Source: Schlesneria sp. (lineage in GTDB: Bacteria > Planctomycetota > Planctomycetia > Planctomycetales > Planctomycetaceae). Taken from it: a stretch of DNA of 64,000 nt. A program made the position numbers and the translations under genes. Under the pieces are notes generated by a model that ran no database searches, was not told the DNA's origin, and saw nothing but the letters and a program-made list of their open reading frames with translations. Of this stretch, positions 1 to 64,000 are shown piece by piece. The stretch lies in contig JAQGHU010000081.1 of assembly GCA_028291515.1 (NCBI GenBank), forward strand, positions 62,001 to 126,000. The letters run 5' to 3'. The stretch's first letter is position 1; each line of letters opens with the position of its first letter.

Positions 1-933
1 TCGAACGAGCAGTCCTTGGCTCAGCGTCAAGATGAAGCCGATGTAGGCGAAGACCAAGAAATTGGCGCGATCGCTAAGTCCGTGTCCGCCTGAATCGCCT
101 GACACGAAGGCAGCCCCCAACAAGGGGCCGAAGGTGAACCCGATACCGAACGCGGCGCCGATTAACGCCATCCCCTTGCCACGCGATTTTTCGTCGGTGC
201 TGTCGGCGATGTAGGCTTGGGCGGTCGAAATGGTGGCCCCGGAGATCCCCGCTCCGATTCGCGTGATAAACAGCCACACGAGCGGGCTGAGGCCCAGAAT
301 CGGACCACGATTGCCCCATTGCGTGACGACTGCGAACAAGAAGTACGCCACCGTCGAACCCGCCAAACCGACTAGCAGTACAGGTCGCCGTCCGATGCGG
401 TCCGAGAGTCGGCCCCAGAGCGGAGCGAACAGAAACTGCATCAGCGAGAACGAGGCCATCAAGCCGCCCAGAATGGCACCGCGCCGCCAGTCGTGACTGA
501 CTTCTTGGGCGACACCCCCCAGATGTTTGGTGAGCAGCGAGAGCGTGCTTTCAAATTGAGCGAACGCGAACGTCGTCAGGAAAATCGCGATCAGGATCAA
601 TGCATGAGAGCCCTGGGTCATCGCTCGCAGCCCGGCCATCAGATTGAACAGGTTGCCACGTCGCTTAGGAGTTTCTCCCGGGCGAAGAGACTCGGGGAGG
701 ACCATGAATCCGTAGAGGAACGCCAGTCCGGATAGCACGGCCGCAACATAACCCGGAGCCGCGCTCGGTGCCGCAGCAGCGAAAGCGGCTGAAGTGGACT
801 GGATATCAGAGGGGAGAAAATGTTCGCCATACCGGGGCAACAGCGGCAAGACGATGCCGAAACCAAGCAAGTCGATGAAAACGGTGATGAAGATGACCAG
901 CAGCGGTTTTCGAGACGAGGGCGAAGCACTCAC
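1..933 (-). CDS. MFS transporter, TetA/MdtL-like, partial, with permuted helix order
   Basis: Major facilitator superfamily drug/metabolite antiporter-like membrane protein, cut by the left window edge; 311 codons are visible. The GTG start at 933 has GGAAGG about 10 nt upstream. TM1 is recognisable (FIDLLGFGIVLPLLP). The segment normally found as TM6, central loop and TM7 follows directly (PGYVAAVLSGL, LPESL, FAQFESTLSLL). Only then come TM2 and the MFS signature (SLMQFLFAPLWGRLSDRIGRR), TM4-5 (ISTAQAYIADSTDEKSRGKG, FGIGFTFGPLLGA) and a TM8-like FAYIGFILTLSQG. In the family the LPESL/FESTLSLL segment comes after TM5. The reading frame is open throughout, so this is either a real internal rearrangement or an assembly error. 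Substrate is unknown. Confidence 0.85.
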   Translation of the reverse strand, partial: MSASPSSRKPLLVIFITVFIDLLGFGIVLPLLPRYGEHFLPSDIQSTSAAFAAAAPSAAPGYVAAVLSGLAFLYGFMVLPESLRPGETPKRRGNLFNLMAGLRAMTQGSHALILIAIFLTTFAFAQFESTLSLLTKHLGGVAQEVSHDWRRGAILGGLMASFSLMQFLFAPLWGRLSDRIGRRPVLLVGLAGSTVAYFLFAVVTQWGNRGPILGLSPLVWLFITRIGAGISGATISTAQAYIADSTDEKSRGKGMALIGAAFGIGFTFGPLLGAAFVSGDSGGHGLSDRANFLVFAYIGFILTLSQGLLVR

Positions 934-1132
934 GAGAGCAAAATTCCTTCCAGGGCAAGCAAAGGCGTCCGAAGGCTGCCGATTCTAGACTTGCAGCTTC
1001 TCGATGAACACTGTCCCGCATGAATTAAGGGGAAATCCAGTGAGTGGCCGTAGTTCAATCAGGCAATAGCGATCATTCGAGCTTCCGTGTTATACTAACC
1101 GCTGGGCCAAATGGACGAAATTACCGAGGAAC

Positions 1133-2056
1133 ATGCGGATGAAGTGTGACACGATCGGCACTTATTTTCTGATGCTTGCCACCACGTTGTCGCTGGGTTG
1201 CGCGAAGTCAGTCGCGCCGACCCAGGCTTCGACCTCGGACGGTTCCACGAGTCAGATTCTGGCAGCGGATGCGAAACCTTCCGGTGAGTCAGACTCGAAA
1301 CCAAAGCGAAAACCGATCAAGCCCGTCGAAATCAACGCCAGCGGCTCGGCCGGCACGACTGCCGTGGTTGACTCAGGCGAGCGCGTCGAATCTGCCCGTG
1401 CGGCGCTCAAGCCATTGCAGATCCTGATCGGCAACTGGAACGGAACGCCTCGCAAGGGGACGCTCGATCATCCAAATTGGGTCTGGGATCTGAAGACCGA
1501 TCCGAAGCAGCCAGCCATTCGGATCAAATCCGAAAAGGGTCAGTATGTTCGCGATGGTCGGCTGACCTTCTCTCCTGCTTCGCAGGAATACGAATTCACG
1601 GTGACCGATGGCGATGGCAAGCAGCGAGTTTTCCGCGGCAATTTCTCGCAGGAAGTTCAAGATGTGGCGGGTGACGACAAGAAGCTGCAGCGAACGTACA
1701 AGCTGGAATTGACCGAGCCCAAAGCAGGCACCGACGGCGAACAATGGCGAGTTGTCATCAACCAACAGGAAAACAACCGCTACATTTTGGAAGTTGATCG
1801 CAAGCGAGGCTCCAGCCCGTTCCTGCGCATCGACTCGATTAATACTCAACGCGAAGGGACATCGTTTGCCTTGAGCGATACTGACTACGGCGAAAAGACC
1901 TGCGTGGTGTCACAGGGGCTGGGTACGACCTCAGTCAGTTACATGGGGAAATCATATTGGGTTTGTTGCTCGGGCTGCAAAGCGGCGTTCGAGGATGATC
2001 CTGCGAAGTGGGTCGCGAAGTTCGAAGCGCTGACCAAGGACAAGATGTCCAAGTAA
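1133..2056 (+). CDS. Putative lipoprotein with C-terminal YHS/TRASH-like Cys motif
   Basis: A 307-residue predicted lipoprotein. The N-terminus has a short hydrophobic stretch ending in a lipobox (LSLGC, Cys about residue 23), so it is probably anchored in a membrane facing the periplasm. The middle (about 85-240) is hydrophilic, beta-rich and not recognised; its wording (GNWNGTP, REKGQYV-like strands) suggests a secreted domain of unknown role. The C-terminus has Cys261, then YMGKSYWVCCSGCKAAFEDDP, which resembles the YHS/TRASH metal-binding motif in which Cys pairs coordinate a metal. Start chosen at the ATG after AGGA. It stands 58 nt before the PaaK-like gene and may be co-transcribed with it. 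Confidence 0.75.
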   Translation: MRMKCDTIGTYFLMLATTLSLGCAKSVAPTQASTSDGSTSQILAADAKPSGESDSKPKRKPIKPVEINASGSAGTTAVVDSGERVESARAALKPLQILIGNWNGTPRKGTLDHPNWVWDLKTDPKQPAIRIKSEKGQYVRDGRLTFSPASQEYEFTVTDGDGKQRVFRGNFSQEVQDVAGDDKKLQRTYKLELTEPKAGTDGEQWRVVINQQENNRYILEVDRKRGSSPFLRIDSINTQREGTSFALSDTDYGEKTCVVSQGLGTTSVSYMGKSYWVCCSGCKAAFEDDPAKWVAKFEALTKDKMSK

Positions 2057-2114
2057 GCCGACTGCTTCTGAGATGCGCTGCCGCGACGATTTTAAGACGT
2101 GCCGAGATTGTTGA

Positions 2115-3416
2115 ATGAATCCCGCTGAACAACCCGAGCATTGGTCCCGCGAGACGTTGACGGAATGGCAGTTGGTTCGGCTGCGGGAAATGCTGACGGC
2201 GATTGTGCCGCGAAATCCCTGGTGGACCGCCAAGCTTTCCGAAGCGGGGATCGATCCCGCATCGATCAGGACGCTCGACGATTTCCGGCGGCTACCGATC
2301 ACGTCGAAGCATGAATTCGCCGCAGACCAGGTGGCGTTCCCTCCCTATGGGCGGAATCTGACGTACCCCATCACGGATTACTCCCGCCTGCATCAAACAT
2401 CGGGCACAACGACTGGGCAACCCTTGCGCTGGTTGGACACATCCGCGAGCTGGAACTGGTTGCTGGATTGCTGGACGATCATCTATCGGCTGATGAATCT
2501 GCGACCCGAGGATCGCTTGTGCTTCCCCTTTTCATTCGGTCCGTTCCTGGGCTTCTGGGCTGGGTTCGAAGGAGCATCGCGACAGGGAAACCTGTGCTTG
2601 GCGGCGGGAGGGATGAGCAGCGAAGCGCGACTGAAGCTGATTCAAGAGAATCAGGTCACGATGCTGGGATGCACTCCGACTTACGCCCTGCGTCTCGCGG
2701 AAGTCGCCGCCGAAAAGGGTATCGATGTCGCCAACAGTTCGGTGCGGGCAATCCTGGTCGCCGGCGAGCCGGGGGGGGCGATTCCGTCTGTTCGACAACG
2801 GATCGAATCCGCGTGGGGAGCGCGAGTCTTCGATCACTGGGGGATGACCGAGATCGGACCGCTGGCGAGTGAGGCCGACGACGATCCCGGCAACTTGACC
2901 GTTCTGGAATCGCAGTGCATCGCCGAGATCATTGATTTCGAAACAGGGCAACATGTTTCGGCTGGTACGCCTGGCGAACTGGTCATCACCAACCTGGGTC
3001 GCATCGGAACTCCCGTGATTCGCTATCGCACGGGTGATCTGGTGGTCGCAGATCCATCGCCGCATCCTTCGGGTCGAATCTGGTTGCGACTTAAGGGAGG
3101 GATCCTTGGCCGCACGGATGACATGTTGATCGTCCGCGGCAACAACGTGTTTCCGGTCAGTATCGAAGCGATTATTCGCGAGTTTCCCGAGATCACCGAG
3201 TTCCGCATCGTGGTTTCGCGTCATCGCGAGATGAACCACGTCAAACTGCAATTGGAGCCGATCGCTCAATTGTCCGAAGCCGACACCGCCACGCTGGTGA
3301 ATCGTCTCTCGAAGGCGATTAAAGAGCGACTGCAATTCCAGGCCGAAGTGACCGCGGTCCCCGCGGGATCGCTGCCGCGATTCGAAATGAAGGCGAAACG
3401 ACTGATCCGAGAGTGA
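2115..3416 (+). CDS. Phenylacetate-CoA ligase-like AMP-forming enzyme
   Basis: 433-residue member of the ANL superfamily most like PaaK, which activates a carboxylate with ATP to an acyl-adenylate and then a CoA thioester. The phosphate-binding loop is TSGTTTGQP at 95-103; an aromatic-acid-ligase-like HWGMTEIGP follows, then YRTGDLV and a C-terminal PaaK-type domain with GRTDDMLIVRGNNVFP. Length matches PaaK (about 430). There are no phenylacetate-degradation genes nearby, so the substrate cannot be named; in planctomycetes such orphan ligases are often annotated only as PaaK-like. The gene ends 6 nt from the convergent DUF421 gene. Confidence 0.85.
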   Translation: MNPAEQPEHWSRETLTEWQLVRLREMLTAIVPRNPWWTAKLSEAGIDPASIRTLDDFRRLPITSKHEFAADQVAFPPYGRNLTYPITDYSRLHQTSGTTTGQPLRWLDTSASWNWLLDCWTIIYRLMNLRPEDRLCFPFSFGPFLGFWAGFEGASRQGNLCLAAGGMSSEARLKLIQENQVTMLGCTPTYALRLAEVAAEKGIDVANSSVRAILVAGEPGGAIPSVRQRIESAWGARVFDHWGMTEIGPLASEADDDPGNLTVLESQCIAEIIDFETGQHVSAGTPGELVITNLGRIGTPVIRYRTGDLVVADPSPHPSGRIWLRLKGGILGRTDDMLIVRGNNVFPVSIEAIIREFPEITEFRIVVSRHREMNHVKLQLEPIAQLSEADTATLVNRLSKAIKERLQFQAEVTAVPAGSLPRFEMKAKRLIRE

Positions 3417-3422
3417 TGGCCA

Positions 3423-3929
3423 TCAGGCAGACCCTGCCGAATGATGATCATGTGGTTCTGACTTCGGAATCACCGAAATTCTGCCGTTATTCTCAAGAAC
3501 AGCAAATCGGACCGACTCGGGACCGGCGCAGCCCGCAGCTCGAAGTGACGCGTCCAGTTCATGCGTTGTCAGTTGGCATCGTCGCATGGCCGGATGATCG
3601 ATCTTGCCGTTGTGAATCAAGATCACTGGTCGGCCTTCGATGAATGATTCAAATGTCTTGCTGCGAAACGTCAGCCAGGCGACTCCCGAATTCATCAACA
3701 CGAGGGTTGTCGCCAGAATCAGACCGCCCGTAATACTGTTGTCCCCTCCGTTCATTGCATTCTGTACCGAATTGCTGAGAACCAGCAGCAGCACGAGGTC
3801 GAACGGAGCCAGTTGACCCACTTGCCGCTTGCCCGTCAGACGCAACAGGACCAAGAGAAACGCGTAGACGACGACAGCTCGGATCACAAATTCCGACCAG
3901 TGAGGCAGATCTATTTTCCACATGAACAT
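3423..3929 (-). CDS. DUF421 (YetF/YcaP-like) membrane protein
   Basis: 168-residue protein with three N-terminal hydrophobic segments (VIRAVVVYAFLLVLLRLTGKRQVGQL..., LVLLLVLSNSVQNAM, LILATTLVLMNSGVAWL) followed by a soluble DUF421 domain (GRPVILIHNGKIDHPAMRR, ELDASLRAAG, VRFAVLENNGRISVIPK). LTGKRQVGQLAPFDLV is the hallmark of the family. Function is not established. Two ATGs (3929 and 3923) are possible; AGGA lies about 8 nt from the second. It is divergent from the DUF1549/1553 gene. Confidence 0.9.
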   Translation of the reverse strand: MFMWKIDLPHWSEFVIRAVVVYAFLLVLLRLTGKRQVGQLAPFDLVLLLVLSNSVQNAMNGGDNSITGGLILATTLVLMNSGVAWLTFRSKTFESFIEGRPVILIHNGKIDHPAMRRCQLTTHELDASLRAAGCAGPESVRFAVLENNGRISVIPKSEPHDHHSAGSA

Positions 3930-4180
3930 TTTCCTGTTTCAGCAAAACCCGCACTCGAACGCGGTTGATCAACAAGACAATAGCCATCACGACCGGCGAT
4001 ATGCTGCCCTGGACCTCTCATTGCTGCAATGTTGGCTCGCCAGGCGGGTCGCGGAACAAGAATCGAAATCACTCCCACCGTCAGGTTCAGTGAAGCTGAG
4101 CTTGCTTGCGAGTCGAAACAACCATAATATCCAAGGTGCCTGATGTGTCCCGCCTGCCAATCCCGCCGAGCAACCTGCGA

Positions 4181-6358
4181 ATGCTTCGAACAGCGACCGT
4201 CGTGCCGTGCCTGTTCGCGATCCTGTCTGGATCGCTGATCCTGGCCGCTGACGATGCTGCTTCAGCAGAAGTCCATTTTGCCAATGACGTTGTTCCGATC
4301 TTAAGTCGCTATGGCTGCAATACCTCCGGCTGTCATGGCAAGGCCGAAGGACAAAACGGCTTCAAACTATCGGTCTTCGGGTTTGATCCCGCCGCCGACT
4401 ATGCCGCGCTGACACAGGAATCGCGAGGCCGGCGTGTTCTGCCGTCGATCCCTGACAAAAGTTTGCTGCTGCTGAAGGCGTCGGGCGGTATGCCGCATGG
4501 TGGAGGCGTTCGCATCCTGAAAGGGACAGACGAATATCGGCTATTGCGAAATTGGATTGCGTCCGGAATGCCCATCGGTCGCGACGACGCCCCGAAGGTG
4601 GTTTTGATCCAAGTGACCCCCGCTGAGCGCATTCTGGAGTTTCGCACCAATCAGCAACTGAAAGTGACCGCGATTTATTCGGATGGCCGCGAGGTCGACG
4701 TCACTCATCATTCTCGGTTTCAATCGAACCGCGAATCGATTGCCATCGTCGATCAGGATGGCGAAATATCGATTCAGGATGTGGCAGGTGATGTGGCCGT
4801 CATGGCGGCCTACCTGGATTGTACCGCCGTCTTCACTGCTCTCGTACCACGAGACGAACTCGCGACGTCCGACGTTGCTCCGCCCGCGATCAACGATTTC
4901 GATCGGCTGGTCGACGCGAAGTTGAACAAGCTGCACATCGTTCCATCGCCCCTCTGTGACGACGCCACCTATCTGCGGCGTGTTTACATCGACTTGATCG
5001 GGCGATTGCCGTCGCCACAGGAGTGTCGTGACTTTCTCGCAAATCAGCAGGCAGACAAGCGAGCTCAAGTTGTTGAACGACTGTTCGCTCGCGCCGAATT
5101 CGCCGATTACTGGGCGCTGATCTGGTCCGATTGGTTGCGAGTCGATCGGCAGGCGCTTGGTCACAGTGGTGCCTACGCATACTACAAATGGATTCGGGAC
5201 AGCTTCGCGACGAACAAGCCGATGGATCGTTTTGCCACCGAGTTGATTGAGGCTGACGGGTTAGTGTCCGAACATCCCGCTGCGCAGTTCTACCGAGTCG
5301 CCAAGGATCCGGGCGATGCGGCGGCGATGCTGTCTCAGGCATTGCTCGGCGTGCGGATCGAATGTGCCAAGTGTCACCATCATCCGTTTGATCGTTGGAG
5401 TCAGGACGACTATTTCGGCATGCAGGCGTTTTTCACACCGCTGACCTTCAAGACGACACCACACGGTCAGATGCTGCTGGCGTCCAAAACGGATACCACC
5501 AGGCATAGTCAAACGGGGGCGGAGATGTATGCTCATCCTCTTGGCACAGCCATGCCAGCCACGAACCCCGACGGCGATCGCCGCAAAGTCCTGGCCGCTT
5601 GGATGACGGACCCCTCCAATCCGTTCTTCGCGAGAAATATCGCCAACCGAACGTGGGCTCATTTCCTGGGCCGCGGCATCGTTGAGCCTGTCGACGACGT
5701 GCGATCGACGAATCCGCCGACGAATCCCCAGTTGCTTGATGCGCTCGCCAATTCACTAACTGAGTCTGGATTCGATCTGCGCGAGTTGATACGGCAGATT
5801 ATCGCTTCGCGAACTTATCAGGCGTCGACCGCCGTGAATACCACGAATGCGAATGACGAGCAGAACTATTCCCGAGCCCTCCTCAGAAGACTGAGTGCCG
5901 AGGTGCTGCTGGATGCCATCTGCGATGCGACCGGCGTTCCCGAAAAGTTCGCTGGCGTTCCTGTCGGATCGCGTGCCGTTCAATTGTGGGATAGTCAGGC
6001 CACCAGTTACTTCCTGACGACGACTGGACGACCAAGTCGCACGACGGTTTGCGAATGTGAACGCGTTGCGTCGCCCACGGTGGCTCAAGTGTTGCACACC
6101 TTGAATTCAGCGAATCTCGAGGGGAAGATCAGCCACGACGCCGGGTTGGTTGCCAGGACTCTGCGCGATCATCCGGATGAGAATGGTCCGGTTATCAACG
6201 AGATCTACCTGGCATTTGTCAGCCGTATCCCGACAGAGGTTGAGGCGCAACGCGCGGCTGAGCACTTTGTTAAAGCAGGATCGGATCACCGGCAGTCAGC
6301 CGCCGAAGATTTGGCTTGGGCTCTGATGAATAGTCTGGAATTTGTCTACAACCATTAG
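4181..6358 (+). CDS. DUF1549/DUF1553 protein with N-terminal CxxxxCH motif (planctomycete PSD1-type)
   Basis: 725-residue protein, exported (signal peptide in the first 25 residues: VVPCLFAILSGSLILA). After the signal comes a cytochrome-like segment with YGCNTSGCHGKAEGQNGF, then a bacterial Ig-like region (RILEFRTNQQLKVTAIYSDGREV), DUF1549 (FDRLVDAKLNKL, RRVYIDLIGRLPSP, with CAKCHHHPFDRWSQDDYF) and DUF1553 (NPFFARNIANRTWAHFLGRGI). These families are greatly expanded in planctomycetes and are almost always followed by a DUF1501 gene, as here. They are thought to act in the periplasm, possibly on polysaccharides, but no reaction is proven. An upstream in-frame ATG at 4106 exists; 4181 is preferred because it places the signal peptide at the N-terminus. 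Confidence 0.9.
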   Translation: MLRTATVVPCLFAILSGSLILAADDAASAEVHFANDVVPILSRYGCNTSGCHGKAEGQNGFKLSVFGFDPAADYAALTQESRGRRVLPSIPDKSLLLLKASGGMPHGGGVRILKGTDEYRLLRNWIASGMPIGRDDAPKVVLIQVTPAERILEFRTNQQLKVTAIYSDGREVDVTHHSRFQSNRESIAIVDQDGEISIQDVAGDVAVMAAYLDCTAVFTALVPRDELATSDVAPPAINDFDRLVDAKLNKLHIVPSPLCDDATYLRRVYIDLIGRLPSPQECRDFLANQQADKRAQVVERLFARAEFADYWALIWSDWLRVDRQALGHSGAYAYYKWIRDSFATNKPMDRFATELIEADGLVSEHPAAQFYRVAKDPGDAAAMLSQALLGVRIECAKCHHHPFDRWSQDDYFGMQAFFTPLTFKTTPHGQMLLASKTDTTRHSQTGAEMYAHPLGTAMPATNPDGDRRKVLAAWMTDPSNPFFARNIANRTWAHFLGRGIVEPVDDVRSTNPPTNPQLLDALANSLTESGFDLRELIRQIIASRTYQASTAVNTTNANDEQNYSRALLRRLSAEVLLDAICDATGVPEKFAGVPVGSRAVQLWDSQATSYFLTTTGRPSRTTVCECERVASPTVAQVLHTLNSANLEGKISHDAGLVARTLRDHPDENGPVINEIYLAFVSRIPTEVEAQRAAEHFVKAGSDHRQSAAEDLAWALMNSLEFVYNH

Positions 6359-6398
6359 TCCGCCGGGTCTGCAGACATTGCGAGAACAAAGGGACACG

Positions 6399-7739
6399 AT
6401 GCCACGACGTTACTGCGACGGATTGTCGAGACGCAATGCTCTGCGCATTGGGATGGCGGCAGCACCGGGTTTCAGTCTCACTCTGAATGAACTCTTGCAG
6501 CGTCAAGCGGCAGCGGGTGAAGTCGGGGCGGCAAATCAAAAGGAAAACGTCTCGCTGATCGTCCTGTTTCTGAAAGGTGGCCTCAGCACGATCGATACGT
6601 TGGATATGAAGCCACAGGCACCGGTCGAATTTCGCGGTGAGTTCGATCCGATCGCAACCAATGTCCGTGGAATCGAAGTCTGTTCTCATCTGCCTCGATT
6701 GGCTCGTCAGGCCGACAAATTCGCGCTGCTTCGCTCGTTTACACACACCGACTCCAATCATGGGCCAGCGGATCACTTGATGCTAACGGGCTACGCGCCG
6801 CGAGCGGGCTTCAATCCGAATTTGAAGCCAAACAATCAGTTTCCGTCGCTGGGTTCGATTGTCGCGCGGACGCTGGGGCCACGCGGTTCCGTTCCCCCTT
6901 ACATCTGCCTGCCACGCATGCACGCTTCATGCGGTCCAGCTTACTTGGGACCGACCGCGGCCCCGTTCGTTGTCGAGGCCGATCCCAACGCTCCTGATTT
7001 CTCCGTGCCCGATCTGCTGCCACCAATGACGGTGGACTCGTCTCGACTCGATTCACGCCGCGACTTGCTTTCGACGGTCGATCGTTTCACTCAGTCGGGG
7101 GAAGCGAAAGCCAATTCTGCCGCACTCGCGACGAGTTCGTTCCGCGAGAAAGCGTTTTCGCTGATGGTTTCGCCGCAGACGAAGGCCGCATTTGATATCG
7201 CTTCAGAACCAGACCCGCTGCGACTCGAATATGGCCGCCATTCACTGGGACAGTCTTGTCTGATGGCTCGACGCCTTGTCGAAGCGGGTGTGCGATGCGT
7301 CACGATCGATCACACCAACTGGGATACTCATTACGACAACTTCAACGTTTTGAAGAATGACCTGTTACCTCACTTGGACTCCGCAATGAGTACGCTGTTG
7401 CGCGACCTGCATGATCGCGGATTAAATGAGCGGACGCTGGTGGTGGTGATGGGTGAATTCGGCCGAACTCCGCGTGTGAACAAGGACGCCGGACGCGATC
7501 ACTGGGGACCGTCGAACTGCATTCTGCTCAGCGGCGGCGGCGTTCGCGGCGGGATGGTGGTCGGTGAAACGAACGCGCGGGGTGAGAAGCCCGTGGGAGA
7601 AAGTAGCGGGCCGGCGGACCTCGCGGCTACGATGTTCCACTGTCTGGGGATCAATCCCCAGAGCGAATTTCACACGCCTGAAGGTCGTCCGGTCAAAGTC
7701 ACGAACAATGGACGAGTGCTTCGTGAACTGTTGGTCTGA
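6399..7739 (+). CDS. DUF1501 protein with Tat-like signal
   Basis: 446-residue partner of the preceding gene (40 nt gap). The N-terminus SRRNALRIGMAAAPGFSL resembles a twin-arginine signal. The DUF1501 domain, a distant relative of sulfatases/alkaline phosphatases, shows LKGGLSTIDTLDMKPQAP, the acidic/histidine patch FTHTDSNHGPADHLMLTGY, and near the C-terminus VVVMGEFGRTPRVNKDAGRDHWG. These are the usual conserved blocks. The presumed role is a periplasmic hydrolase acting with the DUF1549/1553 protein; substrate unknown. An in-frame ATG at 6342 overlaps the upstream gene but would bury the Tat motif. Confidence 0.9.
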   Translation: MPRRYCDGLSRRNALRIGMAAAPGFSLTLNELLQRQAAAGEVGAANQKENVSLIVLFLKGGLSTIDTLDMKPQAPVEFRGEFDPIATNVRGIEVCSHLPRLARQADKFALLRSFTHTDSNHGPADHLMLTGYAPRAGFNPNLKPNNQFPSLGSIVARTLGPRGSVPPYICLPRMHASCGPAYLGPTAAPFVVEADPNAPDFSVPDLLPPMTVDSSRLDSRRDLLSTVDRFTQSGEAKANSAALATSSFREKAFSLMVSPQTKAAFDIASEPDPLRLEYGRHSLGQSCLMARRLVEAGVRCVTIDHTNWDTHYDNFNVLKNDLLPHLDSAMSTLLRDLHDRGLNERTLVVVMGEFGRTPRVNKDAGRDHWGPSNCILLSGGGVRGGMVVGETNARGEKPVGESSGPADLAATMFHCLGINPQSEFHTPEGRPVKVTNNGRVLRELLV

Positions 7740-7761
7740 GAACGGATTGTGATCGAATTTC

Positions 7762-8118
7762 TCAATGTGTAACTTTGGGGCGTGTCATCTCGGCAAGATT
7801 GCTGGGAGTTTTGATTTCCATTTGTAGCAGCGCCAACGCCAGCGTTTTGCCTTGGACATCACTTCGCAGGGACAAACTGGCCCCACCAGCCAGCACATCG
7901 TAGAGCATGAAGTTAAGCGCCAGAACGTTGGCCGCTTCGAACCGAATGACGCGCGCTGGCCCCAGCGGCTCAAAATACCGAGCTACTGCGGCCTGTGTCA
8001 GATGCTGCTTCAGCCACAGGAATCCCTGCGGGGTATTGGCAATTATGGCGACATTGGCATGGTTGCCTTTGTCGCCACTGCGCCCATGTGCGATTTCGCT
8101 AAGACGGACTGTCATCAT
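7762..8118 (-). CDS. AtuA C-terminal-like (ferredoxin-fold) small protein
   Basis: 118-residue protein matching the small domain that forms the C-terminus of AtuA-type proteins (LSEIAHGRSGDKGNHANVAIIA, RFEAANVLALNFMLYDVLAGG). It starts 11 nt after the stop of the AtuA core gene and in another frame, so the two parts are separate cistrons, presumably acting together. The start is ATG at 8118 (a second ATG follows immediately). The family is tied to acyclic terpene utilisation in Pseudomonas; whether that holds here is unknown. Confidence 0.85.
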   Translation of the reverse strand: MMTVRLSEIAHGRSGDKGNHANVAIIANTPQGFLWLKQHLTQAAVARYFEPLGPARVIRFEAANVLALNFMLYDVLAGGASLSLRSDVQGKTLALALLQMEIKTPSNLAEMTRPKVTH

Positions 8119-8129
8119 ATTCTCCAGAA

Positions 8130-9482
8130 TCAAAGCACGCTCCAACTCGGCGTTACCGCGCTTTTGGCAACCAGTGCAGGCCAGTAGGCAAACACTTCCC
8201 GGACTTGGGGCCGTCCACCGGTGTAGCCTGTTGTTCCGGGTAGTCCCGAAGTGACGAGGGCAGCGATCTCCTTCGTGAATCGTTCCACAACAGCGCGGCG
8301 TGAGTCGCGTACGCTGACACGCAACACAACCTCGGGCGGATCGGATGTTGTCGAGATCACTCCAGGGACGCAATCGCCGCCCCCCAGGCACTCGATGTTG
8401 CTGAGCTCGGGTGCGCTTCCGGCTCGTGCCAAACGTTCCAGCAGCATTGCTCCACTCTTCTTCGCTTTGGCAACGGAATTTGGCCCGAAGATCAGTAGCG
8501 TGCCACTCGCCGCGAAGCCGTCTCGATAGGCGATCGAGATCTTATAACTGTCCGTCGCCGGTTTCCCCGTCTTGGTTGTGACTCGCACGCGATCAGCAGC
8601 GACTTCCTCTAACGAGACCTGTGTGAAATCGGCAACCACATCCGGCGTGAGATAAGCGGCCGGATCGCCGACTTCATAGAGGAGTTGTTCGGAGACCGTT
8701 TCGCGATTCACGGCACCGCCGGTGTTGCTGGGCTTGGTGATCTCAAATGTTCCGTTTGGACCGATCTCGACAATCGGATAGCCGACGTTGCCCAGATCCG
8801 CAGCATCGGCCCAATTGCACCACAGGCCTCCTGTCACTTGAGCCCCGCATTCAATGAGATGTCCCGCGACAGTTGCCGCCGACAGGTGGTCCCAGTCATT
8901 CCAGTCCCAACCAAACTCATGGACAGCAGGAGCAACCGCCAAAGATGCGTCTGCCACTCGGCCGGTGATGACAATCGAGCAACCTGCTGCGAGAGCCGCG
9001 ACGATGGGAGCCGCGCCTAAGTAGGCATTCACGCTCACGACGCGGTCACGAACAGTGCTCAATGGCAGACCAGTGTCCATGTTTTGGAACGGATGACCCT
9101 GTGCCATCAATTCATCGAGCACGGGTAACAGGTCGTCGCCTTGAACGACACCAATCTTTCGATCGACTAATCCCGCAGCATCAAGGATGACTCTGGCCTG
9201 CTCAGCGCAACCGAGGGCATTCATCCCCCCGCCGTTAGTGATGATTTTCAAGCCGGGCTGACTTTTCAGGATTGGCGTCAGACGCTTCAACGCAGAGAGG
9301 AGATCGCCTGGAAAACCCCCTTTGGGATCGCGCTGCTTCTGAATCGCCAGAATCGACATCGAAAGCTCGGCCAGATACTCCAGTGTGAGATAGTCGAGCC
9401 TTCCCTGTTCGGCGAGCAGGATCGGGGCGTCAATATTGTCGCCCCAGAATCCACAGCCGTTACCGATTCGAATCGTCTTCAT
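8130..9482 (-). CDS. AtuA-like protein (DUF1446, acyclic terpene utilisation family), core domain
   Basis: 450-residue DUF1446 protein: IGNGCGFWGDNIDAPILLAEQGRLDYLTLEYLAELSM at the N-terminus, ITNGGGMNALGCAEQAR, VVQGDDLLPVLDEL, VSVNAYLGAAPIVAALAAGCSIVITGRVADASL and HLIECGAQVTGGLWCNW are all typical. In Pseudomonas citronellolis AtuA belongs to the citronellol/geranyl-CoA pathway, but most homologues elsewhere have no assigned reaction. The protein ends where the fused C-terminal domain of longer AtuA proteins would begin; that domain is the next gene. No other terpene-degradation genes are adjacent. Confidence 0.88.
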   Translation of the reverse strand: MKTIRIGNGCGFWGDNIDAPILLAEQGRLDYLTLEYLAELSMSILAIQKQRDPKGGFPGDLLSALKRLTPILKSQPGLKIITNGGGMNALGCAEQARVILDAAGLVDRKIGVVQGDDLLPVLDELMAQGHPFQNMDTGLPLSTVRDRVVSVNAYLGAAPIVAALAAGCSIVITGRVADASLAVAPAVHEFGWDWNDWDHLSAATVAGHLIECGAQVTGGLWCNWADAADLGNVGYPIVEIGPNGTFEITKPSNTGGAVNRETVSEQLLYEVGDPAAYLTPDVVADFTQVSLEEVAADRVRVTTKTGKPATDSYKISIAYRDGFAASGTLLIFGPNSVAKAKKSGAMLLERLARAGSAPELSNIECLGGGDCVPGVISTTSDPPEVVLRVSVRDSRRAVVERFTKEIAALVTSGLPGTTGYTGGRPQVREVFAYWPALVAKSAVTPSWSVL

Positions 9483-9590
9483 GCGGTTGGCTCACTGCAG
9501 GGCTGATTGGAAGCACGTTTCATACTAACCAATTGTGGGGACCGCGCGTTGCCGGTCAATGCCTGAGGATTCAAAGCCGCCGAATCCCGC

Positions 9591-12500
9591 TCACGTTTCC
9601 AAGCGACGTCCCGGAATTCCGGCCCAATGGGTGTTCGCGGGCAGCGTCTCGCCCTTCATCACCAGCGACAGATCGTCGACGGACGAACCGGCTTCCAGCT
9701 TCGTATCGTAAAGCACCAGTGACATCGAGCCCAGATGACATCCCGCGCCGATCTCGACTGTCGACATCTTCATGACGCGGTCTTCGAAAAGATGCGTCTG
9801 CAGAGTGCAGTCGTGATTGATCGCGACATCATCGCCAATATGGACCAGATCGAACTCCGTCAGCTCGGTTGTGTCCAGGTAGACCCGTCGACCGATCTTG
9901 GCACCCAACAATCGAAAGAACCAGCAAATAAAGGGAGTACCCGCCAGCAGATCCAGAAAGAAGGGCGAGGCGAAACTGTCCAGCAGGGCCGTCACGGCTT
10001 CTGTTCGCCAGACGAATGGACTCCACAACGGTCGCTCACAAGGTCGGTAGCGTCCCATCAACAGCCACTTGAACGCGACCATCGTCAATGCGGCCAGCAG
10101 TCCCGCCTTGAAATAAAGAAGTGGGAAAATGGCCACGATCACCCACGTACTCACTTCGCCATACATCAACAAGACAGCCGAGAGCAACACGTTTGTCACG
10201 ATGATGAAGAAAGTCGAAGGGAGCGTGATCCGAAAGAATTCGATGAACAGTCGCTGTGCGACCAGCCACCGTGTCGGACGGAATGTTTCTTCTTCGGAAA
10301 ACTGCCCGCTGGTTTGTCTTGCAGGCAGGAAGAATGGTGGTGATCCAAGCCACGACGAATTGGGTGGCATCGCATCGACGGGAGTGGACGAGAGGCAACC
10401 GATCAAGCAATTGTCAGGGATCTCCGCGCCGACCGGAACGAGGGCACTGTTCCCGATGAACGTCCGCTTGCCGATCACGATATTGTCGATCTTCACCACG
10501 CCGTTCTGAACGCGTGCGGCACCCAACGACGCCGCATCGGCGACAAAGCTTTCGGTGTTGATCTGCAGGCAATCGGGCGAGACAAATGACGCTGTTGAAA
10601 TCTCTGCTCGTCGTCCGATTTTGGCTCCCAACATTCGGTACCATGGCGCTAGGTACAGCGTCGAATACAAGGGGCCGATGACATCCAAACTCAGGTCGAG
10701 CGTCCGGTCGACAAACCACTTGCGAAAATAGAACGAGTGATAAAGCGGGTAGGAACCGGGTCGAACGCGTCCCAGCAGCAGCCATTTGATCGCCACGATT
10801 TCCAGGCTAATCAGGATCACGAACGACAACGCCACGAGCGGCGAATAAATTAAATAGCCGTAGTACTCGTCCTGGTAATTCAAATGTGCCATCGCCACCA
10901 TACCGGGAAAGAACGCGGCCATTGGCAGCAGGGGGAAGATCACGACCCCCACGGCAAACAGCAGCCCGTAGCCGAACCGACGGATCTTGTTTGGTCGTTC
11001 AAGGCGAGGGATATTCGATTCACCCGGAATCTCGTCACGATGCGCCGGCGAACCGCGCCACCGTTCTGCCGTCGGGATCTCAGTGCCGCGTGGCAGAAAT
11101 GAAAGATCTTCTAATGACGAATCATCACCCATCCTGGTTGCCGGTCCGAGCAACGCACGCGTCCCGACGAAGCATCGCTTTCCAATTTCGATGGGGCCGA
11201 TGACTAACCAACCGTCAGCAACCGTTGAACCCGTGAAGTGAGAGTCGGCCCCCAGGCAACTATCATCGCCAATCGAGAGCAGATCGAAAATGGCACCGCC
11301 GTCGTTGCCCAGGTAAACGTTCTCCCCAATCTTCGCTCCCATCAATCGGTAGTACCAATTCAGTAGCGGAGTCCCGGTGAGATAGTTCGTCGGGACGATG
11401 CTGCGGACCGCTTCCACGAACCACCACCGCAGGAAATACGTACCCCAGATTGGGTATCGCCCCGGTTTGACTCGCCCCAGGACGATCCACTTTGTTGCAA
11501 TCGATAAAACCAGCATCAGCGGATAGAGCAGTGCCAGTGTTCCCAAGGCGCATGCTGCAGATTCGATAAGCGGATACTCATCGTCCATCATAAACGTGTA
11601 GGTCAGATACGGAGCCAGCCACTGCAGTGAGAAGAAGCCGATCACGAAATACAGCAAGATCAACTGCACCGTGCCGCCCACAAAATGCTGCCACGAACTG
11701 ACTCGGTGAACATCACGCTGAGGTGCCGTGACACGGGACGGGGCCAATGCCAACTCGGATGCTGTCTGTTGACGTTCGCGCAGCACCTTTGCCAAGCCAT
11801 GAATTGTCGGGTGGTGATAGACATCCAACATCGAGACGCTATGCAGTCCCGCGTGGGCTCGTAGCGAAGAGACCATTCGCGCGGCAAGTAACGAATGCCC
11901 TCCCAGATCCATAAAGAAGTCGTCTTCCGGGCCGGCAATCGCTGGCGAGAACACTTCGTTCCAGGCGGTTGCCAGGTGCGTCTCGATATCGTCTTGTGGA
12001 GTCCATCGCAGCGCTTTCGGATCGTGCTGCAACGTCGTGGTTCGTCGCGGGGCAGGAAGTTGTTTCCGATCGACCTTGCCGCTGGTCAGTGTCGGCAACG
12101 CTTCGATCACTTCAAACAACACCGGCACCATATAAACAGGCAAACGCTGGCGCAACGTTGCACGGATCTGATCTTCATCGATCCTGGCTGCGTGCCGCGG
12201 AACGATGTAGCCGATTAACTCCTGCACACCGATAGTGTCTTCGCGAACGGCGGCAGCCGCGGCGAGAACCCCAGGACATTTGAGAAGCTCGCTATCGATT
12301 TCCGAAAGCTCAACGCGAAACCCGCGCAGCTTCACCTGGCCGTCGGCGCGTCCCAGAAAGTCCAATTGGCCATCGGCAGTCCAACGAGCCAGATCGCCAG
12401 TCCGGTACAATCGTACAGGCGATGCAGAATCGCCGACGCTCATGTGGATGAACCGTTCTCGATTCAGATCGTCGCGCCCGACATAACCGCGAGCCAGTCC

Positions 12501-13583
12501 CGCACCACCCAGCAGCAGTTCTCCCGTTTCACCGGGTGGCAGTATTCGTCCTTGTTCATCCATGATGAACGCGGAATACCCCGGCAGCGGCTCACCGATT
12601 GTGACAGGTTGGTCGGGATGACACTCGGTCCACGTGGCGATGACCGTCGCTTCGGTGGGTCCGTAGGTATTGAACATCCGTCGACCGGGCTGACACCAGC
12701 GCGTAACGAGATCGCGCGAGCAGACCTCGCCACCCACGATCAAAATCCGAACGGTCGGCAGTTCGCCTTCCATCATCGACAGCAGCGTGGGGACACACGA
12801 CAGAACCGTGATCCCGGCGTCGGTCAAGATCTGCGGCAAGTCCGGCCCCGCATGCACCATGTCGGGAGTCGCAGCAACCAGAGTCGCTCCCGAATTCCAG
12901 GCCAACCACAATTCTTCGACGGAGGCATCGAAGGCAATCGAGAACCCTTGATAGACTCGATCATCGGCGTGGACTTGAAACCGAGCCGCTTCCGTTTGAA
13001 CCAGATGCAACGCATTCCGATGTTCGAGTTGAACGCCCTTCGGCTTACCCGTCGAACCGGATGTGTAGATGACATAACACAGGTTTTCGGACCGCTGTTC
13101 GGCTGGGTCAAGTTGTAGACGCGTCGTCGGTTGAAGCGAAAGTTGCGGCCAGTCGAGATCGATCTGGATCACTTTCCCGTCAAACTCTGCGAGCTTCTCG
13201 ACGTACTCGCCGGTCGTGATCACGGTCTTGATGCCGCAATCCTGCAAGATATAGGCAACACGTTCCTCGGGGTATTCGGCATCAAGCGGGACGTAAGCAC
13301 CGCCTGCTTTGAGTATTCCGAGCAACGCCACGTAGACGTGACTCGATCGCGGCAGCCAGAAACCAACGCAAGTCTCGGGGCCGACACCCAACTCACGAAG
13401 ATAGTGGGCCAACTGATTGGCCGCCTGATCCAACTCACTGTACGTCAGAGAGACCGCACCGCAAACGACCGCCGTCTGATCAGGGGCCTTGTCGACCTGT
13501 GCCTCGAAAAGTTGATGCAGCAATGTCGGGGCGAAAAAGTGCTCTTGAAGGTTCTGCGTATCAGACTGCAATGCCAAACTCAT
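9591..13583 (-). CDS. Pls/PosA-type NRPS-like protein: adenylation domain, carrier domain, three membrane/hexapeptide modules
   Basis: 1330-residue single protein. An NRPS adenylation domain occupies about residues 1-510, with YTSGSTGKPKG (A3), NTYGPTEATV (A5), YRTGDLARW (A7), GQVKLRGFRVELSEID (A8) and TSGKVDRKQLP (A10). A peptidyl-carrier domain follows with DLGGHSLLAARM (phosphopantetheine Ser near 560). The remaining half has three repeats of hydrophobic segments plus left-handed beta-helix strands (IGENVYLGNDG, IGKRCFVGTRALLGP, IGKRTFIGNSALVP, IGRRVYLDTTE). This is the architecture of poly-lysine synthetase-like proteins (TIGR02353 terminal domain). No condensation or thioesterase domain is present, so it probably activates one amino acid and polymerises or transfers it at the membrane. 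The ATG at 13583 is preferred to a TTG at 13643; neither has a strong Shine-Dalgarno. Confidence 0.9.
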   Translation of the reverse strand: MSLALQSDTQNLQEHFFAPTLLHQLFEAQVDKAPDQTAVVCGAVSLTYSELDQAANQLAHYLRELGVGPETCVGFWLPRSSHVYVALLGILKAGGAYVPLDAEYPEERVAYILQDCGIKTVITTGEYVEKLAEFDGKVIQIDLDWPQLSLQPTTRLQLDPAEQRSENLCYVIYTSGSTGKPKGVQLEHRNALHLVQTEAARFQVHADDRVYQGFSIAFDASVEELWLAWNSGATLVAATPDMVHAGPDLPQILTDAGITVLSCVPTLLSMMEGELPTVRILIVGGEVCSRDLVTRWCQPGRRMFNTYGPTEATVIATWTECHPDQPVTIGEPLPGYSAFIMDEQGRILPPGETGELLLGGAGLARGYVGRDDLNRERFIHMSVGDSASPVRLYRTGDLARWTADGQLDFLGRADGQVKLRGFRVELSEIDSELLKCPGVLAAAAAVREDTIGVQELIGYIVPRHAARIDEDQIRATLRQRLPVYMVPVLFEVIEALPTLTSGKVDRKQLPAPRRTTTLQHDPKALRWTPQDDIETHLATAWNEVFSPAIAGPEDDFFMDLGGHSLLAARMVSSLRAHAGLHSVSMLDVYHHPTIHGLAKVLRERQQTASELALAPSRVTAPQRDVHRVSSWQHFVGGTVQLILLYFVIGFFSLQWLAPYLTYTFMMDDEYPLIESAACALGTLALLYPLMLVLSIATKWIVLGRVKPGRYPIWGTYFLRWWFVEAVRSIVPTNYLTGTPLLNWYYRLMGAKIGENVYLGNDGGAIFDLLSIGDDSCLGADSHFTGSTVADGWLVIGPIEIGKRCFVGTRALLGPATRMGDDSSLEDLSFLPRGTEIPTAERWRGSPAHRDEIPGESNIPRLERPNKIRRFGYGLLFAVGVVIFPLLPMAAFFPGMVAMAHLNYQDEYYGYLIYSPLVALSFVILISLEIVAIKWLLLGRVRPGSYPLYHSFYFRKWFVDRTLDLSLDVIGPLYSTLYLAPWYRMLGAKIGRRAEISTASFVSPDCLQINTESFVADAASLGAARVQNGVVKIDNIVIGKRTFIGNSALVPVGAEIPDNCLIGCLSSTPVDAMPPNSSWLGSPPFFLPARQTSGQFSEEETFRPTRWLVAQRLFIEFFRITLPSTFFIIVTNVLLSAVLLMYGEVSTWVIVAIFPLLYFKAGLLAALTMVAFKWLLMGRYRPCERPLWSPFVWRTEAVTALLDSFASPFFLDLLAGTPFICWFFRLLGAKIGRRVYLDTTELTEFDLVHIGDDVAINHDCTLQTHLFEDRVMKMSTVEIGAGCHLGSMSLVLYDTKLEAGSSVDDLSLVMKGETLPANTHWAGIPGRRLET

Positions 13584-14078
13584 GTCGTTACGATTCGGTG
13601 GCCGCAAGTTCGAAGTTGTTGTTCTGCGCTCGTCGTAACTCAACCCCGTTTACGAAAGGAAAGATCGCTAATTCACCCGGCGATTGCGCAAATGCCAGGT
13701 TGGAACCCCATGGTGTCGCAGAAACCGACCACTTTGCCAACCTGGGCGATTACAAATTCAGGCGAATTTCACCCAGGTATCAACAACGGTTGACGGGACG
13801 CTCTGCACTTCGCAAATGTTCCTCCCTCGAAAAAGTCCGCCCAGTAAGGCGGATTTGTGATCGAAGTCCATGCGCAAACCCGACCACTTCAATCGCCAAT
13901 GAGTGATATCAACGATGCGACCTCAGCAATATCGTGACCTCATCATATGAGCTTTTCAGCGCTGGCCTCAGGCGAGCAACGCAATCGCTCGCAGCGAATT
14001 CCCAGCGGCCAGAGAATCGTTGACCCGACTCTTCGGATTGGTACAATCTGATGGCGTCGAACGCATCGCAGATCAAAA
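13584..14078. other. Intergenic gap between the NRPS-like gene and tRNA-Pro
   Basis: No convincing gene. It holds the upstream region of the NRPS-like gene, an imperfect long-loop inverted repeat (9-bp arms at 13695-13703 and 13737-13745) and a minus-strand terminator-like hairpin at 13830-13853. The promoter of the tRNA presumably lies near its right end, but I could not identify boxes with confidence. Confidence 0.5.
13830..13853 (-). terminator. Rho-independent terminator-like hairpin
   Basis: On the minus strand a 6-bp GC stem (TCCGCC/GGCGGA) with a 6-nt loop is followed by C and TTTTT. It lies downstream of the integrase gene in the direction of transcription, so it would stop element transcripts before the NRPS-like gene. 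The hairpin is in host DNA, outside the att repeat. Confidence 0.55.
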
Positions 14079-14153
14079 CGGGATGTAGCTCAGCTTGGCT
14101 AGAGCGCTACGTTCGGGACGTAGAGGCCGCAGGTTCAAATCCTGTCATCCCGA
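14079..14153 (+). tRNA. tRNA-Pro (anticodon CGG)
   Basis: 75-nt cloverleaf: acceptor CGGGATG/CATCCCG, D arm GCTC/GAGC, anticodon stem CTACG/CGTAG with loop TTCGGGA (anticodon CGG), T arm GCAGG/CCTGT with loop TTCAAAT, and discriminator A. CCA is not encoded directly after the discriminator. Its 3' 45 nt are the attachment site of the integrative element, and the gene remains complete after integration. Confidence 0.95.
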
Positions 14154-15870
14154 CTCCAGAAGCCTTGCTCGCAAACACTGCTGGCGAGGCTTTTTCGCTT
14201 GGTTCGTTGGGATTCTCGTCATCCGCTCCGTCGTACATCGTATCATCGCCATCCGCCGATGAAACGACAGCAAATGACACAGTTTGCCCCGCTTGGCCAG
14301 TGTTTGGTGCAACATCTGGTGCAACGGAATTGACGGAATGTCTTGCAGGCACCTGAGCGGCTCGGCCGTCTGTCCCTGTTGCTCGCACCGTCTGGCGTTC
14401 GTTCTCTGATGGATTCATGTCGAGCGAGGGGAGAGAATTCAAGGCCCCGTGAACGTCGAGCAACTTAGGATCGGTGTAGACGTTCATCGTTAAATCGATT
14501 GAACTGTGACGCATCGCAGCTTGCGCCGTTCGCGGTGCGACGCCCCCCTTCGACAGCAACGTCCCGAACGAATGCCGCAAAGCGTGTACGTCGAGCGTGC
14601 GGCCGCGTTCGTCCGTCTTTTTGATTCCTGCCGCGCTGAGATCACGGTCTAGGATCCGGACCAGTCCGGCGGGAACGGTGAACAGTGGGCGATTGGTGTC
14701 TGCGGGCTCTGCACTGCTGTGTAGGCGAAGCGTAGCGGGCTTCGGTGAGTGAGACAGCCAATTCCTCAGGTCGTTTGCCAAATCGGCTCGTAGCGGGATC
14801 GTCGAACCTTGTCGGTTCTTTTCGTCGCACGCATTCAGAATGACGAAGGGCATCGAACCATCGAGTTCCAGTTGCCCGACAGTCAATGATGCGAGTTCAT
14901 TCTTCCGCAGCCCCGTCAGTACGAGCGTCTTATAGATCAACGCTCTTTCCCAACCGAGCCGTTCCAAGTCGGTAGTCAACTCAGGATTCTTGGCAAGGCA
15001 TCCTCTGGCGCGTTCGACCGCCGCCTCCAACCCTTCTAGCGTCAACGTGGCCTTTGTCCAGTTCGACCGCTTGCGCTTGCCCGTCGCCTCGTTCGGTTTG
15101 CTATCTACTGGAACGGATTTTCGGCCGAATTCGGCGAGAGGCCGCCATCGCGCCACCTCCAACAGCTTGACCAGTTCGCTTTCGATCATAGCCCGGCGGT
15201 GTCTGCGACGGTCGGCTTTGACGTTTGCTTTGGGAACAGTGGAAAACGGATTGGCCGACAGTCGCGGCTTTGTTCCAGAGCAACACCAGTTCGAAAACAT
15301 CACTAGCGTTTCGCGGTACCCGTTCCGAGTTGCTGCCGACATCTCTTCGGCTTCGCGATGCAACAGCCATTTGGTCAGCTTCCCTGCGTCCAAGTCAGAC
15401 AACCGACGAAAACAACAATCTTCCGATACTCGGCTAAATTGGCGTTTCATGTTCGCCACACGAACCGAGCTCGTTTCCCTTGCCTGCAAGTATTGTAGAT
15501 ACTCGGCGAAGTGATCGGTGAGCGAAGTCTGCTGGTGATCGGCAGTCGCTGCTTCTGCGGATGACATGACTTCACTTTTGACGAGTTCGGCCCGACGTTC
15601 CAATTTACCCAGAACCGATCGAGCGGCATCTTCATCCCGACAACCCGTCGACACCTCGCAGACATGCCCCGAGCCGTCGCGATACTTAGCAATGTACGTC
15701 CCTGACTCTTCGAGGATGCGCGGCGAGCCATCCTTCCCAGTTGTCACCTTGGCAGTTTTGGTTCGGCCTTTCGCAGGCTTCCACCGGGCGAATTGCTGGC
15801 CTTGGCGAGTGTACAGCTCCGCCCCTTTGGGCAGAGGTCGAGTTACTATTTTGCGGAAGACTGTGCCCAT
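14107..15870 (-). CDS. Tyrosine recombinase/phage-type integrase
   Basis: 587-residue site-specific integrase of the element. An N-terminal arm-binding-like region (about 1-110) precedes a SAM-like core-binding domain (about 115-200, TDHFAEYLQYLQARETS) and the catalytic domain with Arg322 (TGLRKNELAS), His429 and Arg432 (HALRHSFGTLL), His455 (MRHSSIDL) and nucleophile Tyr465 (MNVYTDPKLLDVHGAL). The full catalytic set is present, so the enzyme looks active. A loose acidic tail follows, and the last 13 residues come from reading antisense through the tRNA. Start is the ATG at 15870, 8 nt after the zinc-ribbon gene. Confidence 0.93.
   Translation of the reverse strand: MGTVFRKIVTRPLPKGAELYTRQGQQFARWKPAKGRTKTAKVTTGKDGSPRILEESGTYIAKYRDGSGHVCEVSTGCRDEDAARSVLGKLERRAELVKSEVMSSAEAATADHQQTSLTDHFAEYLQYLQARETSSVRVANMKRQFSRVSEDCCFRRLSDLDAGKLTKWLLHREAEEMSAATRNGYRETLVMFSNWCCSGTKPRLSANPFSTVPKANVKADRRRHRRAMIESELVKLLEVARWRPLAEFGRKSVPVDSKPNEATGKRKRSNWTKATLTLEGLEAAVERARGCLAKNPELTTDLERLGWERALIYKTLVLTGLRKNELASLTVGQLELDGSMPFVILNACDEKNRQGSTIPLRADLANDLRNWLSHSPKPATLRLHSSAEPADTNRPLFTVPAGLVRILDRDLSAAGIKKTDERGRTLDVHALRHSFGTLLSKGGVAPRTAQAAMRHSSIDLTMNVYTDPKLLDVHGALNSLPSLDMNPSENERQTVRATGTDGRAAQVPARHSVNSVAPDVAPNTGQAGQTVSFAVVSSADGDDTMYDGADDENPNEPSEKASPAVFASKASGVGMTGFEPAASTSRT
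14109..14153 (+). repeat. attL: left 45-bp direct repeat of the integrative element
   Basis: The 3' part of tRNA-Pro from the anticodon stem to the discriminator base is repeated identically at 21837-21881. This left copy completes the functional tRNA. The integrase gene reads into it from the right, so its last residues (MTGFEPAASTSRT) are encoded antisense to the tRNA. Confidence 0.92.
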
Positions 15871-15878
15871 GATCGACG

Positions 15879-16229
15879 TCACTCTGAATCTAGCGGGCAT
15901 CCGCAGTGAGGACATGCTGCTACACGTTTGGAAACTTCTGCACGACAATCAGGGCACGGTCGCAGACGCGAATTCGGCCCCATCCATTTTGCAACTTGCG
16001 GCATTTCACTTTTGGGGTTCAGGACGCACATCGGGCAGAACTTCTGCTCATTGTTGAGCCGGGTTCCGCATGTCGAACATTTGCGACGTCCATCAAGCGC
16101 GAACGAAGCAATCACTCCAAGTGGACCAAACAATACACTAAGAATGAAACCTCCCAGAGCCGCATCATTCCTATTGCCAATCACAGCTCCAAGAAATGCA
16201 CATGCGACCCAAAAAACAAGAAGTACCAC
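15879..16229 (-). CDS. Small membrane protein with two zinc ribbons
   Basis: 116-residue protein. Two hydrophobic segments at the N-terminus (LLVFWVACAFLGAVIG and GGFILSVLFGPLGVIASFAL) are followed by two Cys-pair units, CSTCGTRLNNEQKFCPMC and CPDCRAEVSKRVAACPHCGC, the pattern of zinc-ribbon domains. Start is a GTG at 16229 with AAGGAAAG upstream. It sits between the XRE regulator (3 nt gap) and the integrase (8 nt gap), so the three are probably one operon. No function is known. Confidence 0.8.
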   Translation of the reverse strand: MVLLVFWVACAFLGAVIGNRNDAALGGFILSVLFGPLGVIASFALDGRRKCSTCGTRLNNEQKFCPMCVLNPKSEMPQVAKWMGPNSRLRPCPDCRAEVSKRVAACPHCGCPLDSE

Positions 16230-16232
16230 GTA

Positions 16233-16460
16233 TCACTTTCCTTTTCGCTCACCGCGACGTGTTGAAACCGGTCGCAACTCCAAGCCGAAGTATTCGGCTA
16301 GTTTGTCCGCGGCGGCGAGACTCAGCGATGCCTCACCCCGAGCGAACGGCATTAGACTTTGCCGGATGACACCCGTTTCCCGCTCCAGGGCGAGGAATGA
16401 AATCTCGCTTTCGTTGACGGCTATTCGCAATGATTCAGTTATCGTCATTTTCGTTGCCAT
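16233..16460 (-). CDS. XRE-family helix-turn-helix regulator
   Basis: 75-residue DNA-binding protein. LERETGVIRQSLMPFARGEASLSLAAADKLAEYFGLEL is a Cro/C1-type HTH with the usual recognition-helix spacing. As a small single-domain protein directly upstream of the integrase operon it probably regulates excision or integration genes. ATG start at 16460. Confidence 0.85.
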   Translation of the reverse strand: MATKMTITESLRIAVNESEISFLALERETGVIRQSLMPFARGEASLSLAAADKLAEYFGLELRPVSTRRGERKGK

Positions 16461-16496
16461 GATGTAGAGAAGCCTACATATTCGGAAGGGATGCCG

Positions 16497-17660
16497 TCAA
16501 TGTTGCGCGGCATCGCCACCCCGAAGATATCGGTATCGACTCGCCCGGTTCGTATGCGGTCCGCCGTGTTCTGTTTCGTTGAGAACGCCGTCGGCGCAAA
16601 GCATTTTGAATATCCGAGCGATCAGCTTATGGTCGGTTATGCCCATCACTTCCGCGGCCTTGCGACAGGAAAGGAAGAACACCCCATCAGATGAAACGCC
16701 GGACAGCTCGGCACACAATGCCGTCAGACGCCGAGTGAGCGGGGAATCGTAACGGCCGGCTTCCGGTGGTAGTTCTTTCATCGCAGCGCGCTTCATCGCT
16801 TCTTGGGGGACGTCTACGCAGCGTGAAAGATCCACATTGCCGAAGGCCTCAACGAAGTCCGCCCAGGTCTCGTCGAATGATTTGGTTTGTATGGTCGGTA
16901 ATGCCTGCCGATGCCAGTCTTGAACGAGTGGCTTCAATTGACGGAGCGGAATCTTGCTCCACTCAGGGTCGGCTCGAATCCGACAGGCAAGTCTAAACAG
17001 TCGCTTCCGGCGTGTCCCGACACTGACGGGAAGTGTTGTAGCGATCAACTCCGCTTTGATTGCCACAGATAGGACAGATTGAACAGAATCGATTTCTGTC
17101 TTATCTGTGGCATTTGAGTTGTACTTGAGCCGTGCCTTCGCAATCTCGGTTATTCCCCATTCTCGACCAAATCCCGAATCTTCGAGCGTCAGAATGGGAA
17201 CGTCGGCCAAATTGCCGAAACACTGCACCCAACGGTAATGCCGCCCGCTTGAGTGAACGCTCGGCGGGGCGACGACATAGTTACCGATCGCTCGTAGTTC
17301 GCCGTCGTCAAATGTGACGGACCGGCATTCGCGAATCCGGGCATAGACGTGAAATCCCCGACCGGTCCTAACAGTCGGCAGTACTTTTGCAAGTCGAGGA
17401 TTCGCCTTCTTCCACTGGTCGTAGGAATGGGTGTCATCAAAATCACGGACGACAAGGTGACCTGAAGCGAATCCCATGACGATCGCCAGCCCCAGATCGT
17501 CGCGACCAGCAAACCAATCGCGAATCTGATTCTCGTCGGCCGCTATATTTTGGAATCGCTTCCACGCTCTGAGTGCGGGCTTCTTCTTTCGTCCGATGGG
17601 AATAACTGATAGCTCAAGCGAATGCAGTCGCAGGGCTTCGTCAAGAATTAGATTCTTCAT
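16497..17660 (-). CDS. Prim-pol type primase-polymerase (AEP superfamily)
   Basis: 387-residue replication protein. The N-terminal prim-pol domain (about 1-190) shows LHSLELSVIPIGRKKKPALRAWK, the metal-binding LVVRDFDD, TVRTGRGFHVYARIRE with the Gly-x-His-like motif, and NYVVAPPSVHSSGRHYRW. The C-terminal 180 residues end in a winged-helix-like region (SCRKAAEVMGITDHKLIARIFKMLCADGVL). No helicase domain is fused, unlike many plasmid and phage prim-pol proteins, so a helicase must come from the host. ATG at 17660 chosen because it begins the domain; ORF extension upstream lacks homology to the family. Likely starts element replication. Confidence 0.88.
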   Translation of the reverse strand: MKNLILDEALRLHSLELSVIPIGRKKKPALRAWKRFQNIAADENQIRDWFAGRDDLGLAIVMGFASGHLVVRDFDDTHSYDQWKKANPRLAKVLPTVRTGRGFHVYARIRECRSVTFDDGELRAIGNYVVAPPSVHSSGRHYRWVQCFGNLADVPILTLEDSGFGREWGITEIAKARLKYNSNATDKTEIDSVQSVLSVAIKAELIATTLPVSVGTRRKRLFRLACRIRADPEWSKIPLRQLKPLVQDWHRQALPTIQTKSFDETWADFVEAFGNVDLSRCVDVPQEAMKRAAMKELPPEAGRYDSPLTRRLTALCAELSGVSSDGVFFLSCRKAAEVMGITDHKLIARIFKMLCADGVLNETEHGGPHTNRASRYRYLRGGDAAQH

Positions 17661-17772
17661 ACGACACCCCGCGTCGGGATGCCGCACGAACCGTTGATCG
17701 ATATCATGAGCGGCGTCCAAAAGTACGCTCCGGTCGGTGGCAACCGGTGCCGGAGCAAGTAAGCGAGAATTG

Positions 17773-18132
17773 TCAGTCGATTGAACCGAAGCCCGGCAGC
17801 GTCAATTGCGTTGCCGGGCGAACTTTTTCTTGAGCCTCAAGCGAAGCGCGAATCGCATCCCGACGACGAACCACTTCGGCGAGGACCGCGGCATTAACCG
17901 CCCATGCTGTCAACAGTCCACCGTTGCGGGCTGCTCGCCTCGAGCGATCCGCCCCTACAGCACGAATCAGCCCGTCAGCGGCGAGTGACCGGACCAATGG
18001 CCCCACCCACTTTCCGCCGTCTTGATGCTTTTGCCTCAAATCCGACGATGCATCATCGGCGTTCATGCGCTCCGGCTTCCGAGCCAAGGCGTCGAGGAAG
18101 TCGGCCTCAAACTTGCGATGGGCGGATTTCAT
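17773..18132 (-). CDS. Small element protein with clamp-binding-like C-terminal motif
   Basis: 119 residues, not recognised. The N-terminal half (KFEADFLDALARKPERMNADDASSDLR, KWVGPLVRSLAADGLIRAVGADRSRR) reads like a winged helix-turn-helix. The C-terminus ends QLTLPGFGSID, where QLTLPGF resembles the hydrophobic Gln-Leu-x-Leu motif by which proteins bind the bacterial beta sliding clamp. It overlaps the AlpA-like gene by 4 nt (ATGA) and precedes prim-pol, so a role in element replication is plausible but inferred. Confidence 0.75.
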   Translation of the reverse strand: MKSAHRKFEADFLDALARKPERMNADDASSDLRQKHQDGGKWVGPLVRSLAADGLIRAVGADRSRRAARNGGLLTAWAVNAAVLAEVVRRRDAIRASLEAQEKVRPATQLTLPGFGSID

Positions 18133-18353
18133 CGCGCACCGCCTGTCGTTGGCCGACACCTCGGGCAGCCAGCTTCGATCCAATCAAGCACACCCGTCGT
18201 TGGGTTTCCGGTTCGCAATCGAAACCGGACGAGACGCCCAACATGAACAGGACGCGGCATTAGCCCCGCGTCGGCCATGCGGCGAATGTGTCGCGGCGAA
18301 CAAGGGATTAGCGCGGCGACTGCGTCGACATCACCCATAGAGACATCAATCAT
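18129..18353 (-). CDS. AlpA/excisionase-like helix-turn-helix protein
   Basis: 74-residue MerR-like HTH: AALIPCSPRHIRRMADAGLMPRPVHVGRLVRFR is the pattern of AlpA and Xis-type recombination directionality factors. It is the first gene of the operon that continues with the clamp-motif protein and prim-pol. The iteron-like cluster lies just upstream of it, which makes it a candidate binder. Confidence 0.8.
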   Translation of the reverse strand: MIDVSMGDVDAVAALIPCSPRHIRRMADAGLMPRPVHVGRLVRFRLRTGNPTTGVLDWIEAGCPRCRPTTGGAR

Positions 18354-18441
18354 TTCGGCAACTCCTGACAGGCATCGAACTGTGAGCGTGTGTTACGCCC
18401 GACGTGATGCAGAGGAGTTTCCACGCTGTTCCGAATTCGCT

Positions 18442-18548
18442 ATTTGATTCGGCAGCTTTTCGATTTGATTCGGCACCGCCGGTCAGGGGCAGACAGCGAA
18501 ATCCCTGATGTGTACAGAGTCGACGCTATTTCGTCGAATCAAATCGAA
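18442..18548. promoter_or_regulatory. Iteron-like repeat cluster upstream of the AlpA/prim-pol operon
   Basis: A 13-bp sequence (ATTTGATTCGGCA) occurs twice in direct orientation at 18442-18454 and 18463-18475, 21 bp apart, i.e. two helical turns. A third, inverted copy of the core (CGAATCAAATCG) lies at 18535-18546. The cluster sits in the gap between the 444-residue gene and the AlpA-like gene, upstream of prim-pol. Such spacing is typical of operators or replication iterons; which of the two is not decided by sequence alone. Confidence 0.6.
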
Positions 18549-18564
18549 AACGTTTGACAGAGTT

Positions 18565-19899
18565 TCAATTCGGCGAATGAATTCTGCGTTTATAGACCCG
18601 ATCGAGCAACCGCTTCAGATCCTTCTGGCTGACGTTTTTCTCTTTGGCGAAGTCTTTCTGAGTGATGTCTGATTTGCACCTATCCCACTCGTTTGCAATC
18701 TGCAAATCTTTTATCGGGTCATGTTTTGTCTCGCCTTTGACCCTCCCCCGCCGCCGCTGCTCCGGTTTGTTGCCCGTGGGCTCGCCGGCCGTCGCAATCT
18801 CCCCTTGCCGCCCACTTTGCTTCGGAAGTTCCCGGTTTGATTCGGGGTACAGCGCCACCGTTCCCGCGAAATTGAGGTCGGGAATAGCGCTAAATGCCGC
18901 ATTAACGGCTTCGATATCCTTCGGCGAACAGTCCGCAATAAATTTTCCCGTCGCCGGATCGTGGCGAAGATAGAAACATCGTGTGTCTTGCACGTCGTCG
19001 AGATGTGCAATCTGTGAAAATTTGCCATCGGGAGTCAATGGCGTTGGTCCGCTTCGGTGCGCCTTCAAAATCTGAACGTGCCTTAACGCCAGATCCCTGC
19101 AAAGCATTCCGTAACTTGAGCGATTCATTCCAGCCAATGACGCCGCAGAGCCTTGAGCATGCACTGCGGCGAGCCGTTCCAAGTCATCCGCCGTAATCAA
19201 ACGATCGAAGTTTTTGAACTGCAACAGCAGACGGGTTGCCGCCGAATTCAATTCGTCGGCCTGCACGTTCGGTTGGGTCCGGATACTGTGAAGTTCGTAA
19301 AGCGCGCTGTACAACCCCATCACGGCACTCTTCAGTATATTAAGTCGCTTTCGGCCACGATCCGTCTTGCAAACCACCTTCGCTCTCGCCAATTCTTGCG
19401 AGAAGTTCATCCAGAACCATTCGCGCTGTTCGCTCACACTTGTGCGCGGAATGTCGTCGAATGCAGTTACCTTTCCGACTGGTTTGATTAGATCGGCGGC
19501 ACCTGCGGGTCCGGTTCCGCAAGCCAGGAGTTCATGATCCAAACCCTCATAAAGAAACTTGAAGTCGATCGATTGAAACTGCTTTTCATCCTCGCCACCG
19601 TAGGCGCGGAACTCCAGCCGAATTGCTTCTCTCTCGGCTAGATTCAAAATCAGCTTCGAGAAACTAAATGCCTGTTCGCCTGCATGGTCGATCATCGCTT
19701 CCCGTGCTGGCAATCGGGCGATGTCCCGGCCAACCTTGTCCAATTCCGTACGAAACTCGTCGATGAAACGGCGCAGTTTCCCCACACGGGCATTTCGCAT
19801 GGCGTCGTTGACGTCAAACTTACCGAGCGGAAGTGTGCGTTCCATCTCCATGAAACTGAGAAGTCTCGATGCGGCTAGATGGATCGGCGCAGCGATCAT
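18565..19899 (-). CDS. Element protein of unknown function, 444 residues
   Basis: Not recognised. It is a soluble, charged protein without signal peptide or membrane segments. The N-terminal part (KFDVNDAMRNARVGKLRRFIDEFRTELDKVGRD) is helical; the C-terminal 60 residues are very basic (EQRRRGRVKGETKHD) followed by a possible HTH (SDITQKDFAKEKNVSQKDLKRLLDRVYKRR), so DNA binding is likely. It is the gene upstream of the iteron-like cluster. ATG start at 19899. Confidence 0.75.
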   Translation of the reverse strand: MIAAPIHLAASRLLSFMEMERTLPLGKFDVNDAMRNARVGKLRRFIDEFRTELDKVGRDIARLPAREAMIDHAGEQAFSFSKLILNLAEREAIRLEFRAYGGEDEKQFQSIDFKFLYEGLDHELLACGTGPAGAADLIKPVGKVTAFDDIPRTSVSEQREWFWMNFSQELARAKVVCKTDRGRKRLNILKSAVMGLYSALYELHSIRTQPNVQADELNSAATRLLLQFKNFDRLITADDLERLAAVHAQGSAASLAGMNRSSYGMLCRDLALRHVQILKAHRSGPTPLTPDGKFSQIAHLDDVQDTRCFYLRHDPATGKFIADCSPKDIEAVNAAFSAIPDLNFAGTVALYPESNRELPKQSGRQGEIATAGEPTGNKPEQRRRGRVKGETKHDPIKDLQIANEWDRCKSDITQKDFAKEKNVSQKDLKRLLDRVYKRRIHSPN

Positions 19900-20117
19900 T
19901 TTCTCTACTCCGTGTGAGGACGGGCCGCCCGCGCTGGAGTCGGAGAGTAGATTCAGATCACACAGCGCGGGCCGCGTTGAACCGACGAGTTGTAGCTACT
20001 CAACTCGCCGAACCCGATGAAGCATCTTACTTGTTTCGCGACGCCAATCCACCGACGAACTCAGTCTTGTCCGAAAGATCGACCGGCGTTTCGCCATTAC
20101 ACTCCAGGCGTCGCGAA

Positions 20118-20600
20118 TCAATGAATTTCTGAGCGGCTCTGATCCAGCATCTCTGTCCGCCAAATGGAGTCGTCAATCTTCTGATTCGCCCGCTCCATTC
20201 GAAGGATCAGTCTACAGCAGATCAGTTTTGCCGACTGATCGCGGAAGTGATCGCGACTGGATTTCGGCACCCCGTTTTCCGCAAGATCGCGATCGAGAAT
20301 TGCTGCAGCGGATAAGACAAGCCGCTCGGAAGTGGTCAGGCTCCGATTTTCAGCTTTTGCTGATAGCGCAATCTGATCGACAGGGACGTCTGTCGGATAG
20401 CGTAGCGTCGGATCCTGCCAGGCGAGAGCTCGGGAGAGCAGCCTTGCCTCTTGAATCGACGTCAGACCGCTTACTCCATCCCCTAACCCCAGTGATGAAG
20501 GGGAACCTGCGGCGGCCTCTTGCAATCGTTGCGTGGCCTTCGACGCTTTTATTTGGGCTTCAGTTCGATATCGCTTCCTGCGAGTGGAACGATTTGACAT
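20118..20600 (-). CDS. Hypothetical element protein, 160 residues
   Basis: Not recognised. Soluble, helical and charged, starting with a basic segment (SNRSTRRKRYRTEAQIKASKATQRLQEAAAG). No catalytic motif is visible. It lies on the element coding strand, and the 217 bp between it and the 444-residue gene show no obvious structure. Codon usage and an open 160-codon frame support a real gene, but no homologue is recalled. Confidence 0.6.
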   Translation of the reverse strand: MSNRSTRRKRYRTEAQIKASKATQRLQEAAAGSPSSLGLGDGVSGLTSIQEARLLSRALAWQDPTLRYPTDVPVDQIALSAKAENRSLTTSERLVLSAAAILDRDLAENGVPKSSRDHFRDQSAKLICCRLILRMERANQKIDDSIWRTEMLDQSRSEIH

Positions 20601-20672
20601 TTTGGCTTACTTAGAACGATGAGTAGCCTTCACTCCGATGCGATGATCAACGCCGATCGTGCGGCTTTAGGA

Positions 20673-21401
20673 CTATTCCGTTTTGAACGGCGGTTCCGGC
20701 CAGTCAGGGGACTGTCGATCAATGTCGAAGTTTACGACATGCATCACCAGTCCGTTTTCTGGCGTAGCTACGCGCCTATGAGAGATTTTCAGGCCAGCAC
20801 CACGATAGACCAAATCGGTCTCCCCGACAAAAGAGCGATCCTTTAACTCGTCAATGATTGCTCTCCGTTTGAGCTCAAATGTAGTTGCGGAATCCCGTGC
20901 GAGGATAAACCATCCGATTGTCGGATGTGCATCTTCTTCTTTCATGAGAAGCTTGGCTATTGAACGGAAGCACTCAAGCGCGCCTTGCGACGCTGACTCC
21001 GGTTCCGGGACAACCAGGTCTGCACCTCGCCAATAGACAACCGATCGAATCGCCCCATTTTCGCGGGAGAGCCAAAGGTGCTCGAAACCGCCAGCAACTT
21101 TTCGCATCCGAGAACCGCGGAATAGTAACTTGGCATCTCGGTTTCCATCCCCCTTGAAGGGCATGCCTAACTCCGTCATCGCGGCCTCAAATTCATTTGC
21201 CGTACAGCGGAATGGAGACTTTGCGACTTCCATATCGTGAGTCGCCGCAAGCGTCGGCATGCCTATTGAATTTGGCTTAGAGATCGGAGCTCCGAAACGC
21301 CGCGACAGCATGGCACCGATGACAACACACAATGCCGCCGAAACTACCACCCACCCAGGAATGGCAAGTTTTCTCATCAGAAACTGTTGCATTGATGTCA
21401 T
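20673..21401 (-). CDS. Hypothetical membrane-anchored protein
   Basis: 242 residues with one N-terminal membrane segment (IPGWVVVSAALCVVIGAMLSRRF) and a soluble domain beyond it. The domain contains repeated beta-like stretches (LLFRGSRMRKVAGGFEHLWLSRENGAIRSVVYWRG; LVYRGAGLKISHRRV), unknown to me. It is carried inside the integrative element and may be cargo. ATG start at 21401. Confidence 0.7.
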   Translation of the reverse strand: MTSMQQFLMRKLAIPGWVVVSAALCVVIGAMLSRRFGAPISKPNSIGMPTLAATHDMEVAKSPFRCTANEFEAAMTELGMPFKGDGNRDAKLLFRGSRMRKVAGGFEHLWLSRENGAIRSVVYWRGADLVVPEPESASQGALECFRSIAKLLMKEEDAHPTIGWFILARDSATTFELKRRAIIDELKDRSFVGETDLVYRGAGLKISHRRVATPENGLVMHVVNFDIDRQSPDWPEPPFKTE

Positions 21402-21585
21402 CCTAAGAACTCTGGGAATGTCATAGCAGTTGTCGGAAGCCAGCGGCGAGATTCTGCCGTATCCGGAGTTGATTGACGAACGACCGAACCAAGGAAGATT
21501 TTGCTCGGTGAGAAAACTTCGCCGTTGCTACACCGCGGAGCCACAGGCTTCTGTCCGGAAAGTACCTTTGATAGGTGGGGGGGCC

Positions 21586-21876
21586 CTACTCACTTTTTCC
21601 CCCAAGCAACAACCGTCGTACGGCTTCGGCCTTTTCAGAATTGGAAAGAGGCAACGTTGCGATCATTGCCAATGCAGAGGCGAAGTCGTCCAGGCTCTCT
21701 GCTTCGATTGGAAGTGCAACGGCGTCCGAGCCGGTTTTGACACGTTTTTCCGACCCGCTGGTGCAACTGGTAGTGCAACGCGAATCGACCGACGATGCAA
21801 CTTCAGACAGAATTCCACTTAGAACTGTACGCTTGGACGTTCGGGACGTAGAGGCCGCAGGTTCAAATCCTGTCAT
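21586..21876 (-). CDS. Short ORF crossing attR; end fragment of element
   Basis: 96 codons. It opens inside the tRNA-like attR with MTGFEPAASTSRT, the same antisense-tRNA peptide that ends the integrase, and continues into the element to a C-terminus ALAMIATLPLSNSEKAEAVRRLLLGGKSE. The ATG is not preceded by a convincing ribosome site. Either it is a small gene whose start was overwritten by the repeat, or it is the read-through tail of the older integrase to its right. The C-terminal helix looks protein-like. Confidence 0.4.
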   Translation of the reverse strand: MTGFEPAASTSRTSKRTVLSGILSEVASSVDSRCTTSCTSGSEKRVKTGSDAVALPIEAESLDDFASALAMIATLPLSNSEKAEAVRRLLLGGKSE

Positions 21877-21881
21877 CCCGA
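21837..21881 (+). repeat. attR: right 45-bp direct repeat of the integrative element
   Basis: Identical to 14109-14153. It carries only the 3' part of tRNA-Pro; the 5' half of a tRNA is missing, as expected of a distal att site. Similarity to the left end continues past the repeat (AGCCTTGCT...), because the DNA to the right belongs to a related element. Confidence 0.9.
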
Positions 21882-22099
21882 TCTCCGAAGCCTTGCTTGC
21901 AAAAACTGATAGACATTCATACTGAGGTCAATCGAACCATGGCACATCGCTGCCTGGGAAGTTCGGCGGTCGACCCTCCATTTGATGGCAGAATTCCAAG
22001 CAAGTGCCTCAATAGATGAACGTCGATAGTTCGGCCGCGCGTCCCTCGCGATACCTGCCGATTTCAGGTCGCGGTCAAGAATTCAGATCAAGCCGGTCG
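21882..22099 (-). pseudogene. Remnant of a second, related integrase
   Basis: The 218 bp right of attR resemble the 3' end of the integrase gene: about 28 bp match 14154-14181, then after a deletion of about 290 bp relative to that copy the rest matches roughly 14475-14660. Translated on the minus strand, pieces such as LRHLLG align with LRHSFG of the catalytic HxxR block, but frames are broken. This is the stub of an older element integrated at the same tRNA. Confidence 0.75.
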
Positions 22100-22101
22100 C
22101 G

Positions 22102-22959
22102 CTACAACCGCTGCAGAAGTTCCGTCTTCTTCGCGGCAAACTCTTCAGGGGTTAGAATCCCCTTCTGTTGAAGCTCGGCCAACCGTTCGATCTTGGCAAA
22201 GATATCCTCTTCCTGATTGGTCCGGGAACCCGGCGGATTTATCGGCTGCGGTTCCGCCGTATACGACTGCGGCATTGGGTTTGTCTGCAATTGTTGAGGT
22301 GTGACTCCATTCACCGAGATCACAGGCAAACTGGAAACGTCGATCGTGCCGTACTGACTGTTTAGAGTAACCGCCCCACCCGCCCCCTGTTGCTGAGAAA
22401 CACCGCCGATTTGGTGATCAAGCGTGTCGTAGACAGTCACGACTCCATTGATATCAACCGCCAGTCGGCGAGCATTCGAGAAATAAGCGTATCGAACATT
22501 ATTCTGCCCGCCGCTGCCATTGGGGCTCCCTAAGTCGGAAGGCCACCACGATCCCCGAGCCCCTTGTGAGTTAGGCACAAACAGGCTGACGGGGCTGCCC
22601 CCCATGCTTGGCCCCGCCCCAAAGCCCCCGCCCTGCTGCTGGCCACTGCCACTCTGCCATTGCGATTGATTATTCTGTGGTACGGGGACAAAAGGCTGCT
22701 GAGACAAGAGTTGGGACAGCTCTGAGCACAATCCATCAACTTTCGATTTCAATCCGTGGTTGAACATGTCCCCGACCATGGTCATACCACCCTGCATCCA
22801 TTGCCCTCCACCTCCCAATTCATGATGAAAGAACTGTGCCATCGTTCCGTTTCCGTTCATCACGGACTGAAGCATGCTGGTGACGGCATCAGTGCTGATA
22901 CCGTAGCGTTGAGAGAGGTCGCAAATCTTTTGCCACCCTTGATCGGTGAACGGCTGCAA
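22102..22959 (-). CDS. SHOCT-domain protein
   Basis: 285 residues. The N-terminus (LQPFTDQGWQKICDLSQRYGISTDAVTSMLQSVMNGNGTMAQFFHHELGGGGQW) is a conserved domain of a bacterial family often annotated as SHOCT protein. A Gly/Gln-rich linker (about 105-150) leads to a middle beta-rich part, and the C-terminus is the short SHOCT helix pair (EEDIFAKIERLAELQQKGILTPEEFAAKKTELLQRL). The TTG at 22959 is chosen as start because AGGAG lies 8 nt upstream and it places LQPF at the N-terminus; longer upstream reading is poorly conserved in style. Function unknown. Confidence 0.82.
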   Translation of the reverse strand: MQPFTDQGWQKICDLSQRYGISTDAVTSMLQSVMNGNGTMAQFFHHELGGGGQWMQGGMTMVGDMFNHGLKSKVDGLCSELSQLLSQQPFVPVPQNNQSQWQSGSGQQQGGGFGAGPSMGGSPVSLFVPNSQGARGSWWPSDLGSPNGSGGQNNVRYAYFSNARRLAVDINGVVTVYDTLDHQIGGVSQQQGAGGAVTLNSQYGTIDVSSLPVISVNGVTPQQLQTNPMPQSYTAEPQPINPPGSRTNQEEDIFAKIERLAELQQKGILTPEEFAAKKTELLQRL

Positions 22960-23049
22960 AATTGAACTCCTGAAAAAGAAGCTTAGATAAAGAGGACTGA
23001 GCGCATTACGCTCACCGTATCGAGCCGCGTGGGATGCCACAAGGCGGCA

Positions 23050-23943
23050 CTACGTCGCGCCCTCGCCGCTGTTCAGATCTATATCCCCCAGCCGCTCAAT
23101 CTTCACTTGGGCATTCATTCCGATGTAGTCCGATGTCGACCCGGTAAAGAGACCGGAAATCGGCATGACGCCTCGCGGGTGATGGCTCACGCCGACCACG
23201 ATATGCTTCAGTGAAGCCGGCTCACCGATAGTCGGATCAAAACCTCGCCAGCCAAGAACCGGCAGGTAAACTTCAGTCCAGGCATGCATCGCGGCCCGTC
23301 CCGCTTCTGAGGCGGGACAATCGAGGTAACCACTGGCAAAACGAGCGGACAAGCCAATGCACCGCGAGGCGTCCATCATTAATGTCGCCATGTCGCGACA
23401 GGATCCGCTTCCCAATTTCAGAGTCTGTGCAGGAGATTGGACACCTTTAATATCTCGCCGCTGATATTTTATTTCGTGGGTGATGGCTAAGCACAATGCG
23501 ATCAACAGGCTTTCCGCGTCAGTCGCTGCGGCGATCTCAGGGAAGCGCGCCAGCCACAAACGAACCTCATTCACATCATCCGGGTACGAGAGGACCTGGT
23601 AGACCGACGCAATCTGCGTTTCAAGAACGTCGTACTCAATCGGCAGAGCGACGCTCCACGGCTTGTGAAGTTCTTGTTGTGGAAACGGAATCGACCGTTG
23701 GACAAGTGTGGTACTGCGGATCGCAAGCTCCGCCGCATCCTCAACAAAGTCCACAATCGCGACTGAGTTGTTGTAAACGTCGCGAGCCCAAACGATCCGA
23801 TGGGCCGGAGTAATCTCCAGGGCCATGCTTTCAACTCTAAGATCGTGACCCTCGCGCGGGCGAAGGACCAATCGATGTCGACCGAACGCAACCGGCTTCC
23901 GGTAGTTGTAGAGCGTACTGTGTTCAATTCGCAGGCGTGACAT
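23050..23943 (-). CDS. Transglutaminase-like protease-family protein (second of pair)
   Basis: 297-residue protein with an N-terminal bacterial transglutaminase-associated domain (LRIEHSTLYNYRKPVAFGRHRLVLRPREG) and the papain-like catalytic core: Cys in GSCRDMATLMMDASRCIGLSARFASGYLD, His in HAWTEVYLPVLGWRGFDPT with the Asp of the triad. Start ATG 23943, overlapping the end of the upstream transglutaminase by 20 nt, so the two are translationally coupled. Such proteins probably act as amidases or peptidases rather than as cross-linking enzymes; substrate unknown. Confidence 0.88.
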   Translation of the reverse strand: MSRLRIEHSTLYNYRKPVAFGRHRLVLRPREGHDLRVESMALEITPAHRIVWARDVYNNSVAIVDFVEDAAELAIRSTTLVQRSIPFPQQELHKPWSVALPIEYDVLETQIASVYQVLSYPDDVNEVRLWLARFPEIAAATDAESLLIALCLAITHEIKYQRRDIKGVQSPAQTLKLGSGSCRDMATLMMDASRCIGLSARFASGYLDCPASEAGRAAMHAWTEVYLPVLGWRGFDPTIGEPASLKHIVVGVSHHPRGVMPISGLFTGSTSDYIGMNAQVKIERLGDIDLNSGEGAT

Positions 23944-24796
23944 TTGCGGACTCAAGCGAAATACCCTTGTGGCTCAATTGCATCCGACCCAGTGCGGTGA
24001 ACGTCTCACCAGGCGCCAACTGACAATCCACTTTCATGGAAGTACCTTGAGCGCCACCAAAAATGCTGGCGACGGCCGCATCGGCAGCATCTCGACCGGT
24101 ACCAATTCGGACTAAGCCGTTCAATGGGACCAGCCGCGTTGCATCAAATATCAGCCACTGCCCACCAATATAGGATTCGAAACACGCATGAAAATCGGGA
24201 GGAGAAAGTTGATAAGCGTATCCAGAGAAATAGCGGGCGGGGATGTTCAGCGCACGGCAAAGTGCAATTCCCAAGTGAGCAAAGTCTCGGCAAACCCCTT
24301 TTCGCTGGACCACGGTATCATACGCCGACGTCTCCGAATCTGTGCTGCCGAGTGCATATTCGACATTCGCGTGTATCCATTCCTCAATGGCAGTCACCTT
24401 CTGATACGGGTCCGCGATCTGACCGAAATGGTCCCACGCCAGTTTCCCAAGGCGGTCCGACTGACAATATCGACTGGGGAATAGGTAGGGTATCGCCTCG
24501 CGATCCAACTCTGCGATTGATATTGGATCAACGCCACGAGCCTGCACCATCTCGTTAGTACAGTCAACCGTCGCGGAGTACTCGATTTCAAGGGTGGCGG
24601 CTCTCCCGGTTTCGAGCCGAACAAATCGATTCCCGTCATTTTCAAGATGAAATTCTTCAATCCGCACGTTCGGCACGACGGAAAAGTGCTCTTCGACAAT
24701 GGTCTGCGAAGTGTTTTTCTGAGCGTGAATGTTCAGGATCAGCGTAGAAGGAAATCGGACCGCGTACTGCAGTCGCGACGAAACTTGAAATCGCAT
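23924..24796 (-). CDS. Transglutaminase-like protein (first of pair)
   Basis: 290 residues with the same family architecture: an N-terminal beta domain (MRFQVSSRLQYAVRFPSTLILNIHAQKN) and a catalytic core with Cys in KGVCRDFAHLGIALCRALNIPARYFSGYAYQ, His in FHACFESYIGGQWLIFDATRL. ATG 24796 chosen over an ATG further upstream because it begins the domain. It is the first gene of the two-gene operon. The pair are clear homologues with low identity, so this is an old duplication. Confidence 0.88.
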   Translation of the reverse strand: MRFQVSSRLQYAVRFPSTLILNIHAQKNTSQTIVEEHFSVVPNVRIEEFHLENDGNRFVRLETGRAATLEIEYSATVDCTNEMVQARGVDPISIAELDREAIPYLFPSRYCQSDRLGKLAWDHFGQIADPYQKVTAIEEWIHANVEYALGSTDSETSAYDTVVQRKGVCRDFAHLGIALCRALNIPARYFSGYAYQLSPPDFHACFESYIGGQWLIFDATRLVPLNGLVRIGTGRDAADAAVASIFGGAQGTSMKVDCQLAPGETFTALGRMQLSHKGISLESANVTPAN

Positions 24797-25008
24797 ATCA
24801 AAGTTCGTTTCTAGGTAGAGGGGCCGCATTGGACGATTGCAGCACATCGTGAGATGTTGGAATGCAGCAAAACTTCAGCTGCGCATTGCGGAGTGACTCA
24901 AAGCAAATCCCACGCCATGTTGGAACCTCGCAACCAACCGAGCATGAGGACGCACGCCACGGACAACGTGACTGATCCCGACTTTCGCTGCCTGATATCA
25001 AATAGAAC

Positions 25009-25034
25009 GACCGGGCAAGCGTCCTTGCCCGGTC
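25009..25034. terminator. Hairpin, probable terminator of the acyl-CoA ligase transcript
   Basis: GACCGGGCAAG and its exact complement CTTGCCCGGTC are separated by CGTC. It is GC-rich and follows the acyl-CoA ligase gene on the minus strand, but no T tract follows in either direction, so intrinsic termination is not certain. Confidence 0.45.
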
Positions 25035-25096
25035 AGTGTTGCAGCAAAATCCTCGTCGATGGCCATTATGACTGATGGCCATCGGCCAAACAAAAT

Positions 25097-25114
25097 GGAC
25101 AGGTCGACCTGTCC
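25097..25114. repeat. 18-bp perfect palindrome
   Basis: GGACAGGTCGACCTGTCC reads the same on both strands and is followed by CCTTTT. It may be a factor-binding site, the tip of a dispersed repeat, or part of the ligase transcript end. I do not know its class. Confidence 0.6.
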
Positions 25115-25221
25115 CCTTTTCTGAGCCGCAGATTCATTTAACCCGATGTCCGTTGCCTAGCTTCTTCTGTCAGGCTGCAGAGCCCGGAAACATCGTCCGG
25201 CTGATCCGGCCTTGTTCTGAA

Positions 25222-26694
25222 TCAACGCAATAACCGGCGCAATGCCTTGCCCGAGGCACTGCGGGGTACTGTTGATACGAATTCCACTGAACGTGGAAGT
25301 TTGAACGTCGCCAGGACCGGCCGCAAGAACGCGATCAGTTCGTCTTGTGAGAGTTGAGCTCCCGGTTTGAGGGCGACAACTGCACGCGGCACTTCGCCAA
25401 GGATCGGATCCGGTGTGCCCAAGACCACGGCGTCAGCAATTGCCGGGTGGCGGAACAGGACTTCCTCGACGTCGCGCGGGTAGACTTTCTCACCGCCGAC
25501 ATTGATCATGTCCTTAACTCGGTCGACGATGTAGACGTAGCCCTCAGCGTCTTTCCGTACAATGTCACTTGTGCGGAACCAGCCGTCCGCGACGAATACC
25601 TCGGCGGTTGCTTCAGGGAGTTTGTAATAGCCAGCGGACACTGCGGTGCCACGCGCCCATAGTTCACCGATTTCACCGACTGCGAGCGTCTGCCCCTCTG
25701 CATCGACCACCTTTAGCTCGGTGTCTCCCATCGCTCTCCCGCATGAACCAACTCGCATCTCTTCCGGGGGTGTGGTGGTGATCACAGGGCTGACTTCGGT
25801 GAGCCCATACGATTCCGCATAGCCAACCTTCCAGTCGTCCCGCATCGCGGAGATCAACTCTGCAGGCATTGGAGCCGCAGCCGAGTGGACGACGCGCAGG
25901 CTCTGCAAGTGACGACTAGACCGCGCCGATGAATGCGTCATGTGATTTATCATCGCCGGAACACCCAGCAACTGGGTTACTCGTGCCGTTTCGATGAGTT
26001 CCAGCACGGGCTCTGCCTTAAACCTCCGCACAATGACTGCGGTCCCACCGACGCTGAAGATGCCCAGCACACCATTGATTAGCCCCCAGCAGTGAAATAA
26101 CGGAGCCGCGACGAGCAGCGTGTCGTCAGAGTGGAAGTGGACGCGGGCGAACTGTTGGGCGTTATCGACAATATTCAGATGCGTCAACATCACACCCTTC
26201 GGCTGCCCGGTCGTCCCCGACGTGTACAGTAGACAAGCCACAGTGTTGGGTACCAGGTCTGTCGTTGAACATGCCTCGGTTGTGGAGACCAATAACGCGT
26301 CCCAGTCGGATTCGACGACGAACGTCCGGTGGACGCCGAGCCCCTCGGCCACAGACTGCAGCCCCTTCTGTTGTTCCGAATCGGTCAGCAGCCAGACCGC
26401 TTCGGAATCGGCGATGACTGCCCGTACCTCCTCGGGCCGCAACATGGCGTTGACGATGTTCGGCACTACGCCCGCTTTGAAGGCGCCGAGGGCAGCAATC
26501 ACTAATTCCGGACCACTCTCCAACAGCAACCCAATCACTTGCCCAGGTTGCACGCCTCCCGCTCGCAGAGACCCCGCAAACCGTTCCGTGAGATGATCAA
26601 GTTCACGGTAGGTGAAAATCCGCCCCTCATAGATCAACGCCGCATGTTCCGGGCGAGTCATCGCTGAGTCGCGTAGCAAGTCCGAAATATTCAC
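25222..26694 (-). CDS. Acyl-CoA synthetase (AMP-forming)
   Basis: 490-residue ANL enzyme: an N-terminal activation domain with LLYTSGTTGQPKGVMLTHLN (P-loop), then LFHCWGLINGVLGIFSVGG, ESYGLTEVSPVITTTPPEE, WFRTSDIVRKDAEGYVYIVDRVKDMINVGGEKVYPRDVEE and C-terminal SASGKALRRLL with the catalytic Lys. It activates a carboxylic acid, probably a medium- or long-chain fatty acid, to its CoA ester. Start set at the GTG 26694, which has GGGAGG about 8 nt upstream; an ATG at 26724 would add ten residues and itself lies over the ribosome site. Confidence 0.9.
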   Translation of the reverse strand: MNISDLLRDSAMTRPEHAALIYEGRIFTYRELDHLTERFAGSLRAGGVQPGQVIGLLLESGPELVIAALGAFKAGVVPNIVNAMLRPEEVRAVIADSEAVWLLTDSEQQKGLQSVAEGLGVHRTFVVESDWDALLVSTTEACSTTDLVPNTVACLLYTSGTTGQPKGVMLTHLNIVDNAQQFARVHFHSDDTLLVAAPLFHCWGLINGVLGIFSVGGTAVIVRRFKAEPVLELIETARVTQLLGVPAMINHMTHSSARSSRHLQSLRVVHSAAAPMPAELISAMRDDWKVGYAESYGLTEVSPVITTTPPEEMRVGSCGRAMGDTELKVVDAEGQTLAVGEIGELWARGTAVSAGYYKLPEATAEVFVADGWFRTSDIVRKDAEGYVYIVDRVKDMINVGGEKVYPRDVEEVLFRHPAIADAVVLGTPDPILGEVPRAVVALKPGAQLSQDELIAFLRPVLATFKLPRSVEFVSTVPRSASGKALRRLLR

Positions 26695-26744
26695 ACAACC
26701 GCCTCCCAAAACCATGCTGGCCACATCATGTGTCCTGCATCAAT

Positions 26745-27629
26745 CTATTCTTTGCGCCACAACCATCGCAGCGCGTCGGGCAGGACCGCTCCAGCGTGGT
26801 TGCCATTGTGAGCCCCGTGACCCCAGACCGTCTTCACGTCGTACATTGCAAACTTTAATGCGGATTCCATTTCGAGATTGGCCAACCACCAGTTGCCATG
26901 TTCGTTGTTGACGTCGTGGTCGCCGTCCTGGAGATAGACACGGATCGGTTTGCGTTCGGTCTTGCGAATCAATGACGGGTAAACGTGTCCACCACGAATA
27001 TTTGTGAAACTGCCGATGTTGCTCAGAACGTTGCGGAATTCGTCCGGTCGTTCCCAGGCGACTGTCCAAGCACAGATTCCGCCCGACGACGCACCGCAGA
27101 TGGCGCGTTGTGTCGGATCTGTTGTCAGCTTATAGGTCTTGCCGACCTCCGGAAGAATTTCCTCCAGCAGAAATTGAGCGTACTTGTCACTCAGGGTGTC
27201 ATATTCAACGCTGCGGTTGTTCGCCTGCCAACGTGATGCTGGCAGCGGATCGCCTCGATGTCCCGGATCGATAAAGATACCGATGATTGGTGGCAGTTCG
27301 TCGCGAGCCATCAAGTTGTCGAAGACGACTGGGACTCGGTATTCACCTGTCTTGTTGACGTACGTGTGACCGTCCTGGAAGACCATGACCGCCGTTGGCT
27401 TCGATGCATCGTATTTCGCAGGGACGTAGACGTAGTAGTCGCGAACCGTTCCCTCAAAAATCTGGCTCGTCCAGGAATGCTTTGTGACTTTTCCTTCGAC
27501 GACGCCAGCGATCGGTTTCGAGTCGGAGCCCTGTTCATACTTTTGAGGTTCCGCTGGTTTGTCGCCTTGAGCGATCAGCGGGGATGCAATCAACAACGAA
27601 AGCATCAAGGATGTCGCAATTGAGCGCAT
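26745..27629 (-). CDS. Secreted esterase, Fes/enterochelin-esterase-like
   Basis: 294 residues, signal peptide at 1-20 (TSLMLSLLIASPLIA). The alpha/beta-hydrolase domain has VYVPAKYDASKPTAVMVFQDGHTYV, ICGASSGGICAWTVAWERPDEF (nucleophile Ser in GASSGG) and WGHGAHNGNHAGAVLPDALRWLW with the catalytic His. This is the pattern of putative esterases of the Fes family, widespread in planctomycetes and sometimes acting on plant polysaccharide esters. It precedes the acyl-CoA ligase on the same strand (50 nt gap). ATG 27629 chosen because it begins the signal peptide. Confidence 0.88.
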   Translation of the reverse strand: MRSIATSLMLSLLIASPLIAQGDKPAEPQKYEQGSDSKPIAGVVEGKVTKHSWTSQIFEGTVRDYYVYVPAKYDASKPTAVMVFQDGHTYVNKTGEYRVPVVFDNLMARDELPPIIGIFIDPGHRGDPLPASRWQANNRSVEYDTLSDKYAQFLLEEILPEVGKTYKLTTDPTQRAICGASSGGICAWTVAWERPDEFRNVLSNIGSFTNIRGGHVYPSLIRKTERKPIRVYLQDGDHDVNNEHGNWWLANLEMESALKFAMYDVKTVWGHGAHNGNHAGAVLPDALRWLWRKE

Positions 27630-27736
27630 GGGGAGTTCTCCGAGTGTGGGTCGAGTTGGAATCTTTGCCAAGATAGGCTCAACGAAGTCCGGAAGAAAGG
27701 CATCCGCGTTCAGTCGTGAGCGCCGCGGCGCAGTAT

Positions 27737-28252
27737 CTAGCCTAGATTCTCGCTGAGACGGTCAGGTGTCTTGGCCACGAATCGTCGCAAGACGACTAGC
27801 AAAGCAACGACCGCGACCGTGATCGGCCTCCAGAACGAAGGACCGAAGACGGCCGTCGCTTGAAACATCAAGAATGCAAATATGACCTGCACGAAGTAGT
27901 AGGGAACAATTCGATCCGGCCATCTCAGATCCAGCCACCAGATCACCGTATCTGCGAGCCAGAGAACGCCAAACGCATAATTGACATACAAACCAATGCC
28001 AGACGCGAATCCTGTCATCTCTGCGGTGCGCACCAGGACATGTTCGTAGGCGGCGGCATGACTCCACTGATGCATCCAATGAAATGCCGCCGCAACGTGA
28101 ACAAAGTAGATCGCGCAGCCGCAGGTCCACAGCCACCTCGCGATGCGAAGCGACCTGGCATCACGCGATCCGACTGCGTCCATGCACAGTCGCCCAACAT
28201 AGTAGGCCACGAACAATCGAGCGGTCCAGCGGATGATTGCATCGGCCAGCAC
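27737..28252 (-). CDS. Integral membrane protein, unknown
   Basis: 171 residues with about five hydrophobic segments (LFVAYYVGRLCMDAV, IARWLWTCGCAIYFVHVAAAF, GIGLYVNYAFGVLWLADTVIWWL, VPYYFVQVIFAFLMFQATAVFG, ITVAVVALLVVLRRF). A W-H-x-x-x-H pattern (FHWMHQWSHAAAY) lies between helices two and three. GTG start at 28252 with GAGAAAGG upstream. I recognise it as a planctomycete-type hypothetical only. It is 76 nt downstream of the next gene. Confidence 0.75.
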   Translation of the reverse strand: MLADAIIRWTARLFVAYYVGRLCMDAVGSRDARSLRIARWLWTCGCAIYFVHVAAAFHWMHQWSHAAAYEHVLVRTAEMTGFASGIGLYVNYAFGVLWLADTVIWWLDLRWPDRIVPYYFVQVIFAFLMFQATAVFGPSFWRPITVAVVALLVVLRRFVAKTPDRLSENLG

Positions 28253-28328
28253 TCGACGGCCTTTCTCAAGCGGACGTGAACACCGGGAATGGAAAGTGAT
28301 CCGATGCGGATGTCGCCGAGCTGATCGG

Positions 28329-28880
28329 TCAGCCTGCGGACTGCTCCAAGACTTCCATTTCTTTGCCGTTGAGCGGGTTCAGCCGTTGAACTCGGATGAT
28401 TTTCCATTCCCCTTTTTCGCGTTGAAATGTCAGGATCAGTCGCGCGGGCGAATAGCCCACATCCCCGACACCCACCACATTGAGCGACGCATTCGCGCGA
28501 AAGTGAACCGTCCCTTCAGTGTTGTCTTTCGTCATCGTCGTCTGAAAGTCGCTTAGTCTTAGGTCTTTACCGACCGTTACCAGAACTAAAGCGGAAGCGA
28601 ACTGGAGCTTAATCTGAGGAGCCGTGTCAGAAACGTAGTCCAGCACAGTCGGTTTTTTGTCGCGAAAGTCCTCGCAAAGCTGCACGACCCTCTGCTGCAA
28701 TCGCTCACCTTCGGTGACGATTGCTTGCTCCAGAAAATAGAAGCCACCGCAGAGCAGTAGGAATAACGCCGCCAGGACGAGATGCAACCCGCGGCGATTC
28801 GCATTCCACATCAACAGGAACACCGCCGCCAAAACGGCGGCGATGATCATCGGTGGCCTGGGATTCTCGGAAAACCACAT
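28329..28880 (-). CDS. Membrane-anchored hypothetical with C-terminal NTF2-like-looking domain
   Basis: 183 residues. Two hydrophobic segments near the N-terminus (MIIAAVLAAVFLLMWNA and LHLVLAALFLLLCGGFYFL) precede a coiled region (EGERLQQRVVQLCEDFRDKKPTVLDYVS) and a beta-rich domain (GTVHFRANASLNVVG, GYSPARLILTFQREKGEWKIIRVQRLNP). The ending resembles SnoaL/NTF2-like folds in length and pattern, but this is a guess. It is probably co-transcribed with the preceding gene. Confidence 0.75.
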   Translation of the reverse strand: MWFSENPRPPMIIAAVLAAVFLLMWNANRRGLHLVLAALFLLLCGGFYFLEQAIVTEGERLQQRVVQLCEDFRDKKPTVLDYVSDTAPQIKLQFASALVLVTVGKDLRLSDFQTTMTKDNTEGTVHFRANASLNVVGVGDVGYSPARLILTFQREKGEWKIIRVQRLNPLNGKEMEVLEQSAG

Positions 28881-28976
28881 GAACGCGAACTCTTAATCTG
28901 CGATCGAGATGTGAATCTGAAGCAGCATCATCGGCGCTGCCCTCGATGACCACTATCTACAAACCCTCTATCGCGG

Positions 28977-30494
28977 TCAATTCGCGGCGACTTTTCCCCG
29001 GCGTTCTTGAAGTTGGAATTTCTTCTTCAGAATCGGCGTTCCGGCCGTTTCGACGACCAGGTGATATTCACCCGGTGGTGTGGCATCGCTGAATTGATAG
29101 CTGAAGTTCGTTCGAAACATTTCTCGAGTGGCAATCGATCCCCATTCATCGACAATCACGTTATCACTGTTTTGCAGCTTGCATTTGATAAACATATCGG
29201 CATGCGGGGGAGTCAGATTGCACTGAGCGATCAGCTTTTCGCCTTGTCGGAATTCGGTTCTGCGATTGGCAAGGCGGTCACCCACCAGGATCGTTCCAAT
29301 GTCGATTGCGAAGAATTGATCGGAGATGCGGTAGGGTTCGGTCGGTGCCATCAACTTCGTGACTTCTTCCTGATCCATGGCGACCAACTGGTGGCGGCCT
29401 TCTGGACGGCGTTCCCCGTACAGATCCAACCAATGTTCCACTTCAACGTTGGCGACTGCGAAGAGCGCCATCGAAAATACAAAGGCGGCTCGAGCAGAAG
29501 TTTTCCAGCTATTAGCTGGTTGACCCATCCATTCGCGAAGGGACGTTAGTTTCTGCACGGAAGTCTTCAACCAGCTCAGGCGACGACATTGCCGACGGAA
29601 CCATGCGGCTCCGTTGTGCAGATCCTCTTCGTCCATGTAGGACAAGTAGGTGCAGTAGCAGATCATCGGAAACATCAGCAGTCCCAGTGTCAGAGTGGTC
29701 ATGAAGTGGAACATGATTCCCAAGGGAAGGATGATGGTTCGCCAGCTTCCCTTCCAGCTGAGAAAGATAAACGTCGATTCCCAGATGATTGTGACGTAGG
29801 CAAAGGCCACCAGCATGATCGGATACAGGCTCATGTACTCACCGATCGGGTGCTTGTAATTGATGTGAGTCTGCATCCAGTACTGCAGCATGTCTCCCGT
29901 GAAGAACAATGGCGTGTGCATTTTGGTGATGGCAGCACCGAAGTAGACAACGCCGATAAACAGCTGCAGCAGGCGACGCGGCCAGGCCGGAAACTTCTGG
30001 TATTCGGCGGACGGTTGTCCGGGCCAATGGTTTCTCTTGCGCCCGGCCAACCAGGCATCAACGGACCACAGGCTGCCGCTGGCCGAAAGTGTCAGGAGGA
30101 ACAGCACGTGTGTTGCGATCACGGTATACTTGGTCAGCGTGCTGACGTAATCCAGCATCGTGAAATAGGTGAACAACACCGCCGAGATCGCCAGCGAGAC
30201 TCGCGTACACCAGCCAATCGACGCGGTCAGTAGCGTGAAGATCATGATGGCGTACAACGCCATCGCAACGGTCCCCGAAAACTCCGGCAGCAAGCTGTAG
30301 CCATAGCCAGTGGATAGCTGTGCGGTGGCACCATCGCTGGAAAAAATTTCTCGAACAACATACCAGCGAGGAATAACCATTCCCATCAAGGCGATGGGGA
30401 ACACAATTCGCAACAAGGCCATGGCATAGGGAACTTCCATCGCAAAGAAAAAGCGATCGACTCGTGCCTGGAACCCGTCGTTCTGCGTTGTCAT
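28977..30494 (-). CDS. HTTM-domain (gamma-carboxylase-like) membrane protein
   Basis: 505-residue multi-pass protein with the horizontally-transferred transmembrane (HTTM) domain related to vitamin-K-dependent gamma-glutamyl carboxylase: MEVPYAMALLRIVFPIALMGMVIPRWYVV, several helices, then GVVYFGAAITKMHTPLFFTGDMLQYWM and PLGIMFHFMTTLTLGLLMFPMICYCTYLSYMDEED. A soluble C-terminal domain of about 120 residues follows. Start ATG 30494 with GGAGG upstream. Bacterial substrates are unknown. It is paired with the next gene (43 nt gap). Confidence 0.88.
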   Translation of the reverse strand: MTTQNDGFQARVDRFFFAMEVPYAMALLRIVFPIALMGMVIPRWYVVREIFSSDGATAQLSTGYGYSLLPEFSGTVAMALYAIMIFTLLTASIGWCTRVSLAISAVLFTYFTMLDYVSTLTKYTVIATHVLFLLTLSASGSLWSVDAWLAGRKRNHWPGQPSAEYQKFPAWPRRLLQLFIGVVYFGAAITKMHTPLFFTGDMLQYWMQTHINYKHPIGEYMSLYPIMLVAFAYVTIIWESTFIFLSWKGSWRTIILPLGIMFHFMTTLTLGLLMFPMICYCTYLSYMDEEDLHNGAAWFRRQCRRLSWLKTSVQKLTSLREWMGQPANSWKTSARAAFVFSMALFAVANVEVEHWLDLYGERRPEGRHQLVAMDQEEVTKLMAPTEPYRISDQFFAIDIGTILVGDRLANRRTEFRQGEKLIAQCNLTPPHADMFIKCKLQNSDNVIVDEWGSIATREMFRTNFSYQFSDATPPGEYHLVVETAGTPILKKKFQLQERRGKVAAN

Positions 30495-30537
30495 TCTGCG
30501 GCCTCCTGCCTGCAAGATCAGATGGTAATCGAGTCGA

Positions 30538-31203
30538 TTAGTTCGCATTCGGGCGCGACCACGGCAGATCGGCGTCGGGTGTTTCGACTCCGGTGCCAGA
30601 AGATGATGTCGTTCGCTGACTGGGGTCAACCGCGTAGAATGGCTTGCCACGCAGCGAATCCGCCTTAAGGCGTGGATTGTCCGTCACGGAGAGATTCGTC
30701 AGATAAGTGATGTAATCGCCGTTCCCTTGCAGGACCATGCCGTCGCTGTCGAAGGTCGCCTTCAGCCAGAAATAGCTGTGAGGATCCTTTTCTTCGTCGA
30801 AACGTGCGGCCCACAGTTGCTCAGACAGGTTGTACTTCTTCGGCCAGGTTTCCTCGAGCAGGAAAAACCGCGTGATCGGTTCGTGATCGGTGTACCGCAG
30901 CGTGTTTTTTGCAATCTTAGCATGCGCGTTACCAATCGCGTCGTATTGGTCGCGTTCCAGGTCTCCGTAGGGAGAGAACGTATTCCAAGGCGGCGGACAG
31001 AGGCGATAGTAGGCGCCACTTTCCCCCTCCGCGACCAGGTGATAACGAACCTCGTGAGCCGACCACCCGCAGAACATGTCCCAGACGAAGAAATACACCG
31101 CAGGGTGAGAGGACATACCAAAGTTCATGGCATGGCAACTCACTCCCAAGGCCAATGCCGTCAGGTACGAACCAATTATGAGCTTGGCCAACCAGCGTTT
31201 CAT
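30538..31203 (-). CDS. Membrane-associated hypothetical paired with HTTM protein
   Basis: 221 residues with one hydrophobic N-terminal segment (LIIGSYLTALALGVSCHAMNF) and a soluble part rich in aromatic residues (YRLCPPPWNTFSPYGDLERDQYD, TRFFLLEETWPKKYNLSEQLW). Its direct coupling to the HTTM gene suggests a partner or substrate-presenting role, but no motif proves it. Start ATG 31203 with GGAAGGAG about 7 nt upstream. Confidence 0.75.
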   Translation of the reverse strand: MKRWLAKLIIGSYLTALALGVSCHAMNFGMSSHPAVYFFVWDMFCGWSAHEVRYHLVAEGESGAYYRLCPPPWNTFSPYGDLERDQYDAIGNAHAKIAKNTLRYTDHEPITRFFLLEETWPKKYNLSEQLWAARFDEEKDPHSYFWLKATFDSDGMVLQGNGDYITYLTNLSVTDNPRLKADSLRGKPFYAVDPSQRTTSSSGTGVETPDADLPWSRPNAN

Positions 31204-31507
31204 GCGGGCTCCTTCCGTGGAACGTCTGCAGCGGACAATTGACACAAACAGGCCTTTTCTGCCGGTTATCGCAGAGCGGGAGCTTATTGATCTCAGACAA
31301 TGGGTCAAGATCAACTCGCGCAACTTGGCCACCACCGAATCATTTTCTGGCCAGAGTTGTTGTTCCAATTGTGCCTACAGTTGCCGAAACCTTTGTCGAT
31401 CTTGACCGACTTCAAGAATTCACCTTAAATCCCGTCCGCTAAATACCCCCAGACGTTTTGCGATTGCCAAGCAAACCCTACCTATCACCGCATCGCCGCG
31501 GGACGCA
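31204..31507. other. Divergent intergenic region
   Basis: 304 bp between the minus-strand HTTM-pair operon and the plus-strand lptF/G-like gene. It must hold two promoters. I see no strong inverted repeat, riboswitch or small ORF that stands out. Confidence 0.4.
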
Positions 31508-32632
31508 ATGACCTTCGATCGCTATCTGCTGCGCAGCTTCTTCCACACGTTTGGGGTGTGCTTCATCACCACGTTCGGGTTGGTGATCATTATCGACCTG
31601 CTTGAGAACCTTGACGAATTCCTGACACGCAATGGCGATAAAGGGACCACGTCACTGCTGAAGTCAATTGCTGAGTGCTACGCCTATCAATCGGTCTTTT
31701 TCCTCGATCGCGCCGGCCCCGCGCTGACCATCATTTCACTGATGGTTCTGCTGGTCCTGCTTCAGCGCAGCGGCGAACTTCATCCGCTGCTGGCGGCGGG
31801 AATTCCCATGTATCGCGTGCTGACTCCGCTGATCATTGCCAGTTCGGGCGTCTACATGCTGCTGGCACTCAACCAGGAATTTGTCGTCCCGCAGATTGCC
31901 CACGCTGCGTACGAATCACGCGGTGGTGGCGCTGCCACGCGACATGATGTCGAATCCTTCACGGACCACACGACGGGAATCTCGATCGATGGGCGAGCGA
32001 TGCGCTTGTCCAGTCGTACGATTGATCAAGCATCGTTCGTGCTTCCGGCTCCAGGAATGGTGAGTGAAATCACAAGCCTGGAAGCACCGACCGCAACATT
32101 CTTTCCGGCGCGAGGCAAACGGCCTGCGGGTTGGCTGCTCAGAAGTGTGTCGCCAACACCTGCCGAATTGAAGCACCGGTTGACCGAGGCCGGACGCGAG
32201 ACAGTCTGGTTACCTGCGAATACTCCTAATGTCTTCGTCGTTTCCTCGCTGAGCGCCGACCAGCTGTGTCAACGCAGCTCCAGCTATTCGCTGCTCTCAA
32301 CAACACAATTACTGGAACGAATTCGTTGCCCTGCATTCGGCCTGGTTTCTGTCCATCGGCTTGTGCTTCATTTCCATGCCCGGCTTGTCCAGCCATTGCT
32401 CAATATCATTGCGATTCTGATCGTCGTTCCGTTGATGGTGCGACGTGAGAGTCCCGGTATCGTTGCGGATTCGGCCTTGTGCGGCTTTGTCCTGGCATCG
32501 CTTTTTGGTGTCGTGCAAGGGAGCCAGATGCTAGGGGCAAACCAGATCATTCCGGCCGACCTCGCCGCGTGGTTTCCAGTTGTGATCGGCGGGGCAATCT
32601 CGGCCTGGCTCTCCGGCGTGATTCGAACATAG
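31508..32632 (+). CDS. LptF/LptG-family permease
   Basis: 374-residue YjgP/YjgQ-type protein that forms the membrane part of the lipopolysaccharide exporter LptBFG. N-terminal TM helix (LLRSFFHTFGVCFITTFGLVIIIDLLENLDEF), a group near SLMVLLVLLQRSGELHPLLAAGIPMYRVL, a periplasmic jellyroll middle, and C-terminal helices (LHFHARLVQPLLNIIAILIVVPLMVRRE, ALCGFVLASLFGVVQG). Other Lpt genes are not in the window. Length is close to the family norm (about 360). Confidence 0.9.
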   Translation: MTFDRYLLRSFFHTFGVCFITTFGLVIIIDLLENLDEFLTRNGDKGTTSLLKSIAECYAYQSVFFLDRAGPALTIISLMVLLVLLQRSGELHPLLAAGIPMYRVLTPLIIASSGVYMLLALNQEFVVPQIAHAAYESRGGGAATRHDVESFTDHTTGISIDGRAMRLSSRTIDQASFVLPAPGMVSEITSLEAPTATFFPARGKRPAGWLLRSVSPTPAELKHRLTEAGRETVWLPANTPNVFVVSSLSADQLCQRSSSYSLLSTTQLLERIRCPAFGLVSVHRLVLHFHARLVQPLLNIIAILIVVPLMVRRESPGIVADSALCGFVLASLFGVVQGSQMLGANQIIPADLAAWFPVVIGGAISAWLSGVIRT

Positions 32633-32668
32633 TGACTTAGCACGCGATGAGAAGTGGGAGTCAAGTGA

Positions 32669-34291
32669 GTGACGGAAACAGTGCCAGTCCTGAATCAGCC
32701 GACGCAGATCATGCGGTTGCCGCGCATGCTGCTCGATTCAGGACGATGGGGCATCCTGCTGCTTCTGGTCGTGCTGCTGATTCTTCGGGTAGGTTACCTG
32801 CTGATCTGTCCGCTCGATCTTGTCCCTGATGAAGCCTACTACTGGGATTGGTCTCGGCAACTCGATTGGAGCTACTACAGCAAGCCACCGATGATTGCCT
32901 GGCTGATTGCGTTCTCGACATTCATTGGCGGAGACACCGAGTTCGCGATCCGATTTCCCGCCGCATTGATGGGAACGCTTGGTCTGTGGCCGGTCTACGA
33001 GTTAGGCCGGTCGATGTACGATCATCGAATCGGACTCTGGGCGTTCTTGATTGTAGCCGCATCTCCCGGAATGACGGTGCTCTGCTTATTGATGACGATC
33101 GACGCGCCATTCCTCGTGGCGTGGACAGCGTCGCTCTACTGCTTGTGGCGGCTGTTTGCCGCGGAACAGCCTGTTTTGAAATGGCTAGTGCCAGCAATCC
33201 TGGCCACCGGCGTGGGCCTGCTGACGAAACAGTCGGCAATGGGCCTGATACCTTTGATGATGTTGTTTCTGCTGACCGGCAAGTCCGATCGGCCACGATT
33301 CAAGACTGCGGCGTTGTGGCTGTGGATCTGCGGTAGCCTGGCGTTTCTGCTGCCGGTAATCTTCTGGAACAATCATCACTCCTGGGTCACGCTGGAACAC
33401 ACGAGTCGACATTTCGGATCGCAGCCGGTCTCGGCTCTCAGGCACGTGACGAGATTTCTGGAATTCATCGCGTCGCAATTTGGCATTCTTTCGCCGCTGG
33501 TTTGCTGGATGATGCTGGTTGTGGTTGCGACAGTCCTGGTGATGCTTCCACGCCTCGAACGTCGCGAGCGTTTCCTGCTGTGCTTTGGCGGAATTCCACT
33601 GATCGCCGTCACCGCCCTCAGTCTGTTCCAACAAGTCCAACCGAATTGGGCGATCGCATTGCACCTCCCAGGCCTGATTCTCCTCGCGGCATGGGGTGGC
33701 GGGGCGCTGCCGTTGTCGTTGCGATTGGATGCTTGGAGGAAGTGGCTTCCCACGTTTGTTGGCTTCAGTGCCGTGATGTCGGTTGGCGTGGCGATCGCTC
33801 CGTTCGTGATCCCGAACTCCTCGGTGGCCGGCACTGCTTTCGATCCGACATTCCGATTGCGCGGCTGGCGAGACTTGGGTCAACAGGTGGCGACAATCAT
33901 GCAGAACCTCCCGCAGCATGAGGATGTTCTGGTCATTGCCGCCACGTCGCGCGGGCCCGTCAGTGAACTCGCTTACTACCTTCCGGGGAAGCCCCGGGTT
34001 TATCGTTGGAACGTCGGTCAAGTGGTCGATTCACAGCACGACTTGTGGAGCGGTCCCTCCGATGCCCACAAGCTTGATGCGGTGATCATCACGGACGGCG
34101 TCGCCAAGGTGCCAAAACGCCTGGCACAATCGTTCAGTTCTGTCACTGAAATTGGACCGGTCCACGTATCGCTCGGTTCTCGAAAAAGCCGCCACTATCG
34201 GATCTGGCGAGGCGAGTCGTTTGAGGCTTGGCCTGACCGATTGACACCACCACAGCGTCTTGCCAACCATCAAGATCCCATTTTGCCATAG
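32669..34291 (+). CDS. GT39/ArnT-like integral membrane glycosyltransferase
   Basis: 540-residue GT-C glycosyltransferase. VPDEAYYWDWSRQLDWSYYSKPPMIAWLI is the catalytic acidic loop after TM1 typical of PMT_2/ArnT enzymes, which move a sugar from polyprenyl phosphate onto a protein or lipid. About ten hydrophobic helices follow and a C-terminal soluble domain of 130 residues. Start is a GTG at 32669 with GGGAG 8 nt upstream. It is 36 nt after the LptF/G-like gene and 11 nt before the PAP2 gene, so an envelope-lipid operon is likely. Confidence 0.9.
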   Translation: MTETVPVLNQPTQIMRLPRMLLDSGRWGILLLLVVLLILRVGYLLICPLDLVPDEAYYWDWSRQLDWSYYSKPPMIAWLIAFSTFIGGDTEFAIRFPAALMGTLGLWPVYELGRSMYDHRIGLWAFLIVAASPGMTVLCLLMTIDAPFLVAWTASLYCLWRLFAAEQPVLKWLVPAILATGVGLLTKQSAMGLIPLMMLFLLTGKSDRPRFKTAALWLWICGSLAFLLPVIFWNNHHSWVTLEHTSRHFGSQPVSALRHVTRFLEFIASQFGILSPLVCWMMLVVVATVLVMLPRLERRERFLLCFGGIPLIAVTALSLFQQVQPNWAIALHLPGLILLAAWGGGALPLSLRLDAWRKWLPTFVGFSAVMSVGVAIAPFVIPNSSVAGTAFDPTFRLRGWRDLGQQVATIMQNLPQHEDVLVIAATSRGPVSELAYYLPGKPRVYRWNVGQVVDSQHDLWSGPSDAHKLDAVIITDGVAKVPKRLAQSFSSVTEIGPVHVSLGSRKSRHYRIWRGESFEAWPDRLTPPQRLANHQDPILP

Positions 34292-34302
34292 CAGAAAATG
34301 CC

Positions 34303-35139
34303 ATGAATGCATCCGCTGCCATCATCGAAGCCCCGCACACGATCCCGCCGTTCGCCCCGGCTCGTCGAGTTCACAATTTCCGAGTGGAAGAACATGCGGG
34401 TTTCTTCCAGCGTCGCTGGCCATTGTTTCGTCCGATGGTGGGACTAGTCTTAGCGAGCCTGCTAATCCGATGGTCCGATTTTGACATTTGGGTCTCCAGC
34501 TTCTTCTACGATCAGACGACAGGCGTCTGGCCCTACGAATTGGCAGAACCGTGGCTCTCCATTTACCGACAGGGAACAATCCCCTCAATTGTCATGGGTG
34601 TCGCTGGCCTGATTGTTGGATTCGTTGGCCGTTGGATCTTACCCCGAGCAGAGTGGCGTCGCTCCAAGGCGATCCAGCGCGCCGGCCTGTTCCTTGGTCT
34701 GTCACTGGCGATCGGCCCTGGGTTGATTGTGAACGTGGGATTCAAGCAACTCTGGGGACGACCGCGCCCCATTCAGTGCGCTACATTTAACGGTGACAGA
34801 GAGTTCCTGCCCGTCGGGACGTGGGCTCGTGAGCGACACAGTAATTCGTCGTTTCCTTCCGGTCACGCCGCGGTGGCGTTCTATATGATGATGCCAGGTT
34901 TTGTCACAGCTAAACGCAGACCCTATTTGACGGCGGCGTTCTTTCTGACGGGCACGGCGTTCGGGCTCGGCATGGGCCTGACGCGCGTCATCCAGGGAGG
35001 CCACTTTGTCTCGGACATCCTCTGGGCGGGAGCCCTGGTTTATCTCACGGGGGCGGCCCTGGCGTGGATCATTTTACGCAACGACGACCTGACACTATCC
35101 GGGGAGACCGTCGTCGACGCGAAACAGCATCAAGCCTGA
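34303..35139 (+). CDS. PAP2-family lipid phosphatase
   Basis: 278-residue membrane phosphatase with the three PAP2 motifs: KQLWGRPRP, SFPSGHAAVAFYMMM and LTRVIQGGHFVSDILWAG. About five hydrophobic segments surround them. It probably removes phosphate from a polyprenyl or phospholipid phosphate, which fits with the upstream polyprenyl-phosphate-dependent glycosyltransferase. It converges on the next gene, overlapping its end by 10 nt. Confidence 0.92.
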   Translation: MNASAAIIEAPHTIPPFAPARRVHNFRVEEHAGFFQRRWPLFRPMVGLVLASLLIRWSDFDIWVSSFFYDQTTGVWPYELAEPWLSIYRQGTIPSIVMGVAGLIVGFVGRWILPRAEWRRSKAIQRAGLFLGLSLAIGPGLIVNVGFKQLWGRPRPIQCATFNGDREFLPVGTWARERHSNSSFPSGHAAVAFYMMMPGFVTAKRRPYLTAAFFLTGTAFGLGMGLTRVIQGGHFVSDILWAGALVYLTGAALAWIILRNDDLTLSGETVVDAKQHQA

Positions 35140-36098
35140 CTCCAGGCTAGTCCCAACGCTCCCAAGGCGTAGAACGTATACTCAACGTCAGTCGCCTGAT
35201 CCCACGTTGCCGCTCGAAATCCTCCGCTTGGCTGCTCCAGCGACAAAATGAATTGCTCGACTCGTTGGGGCGAGATCAGCGTTCGATCATCTAGGTCCAG
35301 GCAGGTCAGATAGCCCGTGAATGTCGATAAGGTATCGGCGAACGGAATTCGCGAGTTCGCCTGAAAGCCACCTTCATCGCTGCGCACGTCCTTCAAAAAC
35401 GCCAGCACATCCTCGCGCAGATTGGGGCCGACCTTCGCATGCAGTGTCAGCACCGCGACTGCCGCGGCCGTCGGATTTGTACCACTACGTTTCATCGGTG
35501 CGATCTCAACGAAGCCCCCGTCATCGCGTTGACGATCCAGGATGAACTTCACCAGCAGTTCAGGTGACGGCACTGGTTGGCCGATCAGCTCTTTGCAGAG
35601 GGCGACCAGAAACGAATGATAGGTGCTGCCAATCGCACCTTCCCGCGTCTTCGCATAGCCCCCGTCCGCGGTCCGGAAACCTTCCAGAATCTCCCCTAAT
35701 TGCTGTGGCCAGTTCGTATCTGCGTTCGCCAGCACATTGATTCCGGAAGCGACCTGAACAACGAGTGCGGAATACAGCCAGCTCACAACATCGATCACGC
35801 TGGCCTGACGATGTCGCGATGTCAACAGGTACTGGGACACTCGGCGGGCGTCGTCAGCATCAAAGGCCTTGATCGCAACGAGCGCGCGAATCCCGAATGC
35901 CGTGTAATACAGATCGGATTCGCGACCTTCAGGCTCGGCCTGGGGATCGTCGTTGGGCAACCCGCGACCGCCGAAACCACCATCGGGATTCTGTTGCGAC
36001 AGGAGAAACTGGCGATGACGTTCGCGTCGCGGCGCATCCAGACGAGTCAGACCCTCAGACAGTCGCTCATCCAGACGAAACAGATAAGGAGTTGCCAT
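35130..36098 (-). CDS. Prenyltransferase/terpenoid-cyclase repeat protein (GGTase-beta-like)
   Basis: 322 residues built of alpha/alpha-barrel repeats with the signature QNPDGGFGG, RTADGGYAK, QRDDGGFVE, RSDEGGFQA and EQPSGGFRAA, as in the beta subunits of protein prenyltransferases and in terpene cyclases. No DXDD motif is present and no alpha subunit lies nearby. It is last in the 43-35 kb minus-strand block and 135 nt downstream of the DUF116-polyprenyl synthase gene. Role unknown; a carrier or binder of an isoprenoid chain is plausible. Confidence 0.85.
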   Translation of the reverse strand: MATPYLFRLDERLSEGLTRLDAPRRERHRQFLLSQQNPDGGFGGRGLPNDDPQAEPEGRESDLYYTAFGIRALVAIKAFDADDARRVSQYLLTSRHRQASVIDVVSWLYSALVVQVASGINVLANADTNWPQQLGEILEGFRTADGGYAKTREGAIGSTYHSFLVALCKELIGQPVPSPELLVKFILDRQRDDGGFVEIAPMKRSGTNPTAAAVAVLTLHAKVGPNLREDVLAFLKDVRSDEGGFQANSRIPFADTLSTFTGYLTCLDLDDRTLISPQRVEQFILSLEQPSGGFRAATWDQATDVEYTFYALGALGLAWSQA

Positions 36099-36233
36099 GG
36101 ACTATTGAACCAACATTGAGTTGCCATGGCGTCAATCTGCGAGCGCCATCACAGAGGTAGTCAATCTCGCCAAGAGATTGGGTCTTCAAGGTCTACACCG
36201 CTCTCAATCTGCCTCTTCAACGCTTAGAGGCCA

Positions 36234-38096
36234 CTAAGAGTGAGCCGGTGCCAGCGGCAGCAATGTTTGCAGCTTCACCAGCGGTTCCGCTGGCGGAGCG
36301 GCAGGCGCTGCCAGGACCGTATCGATCAAGAAGTACAACAGGCGTCGCAGCGCGTCCGGCTGAACGTCGTCGGCCAATGCTTCCGCTCGAGTTCGGCACT
36401 TATCAACGAGGACTTCGGCGCGTTCGAAGACGCCCAATTGCCGATACAGGCGGCCGAGCTTTTCTGCACGAACCTGTGGTAGTAGCGTGCCTCGAATGAC
36501 CCCTTCCAATTCTTCGCGACCCGGCCCCTTGGCAGCGTCGAGAGCCAACGCCAGAAGAATCGTTGGCTTGGCCAACTCGGCATCGCGACCCGCCACCAAC
36601 TTGTTCGGAGCCTGCTCATCCCAGTCCTGCAGGTCGTTCAAAATCTGAAAGCCGACACCCAAGTGCCGACAGAAAGTGGGCACCATCGTTTCGTAAGCAT
36701 CCATCGGCCCTGCCATCCGCAGGCCAGCGTACAACGCGGCTTCGAATGCGGGCGAGGTCTTGAGCGCGTACAGCTTCATTGCATCCAGCGCGGTCAGCTT
36801 GATTGAATGCTCGCCTGTCCAGCGCAGCTCCGCTCCTTGCCCTTCACAAAGCTTGAGATGAGCATTGGCCAGCCGATCCAGAATATCGGCCGCGGCTTCG
36901 GCCCCCAGGTCTTTACGACCCTGGCTGATCAGTCGATAGCCTAGCCCGATCAGATAATCGCCGATGTTGATCGCCGGGCCAATTCCATAGCGCTTGTGCA
37001 ATGTCTCCTGGCCATATCGATACGGATCGTCGTCTTGGATATCGTCATGGACCAGCGAAGCTTTGTGAAAAGCTTCCATCGCGAGAGCCGTCCGCCGTAC
37101 CGATTCCGGGAACTCGGGAAGCGTCCCGTCAGAGATAATTCGCGTCGCGTCGCTCCCGGTGAGCGCGTCATATGCCGCCAACGTGATAAACGGTCGGAAC
37201 CGCTTCCCACCCTGAACCAGCCAATCCCGCGCAATCGATTCCGTCTCTGCCAGCAGAGTGTCCGCTGATCCTGATCCACCTCGAACGGCTGGTAACAGTT
37301 CGTCGAATTGCTCTTCGAACATCTGGTTCGACACGCGCATCATCGGCACGTAACCGGTCGTTCGATCTTCGGTCAGCGGTTCATATTTATCGAGGCAATC
37401 CCAGACCCAGGCCTCATCCAGCGTCGTGTTCTTGCAATCACCCGAATGCAGTGGGATCGCGTACGACGGAACGCCAGCCAGCAGGACCTTATCGATCGCC
37501 TTTTCCAGCACATTCAGGCAGGCCACGCCCAGGATTCCATCGACGTGACCTGAAATGATAATCTTCAGGACGATTGGCGACCCCTCGGCGACCAGCACCT
37601 TGTATCCCAGTTGCTCGGCTTTCACCTTGTAGTCGGCGATCGAACAGGCACCGCACTTTTCGCAGTCCAGTCCGAATTCATCGTAATCGGCGGGACAGCC
37701 ATCGGCGTGTTTCAGGCAGTGTGGTAACAGTAGCAATCGGCGTTCGAATGGAATCGCCAGGAACTGTTGCTTCCAGAAGAAATTTCCCACCAGGACCATC
37801 GCAAAACCGAGGAACTTCTCGGGTTGATTGAGTTGCTCCAACAGCTTGCGGCTGTGACCTTCCAATTCCGCCTTATTGAATGGCCGGCTGCGATCAAGCG
37901 TCCGTGCATACTGCTCGGCGGCAGACTTAATGTGCTCGCGCTGCTCCAGCGTTTCTGGCACCAGCTTCAGATGGGACGTGCTGCGGCGGCGCGGCTTATC
38001 ATCGGGAGCTTCCGATTGAGAAGGGGACTGTTCGACATCTGTCGGTTTCGCGGAGGTCGGATCATGTTCAATTTCGGCGTTGGTCGGAGCGATCAT
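36234..38096 (-). CDS. DUF116 fused to trans-polyprenyl diphosphate synthase
   Basis: 620 residues. The N-terminal part (about 100-240) is a DUF116 domain with a conserved Cys set ([34 protein letters not shown]) that could hold an Fe-S cluster. The C-terminal part (about 285-600) is a polyprenyl synthetase: [17 protein letters not shown], first Asp-rich motif [22 protein letters not shown], and [15 protein letters not shown] as the second, where the usual first Asp is Asn. It should condense isopentenyl diphosphate with an allylic diphosphate; chain length cannot be read off. ATG 38096 chosen over upstream starts. The fusion itself is unusual. Confidence 0.9.
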
Positions 38097-38200
38097 GAAT
38101 TCGAACTTCCTTGGCGATCCAGTCCATTGGTTCTTGGAAAGCCGGGGGCAGGTCATCGACGATCGGACTCGGAGTCCGACAATATCCAGGCAGGCAAAAC

Positions 38201-40021
38201 TCAAAGCGGAACGGCAGGATTATGTTGAGTTGTCGTATTGGAATCTACTGGCAGCAAATCGACAAGTCGGTCGGTATTTTCCAAAGCGCGGCTAAGTGCC
38301 GCAACTGTAAAGATTTTCGGATAGAGTCGCTCAAAATACCAGAGCTTGGCGAAGTACAGACCAATGGGAGCCGGTTGAGTGTACGAGCGATCCTCCACTC
38401 GGTCCACTAGCCAACTTAATCCGCGCAGGCATTCATCTCGGGCTGACGGCACCGAAATCAACGCATCGACTGCCAACGATGTCTCCTCGATCGACGACGG
38501 AGTTTGTCGGTTGCCGCCCCATCCCCCATCCTGATTTTGAACCGATTTCAACCAATGACTGGCTCGCTGGGCGGCAGGATCGTCAAGCCGATCCCAGTCC
38601 GCATAGGCCGCGAGTCCCTTTGAAGTCCCATAGGTCGGATTTTCTTCGTCCGCCGCGAATTGGTTCCCAAACCACAATGGAAACCAGGTTCCATCCGGTC
38701 GCTGCGTTCGACCGAGGAAAGCAAACCCGGCTTTGACCGCTCGTTCAGTTCTTGAAGAGAATGAAGAGGTCGCGTCCGAACCGCAATTCCGTTGCCAGGC
38801 ACGAATCGCCCGTAAAGTATGCGCGGTCAGATCGGGCGAACTGCGATCAAACGGCAACGCTCCCCACCCGCGACAGAAAGTCGGCCAGCCGCCATCGCTG
38901 TTCTGCAGATCCAGTAACCACCCGATCGCATCGCGAACCGCCGATCGCACTCTGTTAGACCCCGGACGCAATTTCAACAGTGCGAGAATGGCCCCAGGCG
39001 TATCGTCCGCATCCGGCACGCCCCCGGAAAGATTGGTCCAAGCCCATCCCCCCGGCGCAGCGTTCGTATAACGATGCACCTGACGATGCTGCTGCCCCAG
39101 CAGCCATTCGACAAGAATCTCGATTTGTGAATTCGAAAGTGACTCTTCCGGCAAGGCATTGATGCTGAGCGTCGTGACCCACGTCGCTAGGTTGGTGTCG
39201 ATCGGCCAACTGCCGTCCGGTCGCGCGGAATCAACGAGGAACTTCAATCCCAACTTGCCAACTGGATGATCGATCAGGCCCATGGAGACCAGGCTCATCG
39301 TCACGAAACTTGTCAGCGGAGTGGCTTCCAGGAACCCACCACTCTCGGGTTGAATCGATTCCAACTTGCGCAGCGTCGGCCGCACGGCCGCTTGTCGAAT
39401 CCAGCGAATCAATGGATTCCATGATGGAGCATGAAAGTGACGCGCCTGACCGATCGCAATCAGTGCCGGTAGCGCATAACTGACGACCGGCAACTTGATC
39501 ATCCGAAAGAAGCTGTGCGGCAGGCTTCCCAATTCAAATGGCAGCGGTGTGATCTGCTGCCAAGGTATCAGCCCCGCCAGAGCACACTGCGTCAGTATCG
39601 GAACTGAAAATGTGTGGTCTTTGCCATAGCGTTTTCGAATCGCGTCGAAACCGCCACATCTGTTGACGTACGCCTCGACCCGCCCAACCGCCACGGGATT
39701 GTCGTTGACCGCATTGGTCATTCGGAAGCTGGCAAAGACCAGCATACTCGTCGAGATATTGCTGCGGCTGAAGATCGTATCGCCCCAACCACCATCTTCG
39801 TTCTGATGTGCGACCAGCCACCGCAATCCTTGAACGATCAGAGGCTGATACAGAACTGCCGTATCAGCCCGTTCGCGAATCGCCAGTTGAAACGTCGCGA
39901 CGGCCGTGGCTGTCGACAGCGCCGATGCAGACAGCTCGCCCTCCCAATGCCCCGTGGCGGATGCCTCCTGAATGAGCGACTCCGCAGCCGTCGATTGAGC
40001 CTGTCGCAGTTTATCAATCAT
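38201..40021 (-). CDS. Class II terpene cyclase-like protein (squalene-hopene cyclase family)
   Basis: 606 residues. QW-type repeats ([66 protein letters not shown]) form the alpha/alpha barrel of squalene-hopene and class II diterpene cyclases. The protonating motif is [11 protein letters not shown], i.e. DXDD is kept. So it is probably an active protonation-type cyclase; the substrate may be squalene or a C20-C35 chain from the neighbouring synthase. ATG 40021 starts MIDKLRQAQ, the usual family start; a TTG at 40090 overlaps the RDD gene. Confidence 0.88.
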
Positions 40022-40074
40022 TGGCAATTCGTGATCCGGTTCTTGAGGAATGATGTCTTGTGCAGCGGTGAGTA

Positions 40075-40635
40075 CTATCTCTGCTCGCAATAGGCAAGAT
40101 TCTCCACACGCACCACCACTGTTCCTGCTAACCAGTCGCCAAACCTAAGGTGCCGCCGCGTACACAGAACAAAGAACGCGGCTGGAAAGACACCCAGGAA
40201 AATCGGATTGGTTTCCACGATGCGAGATACAGTCTGAATGGCAACCTGCCAGAACGACGCGCGCCGTCCATCGCTTGATCGGACGCATAAGCCAAACCAC
40301 CACTTTGCCGGTGTCGCGCCGAGACTCTCCGTCAGTTGATAGTACAGCAGGTAAAACAAGTAGAACGACAGGCCCTTCAACAAAGGATCAAAGTCCGGTA
40401 GCACGATGACGATCGACATCGCGGAAATCGCCGCCAGGAAAAAATCAGCTTCATTCGCCCAAACACGGCGTGCGCTACGATCCCCAATCAAACCGCGTTG
40501 AGTTGATTCTTCGACACCCCATCCTTGGCGCGACTGTCGGTCTTGCGGAGATCTGGCCAATTCTGTCCCGGAAAGATGGACGACCGGAGTGGCGACGCAT
40601 TCGTCCTCAGCGTTGGAGTTCTCTTCGTTCGACAT
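40075..40635 (-). CDS. RDD-family membrane protein
   Basis: 186 residues. A polar N-terminus is followed by RDD-domain helices (DFFLAAISAMSIVIVLPDF, GLSFYLFYLLYYQLTESLGATPAKWWFGLCVRSSDG, and VFPAAFFVLCTRRHLRFGDWLAGTVVVRV). The family is a small membrane domain of unknown function, sometimes tied to transport. It lies between the ferredoxin-like and the cyclase genes in the same direction. Confidence 0.82.
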   Translation of the reverse strand: MSNEENSNAEDECVATPVVHLSGTELARSPQDRQSRQGWGVEESTQRGLIGDRSARRVWANEADFFLAAISAMSIVIVLPDFDPLLKGLSFYLFYLLYYQLTESLGATPAKWWFGLCVRSSDGRRASFWQVAIQTVSRIVETNPIFLGVFPAAFFVLCTRRHLRFGDWLAGTVVVRVENLAYCEQR

Positions 40636-40676
40636 CGCGCAGTCCAGAAACGTGGAGGCGGCCACGAGAAAGAATA

Positions 40677-41774
40677 TTACAAATCCAGCGCGTCGAGGCC
40701 GTCCATCAGGTCATCCAAGTCATCGCGAGGTTTCTCGGCCTGATCTAACTGTCGCTTTGGCAAACCAATCGCTGCTCCGACCGCTTCGCGACCATCGGCG
40801 ACCAGTTCCGTGTCCCGTTCCAGTACGGCCATTTCCAGTGCGGTTGGCGCACCAAACAATTTGGAGAGATCGATCTTGAAGTCTTCGACCGGTCCACCAT
40901 CTGCACCAGCAATCCCCGGCGTCTTATGCTCAGGGAAGATGATCGCGTTCACCGGGCAGACACGACTGCACGCGGGGCAACCCTTCTTACAGTTGTCCTG
41001 CTCTTCCACCAGGATTCGATCGGAATGATCGACGCCATAAACACCGAACAGGCAAAAATCGATGCATTCCATACAGTTCGTGCAGCGGCTGTAGTCGATG
41101 ACCGGATACCACCGTCGCCGCACATCAGCACCATCGATCACCGTCGGCGGTGCGGCTTCGGTCGAGTGCCCGTTCATCAAGCTGTGCAGATCCAATCCCG
41201 ACATCGTCTTCGCAGGCTCTTCGCGAGCGAGCGGCTCTGCCACCTGCCTATTAGTCGGCAGAATCGACAGCGGTGACGGTGCGCTCCCAAAGCTTCCCAA
41301 TTGCACCAGTGGCGTCGAAACCAAGTCCGCCAGACGCTGGATTTCGGTGAGATAAGTCTGCGGACTCGCGTCGTTTCGCAGATCGATGGCATAGATCAGT
41401 CGATTGGGAACATCCAGCGATCCGATCCCGCGCAGCGCCGGCGCTTCTTCTTCGGGATGCTCATCGTCGGTCTCAGCATCTTCAGCAAGGTTGAGACGCG
41501 ATTCCCCCTCTTTGCCTTTCACGCCGTTGCGATCCAGCACCCAGCGAATCGCGCGAGGATACAGCCAGCCCAGCACGACCAGATTGCCGCGTAACGATTT
41601 CAGCCACAGCATTCCGGTGTGATCGGCGGTCAGATCATAGAGGTGCGGAACGACAGAAACTTCGGCCGTTCCCGCCAGCATCAAACGCGTCGCGATCTCT
41701 TCTTCCAGTTGCCGCTTCACCGGGTTTTTCCCCGGCGATTGCGAGATCACAACGGTGAGTTTTCGTCCGGCCAT
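40677..41774 (-). CDS. 2[4Fe-4S] ferredoxin-domain protein
   Basis: 365 residues. The first 180 residues form a globular domain not recognised (KLTVVISQSPGKNPVKRQLEEEIATRL, NLVVLGWLYPRAIRWVLD). Then a bacterial-type ferredoxin with two clusters: CTNCMECIDFCLFGVYGV and CKKGCPACSRVCPVNAIIFP. The C-terminus is acidic and ends in DDLDDLMDGLDALDL. It is 34 nt after the lipoyl-carrier gene, and probably transfers electrons to an enzyme of the cluster. Confidence 0.87.
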   Translation of the reverse strand: MAGRKLTVVISQSPGKNPVKRQLEEEIATRLMLAGTAEVSVVPHLYDLTADHTGMLWLKSLRGNLVVLGWLYPRAIRWVLDRNGVKGKEGESRLNLAEDAETDDEHPEEEAPALRGIGSLDVPNRLIYAIDLRNDASPQTYLTEIQRLADLVSTPLVQLGSFGSAPSPLSILPTNRQVAEPLAREEPAKTMSGLDLHSLMNGHSTEAAPPTVIDGADVRRRWYPVIDYSRCTNCMECIDFCLFGVYGVDHSDRILVEEQDNCKKGCPACSRVCPVNAIIFPEHKTPGIAGADGGPVEDFKIDLSKLFGAPTALEMAVLERDTELVADGREAVGAAIGLPKRQLDQAEKPRDDLDDLMDGLDALDL

Positions 41775-41808
41775 GAAATACGTCCCTCAAACCACTTCGT
41801 CGAGTTGT

Positions 41809-42261
41809 CTAGTCGTTGAACTGATTCTTCAACAAACGCTGTGTCTGTTCCCAGCCCGCATCCAAAACCTTGACGTAGTCGGCAGGCGAAAGCAATGGCT
41901 GCGTGGTCTCAAACTCATACAGCCAACCCTTGTCGTAATTGTCAGCGTTGATCAGAGACGGATCGTTCATCAAAGCTTCGTTAAACCGCACGACCCGACC
42001 ATCGGCCGGCGCATACATCGTCGACACAGCTTTCGAGCTCTCGATTTCACCGATGGATTGTTTCTTGCGAACGATAGTGTCCGGATCGATCTGCCAGTCC
42101 AGAAAATAAACATCTTGCAGCAGTCGAACGGCATAAGACGTAAAGCCGACTCGCAGGTTTCCAGTTCCCAGCATCACCCACAAATGGGATTCAAAATAAG
42201 TTCGATCCACAGGAATGTGGGCCGCGAACTTTCCCATCATAAACACTAAAGGTTCGGACAT
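41809..42261 (-). CDS. GcvH-like lipoyl carrier protein
   Basis: 150-residue protein with the H-protein fold: ESHLWVMLGTGNLRVGFTSYAVRLLQDVYFLDW, then GEIESSKAVSTMYAPADGRVVRFNEALMNDPSLINADNYDKGWLYEFE. The Lys in ESSKAV is the lipoylation site. No gcvT, gcvP or lpd gene lies nearby, so a role in glycine cleavage is not supported by context. In this cluster it may be a dedicated dithiol carrier. ATG 42261 chosen since the upstream part reads through a hairpin repeat. Confidence 0.87.
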   Translation of the reverse strand: MSEPLVFMMGKFAAHIPVDRTYFESHLWVMLGTGNLRVGFTSYAVRLLQDVYFLDWQIDPDTIVRKKQSIGEIESSKAVSTMYAPADGRVVRFNEALMNDPSLINADNYDKGWLYEFETTQPLLSPADYVKVLDAGWEQTQRLLKNQFND

Positions 42262-42320
42262 GAAGAAACTCTGAAGACGATTCGGAAGGTTCTTCTCCTC
42301 TTTCCCGCATTTCTCCGTGT

Positions 42321-42386
42321 CCTCTGTGCCTCTGTGTTTCAAACTTCTTGGCTGAAAGAAGAACTGAAAACACAGAGGCACTGAGG
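42321..42386. repeat. CACAGAGGCAC-type inverted repeat in the terpenoid-cluster leader
   Basis: Two 19-bp arms (42321-42339 and 42368-42386) pair with one mismatch around a 28-nt loop; the arms read CCTCTGTGCCTCTGTGTTT and its near complement. Repeats of this CTCTGTGCCTCTGTG type are widespread in intergenic DNA of many bacteria. It lies between the small unknown gene and the lipoyl-carrier gene on the minus strand and could act as an attenuator or processing signal. Confidence 0.65.
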
Positions 42387-42415
42387 TCACAGAGCAAAGG
42401 CGAGGGGACAGGAGA

Positions 42416-42871
42416 TCATTCGGCGGGTGGTGGTTCCGTGGCTGGCACTACAGTACCCGACTTTGGCCCCATCCGAAAGTTTGCAGGCATCGGCGGCGGA
42501 GCCGCGGCGGGGAACTTCTTCAGGATCGCATCCAAGTCTGCCACGCAGCCATCCATCGAAATCACCGCTTGCTTGAAGTTGGTGTGGTCCGAAGCAATCG
42601 GCGAGTCCTTACGAAACTGATCGGCAGCCTCCCGCAACTTCCCAATTTTCTTCCGCAGCGTCGCGATGTAGTCGGCGGGATCCTGAACCTTCGGTTCCAA
42701 CGCCCGCGACGTATCAAACACAGTCCGCACGATCTGCATCAACTCGGGAAAGTCCTCGACGGTTTCGCTGTGCTTGACGAAGGTTCGCACCATCCAGGCA
42801 TGCGCAAAAATGATCTGGCACCGCGCGACAGCATCGGCGGGCGATAGTATTTGCGGAGAACTTTCCGACAT
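42416..42871 (-). CDS. Hypothetical protein at the head of the terpenoid-like block
   Basis: 151 residues, soluble and mainly helical (ILSPADAVARCQIIFAHAWMVRTFVKHSETVEDFPELMQIVRTVFD), with a Pro-rich C-terminal tail. No motif recognised. It is the first gene of the co-directional run from 42.9 to 35.1 kb. ATG 42871 begins MSESSPQILSP; an earlier ATG would add 14 residues. Confidence 0.65.
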   Translation of the reverse strand: MSESSPQILSPADAVARCQIIFAHAWMVRTFVKHSETVEDFPELMQIVRTVFDTSRALEPKVQDPADYIATLRKKIGKLREAADQFRKDSPIASDHTNFKQAVISMDGCVADLDAILKKFPAAAPPPMPANFRMGPKSGTVVPATEPPPAE

Positions 42872-43027
42872 CCAGACCTCGATCACAAACGGGTGAGCAT
42901 TGATTGAGATCATGCTACCGAGTTCGCAGGGTGAACTCCATTAATGGAAAGGTTGCGGACTAACGCTCGATTCCTCACGATGACTGCCTGTGACCAGTCT
43001 CGAATTCTCTCCGGAAGGACTGCACGA

Positions 43028-44614
43028 ATGCCGCTGGAATCTTCTGACAATGTCAACGATTCGGACGAGCAGCCAAATTCAGTCGGCCGTCGCAATTGGA
43101 TCAAAGGCGTCACTGCGGCATCCCTCGCGGCGATCGCTGGTGGCGCGCCAGCAGAACCCACGCAAGCCGAGCAGACTTCACCATCAAAGCCACAAAACCG
43201 CATCGTAGAGGAAAATGCCAAGCCCGGTTCCACCGATTGGCAACTGACACGAGTCCGACTCGATAAGCCTGGCGGGTATCGAGCCGCCGGCATCGAAGGC
43301 TACTGCTCGCGACAAAGCGTCGCGGCTGGCGAAACACTCGAAATCCTTGTCTCGACAGATCCTCCTCGTCCGTTCCAGATCGAGATCTTCCGCACCGGGT
43401 ATTACGGCGGCTGTGGCGCGCGCCTCATGACGACGCTCGGCCCCTTCGAAGGCCGGAAGCAGCCAGTTCCCGCCCTCGGCGAAAAGAATTTGCACGAGTG
43501 TCGCTGGGAGGCTTCTACGTCGATCAAGATTCCCAGTGACTGGATCAGCGGCGTCTATCTCGGTCGACTCAGTCTGATTGAGGATGATCCGGCGAGCGGC
43601 TACTGGCAAAGCTATATCGTATTCATTGTGCATGATGACCGACCGGCCGACATCCTGCTGCAATGCTCCGACAACACGTGGCAAGCCTACAATCGCTGGC
43701 CCGATAACTATTCGGTCTACACGCATCCGAAGGGAACCGAAGGCCCCTGGGCCGATGTCAGTTTTGATCGACCCTATGGGAAGTACTCACAAATCTACGA
43801 GAACCCGCAGTCCGTCGGGTCTGGTGAATGGTTGTGCTTCGAATTCCCGATGGCGTATTGGCTCGAGCAGCAGGGCTACGACGTGACCTATTGCGCAAAT
43901 AGCGACATGTTGACACCGGATCACGGGCTCAAGTGCAAGGCCTTCTTAAGCGTGGGGCATGACGAATACTGGGACATCCGGCAGTACGAAAGCGTCGTCC
44001 AGATGCGGGACGCGGGCGTCAACCTGTTGTTCTTCTCCGGCAATGCCGTCTGCTGGGTTAGCCCCTATCGAGAGAGCATCGGTGGCGTTCCCAACCGAAT
44101 CCTCTTCCGCGGCGGCCCCTATGGAGCGAAGCACACCTTCGCCGAACTACGCGAAAAACTGAACGGTCCGTTCCCACATCGCGGTCCCGACGAAGGCTAC
44201 TTGATCGGAGCTCGCAATGTCGATCCGGTCAATGGCGGCGGCGATTGGATCTGTACCAAGCCCGATCATTGGATCTTCGCAGGGACCGGCATGAAGGCCG
44301 GAGACCGCATCCCGGGCCTGATCGGTTGGGAATACCACGGGGATCCCCCGTCCGACATCCCCGGCCTGGAAATCGTCGGCGCAGGAACGGCACTCCAAGG
44401 AGGCACCCGGCCCCAACACTGGACCGCCACGATCTATCCCGGCCCAAAAAACAACTTCGTCTTCAACGCCTCAACGATCTTCTGGTGCCAGGATCTCTCA
44501 TCACCCCCTGGCCACATGATCCCCTGGTCGCACTGGAGCCGCCCGCACGGCCCCGACGAACGAGTTCAAAAGATCACCAGAAATCTCCTCCGCCGAGCGA
44601 TTGGGGTTGTGTGA
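43028..44614 (+). CDS. N,N-dimethylformamidase beta-subunit-like protein, Tat-exported
   Basis: 528 residues. The N-terminus GRRNWIKGVTAASLAAIAGG is a twin-arginine-like signal. The body matches the large-subunit C-terminal domain of dimethylformamidase-like proteins (GYCSRQSVAAGETLEILVSTDPPRPFQIEIFRTGYYGG, DDRPADILLQCSDNTWQAYNRWP, YDVTYCANSDML, LSVGHDEYWDIRQYESVVQMRDAGVNLLFFSGNAVCW). Members in planctomycetes have no known substrate. Start ATG 43028 with GGAAGGA upstream. Confidence 0.85.
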   Translation: MPLESSDNVNDSDEQPNSVGRRNWIKGVTAASLAAIAGGAPAEPTQAEQTSPSKPQNRIVEENAKPGSTDWQLTRVRLDKPGGYRAAGIEGYCSRQSVAAGETLEILVSTDPPRPFQIEIFRTGYYGGCGARLMTTLGPFEGRKQPVPALGEKNLHECRWEASTSIKIPSDWISGVYLGRLSLIEDDPASGYWQSYIVFIVHDDRPADILLQCSDNTWQAYNRWPDNYSVYTHPKGTEGPWADVSFDRPYGKYSQIYENPQSVGSGEWLCFEFPMAYWLEQQGYDVTYCANSDMLTPDHGLKCKAFLSVGHDEYWDIRQYESVVQMRDAGVNLLFFSGNAVCWVSPYRESIGGVPNRILFRGGPYGAKHTFAELREKLNGPFPHRGPDEGYLIGARNVDPVNGGGDWICTKPDHWIFAGTGMKAGDRIPGLIGWEYHGDPPSDIPGLEIVGAGTALQGGTRPQHWTATIYPGPKNNFVFNASTIFWCQDLSSPPGHMIPWSHWSRPHGPDERVQKITRNLLRRAIGVV

Positions 44615-44704
44615 CGCGACCCTCGCTCCTTGCCCTTCTGAGACCGCCATCTCAGGCAATAATCAAGTGAAAACTCGACGACCCCGCACACCAAAGCGAA
44701 ATCG

Positions 44705-45517
44705 ATGCCAGAATTCAGAGGGAAGAAAACGACGAATGAGGTACTAGCCTCGAAGTCCGTCTCCAGATGGAAATCCGTCACATTGAGTAAGACCAGCGTT
44801 GACGACAAAGGATTAATTGACCTTTGTCACCGCGCGCCGAATCTGGAGGAATTGCATATTGCCAGCGATCTCCTCACCGACGTAGCGATGGGTGCCATCT
44901 GCTCGCTTCCGAAATTAAAAAGCTTGCTATTGGACGGGGTGCCTAATGTAGGCGATCTCGGAATTGCGAATGTGTCACGGATCGCCGACCTGCGAGAATT
45001 GTATTTGAACGGGACGCAGCTCACCGACGAGGGAGTGAAGGCCATTACGTCAGCAAAACACCTCTGGAGCCTTTCCCTAAAAGGGACCAAGATTACAGAC
45101 ACCGGGGTCGCATTGCTGGGAAAGAGCGCTCCTCTAGGGATACTCGTTTTGGATGGAACTCCTGTTCACGGTTCAACCTTGGCGGAACTGAATCTTGGCG
45201 ACAGAGCCTCTTTGCATTTGGGAGGGTGTCCAATCGATGATGCCGCCGTCGAGAAACTCATCCAGGCTCATCCACAGATCGAAACCCTGGATCTTTCGGG
45301 TACTCACGTCACCGATGGCTGCATGCCAGTAGTTGCGGACCTTAAAGGTCTCTGCGGGATCCAGCTACATGGAACCGACGTATCTGATCGCGGACTCGAG
45401 CAACTGCACAACCATCCGATGCTTTCCATGATTTATCTGCAGAACACAGCAGCATCCGATGACGCTGTGTCGGAATTTCGTTCGAGTTTTGACCGGCACG
45501 TCTCGATATATCAATGA
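44705..45517 (+). CDS. Leucine-rich repeat protein
   Basis: 270 residues with about seven LRR units of the bacterial cysteine-containing/RNI-like type (LWSLSLKGTKITDTGVALLGK, LYLNGTQLTDEGVKAITSAKH, IETLDLSGTHVTDGCMPVVADLKG). No signal peptide, membrane segment or enzymatic domain. LRR arrays of this kind are common in planctomycetes as interaction modules. Start ATG 44705, shortly after the dimethylformamidase-like gene (90 nt); not obviously related to it. Confidence 0.85.
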   Translation: MPEFRGKKTTNEVLASKSVSRWKSVTLSKTSVDDKGLIDLCHRAPNLEELHIASDLLTDVAMGAICSLPKLKSLLLDGVPNVGDLGIANVSRIADLRELYLNGTQLTDEGVKAITSAKHLWSLSLKGTKITDTGVALLGKSAPLGILVLDGTPVHGSTLAELNLGDRASLHLGGCPIDDAAVEKLIQAHPQIETLDLSGTHVTDGCMPVVADLKGLCGIQLHGTDVSDRGLEQLHNHPMLSMIYLQNTAASDDAVSEFRSSFDRHVSIYQ

Positions 45518-45694
45518 ACGATGCGGCCTCGATATTGACCGGTCGCGAACTTCTACATGAAGTGCTTGGGATTCATTTTCACGCATGGAACGAGTCTCCA
45601 GCGTGTCACCGCCGCCGATTGAATTGGCCTGCCTGAGCTAAAGTTTGTTCACACCCTGGCCCTGCGTTGTGCCACCGCCCGTCACTCAATATGC

Positions 45695-45870
45695 TGCCGT
45701 TTGCCCCGCTGGGCGTTTGTTCCCTCGAAGGAATAAACAGGAAGCCGGTGTGAATCCGGCACGGGACCGCCGCTGTGTGCGAGAAGGTTTCCGAGCAACA
45801 TGCCACTGCAGCCAACAGGCTGTGGGAAGGCGTTCGGAGACCGCTTTAACTCGTAAGTCAGAATACGGCC
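45695..45870 (+). promoter_or_regulatory. Cobalamin (B12) riboswitch aptamer
   Basis: Core features are present in order: AGGAAGCCGGTGTGAATCCGGCACGG (the conserved GTGxGAATCC... block and P4/P5 neighbourhood, 45739-45764), GACCGCCGCTGTG, then GTAAGTCAGAATACGGCC at 45854-45871 (B12 box-like segment). A P1 helix GCCGT/ACGGC joins the ends. Downstream, GCGGGGATGCC pairs with GGCATGCCCC (about 45873-45935), a candidate expression platform. It precedes the DUF1559 gene at 45990. Confidence 0.85.
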
Positions 45871-45989
45871 CTGCGGGGATGCCATGTGATACTTCGGCCT
45901 TAGGTATTACTGGAAGGCATGCCCCTGCGCAGCGTTGCGCACATTCCTTTCCACCGCCGAAGTTCCTGGCGCGGAAAGGAACCTTCCAA

Positions 45990-46970
45990 ATGCCCCGCCT
46001 TCGCCGAAACCGTCGCGGTTTCACCCTCATCGAACTGCTCGTCGTCATCGCGATCATCGCAGTTCTCATCGCATTACTGCTGCCTGCAGTTCAGCAGGCC
46101 CGAGAAGCCGCCAGACGAACCCAGTGCCAGAACAACCTGAAACAGATGGGCATCGCTTTCCACAACTATCATGATGTCTACAACAAGTTTCCCAAAGGCG
46201 GCTATGGGGGTGGAACGAGTACTCCTGCCCTCTTGGAGACAGCGAATGCTAAGGCCGTCCGATCGATGAGTTGGGGAACGGTCCTCTTACCCTACTTGGA
46301 TCAGGCGCCACTCTACAGTCAATGGGATCAAAACAGTTGGTATTTGCAACCAAACAATCTGCCGCTGTCGCAAACCATGCTGTCCGTGTTCTTGTGTCCT
46401 TCGAGCCCTCTTCCCAATTTGCGAAATAATGGCGACATCCCGTCGAGCCCTCCTGTATTTGCGCGGTCGGACTACAGCGGCAACTATGGCGAACGGGGCG
46501 TCCGGTGTTACCCGAGCACGAATTGTCAAAACAACTACAGCGACATCGGAGATAAGACAGGACAACCTCGCGGAACGATGCAGCTACAGGTCCTGGCAAC
46601 CGTCTATTGTCGGCCGCTGGGTCTTCGCGATATGGAAGACGGAGCCTCAACGACGATCATGATTGGAGAGGCTCCTAACGCTATTTTCGGTGCCTGGGCC
46701 AGCCACAAGAATGTGATGGACCAATGCGCACCGTTGAACGGTCACTGGTCATCGACATCCAAATGGGGAGGTTGCCAGTTCGCCCCAGTGGTAGGACAGT
46801 CAACACTCGGTTGTGACGTTGGACATCAGGACTTTCATAGCTATCACACCCAGGGGGCCACCTTTCTGTACGCTGATTCCTCTGTCAGATTCATGTCAGA
46901 GAACATCGACTACATGGTGTTCTCCGCACTGCTCTCGTATCGCGGCGGGGAGATTATTTCGAACCTGTGA
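45990..46970 (+). CDS. DUF1559 protein (pseudopilin-like) under a cobalamin riboswitch
   Basis: 326 residues. N-terminal prepilin-type signal [45 protein letters not shown], followed by the DUF1559 domain with aromatic/proline-rich loops and a C-terminal FLYADSSVRFMSENIDYMVF (H-x-G-like tail). DUF1559 proteins are abundant in planctomycetes; function unresolved, suggested to be surface/pili-like or linked to secretion. Start ATG 45990 with GGAAAGGAA upstream. A long upstream reading through the riboswitch is not coding. Confidence 0.9.
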   Translation: MPRLRRNRRGFTLIELLVVIAIIAVLIALLLPAVQQAREAARRTQCQNNLKQMGIAFHNYHDVYNKFPKGGYGGGTSTPALLETANAKAVRSMSWGTVLLPYLDQAPLYSQWDQNSWYLQPNNLPLSQTMLSVFLCPSSPLPNLRNNGDIPSSPPVFARSDYSGNYGERGVRCYPSTNCQNNYSDIGDKTGQPRGTMQLQVLATVYCRPLGLRDMEDGASTTIMIGEAPNAIFGAWASHKNVMDQCAPLNGHWSSTSKWGGCQFAPVVGQSTLGCDVGHQDFHSYHTQGATFLYADSSVRFMSENIDYMVFSALLSYRGGEIISNL

Positions 46971-47081
46971 CCCCAACCGCAGTTTCGGGAGCGTCAATAT
47001 CCAGAAGGAGCGGTCATGTCGTTGACAGGCCGCTTCGCTCGATTGTCGAATAAACTGATTTGACTGAGGCAATCCCGCCCC

Positions 47082-47351
47082 ATGCCAAAAACCAGCGAAT
47101 GGTTCGCGCGAGTTGGATTTACCGTCTGGCATACCCCCGGCGTTTCACGAGCTTGGCGCTACGAATTCGCCGGGGGCAACTACGTCCTCGTCACGGGTCT
47201 CGATGGTTTCGACCTTCCCGAGTGGGGCGGCCCCTATTCCAGCATGCTGCTCTCAGCGTCCGACCAATTGATCGAACACCAGGAATACCTCAAAAGTACT
47301 CGCCAATTGATCTATTGGTTCGCTCACGCCTCGCGACTGCGGGGCAGGTGA
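47082..47351 (+). CDS. Small hypothetical protein
   Basis: 89 residues, rich in aromatic residues (WFARVGFTVWHTPGVSRAWRYEFAGGNYVLVTGLDGFDLPEWGGPYSSMLL). It is compact and globular without motif, TM or signal. I recall similar short proteins in planctomycetes but no function. It converges on the phosphoesterase gene across the 92-bp repeat. Confidence 0.65.
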   Translation: MPKTSEWFARVGFTVWHTPGVSRAWRYEFAGGNYVLVTGLDGFDLPEWGGPYSSMLLSASDQLIEHQEYLKSTRQLIYWFAHASRLRGR

Positions 47352-47381
47352 CGACTTCCGCCCGCCGCCCGCAATTCTAGA

Positions 47382-47473
47382 GCGCATCCCACCTAACAGT
47401 GGCGTCCCGCGAGCGGAAAACCGCTGAGTCTAACCCATGTTTCAACGCGACACGGAAGTGCGACCCGCACTAG
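47382..47473. repeat. 92-bp dispersed repeat, copy A
   Basis: About 89% identical to 60731-60822. It carries a small hairpin (AGCGG/CCGCT). It fills a convergent gap, and its last bases overlap the stop codon of the phosphoesterase gene. Confidence 0.8.
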
Positions 47474-49353
47474 CGATCTTCGGGCTTGGTCATCTCGAAC
47501 ATATCAAACATCCGCCCCTCCAGATCGATTGCCTTGAACTGGATCGTGCGGTCATGCACTGTGGCATAGCAGATGTGATACACGGATTTGTGGTGCACGC
47601 TGAACCACGCGCGTTGCGGAGCGGCTGTCTCCAGATGTCCACCGCCACCACCGCTGGTGATATACCGCACACCTTTCTTCTGGTTGATCGTCATCCGGTA
47701 AATCGGCCAGGTCCGTTCGTAGTTGTGGACGTGACCATTGAAAGCGATGTCCACGCCGTATTTCTCATAGAGCGGAACAAGCTGCTGAGCGTTCTTGTCG
47801 CCCCAGCTTGGTTCGCCTCCCTTTCCTCCGATGTGATCGCCGTAGTCGTTGTCGTCGGACGTGAAGCAGGGATGATGATGGCAGGTGATCTTCCAGGTCG
47901 CTTTGCTGCTGGCGAGTGCTTTTTCGAGCAGTTTGTACTGTTCGCTGTCTGGTGCCAGCGGCTTATTGCTGTCGATCATGAAGAACTGCGAGTTCCCATA
48001 CTCGAACGTGTAGAAGTACTCGGGCTTGGGCAATGAGAAATAGTCGTAGTACCAATGCGAATTCCCCTCGTGATTGCCAATCACCGGGAACATCGGCACG
48101 CGAGACGTCAGCACCGACATCGGCTCGAACAGATCTTTCAGCCATTGATTCTTGGCATGGCCATTATCAACCACGTCACCACAGTGCAGCATGAAATTCG
48201 GCCGCAGCGCATACGCATACTCGGCACACTTCCGAGTTATTTCAGGATTGCGCTGCGTGTCGCCAACGACAGTGAAGGCCCAAGGCGAGTCAGACTTAGG
48301 AGCGGTCTGAAACGAACTCAGATCAGAAACCACACTGCCACCGGCATCGTCTTCGCAGGTGACGCGATAGAAATAGGAAGTCTGCGGCTTCAGATCGGTC
48401 AGCACCAGTTCGCTGATCAGTTGCGACTCAGGAGTCGCATTCTTTTTGGCCAGCGGCTGGCGTTCGGCAAAGTCGACGGTCATCTTCGTCTTGCGAGAGG
48501 TCTCGCACATCACAGTCATGCTGGTTTGGGTGCCGAATTGCAGATACGGCTTCACCAGAAACTGTAGCTTGGTGATCGAGGCCGCCTTGATCAGGTTCGC
48601 ATTCTTGGTCGAGATCGAGGCAATGTCGTCGGCACTCAGGACACGGCTATAGGCTTTGACTTCATACACGGCGCCGTCGAGCGGATATTGTTCGTTGTCG
48701 TCGATGAAGCAGCCGATCGTGTACGTCCCTTTGGTCGGATACAGAATGTCACCCGATTGAGCGGTCGACTCTCCATCACTCTTTCCATTAACGTACAACC
48801 GCATCGTCACACCATCATAGGTGGCGACAACGTGACACCAGCGTCCCAGTTCCACATCCGTCTTACCGGCGAGCACCGTCAGACGACCGTTGCCATCGTC
48901 CGAGCCTTTGCTGGCCAGCGCGAACGTAAACTTCGACTGGTTGTAACCCAGCATCCAACCTTGTTCCGAATCGCCGTTGTCCCGGATCAACCCGCAAATT
49001 CCACCCCACTCCGTTTGGGCATTCAAATTCACCCAGGCGGCGACAGTGAATTCTTTCGTGGGGAGCAGCTTCTTCGCGTCTTCAACCGAGCCGGCGATCG
49101 TCAGCCAGTCCGTCTTGCCGTTCATCACAAACGCTTCGGTCGGACCGACTGTCGCAATGCTCGTCTTGCCTTCGACTCGAGCGGTCGCCGAGTGAGACAG
49201 ATCAGCGATCTCTCCGTTCTGAATCTTGTGAACGCCCGGTGCAAAGTGGAATAGCAATCCGACTTCGTGAACATCGGGATGCGCCGACGTGGTGGAGATG
49301 AATATCGCCAACGACACCACAGTCAGAGAGACGCGGGCAACTAGATTTCGCAT
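47470..49353 (-). CDS. Secreted metallophosphoesterase with LamG domain
   Basis: 627 residues with signal peptide. A concanavalin/LamG-like domain comes first (about 80-240, EFTVAAWVNLNAQTEWGGICG, RLYVNGKSDGE), then a purple-acid-phosphatase N-terminal-like domain (LVLTDLKPQTSYFYRVTCED) and a calcineurin-type phosphoesterase: VVGDTQRNPEI, LHCGDVVDNG, FPVIGNHEGN, CHHHPCF, NGHVHNYERTWP. All metal ligands are visible. Probably an exported phosphatase or phosphodiesterase acting on a bound polymer. Confidence 0.9.
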   Translation of the reverse strand: MRNLVARVSLTVVSLAIFISTTSAHPDVHEVGLLFHFAPGVHKIQNGEIADLSHSATARVEGKTSIATVGPTEAFVMNGKTDWLTIAGSVEDAKKLLPTKEFTVAAWVNLNAQTEWGGICGLIRDNGDSEQGWMLGYNQSKFTFALASKGSDDGNGRLTVLAGKTDVELGRWCHVVATYDGVTMRLYVNGKSDGESTAQSGDILYPTKGTYTIGCFIDDNEQYPLDGAVYEVKAYSRVLSADDIASISTKNANLIKAASITKLQFLVKPYLQFGTQTSMTVMCETSRKTKMTVDFAERQPLAKKNATPESQLISELVLTDLKPQTSYFYRVTCEDDAGGSVVSDLSSFQTAPKSDSPWAFTVVGDTQRNPEITRKCAEYAYALRPNFMLHCGDVVDNGHAKNQWLKDLFEPMSVLTSRVPMFPVIGNHEGNSHWYYDYFSLPKPEYFYTFEYGNSQFFMIDSNKPLAPDSEQYKLLEKALASSKATWKITCHHHPCFTSDDNDYGDHIGGKGGEPSWGDKNAQQLVPLYEKYGVDIAFNGHVHNYERTWPIYRMTINQKKGVRYITSGGGGGHLETAAPQRAWFSVHHKSVYHICYATVHDRTIQFKAIDLEGRMFDMFEMTKPEDR

Positions 49354-49450
49354 TGAATTATGTTCTCGAGAAGGTTGATCGCTCATCGTTCAGAAACATG
49401 TTGCTGAGACCATCACTCAGCAGTCGCCGCTCGATATTTAACGCAAGGTC

Positions 49451-49885
49451 TCAATGAAATCTCTCGCCAGGTTTTTCCGTGTCCGTCGTCAGTGCTGCCT
49501 TCGAGTCGAGCGCAAAGTCGATCTTGTTTGGGCCACGTCCCACTCCCGCAGTTAGCGTCGAGTTTTCGTTGTACCCACTCGGAATGGATTCCGCGACTCC
49601 CGCTTGCTCGGTGTCCTTGTTCGCACGCCGCTCCGTCGTGATGCAAATCTGGTGTGTGCCAACGACCGCCCCGGTCTTACCGTGGACGTAGTTCAGCACA
49701 TAACGTCCGCTCTGGTCCGTGACGCCGGTCGACTCAAATCCCCCTTGCCGCGGACTAAACGTGACCTGAGCACCCACGACAGGTTGACCATCGAGTGTCA
49801 CCACCCCAGTCACTTGCCCCGTTGGCGGGCCACCACCGCAACCCAGGGTGGCGAGGCAAGCCAAACCGATTGCCACAAATCGCAT
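49451..49885 (-). CDS. Carboxypeptidase-regulatory-like lipoprotein
   Basis: 144 residues. Lipobox LATLGCGGG (Cys16) at the N-terminus, then a carboxypeptidase D regulatory-like beta-sandwich (GQVTGVVTLDGQPVVGAQVTFSPRQGGFESTGVTDQSGRYVLNYV). In planctomycetes a small lipoprotein of this kind commonly follows a DUF1559 gene, as here (76 nt), and probably acts with it at the envelope. Confidence 0.85.
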   Translation of the reverse strand: MRFVAIGLACLATLGCGGGPPTGQVTGVVTLDGQPVVGAQVTFSPRQGGFESTGVTDQSGRYVLNYVHGKTGAVVGTHQICITTERRANKDTEQAGVAESIPSGYNENSTLTAGVGRGPNKIDFALDSKAALTTDTEKPGERFH

Positions 49886-49961
49886 GATCTGCTCCCAATA
49901 AAAATAAAAACGACGAACATATTCAGCGGATAAAACCTGCGGAGTTCAACGAGCGGCCCGA

Positions 49962-50945
<984 letters not shown>

Positions 50946-51136
50946 ATTTGGGCCTTCGATGAATCCTGTGGAGACCAGTGACGAATGAGAGCAATTGTCC
51001 TCGGGTCCATTATTCAATTCTCACTTGCGGTCTCTATGGCTTTTCTTACAATCCGATTGTCGATTTGCACGCGATGCCTTGGCTGTTTGAAAGTTGCGAG
51101 AACTTCTTGCCGTCCCATTCATCTTGCTGACAGACC

Positions 51137-52339
51137 ATGAATTCCGAGTCGCCGCCACTACCGTCCTGGAATCGTCGCCGCGTGGCACTGTTGATTCAAA
51201 CGGCCACGGATTGGAGTCGCCAGGTTCTCGCCGGCATCGCTCGATACGCCGATAAATTGGGTGGTTGGGACTTCTATCTGGAACCGCGAGGTCTAGATCA
51301 GCGAATGTTTCTTCCACGCGACTGGACTGCCGACGGGGCCATCGTCAGATTGACCCATCCCGGCCTGCAATCCTCGATCGCACGCCGTCGCATTCCCGCG
51401 GTGAATGTTGCCTGGTTGGGGCGGCATAGTCCGACTGTCCCGAAAGTCATTTCAGATGAGGCCCGCTGCGCGGAACTGGCCGCTCAATTCTTCCTAGCCA
51501 AGGGCTACCGCAATTTTGCATTTGTCGGTCCGCGGCGAGTGGGATACACAGACCTGTTTGAACACAGCTTTCGATCACTCGTGGCACAATTCGACTACCA
51601 GAGTTTCGTCCCCGATCCTGCGGGCAAGGCGGTGGACCGCGCGCGATTGACACGCTGGATTCGTGCCCTTCCCAAGCCCGTCGCCATGTTGATCTGGGAC
51701 GGAAACCTGTGTCACGAAGTCGTCTTGGCCAGTCTGAACGCCTCGCTGCAGATTCCTGACCAAGTGGCCGTGCTCTGCCTGGAAGTCGATCCGCTCGTCT
51801 CGGCGCTGTGCCCGATTCCACTGTCCTATATCGACCAGGACGGTGACGGCGTGGGATACCTTGCGGCAGGGTTGCTCGAACGGATGATGTTTGGCTATCC
51901 CGCGCCAGATGAACCGATTCTCGTGCCGCCACGACAGATCGTCGAGCGGGCTTCGACCGACTCCGTGGCGGTTGGTGATCCGCTGGTCGCCCGTGCGACC
52001 AGGTTCATTCGAAACCGGGCCGCCATGCCCATCGCTGTCAAAGATCTGGAACGCGAACTGGACCTCAGCCGCCGCCAGCTTGAACACCGGTTCATCAAGC
52101 AGCTTGGCCGCACTCCCGCCGCAGAGATCCTGCGTGTCCGCCTGGCGCTGGCCAAGGAACAACTCCGCAAGACAGATCTGGTCTTGGACACGATCGCCGT
52201 GAGATCTGGCTTTCAGGACGCATCCGTTTTCATCCGCTGCTTTCACCGCGAGACCGGCCAGACTCCGGGCGAGTTTCGCAAAGCCGTCAGCGTTTCCCGC
52301 CTGCTGCTTCGTCCTCCAGGTGGCATCGCACAGGAATGA
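51137..52339 (+). CDS. XylR-type transcription regulator (periplasmic-binding-like domain plus AraC HTH)
   Basis: 400 residues. N-terminal two thirds are a LacI/XylR-type sugar-binding-like domain (VALLIQTATDWSRQVLAGIARYADKLGGWDFYLEPRGLDQ..., VISDEARCAELAAQFFLAKGYRNFAFVGPRRVGYTDLFEHSF). The C-terminal 100 residues are an AraC DNA-binding domain (LDLSRRQLEHRFIKQLGRTPAAEILRVRLALAKEQLRKTDLVLDTIAVRSGFQDASVFIRCFHRETGQTPGEFRK). Such regulators respond to sugars. It is divergent from the DUF1559-lipoprotein operon. Confidence 0.9.
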   Translation: MNSESPPLPSWNRRRVALLIQTATDWSRQVLAGIARYADKLGGWDFYLEPRGLDQRMFLPRDWTADGAIVRLTHPGLQSSIARRRIPAVNVAWLGRHSPTVPKVISDEARCAELAAQFFLAKGYRNFAFVGPRRVGYTDLFEHSFRSLVAQFDYQSFVPDPAGKAVDRARLTRWIRALPKPVAMLIWDGNLCHEVVLASLNASLQIPDQVAVLCLEVDPLVSALCPIPLSYIDQDGDGVGYLAAGLLERMMFGYPAPDEPILVPPRQIVERASTDSVAVGDPLVARATRFIRNRAAMPIAVKDLERELDLSRRQLEHRFIKQLGRTPAAEILRVRLALAKEQLRKTDLVLDTIAVRSGFQDASVFIRCFHRETGQTPGEFRKAVSVSRLLLRPPGGIAQE

Positions 52340-52520
52340 TGGAGGGGGAATCCAAAGCATCGTCGAGCCCCAGAGGCAGGCGTTCGGTTTTGATCGCAGC
52401 GTTCCTCTCTTCCTGAGCGGGGGTGTAGACCCCTGGCGCGTGGGTGGCACGTGGTTGCCTCTGTCGGGTAGAACAGACGGAAGGTGAGTTGAAGGCCGAC
52501 CGCGGGCCTCGCTCCCCTGA

Positions 52521-53576
<1,056 letters not shown>

Positions 53577-53758
53577 TCTGCTCTGCCTAAGCTGAGAAGC
53601 GAGCCTGCAGAATCATGTCGTCGGGCTTAGTTGCCCTGCATGGCGACGAAAGCCGTGATACTTCCTGATCGTGAGCCCTGCCTCCCCCCAGCCCCGTTTG
53701 TTACACTAGTCTCCAATTCCAATGGAAATCTCCCGCCAGATTCTCGTGACGCAGGACC

Positions 53759-54043
53759 ATGATGACTGATCAGGAAGTCGAACCTCAGGGCGAAACGCCA
53801 ATTGGCGATCAACTGAAATACGCCTTGAAGGCCTTCAGGAAACGCCTGAAATTAACTCGCCTCGATCACGAGTCGAAGCTGGGCTACGGACCAATGACCA
53901 ATGGCAGCAACTCCCGAAACTCGGGAATTGTTGGCATCACTCCCCCAAACCAGTTCCCCCAGGCCATCTGGGACGAATTGACTCGCCAGGGCAAACTCAA
54001 GCATGTCGGTCAGGGACTGTACGAGCTGACGACTGGCACGTAA
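53759..54043 (+). CDS. Small hypothetical protein
   Basis: 94 residues, soluble, with no motif or export signal. The text QLKYALKAFRKRLKLTRLDHESKLGYGPMTNG suggests a helical N-terminal half; the C-terminus looks like a short wHTH (QAIWDELTRQGKLKHVGQGLYELT). Two adjacent ATGs at 53759 and 53762. Confidence 0.65.
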   Translation: MMTDQEVEPQGETPIGDQLKYALKAFRKRLKLTRLDHESKLGYGPMTNGSNSRNSGIVGITPPNQFPQAIWDELTRQGKLKHVGQGLYELTTGT

Positions 54044-54076
54044 CACCAGCGTCCGTCATCGACCTGATCCTTCACT

Positions 54077-54129
54077 CTCGCTCCCAAGCTCCAGCTTGGG
54101 AACGCAAGTCTTCGAAGCTCCGCTTCGCG
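54077..54129. repeat. REP arm, left
   Basis: 53 bp that form an imperfect palindrome-containing unit (CTCCCAAGCTCCAGCTTGGGAACG followed by CGAAGCTCCGCTTCGCG) and are repeated inverted at 54756-54808. The pair flanks the REP-associated transposase. Confidence 0.85.
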
Positions 54130-54172
54130 TCTATCGCAGCCGATATCGAGGCACAACAGAAAGGAGACAACA

Positions 54173-54700
54173 CTACGTCCAGTCGGTCACGACCTCGACC
54201 AATCCAGGTTGGCGAGCATAGTTGCGGGCGCTGGAGTATCTCCAATGCAAGGGATCGTCGACATATCCGCGTGCAACTGGATTGTTGTGCGTATACTCCA
54301 GTTTCTGCCACATCATTTCGTCGTCCTGGATTTGTTCGGGATGGCTTCCTTCCTGCCAGACTTGATACGTGCTTTGCGTCTTGTGCCCCGCCTTGAGTTG
54401 ACGGAGCACGACATCGGCGCCTCGCTGCTCCAGCAAATCGACGATTTGGCGCGCCGTATAGCTTTTGATGCTCTTCAAGACATTGGAAAGTTCTGGAGCG
54501 CGCGCAATCAGGTGTAGATGATTTTCCAGCACAACGAATCCGAGGATCTGCAGTGCGGATTCCCGCTGATGTTACCGCCACGCCTCAAATACAATCTCCA
54601 CGGCTTCCTTTCGCGTAAAGATTGGCAACCATCCCACAATGGTGTGCGTGAGAAAGTAGGGATACTCCGTCTCGAAGATCTTGTATCGAGATCGCGTCAT
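54173..54700 (-). pseudogene. REP-associated tyrosine transposase (RAYT) with in-frame stop
   Basis: 176 codons on the minus strand. N-terminus MTRSRYKIFETEYPYFLTHTIVGWLPIFTRKEAVEIVFEAWR then TAA at codon 43 (54572-54574), then HQRESALQILGFVVLENHLHLIARAPELSNVLKSIKSYTARQ to the stop. ENHLHLI is the HUH motif of Y1 transposases, and ARQIVDLLEQRG continues the domain. A single in-frame stop where relatives have a residue shows a nonsense mutation. The flanking REP arms show that it once moved or maintained this REP family. Confidence 0.88.
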
Positions 54701-54755
54701 GTAGTGATCCCTTGCCGATTCTCGTTTCCGGTGTTACACGCCGATCCATACGGAT

Positions 54756-54808
54756 CGCGAAGCGGAGCTTCGAGGACGGGCGTTCCCAAGCTGGAGCTTG
54801 GGAACGAG
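54756..54808. repeat. REP arm, right
   Basis: Inverted counterpart of the 54077-54129 unit, about 90% identical. Each arm contains its own palindrome (CCAAGCTGGAGCTTGG), so single-stranded DNA or RNA would form hairpins at both ends. Confidence 0.85.
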
Positions 54809-54826
54809 AAAGACATCCGACTCAAC

Positions 54827-55015
54827 CCATCCTCCACACCTGTGGAGGATGGCCCCACTGCTTTGAACATCTTTGACAGTCGATTTCAGCTTGTGGTAAA
54901 GGGCAAATCGGAGTTCTCAAACCTCGCCACAAACTTGGTTGGCAGATTCGGAACGCTGAGCTACCCCTTTTCTCGTAGGATTTTACGATCTTCCAAAGAT
55001 GTTCAAAGCAGTGGG
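54827..55015. repeat. MITE-like inverted-repeat structure with nested palindrome
   Basis: A 12-bp arm palindrome (CCATCCTCCACA/TGTGGAGGATGG, 54827-54852, 2-nt spacer) is followed by a 22-bp perfect inverted repeat: CCCACTGCTTTGAACATCTTTG at 54854-54875 and its complement at 54994-55015. The 118 bp between them show no gene. The layout resembles a small non-autonomous element placed just after the M3 peptidase gene (minus strand). Confidence 0.75.
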
Positions 55016-55034
55016 ATGGCCCTCCCGGCACGGG

Positions 55035-57221
55035 CTACTTCAATCCGCGCCGAATCAAGAGGGCATCCACCGTCGGCTCACTTCCGCGAAATGCTTTGTA
55101 AGACGTCATCGGGTCACGGCTGGAACCACGGCTCAGGATTTCTTTCCGGAACAAGCTTCCATTTTCAGCGGTGCAGCCGCCGTGTGCCATCATGTGGGCA
55201 AAGGCGTCGGCGGCCAGCGATTCGCTCCACAGATAGGCATAGTAGCTCGATGAGTATCCCCCGGACCAGATGTGAGCGAAGTAGGCGGTCCGATAGCGGG
55301 GCGGAACGGCATGATGACTGGCACCCACTTTCTTGAGCGATTCCGCTTCAAATAACTCGATGTCGGCGGGGATCTGATCGCCGGTCAACGAATGCCATTC
55401 GAGATCCAGCAGTGCTGCCGCCAGATACTCGAGCGTGTCGAATCCCTTGTTGAATTTCTTAGCGCTGATGACCTTGTCGAGCAGGTCTTTGGGGATGGGA
55501 TCCTTCGTCTGATAGTGCCGAGCATAGTTGGCGAGAATCTCCGGCTGAATCGCCCAGTCTTCTTCAAATGTGGAGGGAAATTCCACGAAATCACGTGGTG
55601 TCGCCGTCCCCGCCACCGTGGGATAGGTCACATCGGAAAACAGGCCGTGCAGCGCGTGACCCATTTCATGGAACAGCGTTGTCACATTGTCAAAGCTGAT
55701 CAGCGCCGGCTCCCCCTCCGCAGGACGAGGAATGTTGAGGCAGTTCACAATCACCGGCTTTTCATGAAGCAACTTCGATTGATCCACGAAGGAGCTCATC
55801 CAGGCTCCGCCACGCTTGGTATCGCGTTTGAAGTAGTCGGCATAGAACAGTCCAATCTGAGATCCGTCTCGATCAAATACGTCAAATACTCGGACGTCTG
55901 GATGGTAGACGGGCAAGTCCTTCCGCTCTTTGAACGAAATTCCGTACAGCTTGTTCATCGTAAAGAACACACCGTTCTTCAGGACTGAATCCAGTTCGAA
56001 ATAGGGCCGGACAGCCGCCTCATCGATTTCAAACCGAGCCTTGCGGACTTTCTCGGCATAGTACTCCCAATCCCACGGGGCCAATTCATGTGTCTCACCG
56101 CACTCCTTGATCATGGCCTCCAAGTCCCGGGCTTCCTGTTTGACTCGTTCAACGACTCCGGGGATGAGGTCCGTCAGCAGCTTTCGAGCCGCGGCAGGAG
56201 TCTTCGCCATTTGATTCTGCAACTTATAGGCGGCATGGCTGTCGTACCCAAGGACCTTCGCTCGCTCGGCGCGCAACTGGGCAATCTCCAGCACGAGTCC
56301 GCGATTATCAATTCGGCCATCGCGCCCTAGACCTCGATAGGCCGAGGCTTCCCAGACACGCTGACGCACTGCTCGATTCTTCAATGATGCGAGAACCGGC
56401 ACACGCGTGGTGTTCGAAATCTGGAGCAGATACTTTCCATCCAGACCACGCGCTTTGGCCTCTTGCGCCGCAGCAGCGATTTCGGCGGCCGACAGGCCGT
56501 CAAGTTCCTCGGCCGTGGCAACGACAACCGCCTGCTCTTTGGCGATCGCCAGCAGATTCTCTTCAAACTTGGTTTCAAGCTTTGACAACTGTTCGTTCAA
56601 TGAGCGAATTCGTCCTTGATCCTGGTCACTAAGCCTGGCCCCCGCCCTCAGGAAACTTTCGTAACGCTGCTTCAGCACTTCAGCCTGTTCTTCGCTGAGC
56701 CCGAGAGACTCTTTGGCCTGCCAGAGTTTCTCGACCCGCTGAAACAACCGACGATTCAGCAGGATATTGTCCGAATGCGCCGCCCGCAGGGGCGCGAGTT
56801 CGGTCTCGATGTTCTGGAGAGCCTTGTTTTTCTCGGCCGAAGTCAGATTGGAAAAGACATTGTCGACGCGGGTCAGCAGTGCTCCAGATCGTTCCATGGC
56901 TTCGATCGTGTTTTTGAACGTAGCAGCTTCCGTTTGGCTGGCGATCGCATTCATTTCGGCAAGCTGCTGCTGCATTCCGAATGCAAATGTCGGCAAAAAG
57001 TGTTCGACGCGGATCTTGTCGAACGTCGGCGTATGAAACGCCAGAGGACTTGGAGCCGCAAACGGATTGTCGGCAGGCAAGGCCGCGGACTTTTCAGGCG
57101 CGTCAACCGCGTCAACGTTCTTCACTCTCGACCAGATGCCGACAAAGCTGACGCCAAGGATTGCCGCCATGGCGAGTTTCCTGAGTCGTCGCGAATCGTT
57201 CCATGTCAGGGGCAATCTCAC
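55035..57221 (-). CDS. M3-family oligopeptidase
   Basis: 728 residues. N-terminal signal or membrane anchor (LAMAAILGVSFVGIW). The thimet-oligopeptidase-like body ends with the zinc site FHEMGHALHGLFSDVTYPTVAGTATPRDFVEFPSTFEEDW, with HExxH and the third ligand Glu. This is the family of oligopeptidase A/dipeptidyl carboxypeptidase; cleaves short peptides, here probably in the periplasm. GTG start at 57221 with CGGAGAG upstream is preferred over the ATG at 57170 because it keeps the full export signal. Confidence 0.92.
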   Translation of the reverse strand: MRLPLTWNDSRRLRKLAMAAILGVSFVGIWSRVKNVDAVDAPEKSAALPADNPFAAPSPLAFHTPTFDKIRVEHFLPTFAFGMQQQLAEMNAIASQTEAATFKNTIEAMERSGALLTRVDNVFSNLTSAEKNKALQNIETELAPLRAAHSDNILLNRRLFQRVEKLWQAKESLGLSEEQAEVLKQRYESFLRAGARLSDQDQGRIRSLNEQLSKLETKFEENLLAIAKEQAVVVATAEELDGLSAAEIAAAAQEAKARGLDGKYLLQISNTTRVPVLASLKNRAVRQRVWEASAYRGLGRDGRIDNRGLVLEIAQLRAERAKVLGYDSHAAYKLQNQMAKTPAAARKLLTDLIPGVVERVKQEARDLEAMIKECGETHELAPWDWEYYAEKVRKARFEIDEAAVRPYFELDSVLKNGVFFTMNKLYGISFKERKDLPVYHPDVRVFDVFDRDGSQIGLFYADYFKRDTKRGGAWMSSFVDQSKLLHEKPVIVNCLNIPRPAEGEPALISFDNVTTLFHEMGHALHGLFSDVTYPTVAGTATPRDFVEFPSTFEEDWAIQPEILANYARHYQTKDPIPKDLLDKVISAKKFNKGFDTLEYLAAALLDLEWHSLTGDQIPADIELFEAESLKKVGASHHAVPPRYRTAYFAHIWSGGYSSSYYAYLWSESLAADAFAHMMAHGGCTAENGSLFRKEILSRGSSRDPMTSYKAFRGSEPTVDALLIRRGLK

Positions 57222-57459
57222 AACAACTCTCCGTGGTGACGAGGTGTACAGGTTTCAGGACAGGACCGCGCTGCGAACAAATCTTGCTCATTGATCGTTC
57301 TCGGCGGAGCACGAGGGGCAACCAGCCATGAACGCCGGATTCTAACCGCACTGAGTCACATTGTCCCTGCTGTTTGGTCACACTTTCGTGTGGACGGACA
57401 CGACCTGACGCTTGGTGAGTTCCAGCCTTGATGCGACTTTCCCATTCTCGCTGGCGACG

Positions 57460-58662
57460 TCAGTGAACCGGGGTCACATCACGAAAGCTGCCGCCGAAGC
57501 GGATTTCATCAAAGTCCGTGGTGTAACGGCTTCTGATCGACACTTGATTCCACCGAAAGTCTGGCAGCGAGATGTGCAAGGTGGCTGCGTTGGTCACTGG
57601 TTCCACCTCCAGGCGAGGGTTGATCCAGATATCTGCCTCTTCGTCCCCTGGTCGAAACGTGATGCGGGTGACTATGAGAACGGGTTGGCCGGAAGGTGTA
57701 TCACTCCAGCGCACATTCACTTCGGCACCGTCCAAAGTTCCGCACGCGGACCAGTTTCCCGACGGAACCGCAGCTAATTTCCCAACCCGAAATCCCGCCG
57801 AGTCCGTACCGAGTTGCACGTACGAAAAATTGCCCAGGCCGCGACCGTCGAACGATTGCGCCAGGAAACTCATCCACAGCACAGCGCCGTCGCGCCCCAG
57901 GCCATGTTCATCCGCGAAGTTCGAGGGAAATGCCGAGACATCCAGTTTCCTGGACGTGGCACTCGTGGGACCAGCTGCGGTCCGGAGCTGGATGCCCATC
58001 GACTTCAGCACGTGGCCCTGCGCGTCGGAATATCCCAGCGGGCCGAATTTTCGCATGTCGCTCGCGCGCCACGCATTGGCCTGCACGTCGGCGATCAGAA
58101 TGGAGACCTTGGCCGCCGTTTCTTGCCACGGTTCCGCCCAGCCGGAGCCACCGGCCAACCCCTGCATCCCGCCCGAAGTAGGCCACTTATTTCCATCCCC
58201 CAAAGGAGCAGGAGGTGATGTCGGCGGATAATCGAACCCTTCGTAGGCCCATAGTCCACCCGCAGGTGCGCTAGGCACAAACATTGCGTTGAACTCGAGC
58301 CAGCTCGCCGCACCGCATAGGCAGATGGCAATGCTCACGACGAACAACCATGGCAGTGAAAGCCAGCGCCGCTGCTTGTCGAAGTCCGCACGATCACCAA
58401 CACCAATGGTAATCAGTTCGCCTCGCAACAACTGTGACTCAAGGTTTGGTTCGTCGCGTAGCTCCCCACCGACTGGCGCGGGAAGCGCCGCGTATTGCAG
58501 ACCTTCGCGCAGGAAGCCGTGGACCACGATGCGACGAAACGCCTGGTCAGCATGCTCAGGACGTTCCAATAGCCACGCCCTCAGCCGTTCCGCTTGCTCC
58601 GCTGTCAGAACCTCGTGATCCAGGTGAGCATCCAGCAACTCCAGAACTTCTTTGTCATCCAT
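57460..58662 (-). CDS. Membrane-anchored anti-sigma-like protein with LamG-like domain
   Basis: 400 residues. The N-terminal part (VLELLDAHLDHEVLTAEQAERLRAWLLERPEHADQAFRRIVVHGFLREGL) is the small helical domain of planctomycete anti-sigma-like proteins. One membrane segment (LPWLFVVSIAICLCGAASWLEF) follows at about 105-125, and the rest is a secreted-type beta-rich domain. ATG 58662, overlapping the sigma gene by 8 nt, so the two are coupled. It probably holds the sigma factor until a signal. Confidence 0.85.
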   Translation of the reverse strand: MDDKEVLELLDAHLDHEVLTAEQAERLRAWLLERPEHADQAFRRIVVHGFLREGLQYAALPAPVGGELRDEPNLESQLLRGELITIGVGDRADFDKQRRWLSLPWLFVVSIAICLCGAASWLEFNAMFVPSAPAGGLWAYEGFDYPPTSPPAPLGDGNKWPTSGGMQGLAGGSGWAEPWQETAAKVSILIADVQANAWRASDMRKFGPLGYSDAQGHVLKSMGIQLRTAAGPTSATSRKLDVSAFPSNFADEHGLGRDGAVLWMSFLAQSFDGRGLGNFSYVQLGTDSAGFRVGKLAAVPSGNWSACGTLDGAEVNVRWSDTPSGQPVLIVTRITFRPGDEEADIWINPRLEVEPVTNAATLHISLPDFRWNQVSIRSRYTTDFDEIRFGGSFRDVTPVH

Positions 58663-59242
58663 CGGAAACTGTTGTGCTGCCAATCACGTGCAGCACACAT
58701 TCTGACAAGGCGGTTCTGATCCGCGACAACGAAACCCTCACCGATTGCGACGCCATCCCGAGTATGATCCCGATCTGTTGAGGCGGCAAGTCCTCGAAAT
58801 ATCGCATGTGCAACAGCTTGCGAGACCGCTCTGTTAACTTGGCCAGGCAGCGATCCAAGGCGCGTCGTTCTTCCGTCAACGTTTCCTGAGCCCGCACGCA
58901 GGCCGCGGCCAGTGCATCGATCGACTCTTCCAGAAAGACAACCTGCCGCCGTTGCTTCAGACGATAGAAATCGGCGATCTTGATTTTCGCGACCCACAGC
59001 GCCCATGGCAAAAATGGACGCGATGGATCGTAATCGTCAAATCTTAAAGCGACTTCGGCCGCGACTTCCTGAAGCAGATCTTCCGCATCCGAAAACTGCG
59101 GCGTCGATGCAATGATGAACGCCTTCAACGAAGGCTGAGCTTTAATCCAGTTCCGCGCCAGCAGTTCGCGAATCTGCGGCTGCGACAGTGCCAACGGCGC
59201 CTCTCCAGCGGGCACTGGTACTGCGTTTAAGTTGTCTTCCAT
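58655..59242 (-). CDS. ECF-type sigma factor
   Basis: 195 residues. Sigma-70 region 2 (AFIIASTPQFSDAEDLLQEVAAEVALRFDDYDPSRPFLPWALWVAKIKIADFYRLKQRR) and region 4 (LTERSRKLLHMRYFEDLPPQQIGIILGMASQSVRVSLSRIRTALSECV). It is of the planctomycete/verrucomicrobial ECF subfamily that sits with a membrane-anchored partner. ATG 59242; divergent from the DUF1559 gene at 59523. Confidence 0.92.
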   Translation of the reverse strand: MEDNLNAVPVPAGEAPLALSQPQIRELLARNWIKAQPSLKAFIIASTPQFSDAEDLLQEVAAEVALRFDDYDPSRPFLPWALWVAKIKIADFYRLKQRRQVVFLEESIDALAAACVRAQETLTEERRALDRCLAKLTERSRKLLHMRYFEDLPPQQIGIILGMASQSVRVSLSRIRTALSECVLHVIGSTTVSDG

Positions 59243-59522
59243 CGCTCACTCACGTCCCACCAAGCCTCCGGCCCGCGTCGATCAAAACGAAGCCAGTGAG
59301 ACTCAACGGTAATCTCGGATTATTAAAAACAGAAGAAGATCTGGAATTGCTGCTAACGTTGACCACCTATCCGCGACATTCACCTGTCGACTCCATCACC
59401 CCGACGCAGCCGGCATTGATCCCAGACATCATACGCATTGGTGCAACAACCGTTTGCATTGTAAGCAAGTGCCTGCAGCAAAGCGTGTTGCGTCCGATCC
59501 TCGATAACTGAGCATAACCATC

Positions 59523-60482
59523 ATGCTGGAATATTCCGTGCCACACTCCCTCCCTGCCGCATCAAGACCCAGATCTCGAAAACGCGGCTTCACCCTGATC
59601 GAATTGCTGGTCGTCATTGCGATCATCGCAGTCCTGATCTCTTTGCTATTGCCGGCGGTCCAGCAGGCTCGCGAAGCCGCACGTCGAACACAGTGCCGAA
59701 ACAACCTTCACCAAGTGGGGTTGGCCATCCACAACTATGAATCCTCGTACACTCGCCTGCCAATCGGCGTGATGCGTGCCAACAACGGAGCGGCCATCAC
59801 CGTCAGCGGCTACACCTGGTTTCGCCGGATCATGCCGTTCGTCGACCAGGGAACGCTCTATGCAGGTTACGACGAGAAAGCCAACTACTACAGCGCCGAC
59901 CCCAATCGCACGATCAGCCAGACAGTGGTCCCGATGTTTCGCTGTCCGTCCGACATGCCGACTGCATTCTTCAACAATATTCCCCAATACAACTACCTGG
60001 CCAATGCTGGGAACACGAACATTGGTAAAGGGACGGTGAACGGCGTCGCCTATCTGGCCGGCCCGTTCGATTTCTCCTACACGTTCGAAGGCCGCGCGAC
60101 CCCACTGGCGGCAATCACCGACGGGCTTTCCAACACGATGATGGTGGGTGAATCCCGAGTTGGCAAAACCTCACCGGATTATCGCGGACTGCTGCAGTAC
60201 GCGTACTATTCGTTGCTCACCGGCAACCTGCCTCCGAACACGACCAAACCCGACCTGGTCGCCAATTGCGTATCGACACCGGACCTGCCCTGCGCGACAG
60301 GTTCCAGCTCGGGCAATAATTACACGTACCAGAATTCGATGCGCAGCAATCATGTCGGCGGAGCTCACGCCTTACTGTGCGACGGCTCCGTGAAGTTCGT
60401 GAGCGAAAACGTCGACATGAACGCCATGCGCGCATTCAGCACCATGGCCGGCGGAGAGCTTCCTTCGTCAATCACCGACTGA
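59523..60482 (+). CDS. DUF1559 protein (pseudopilin-like)
   Basis: 319 residues. [48 protein letters not shown] at the N-terminus and HVGGAHALLCDGSVKFVSENVDMNAMRAF at the C-terminus are the family hallmarks. It is transcribed away from the ECF sigma/anti-sigma-like pair with 280 bp between, so it is a candidate target of that sigma. The stretch holds no other structure I can point to. Confidence 0.9.
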   Translation: MLEYSVPHSLPAASRPRSRKRGFTLIELLVVIAIIAVLISLLLPAVQQAREAARRTQCRNNLHQVGLAIHNYESSYTRLPIGVMRANNGAAITVSGYTWFRRIMPFVDQGTLYAGYDEKANYYSADPNRTISQTVVPMFRCPSDMPTAFFNNIPQYNYLANAGNTNIGKGTVNGVAYLAGPFDFSYTFEGRATPLAAITDGLSNTMMVGESRVGKTSPDYRGLLQYAYYSLLTGNLPPNTTKPDLVANCVSTPDLPCATGSSSGNNYTYQNSMRSNHVGGAHALLCDGSVKFVSENVDMNAMRAFSTMAGGELPSSITD

Positions 60483-60830
60483 TTGTGGCTGGCACGGCAG
60501 TGTGGCTGCTGTCCACCGACGCGAGCCCCCAATGAAATGCAGTCGAGTTATCAGTCCAGTCAGTCCAGCGGGGCGGCACTCGTGCCACGCCCCCGTCCTC
60601 CCACAAAGTGTCAGGTGAGCCGCGCTGCGTCAGTACGCGAATAGCTTGATCTTCTCAGGCTCTACTATCCACTCTCTCCGATCTACTCTCTAGCCGCAGG
60701 CTCACCACTCTCTCAGATCGACTCTCTAAAGCGCTTCCCACCCAGCTGTGGCGTCCCGCGAGCAAAAAACTGCTTAGTCTAACCCATGTTTCAACGCGAC
60801 ACGTAAGTGCTACCCGCACTACCCGCAGGC
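60483..60830. other. Convergent intergenic gap with repeats
   Basis: No gene. It contains copy B of the 92-bp dispersed repeat (60731-60822) and, left of it, a short degenerate repetition of CACTCTCTC-type units (about 60660-60730), of unknown meaning. A comparable CTCTC-rich patch lies at 61937-61983. Confidence 0.5.
60731..60822. repeat. 92-bp dispersed repeat, copy B
   Basis: About 89% identical to 47382-47473 with 10 or so substitutions and no indels. The small hairpin is AGCA/TGCT here, against AGCGG/CCGCT in copy A: one base pair has changed on both sides (G-C to A-T), which argues that the hairpin matters. Confidence 0.8.
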
Positions 60831-61829
60831 TCACCAGAATTTCCAGCGTGGTTTCGCCGGAGGCTGCGGCAGACCGAGCGTCGCCCACCATTCGTCCAGT
60901 TGCTCAGATGTCAGGTGATTCAGAACCGTCACACTCGGCGGAGTCGCAGCGAGAAGCGGCATCAGGAATCCTCCGTCCCAACTACGGCCCCCCATGATTG
61001 GTGGCCACAACAACAGGACTTGCACGCCATTCACGACTGGAATCTGATCTGGACTTCCCTCGCCCCACACCGACGCCGCAAAATTCGCTTCCGGCACGTC
61101 ACCTCGACCATAGTGCCACCAGGCCACATCGGTCACGGCGTGCGTCGACTCGCCACGCGCCACCGCCACGACATTGCGTGGCGTCGTTTTCGTCCCCGGC
61201 ACAAGTCCCGCCAGCGAAGCCTGCAGCAACGTGAACAGATGAAAACAATTGGAGATGTTCTCGTAGGAAACGAAGCACCCTTTTCGCCCGGCCACATGCA
61301 CGACCAGCAGCGTTCCACTCTGCTTACGCAGCAACTCCGCGACCCACATGCATCCGACAGCGACATGCTCGGTCCGTTCCAACTCCGCCAGCACGTCCTC
61401 GCGAGCCATGTAGACTTCCCGTTGAGCGGCACAGCGACCCAGATTCGCCACCAGTCCCTGGCCCAGCCATTGCATCCCCGTCTGCAGGTTGTCATCGATG
61501 GTCTCAGGACAACTTTCGCCATCTTCCGCCCGAATGGTCCGGCTCCACTTCAACAGCGCCTCCATCATCGATGGAATGACCGGAGTCGGATCGCGTCCGT
61601 TTTCCGCCACCGCACCCAGCCACATCGCCATGATCCCCGCCCCGATCGGCGTTCGAACACCCACCAATTTCGACGCCAGCATCTGACGAGCCTCACTGCT
61701 GTCAGAATGCGGAGCCATCGCACTCAACGAATCACGCAGCCTGGCACTAATCTCAGCCCCCCGCTGATCATCAGCCGCCTCCACGACCCTCAGCACCAAT
61801 CGCTCGACCGGCAGTTGCTCATCGTTCAT
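60831..61829 (-). CDS. Hypothetical protein, 332 residues
   Basis: Soluble protein not recognised. The N-terminal half is helical (ERLVLRVVEAADDQRGAEISARLRDSLSAMAP, ASKLVGVRTPIGAGIMAMWLGAVAENG); the C-terminal part has more strands (ESTHAVTDVAWWHYGRGDVPEANFAAS) and ends KPRWKFW. No signal peptide. Amino-acid composition is that of a real protein, unlike the Arg/His-rich reading of the opposite strand. Neighbours give no hint. Confidence 0.75.
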   Translation of the reverse strand: MNDEQLPVERLVLRVVEAADDQRGAEISARLRDSLSAMAPHSDSSEARQMLASKLVGVRTPIGAGIMAMWLGAVAENGRDPTPVIPSMMEALLKWSRTIRAEDGESCPETIDDNLQTGMQWLGQGLVANLGRCAAQREVYMAREDVLAELERTEHVAVGCMWVAELLRKQSGTLLVVHVAGRKGCFVSYENISNCFHLFTLLQASLAGLVPGTKTTPRNVVAVARGESTHAVTDVAWWHYGRGDVPEANFAASVWGEGSPDQIPVVNGVQVLLLWPPIMGGRSWDGGFLMPLLAATPPSVTVLNHLTSEQLDEWWATLGLPQPPAKPRWKFW

Positions 61830-62074
61830 AGTCGCGATTCATCTCCTGGCAAAGTAGTAGGCACACTCCGTGTGCCGTCTTCATCGCACGGACTATCAAC
61901 TCGACATTCCCTGGCCGAGTTCCTCGGAGGTCACACTTCACTCTGTTCAGTATACTCTCTCTCAAACCAACTCTCTCGCCACAGGCGAGCCGATATCCTC
62001 GGTGAATGACACGCCAACCGCGTTAAGATCTGTGATCCCTCGTCCGTTTCCAGAGGCCCAAGGGGCCGGCCGTT

Positions 62075-63946
62075 GTGCGATTGCAAGTGTACTGAATCGG
62101 CAGGGTGGAAGTCCCTGTCAGGAGGTTAGAGTTTGATCCTGTAGCCGACCGGAACTGCGTCGTCGCGAGACGGGGTGGAGAGCATCGGAAGGCGAACGAT
62201 CGGTCCGAAACGCAAGTGAACTCGATTCGGCCTGTCGCTGCGGTGAGCCTGCAATGGCCTGGTGAAACCGAAGAAGTGCCACAGTGGTCACGTGACGTGA
62301 TGGACGAGGCGGGAGCCTCGATCCGTGGTGAGACCGGAACTGAAAACGCAAACTTGTCCAGTTCCGGGCGGCGGGGGGTGGTTGGAGTCGGAACGATCTG
62401 AAGGCTCGGTACATGAAGCAATGAGACCTGTCGGGGTGACTGATCCCGGCAGGAGTCAGAGGTCTCATAGTAGCGTTGAAGCCGGGTAACTCCGGGGGAG
62501 CGAAGGGGACCAGGAAGATGGAAGGCGAAATGGACAGACGAACGGAAGAGACACCAGCGATAGTGCCGCAGGCTCAACAAGCTGGAATCGCAGAGCGTCT
62601 GCTGACGCTGGCGAAACCGTGCGTCTGGACATTGCGCATGTTGACGGCTCTCATCGAGAGAGTGGAAGGAGAACCATGGTTTCGGCTATTTGACAAGGTC
62701 TTTTCCGAGCGTAATCTGCTGACGGCCTTCCAACAGGTCCACCGAAACCGGGGTGCTCCGGGGGTGGATCACGTGACGACGGAGGAGTTTGGCCGACAGA
62801 TCCCAGAAAATCTCTAGCAACTGTCGGACACTCTGAAAGACGGCACGTACCGCCCGCAAGCGATTCGGCGCGTCCAGATCCCCAAGCCCGGCACGAACGA
62901 AACGCGACCACTGGGGATTCCCACCGTCCGTGACCGCATCGTGCAGGCCGCGATCGTGAACGTGATCGAACCGATTTTCGAACGGGACTTCGCGGAATGC
63001 AGTTATGGTTTTCGACCGGGACGCGGGTGCCAAGATGCACTGCGGGAAGTGGATCGACTTCTGAAGGCAGATGTAGTCGATGCGGACCTGAAGGGGTATT
63101 TCGATTCGATTCCGCACAACCTGCTGATGGCACGTTTGAAGACGAAGCTTGCCGATGGTCGCGTCCTGTCGTTGATCGAAGCGTTTCTGCAGGCGGGTAT
63201 TCAGGAGGGAACATCCTCCTGGTCACCGGAAATGGGGGCTCCTCAAGGGGCGGTGCTGAGCCCATTGCTCAGTAATATCTATCTGGACCCTCTGGACCAC
63301 TTGCTGGCCCAATCGGGGTTCGCGATGGTCCGCTACGCCGACGATTTCGTGATCCTGTGCCGTACGGCGACGGAAGCCGCTCAGGCTTTGGAGATCGTCG
63401 GACAATGGGTGTCCGACAACGGTCTGGCACTCCATCCGACGAAAACCCGAATCGTCGACTCCCGGCAGGACCGCTTTACGTTTCTGGGGTACGAATTCCG
63501 GGGTCACAAACACTGGCCTCGGAAGAAGAGCCTGGAGAAACTGAAAATGGCAGTGCGTGTGAAAACACGTCGCAACAATGGCACCTCGCCGAAGTGCATC
63601 GTGACGAACTTGAACCGGACGCTGGTCGGCTGGTTCCATTACTTCCAGCACAACAGCTATCGCCATGTGTTCCGGGATCTGGACGGTTGGATCCGCATGC
63701 GTCTACGTAGCCTCCTGCGAAAACGCAGTGGGCAACGCGGTGCCGGCCGACAGATCCGAGACAGTCAAAGCTGGCCCAATGCCTACTTCACCGAACAAGG
63801 GCTGTTCAGTCTGGTCACAGCCCATGCCTCAGCCTGTCAATCCTCACGAAGGTAACACCATCAACTGGAGAGCCGGATGCGGGAGATCCGCCAGTCCGGT
63901 TCGGAGGGAGGAGCGTCTCAATCCAATGAGACGTTCCTACCCCTAT
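62075..63946 (+). mobile_element. Group II intron
   Basis: About 1.9 kb. The 5' end GTGCGATTGCAAG matches the usual GUGYG start. The 3' end shows domain V as GAGCCGGATGCGGGAGATCC...GTCCGGTTC (63870-63902), then domain VI with the GCGTCTCA/TGAGACGT stem and a terminal CTACCCC AT. An ORF for a reverse transcriptase/maturase fills most of the intron. The ORF holds an amber codon. Bounds are approximate by a few bases. Confidence 0.88.
62518..63855 (+). pseudogene. Group II intron reverse transcriptase/maturase with in-frame amber
   Basis: 446-codon frame, interrupted once by TAG at 62815-62817 (codon 100), where the next codon is CAA and the pattern NL*QLSDTLKDGTYRPQAIRRVQIPKPG suggests a mutated Gln or Leu. 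RT motifs are otherwise intact: RPLGIPTVRDRIVQAAIV, SYGFRPGRGCQDAL, DLKGYFDSIPH, GAPQGAVLSPLLSNIYL, YADDFVILC. The maturase part is GWFHYFQHNSYRHVF. No endonuclease (HNH) domain is evident after it. Function needs suppression, read-through or help in trans. Confidence 0.87.
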
Positions 63947-64000
63947 CCGTTCACATGCCTCGCCCCGCCCAAATGAACTTGAGGCGAGATTGCACGAGAC

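Follow-up and report, generated by a model that had tools for sequence, protein, structure and literature searches.

A planctomycete gene block that looks like part of an undescribed isoprenoid-cyclising pathway

What is made by a run of genes that joins a terpenoid cyclase to a polyprenyl synthase, a ferredoxin and an orphan lipoyl carrier? The window analysed here is the whole stretch of 64,000 nucleotides from Schlesneria sp., in which a sequence-only reading had described seven same-strand genes and inferred that they make and modify a cyclised isoprenoid. All seven are present in the ORF list of the window (minus strand, 35130..42913), with the named domains: Pfam places PF00432, DUF116 with polyprenyl_synt, SQHop_cyclase_C/N, RDD, 4Fe-4S and GCV_H over the block, and none on the small ORF. 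The block is real and is part of a larger set than had been described. It appears to belong to an ancient and widespread, yet undescribed, isoprenoid-cyclising pathway with radical and iron-sulfur chemistry. Its features are the following.

42416..42913, minus strand: small ORF without an assigned family (earlier start taken as the ATG at 42871; no Pfam or NCBIfam match)
41809..42261, minus strand: GcvH-like lipoyl-carrier protein, 150 aa (PF01597, 1.2e-23 with the longer ORF)
42031-42033, minus strand: predicted lipoyl lysine K77 of the carrier, invariant in 15/15
40677..41774, minus strand: 2[4Fe-4S] ferredoxin protein (Fer4 matches; family C6/C7 in the neighbourhoods)
40075..40665, minus strand: RDD membrane protein (PF06271, 7.6e-10), inside the operon here
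38201..40090, minus strand: predicted class II (DXDD) terpenoid cyclase (PF13243/PF13249; likely start near 40021)
39002..39013, minus strand: DADD catalytic-acid motif of the cyclase, residues 360-363 (Asp in 22/22 at three positions)
36234..38204, minus strand: DUF116-polyprenyl diphosphate synthase fusion (PF01976, 3.5e-37; PF00348, 7.7e-39; likely start near 38096)
37398..37841, minus strand: DUF116 domain with seven conserved Cys (C163, C170, C181, C184, C187, C229, C257), in 30/33 rows
37032..37046, minus strand: first Asp-rich motif of the synthase, DDIQD, with Ala/Ser at -5/-4
35130..36098, minus strand: PF00432 alpha-alpha toroid protein, like protein-prenyltransferase beta subunits (PF00432, 2.8e-16)

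The genes were said to lie mostly less than 110 nt apart, which holds for four of the six gaps (154, 34, 11, -16, -4 and 135 nt) and fails for those of 154 and 135 nt. The negative values arise because TTG starts are assumed; the in-frame ATG codons near 40021 in the cyclase and near 38096 in the fusion appear likelier, judging by the alignments. For the GcvH-like gene, the most likely start is 42261, giving 150 aa as in its relatives, and not 42390. A strong inverted repeat inside the 154-nt gap sets the small ORF apart from the GcvH-like gene.

The block is, nevertheless, not conserved in every part. No counterpart of the RDD gene or of the small upstream gene was found in 37 fetched neighbourhoods (profile E<1e-8, similar length), and the inclusion of these two genes in the block is not borne out. 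The RDD protein probably stands outside the conserved system despite its operon position, and the small ORF is probably unrelated to it. Genes for PAP2, glycosyltransferase and LptG proteins, downstream of the block, were likewise rejected as members, since nothing matching them at E<1e-8 was seen in the neighbourhoods fetched.

The sequence-only reading had called for a search of conserved synteny in other planctomycete genomes, and the gene set was found to be conserved there, with cyclase, fusion and ferredoxin holding together as one set. Among 149 planctomycete genomes, many of them incomplete, the fusion was detected in 38, the cyclase in 34 and both in 33 (Fisher 1e-26), so that 33/34 cyclase-positive genomes also carry the fusion. 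Counts that come from a simple ORF caller are lower bounds, the fusion having been missed by it in L047, L059 and L134 despite genome-search matches there. In Bacteroidota, the genes repeatedly follow one another as ferredoxin, radical SAM, fusion, PF00432 protein and cyclase. A contiguous run from radical SAM through fusion and PF00432 gene to cyclase is present in 17/91 non-duplicate loci, and the cyclase adjoins the fusion in 26 others. The tree distances of four families correlate with one another (Mantel r 0.55-0.94, with 0/999 permutations as high), a figure uncorrected for shared organismal history. It might be argued that these genes are mere operon neighbours with no common pathway; the lack of conservation of the RDD and small genes and the splitting of the clusters in the window's own family fit that idea. 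For the core genes it is contradicted by co-occurrence tests of 1e-23 to 1e-26 and by collinearity across phyla, and it is judged highly improbable.

The intact DADD motif reported earlier for the cyclase stands up well, as Asp occupies each of the three positions in 22/22 aligned relatives and the motif aligns with the DVDD of the solved squalene-hopene cyclase 1gsz. Its residues are thus those of the DXDD signature of class II terpenoid cyclases, and the protein is a predicted cyclase of this kind. It is not assigned as a squalene-hopene cyclase, since the whole protein scores 115.4 bits against a cut-off of 431.1 (TIGR01507), and its best stretch in the genome search scores 76.5 bits. Nor is it the hopene cyclase of the genome, as a separate, true squalene-hopene cyclase is encoded in the same genome.

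In the fusion, both domains reported by the sequence-only reading were recovered. All seven Cys of DUF116 are kept in 30/33 rows and lost in L041, L045 and L068. The 30 seven-Cys rows all stem from genomes that encode the cluster cyclase, a cluster radical SAM enzyme (C5 or C13) or both, which links the DUF116 Cys with the other genes. As for the Cys-losing rows, G087 and G028 have neither cyclase nor radical SAM at the thresholds used, and the remaining row is an additional copy carried by G105. It was also observed that G087 keeps its Cys-poor fusion in the absence of both partners. In the synthase half, A382, S383, D387, D388 and D391 around the first motif are each found in 33/33 rows; in the second motif, D524 is found in 33/33, position 523 is N (13 rows, including the window) or D, and position 527 is D in 32/33. 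Both Asp-rich motifs of E-polyprenyl diphosphate synthases are thus recognisable. The best whole-domain PDB match is the archaeal-type GGPP synthase 1wy0, and in NCBIfam the farnesyl and GGPP synthases rank high, all below cut-off. The earlier label 'IspA-type' is doubtful, as position -5 relative to the first motif is Ala in 33/33 and is Tyr or Phe in the two best-matching GGPP synthases. The synthase would probably make chains longer than C20, a length read from this one residue position.

These two enzymes could also be read as a second triterpene route, in which the cyclase draws squalene from the standard squalene route of the cell, farnesyl diphosphate comes from the fusion, and the radical SAM enzyme tailors the triterpene in the way that HpnH tailors hopanoids. 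The closest solved homologue of the cyclase is indeed a squalene-hopene cyclase, models of FPP synthase match the synthase half, though below cut-off, and PMC12078418, in the part consulted, describes C30 carotenoids made from squalene in the family Planctomycetaceae. L125 has a fusion with degenerate Cys whose neighbours are a true squalene-hopene cyclase and HpnH, an arrangement that favours the triterpene route and from which it follows that fusion homologues can serve other routes. Against it stand the low TIGR01507 score given above, the true hopene cyclase present besides in 13/16 genomes checked, the absence of squalene synthase from the recurrent neighbour families, and the Ala at -5, which speaks against FPP. 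The triterpene route is, therefore, considered unlikely.

The cyclised, probably long-chain product preferred here would involve a further enzyme, which is not encoded in the window. The core of the claimed gene set stood, but the set was incomplete: a radical SAM enzyme and a CobW-type GTPase are encoded elsewhere in the genome. The two genes lie side by side on another contig, and the radical SAM protein is 67% identical to the L038 enzyme. Cluster radical SAM proteins carry CxxxCxxC and three further Cys in 17/17, and two members match PF04055 at 2.3e-16 and 2.9e-21; by these signatures, the partner belongs to the radical SAM superfamily. Family C5 (>480 bits) was found in 29 of the 149 planctomycete genomes, every one of them with the fusion, and the enzyme belongs to the system. 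C5 (38 loci) and the B12-type radical SAM family C13 (7 loci) never share a locus, with three inferred swaps between them. Identity with HpnH was rejected, as the L043 enzyme scores 39 bits against a cut-off of 225.05 (TIGR03470), and the window genome's own enzyme gave no match to this model at E<=1e-10.

The orphan status of the GcvH-like carrier was upheld. K77 is invariant in 15/15, so a lipoylatable lysine is present and the protein is a predicted lipoyl carrier. It falls below the cut-off of the GcvH models (92.8 against 117 bits, 78.4 against 115.85 bits) and is not the glycine-cleavage GcvH, the canonical one being encoded elsewhere beside gcvPA. Dithiol chemistry at the core of the pathway, as proposed earlier, is doubtful. 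In ten Bacteroidota-type genomes, whose loci keep the cyclase core intact, no recognisable carrier was found; the best match there reached 95 bits, whereas two Rhodopirellula scored 161 and 157. As the profile was trained on planctomycete carriers, a diverged carrier could be missed. A sulfur route has been weighed here, in which a cysteine desulfurase and the lipoyl carrier feed sulfur insertion by the radical SAM enzyme, giving a sulfur-containing terpenoid. The invariant lysine, a cysteine-desulfurase-like gene (C9, Aminotran_5) in 6 loci and the service of GcvH-like LbpA carriers in sulfur oxidation elsewhere (PMC6067878, seen in part) are in its favour. The desulfurase, however, is absent from most loci and may simply serve Fe-S supply, the carrier lacks the Cys pair of most LbpA described in that source, and the Bacteroidota-type genomes yield no carrier with the planctomycete-trained profile. 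Such a route is regarded as distinctly unlikely.

The ferredoxin has eight invariant cluster Cys in a 13-row alignment, and its N-terminal domain in the window is without the Cys kept by the corresponding separate or fused domain in other lineages. The PF00432 gene is next to the fusion in 38/39 loci with both, and the best PDB profile match of its product is RabGGTase beta. In PDB and NCBIfam, the small Cys protein C8 showed no more than weak similarity to designed repeat proteins, plus isolated single hits, so the idea of an HdrA-like domain in it is unsupported. In 15 distinct planctomycete loci the fusion has immediately downstream of it a small gene, D0, that is somewhat reminiscent of chorismate lyase. 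Together with NapH-like, Tat-ferredoxin and quinoprotein-like propeller genes adjoining the Bacteroidota-type clusters, D0 could suggest that the product is a membrane redox carrier, quinone-like or a prenylated aromatic. The electron-transfer role predicted as likely for DUF116 in PMC5898192 (seen in part) agrees with this. However, two D0 members matched no NCBIfam family and Pfam gave an insignificant match, the supporting neighbour genes are lineage-specific, and the recurrent families include no aromatic prenyltransferase. A redox-carrier product is judged very unlikely.

It is proposed, with slightly better than even confidence, that the window block is one half of a split, redox-coupled biosynthetic system that yields a cyclised, probably long-chain isoprenoid carrying a radical SAM modification. 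The synthase half of the fusion would elongate an isoprenyl diphosphate, probably beyond C20, and the cyclase would then protonate and cyclise that chain or a derivative. The radical SAM enzyme encoded next to the CobW GTPase may modify the isoprenoid at unactivated carbons, the B12-type family replacing C5 in some lineages. Electrons would reach both the SAM cluster and the auxiliary clusters via the 2[4Fe-4S] protein and the seven-Cys DUF116 domain, whose fusion to the synthase may keep the redox step close to the substrate. The PF00432 protein might bind or pass on the hydrocarbon, and the carrier might serve PVC bacteria as a lipoyl shuttle for redox equivalents or sulfur. A bolder and rather doubtful version is that the cluster of the fused DUF116 domain reduces or activates a long polyprenyl diphosphate, which is modified by the radical SAM enzyme (possibly, in PVC bacteria, while attached as a thioether to the lipoyl arm, the PF00432 protein taking part in docking or transfer) and cyclised without squalene, giving an undescribed lipid class common to planctomycetes, verrucomicrobia and Bacteroidota.

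If the proposal is true, a cyclised-isoprenoid pathway so far undescribed runs across several phyla, with a new lipid class and possible biomarkers, a role for DUF116, and terpenoid biosynthesis that draws on radical SAM enzymes and an orphan lipoyl carrier. The genes offer concrete markers for a product search by lipidomics. Records with these genes that are not marked as MAGs include Gimesia, Thalassoglobus, Rhodopirellula and Draconibacterium; Gimesia aquarii and Thalassoglobus polymorphus have both fusion and cyclase. The pathway is open to testing because cultured bacteria appear to carry the genes.

Several known systems share single parts with this one. The PF00432 toroid is common to the window protein and the beta subunit of RabGGTase. 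In the profile alignment, the window protein keeps the Asp of the zinc site, while Cys is replaced by Leu and His by Tyr; these three positions are presumably the zinc ligands, and as not all of them are kept, membership in the protein prenyltransferase beta subunits was rejected. LbpA of the sulfur-oxidising Hdr-like systems is, like the window carrier, an orphan GcvH-like protein with a lipoyl lysine outside glycine cleavage. Most LbpA have a conserved Cys pair, a criterion that excepts some archaeal members in the part of PMC6067878 consulted; the window carrier has no Cys and is not assigned to LbpA on this mark, and Hdr genes are absent from the recurrent neighbour families. The same DUF116 domain (PF01976, COG1852, arCOG02078), fused to a polyprenyl synthetase, is described for Pirellula staleyi (Psta_0175) in PMC5898192, whose DUF116 section, in the part consulted, names neither a cyclase nor a radical SAM enzyme nor a gene cluster surrounding the fusion; this was all that was found in print in a literature search covering few subscription papers. 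Tes, GrsA and Gms, homologues of which are reported in planctomycete MAGs (PMC11868695, seen in part), are similar in that radical SAM enzymes act on isoprenoid chains, whereas the L043 enzyme scores 40 bits against the Tes cut-off of 450. Similarly, in hopanoid tailoring an isoprenoid is acted on by a radical SAM enzyme, HpnH, and squalene-hopene cyclase (TIGR01507) has in common with the window cyclase the class II fold with its DXDD acid. Compared with that system, the window system has DUF116, a ferredoxin, the PF00432 protein and the carrier in addition.

ORF calls and domain matches agree with the sequence-only reading, which had listed seven minus-strand genes between 35.1 and 42.9 kb: a small ORF, a GcvH-like lipoyl carrier, a 2[4Fe-4S] ferredoxin, an RDD membrane protein, a DXDD class II cyclase, a DUF116-polyprenyl synthase fusion and a prenyltransferase-repeat (PF00432) protein. 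The intergenic gaps across the block are 154, 34, 11, -16, -4 and 135 nt. For the GcvH-like protein the probable start is 42261, giving 150 aa, the length seen in relatives. Between its gene and the small ORF lies an inverted repeat that can form a hairpin (-71 kcal/mol, z -6.6). This repeat and a pair of proteins outside the block are listed below.

Window 42313-42394: imperfect inverted repeat, 24-base arms with 3 mismatches in one, 5' of the GcvH-like gene
Window 45645-46970 and 49962-51017, opposite strands: two much-alike proteins with prepilin-type N-terminal signals

The repeat resembles a small palindromic element; its exact arm is absent from the other fetched loci, the sole exception being the own-genome copy of the same place. 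The prepilin-signal protein type recurs in related loci as neighbour cluster C11.

The fusion was used as a query against 149 genomes of the phylum Planctomycetota, many of them incomplete. It matches somewhere in 146 of the 149, mostly at ordinary polyprenyl synthases and in a few cases at DUF116 alone. Fusion-positive genomes number 38, that is, 35 at 281 bits or more, along with G098, where the fusion is split across two contigs, and G028 and G075, whose matches are weak or partial. In the same 149 genomes, the cyclase profile finds 34 at E<=1e-60, and the radical SAM profile (C5) finds 29 above 480 bits, with only weaker matches in 18 more. Fusion and cyclase occur together in 33 genomes (Fisher 1.3e-26), fusion and radical SAM in 29 (2.5e-23), and cyclase and radical SAM in 28 (2.4e-23). 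The cyclase is found without the fusion in G010 only, at a contig edge. The fusion lacks the cyclase in G028, G041, G065, G075 and G087, and in G041, G065 and G075 the contigs are short and the cluster is cut.

Thirty-seven neighbourhoods were fetched. Of the 37 positive genomes besides the window's own, 36 are represented (G098 was left out and G105 gave two). Beyond the block itself, a CobW/COG0523 GTPase, a small protein (C8) with four conserved cysteines, and either the radical SAM C5 or a B12-type radical SAM (C13) recur in them; a cysteine-desulfurase-like enzyme is present in some of them. In the window's genome, the radical SAM and CobW genes adjoin each other away from the window (G000:C34:43606-46032), and the system is therefore split. 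Above 250 bits, C5 is found in 38 loci (own-genome L074 among them), C13 in 7, and both in none. At E<=1e-40, C5 has no match in G041, G107, G114 and G145, the four genomes of the sample whose cluster carries C13. The exchange of C5 and C13 was reconstructed 3 times on the fusion tree, whose printed nodes have local support of 0.19 to 1.0, against a mean of 6.6 with shuffled labels.

The fusion is also found beyond the phylum. A named-genome scan with its profile confirmed 550 places, of which the best 80 were listed; among these, 60 loci (L075-L134, several truncated at contig ends) match the fusion, which the profile called in 59, and L135-L154 are ordinary synthases. The fusion loci listed include records that their depositors titled Planctomycetota, Verrucomicrobia, Lentisphaeria or Lentisphaerae and Bacteroidota (e.g., Draconibacterium aestuarii, L123), with one Kiritimatiellota and one Candidatus Zipacnadia record. 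In a large protein collection, the best 120 fusion-profile matches among those listed all have both Pfam domains, and their sources include Gimesia aquarii, G. fumaroli, Thalassoglobus polymorphus, Thalassoglobus sp. JC818 and Candidatus Uabimicrobium amorphum.

Gene order was compared in 91 loci with a called fusion, among the matches listed and with 3 duplicates taken out, adjacency being same strand and within 300 nt. Where both genes are present, GcvH-CobW (15/15), C8-ferredoxin (12/12) and fusion-PF00432 (38/39) are adjacent, followed by PF00432-cyclase (25/33), ferredoxin-radical SAM (23/31), radical SAM-fusion (31/44), cyclase-fusion (26/61) and ferredoxin-fusion (7/40). The run radical SAM-fusion-PF00432-cyclase is present in 17 of these 91 listed loci; the 17 are planctomycete and Bacteroidota loci and one locus of a Lentisphaerae record. 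Tree distances of all four families tested correlate with each other (Mantel r 0.55 to 0.94).

The cyclase DXDD motif has Asp at each of its three positions in 22/22 sequences and aligns with the DVDD of a solved squalene-hopene cyclase; the radical SAM has CxxxCxxC and three further cysteines in 17/17; Lys77 and Glu74 of the carrier are invariant in 15/15. The synthase DDxxD is kept in 33/33, and positions -5/-4 read Ala-Ser in all 33. In the two top-scoring PDB entries, GGPP synthases both, this pair is Tyr-Ser and Phe-Thr. Position -5, which we take to limit chain length, is likewise aromatic in 6kd7 and 4kkm, while Ala-Thr stands in 3oyr, an entry with no more specific name than trans-isoprenyl diphosphate synthase. 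Seven DUF116 cysteines are kept in 30 of 33 alignment rows, the alignment excluding L036 (near-duplicate), L043 (long fused ORF), L069 (partial), and L047 and L059 (ORF not called). L041, L045 and L068 lost theirs; G087 (L041) and G028 (L068) have neither cyclase nor radical SAM at the thresholds used, and G105 has two copies, L045 and a complete one. A second form of the fusion, with most or all DUF116 cysteines lost, was seen at L041:8622-10472 and L045:9054-10973.

The carrier profile was run on 13 genomes. In the two Rhodopirellula among them, a carrier of the cluster type scores 161 and 157 bits, and we take the second, weaker match in each to be the canonical one. The profile was built on planctomycete carriers and a diverged one could escape it; it stays at or below 95 bits in ten genomes from Bacteroidota-type loci (one titled Planctomycetes bacterium syqfu), one of which gives no match, and reaches 69 bits in planctomycete G031. 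Because of these low scores in the Bacteroidota-type genomes, and since the carrier is called in 16/37 sampled neighbourhoods, it is treated as a putative accessory of PVC bacteria, not as central.

Other neighbours are lineage-specific. A small orphan gene (D0) lies directly 3' of the fusion in 16 loci (two being the same place), all planctomycete; the members tested have no significant family match. It encodes about 188 aa, on the strand of the fusion in 16/16 (e.g., L038:10530-11072). Quinoprotein-like propellers, an NHL-repeat protein, a Tat-type ferredoxin and a NapH-like membrane ferredoxin are close by in Bacteroidota-type loci and also in L066 and L094, with family matches all under the cut-off.

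L117:7465-13085, L119:12611-16946 and L066:1156-5737: propellers, NHL, Tat ferredoxin and NapH-like proteins next to the cyclase cluster of distant phyla

These neighbours hint that electrons may be supplied at the membrane, or that the product may be redox-active.

A literature search on DUF116 found only PMC5898192, which, in the part available, notes its fusion to a polyprenyl synthetase in Pirellula staleyi; the domain is predicted there to adopt a flavodoxin-like fold, and a role in electron transfer is argued for. The literature search found no description of this gene cluster. In the available part of PMC12078418, a review from 2025 on the metabolites of planctomycetes, no word begins with terpen, cyclase, radical SAM or polyprenyl; three begin with squalene, in a carotenoid passage and the reference list. 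Homologues of Tes, GrsA and Gms are reported from planctomycete MAGs in the accessible text of PMC11868695. From the observed gene set and residues we infer the chemistry: most likely, the fusion would make a long prenyl chain, the product would undergo radical modification and class II cyclisation, and electrons would be delivered via iron-sulfur. Fungal class I enzymes making non-squalene triterpenes are the subject of PMC9177416 and may offer a precedent for this reading of chain length.

The cluster is separate from the known routes, as the window's genome has its own squalene-hopene cyclase (its second cyclase match, 702 bits against a cut-off of 431.1) and its own GcvH (152.4 bits against 117), which adjoins gcvPA. 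A squalene-hopene cyclase over the cut-off is present in 13 of 16 selected genomes, with none in G028, G057 and G114; G087 has it and lacks the cluster cyclase. At L125:8191-19833, a fusion with degenerate DUF116 cysteines is clustered with a true squalene-hopene cyclase, HpnH, a HemN/HutW-like radical SAM and an FAD enzyme of halogenase or geranylgeranyl-reductase type. The PF00432 protein of the block (35130-36098, minus strand) is closest to RabGGTase beta, but where RabGGTase beta has its Zn-binding Cys and His, the block's protein has Leu and Tyr.
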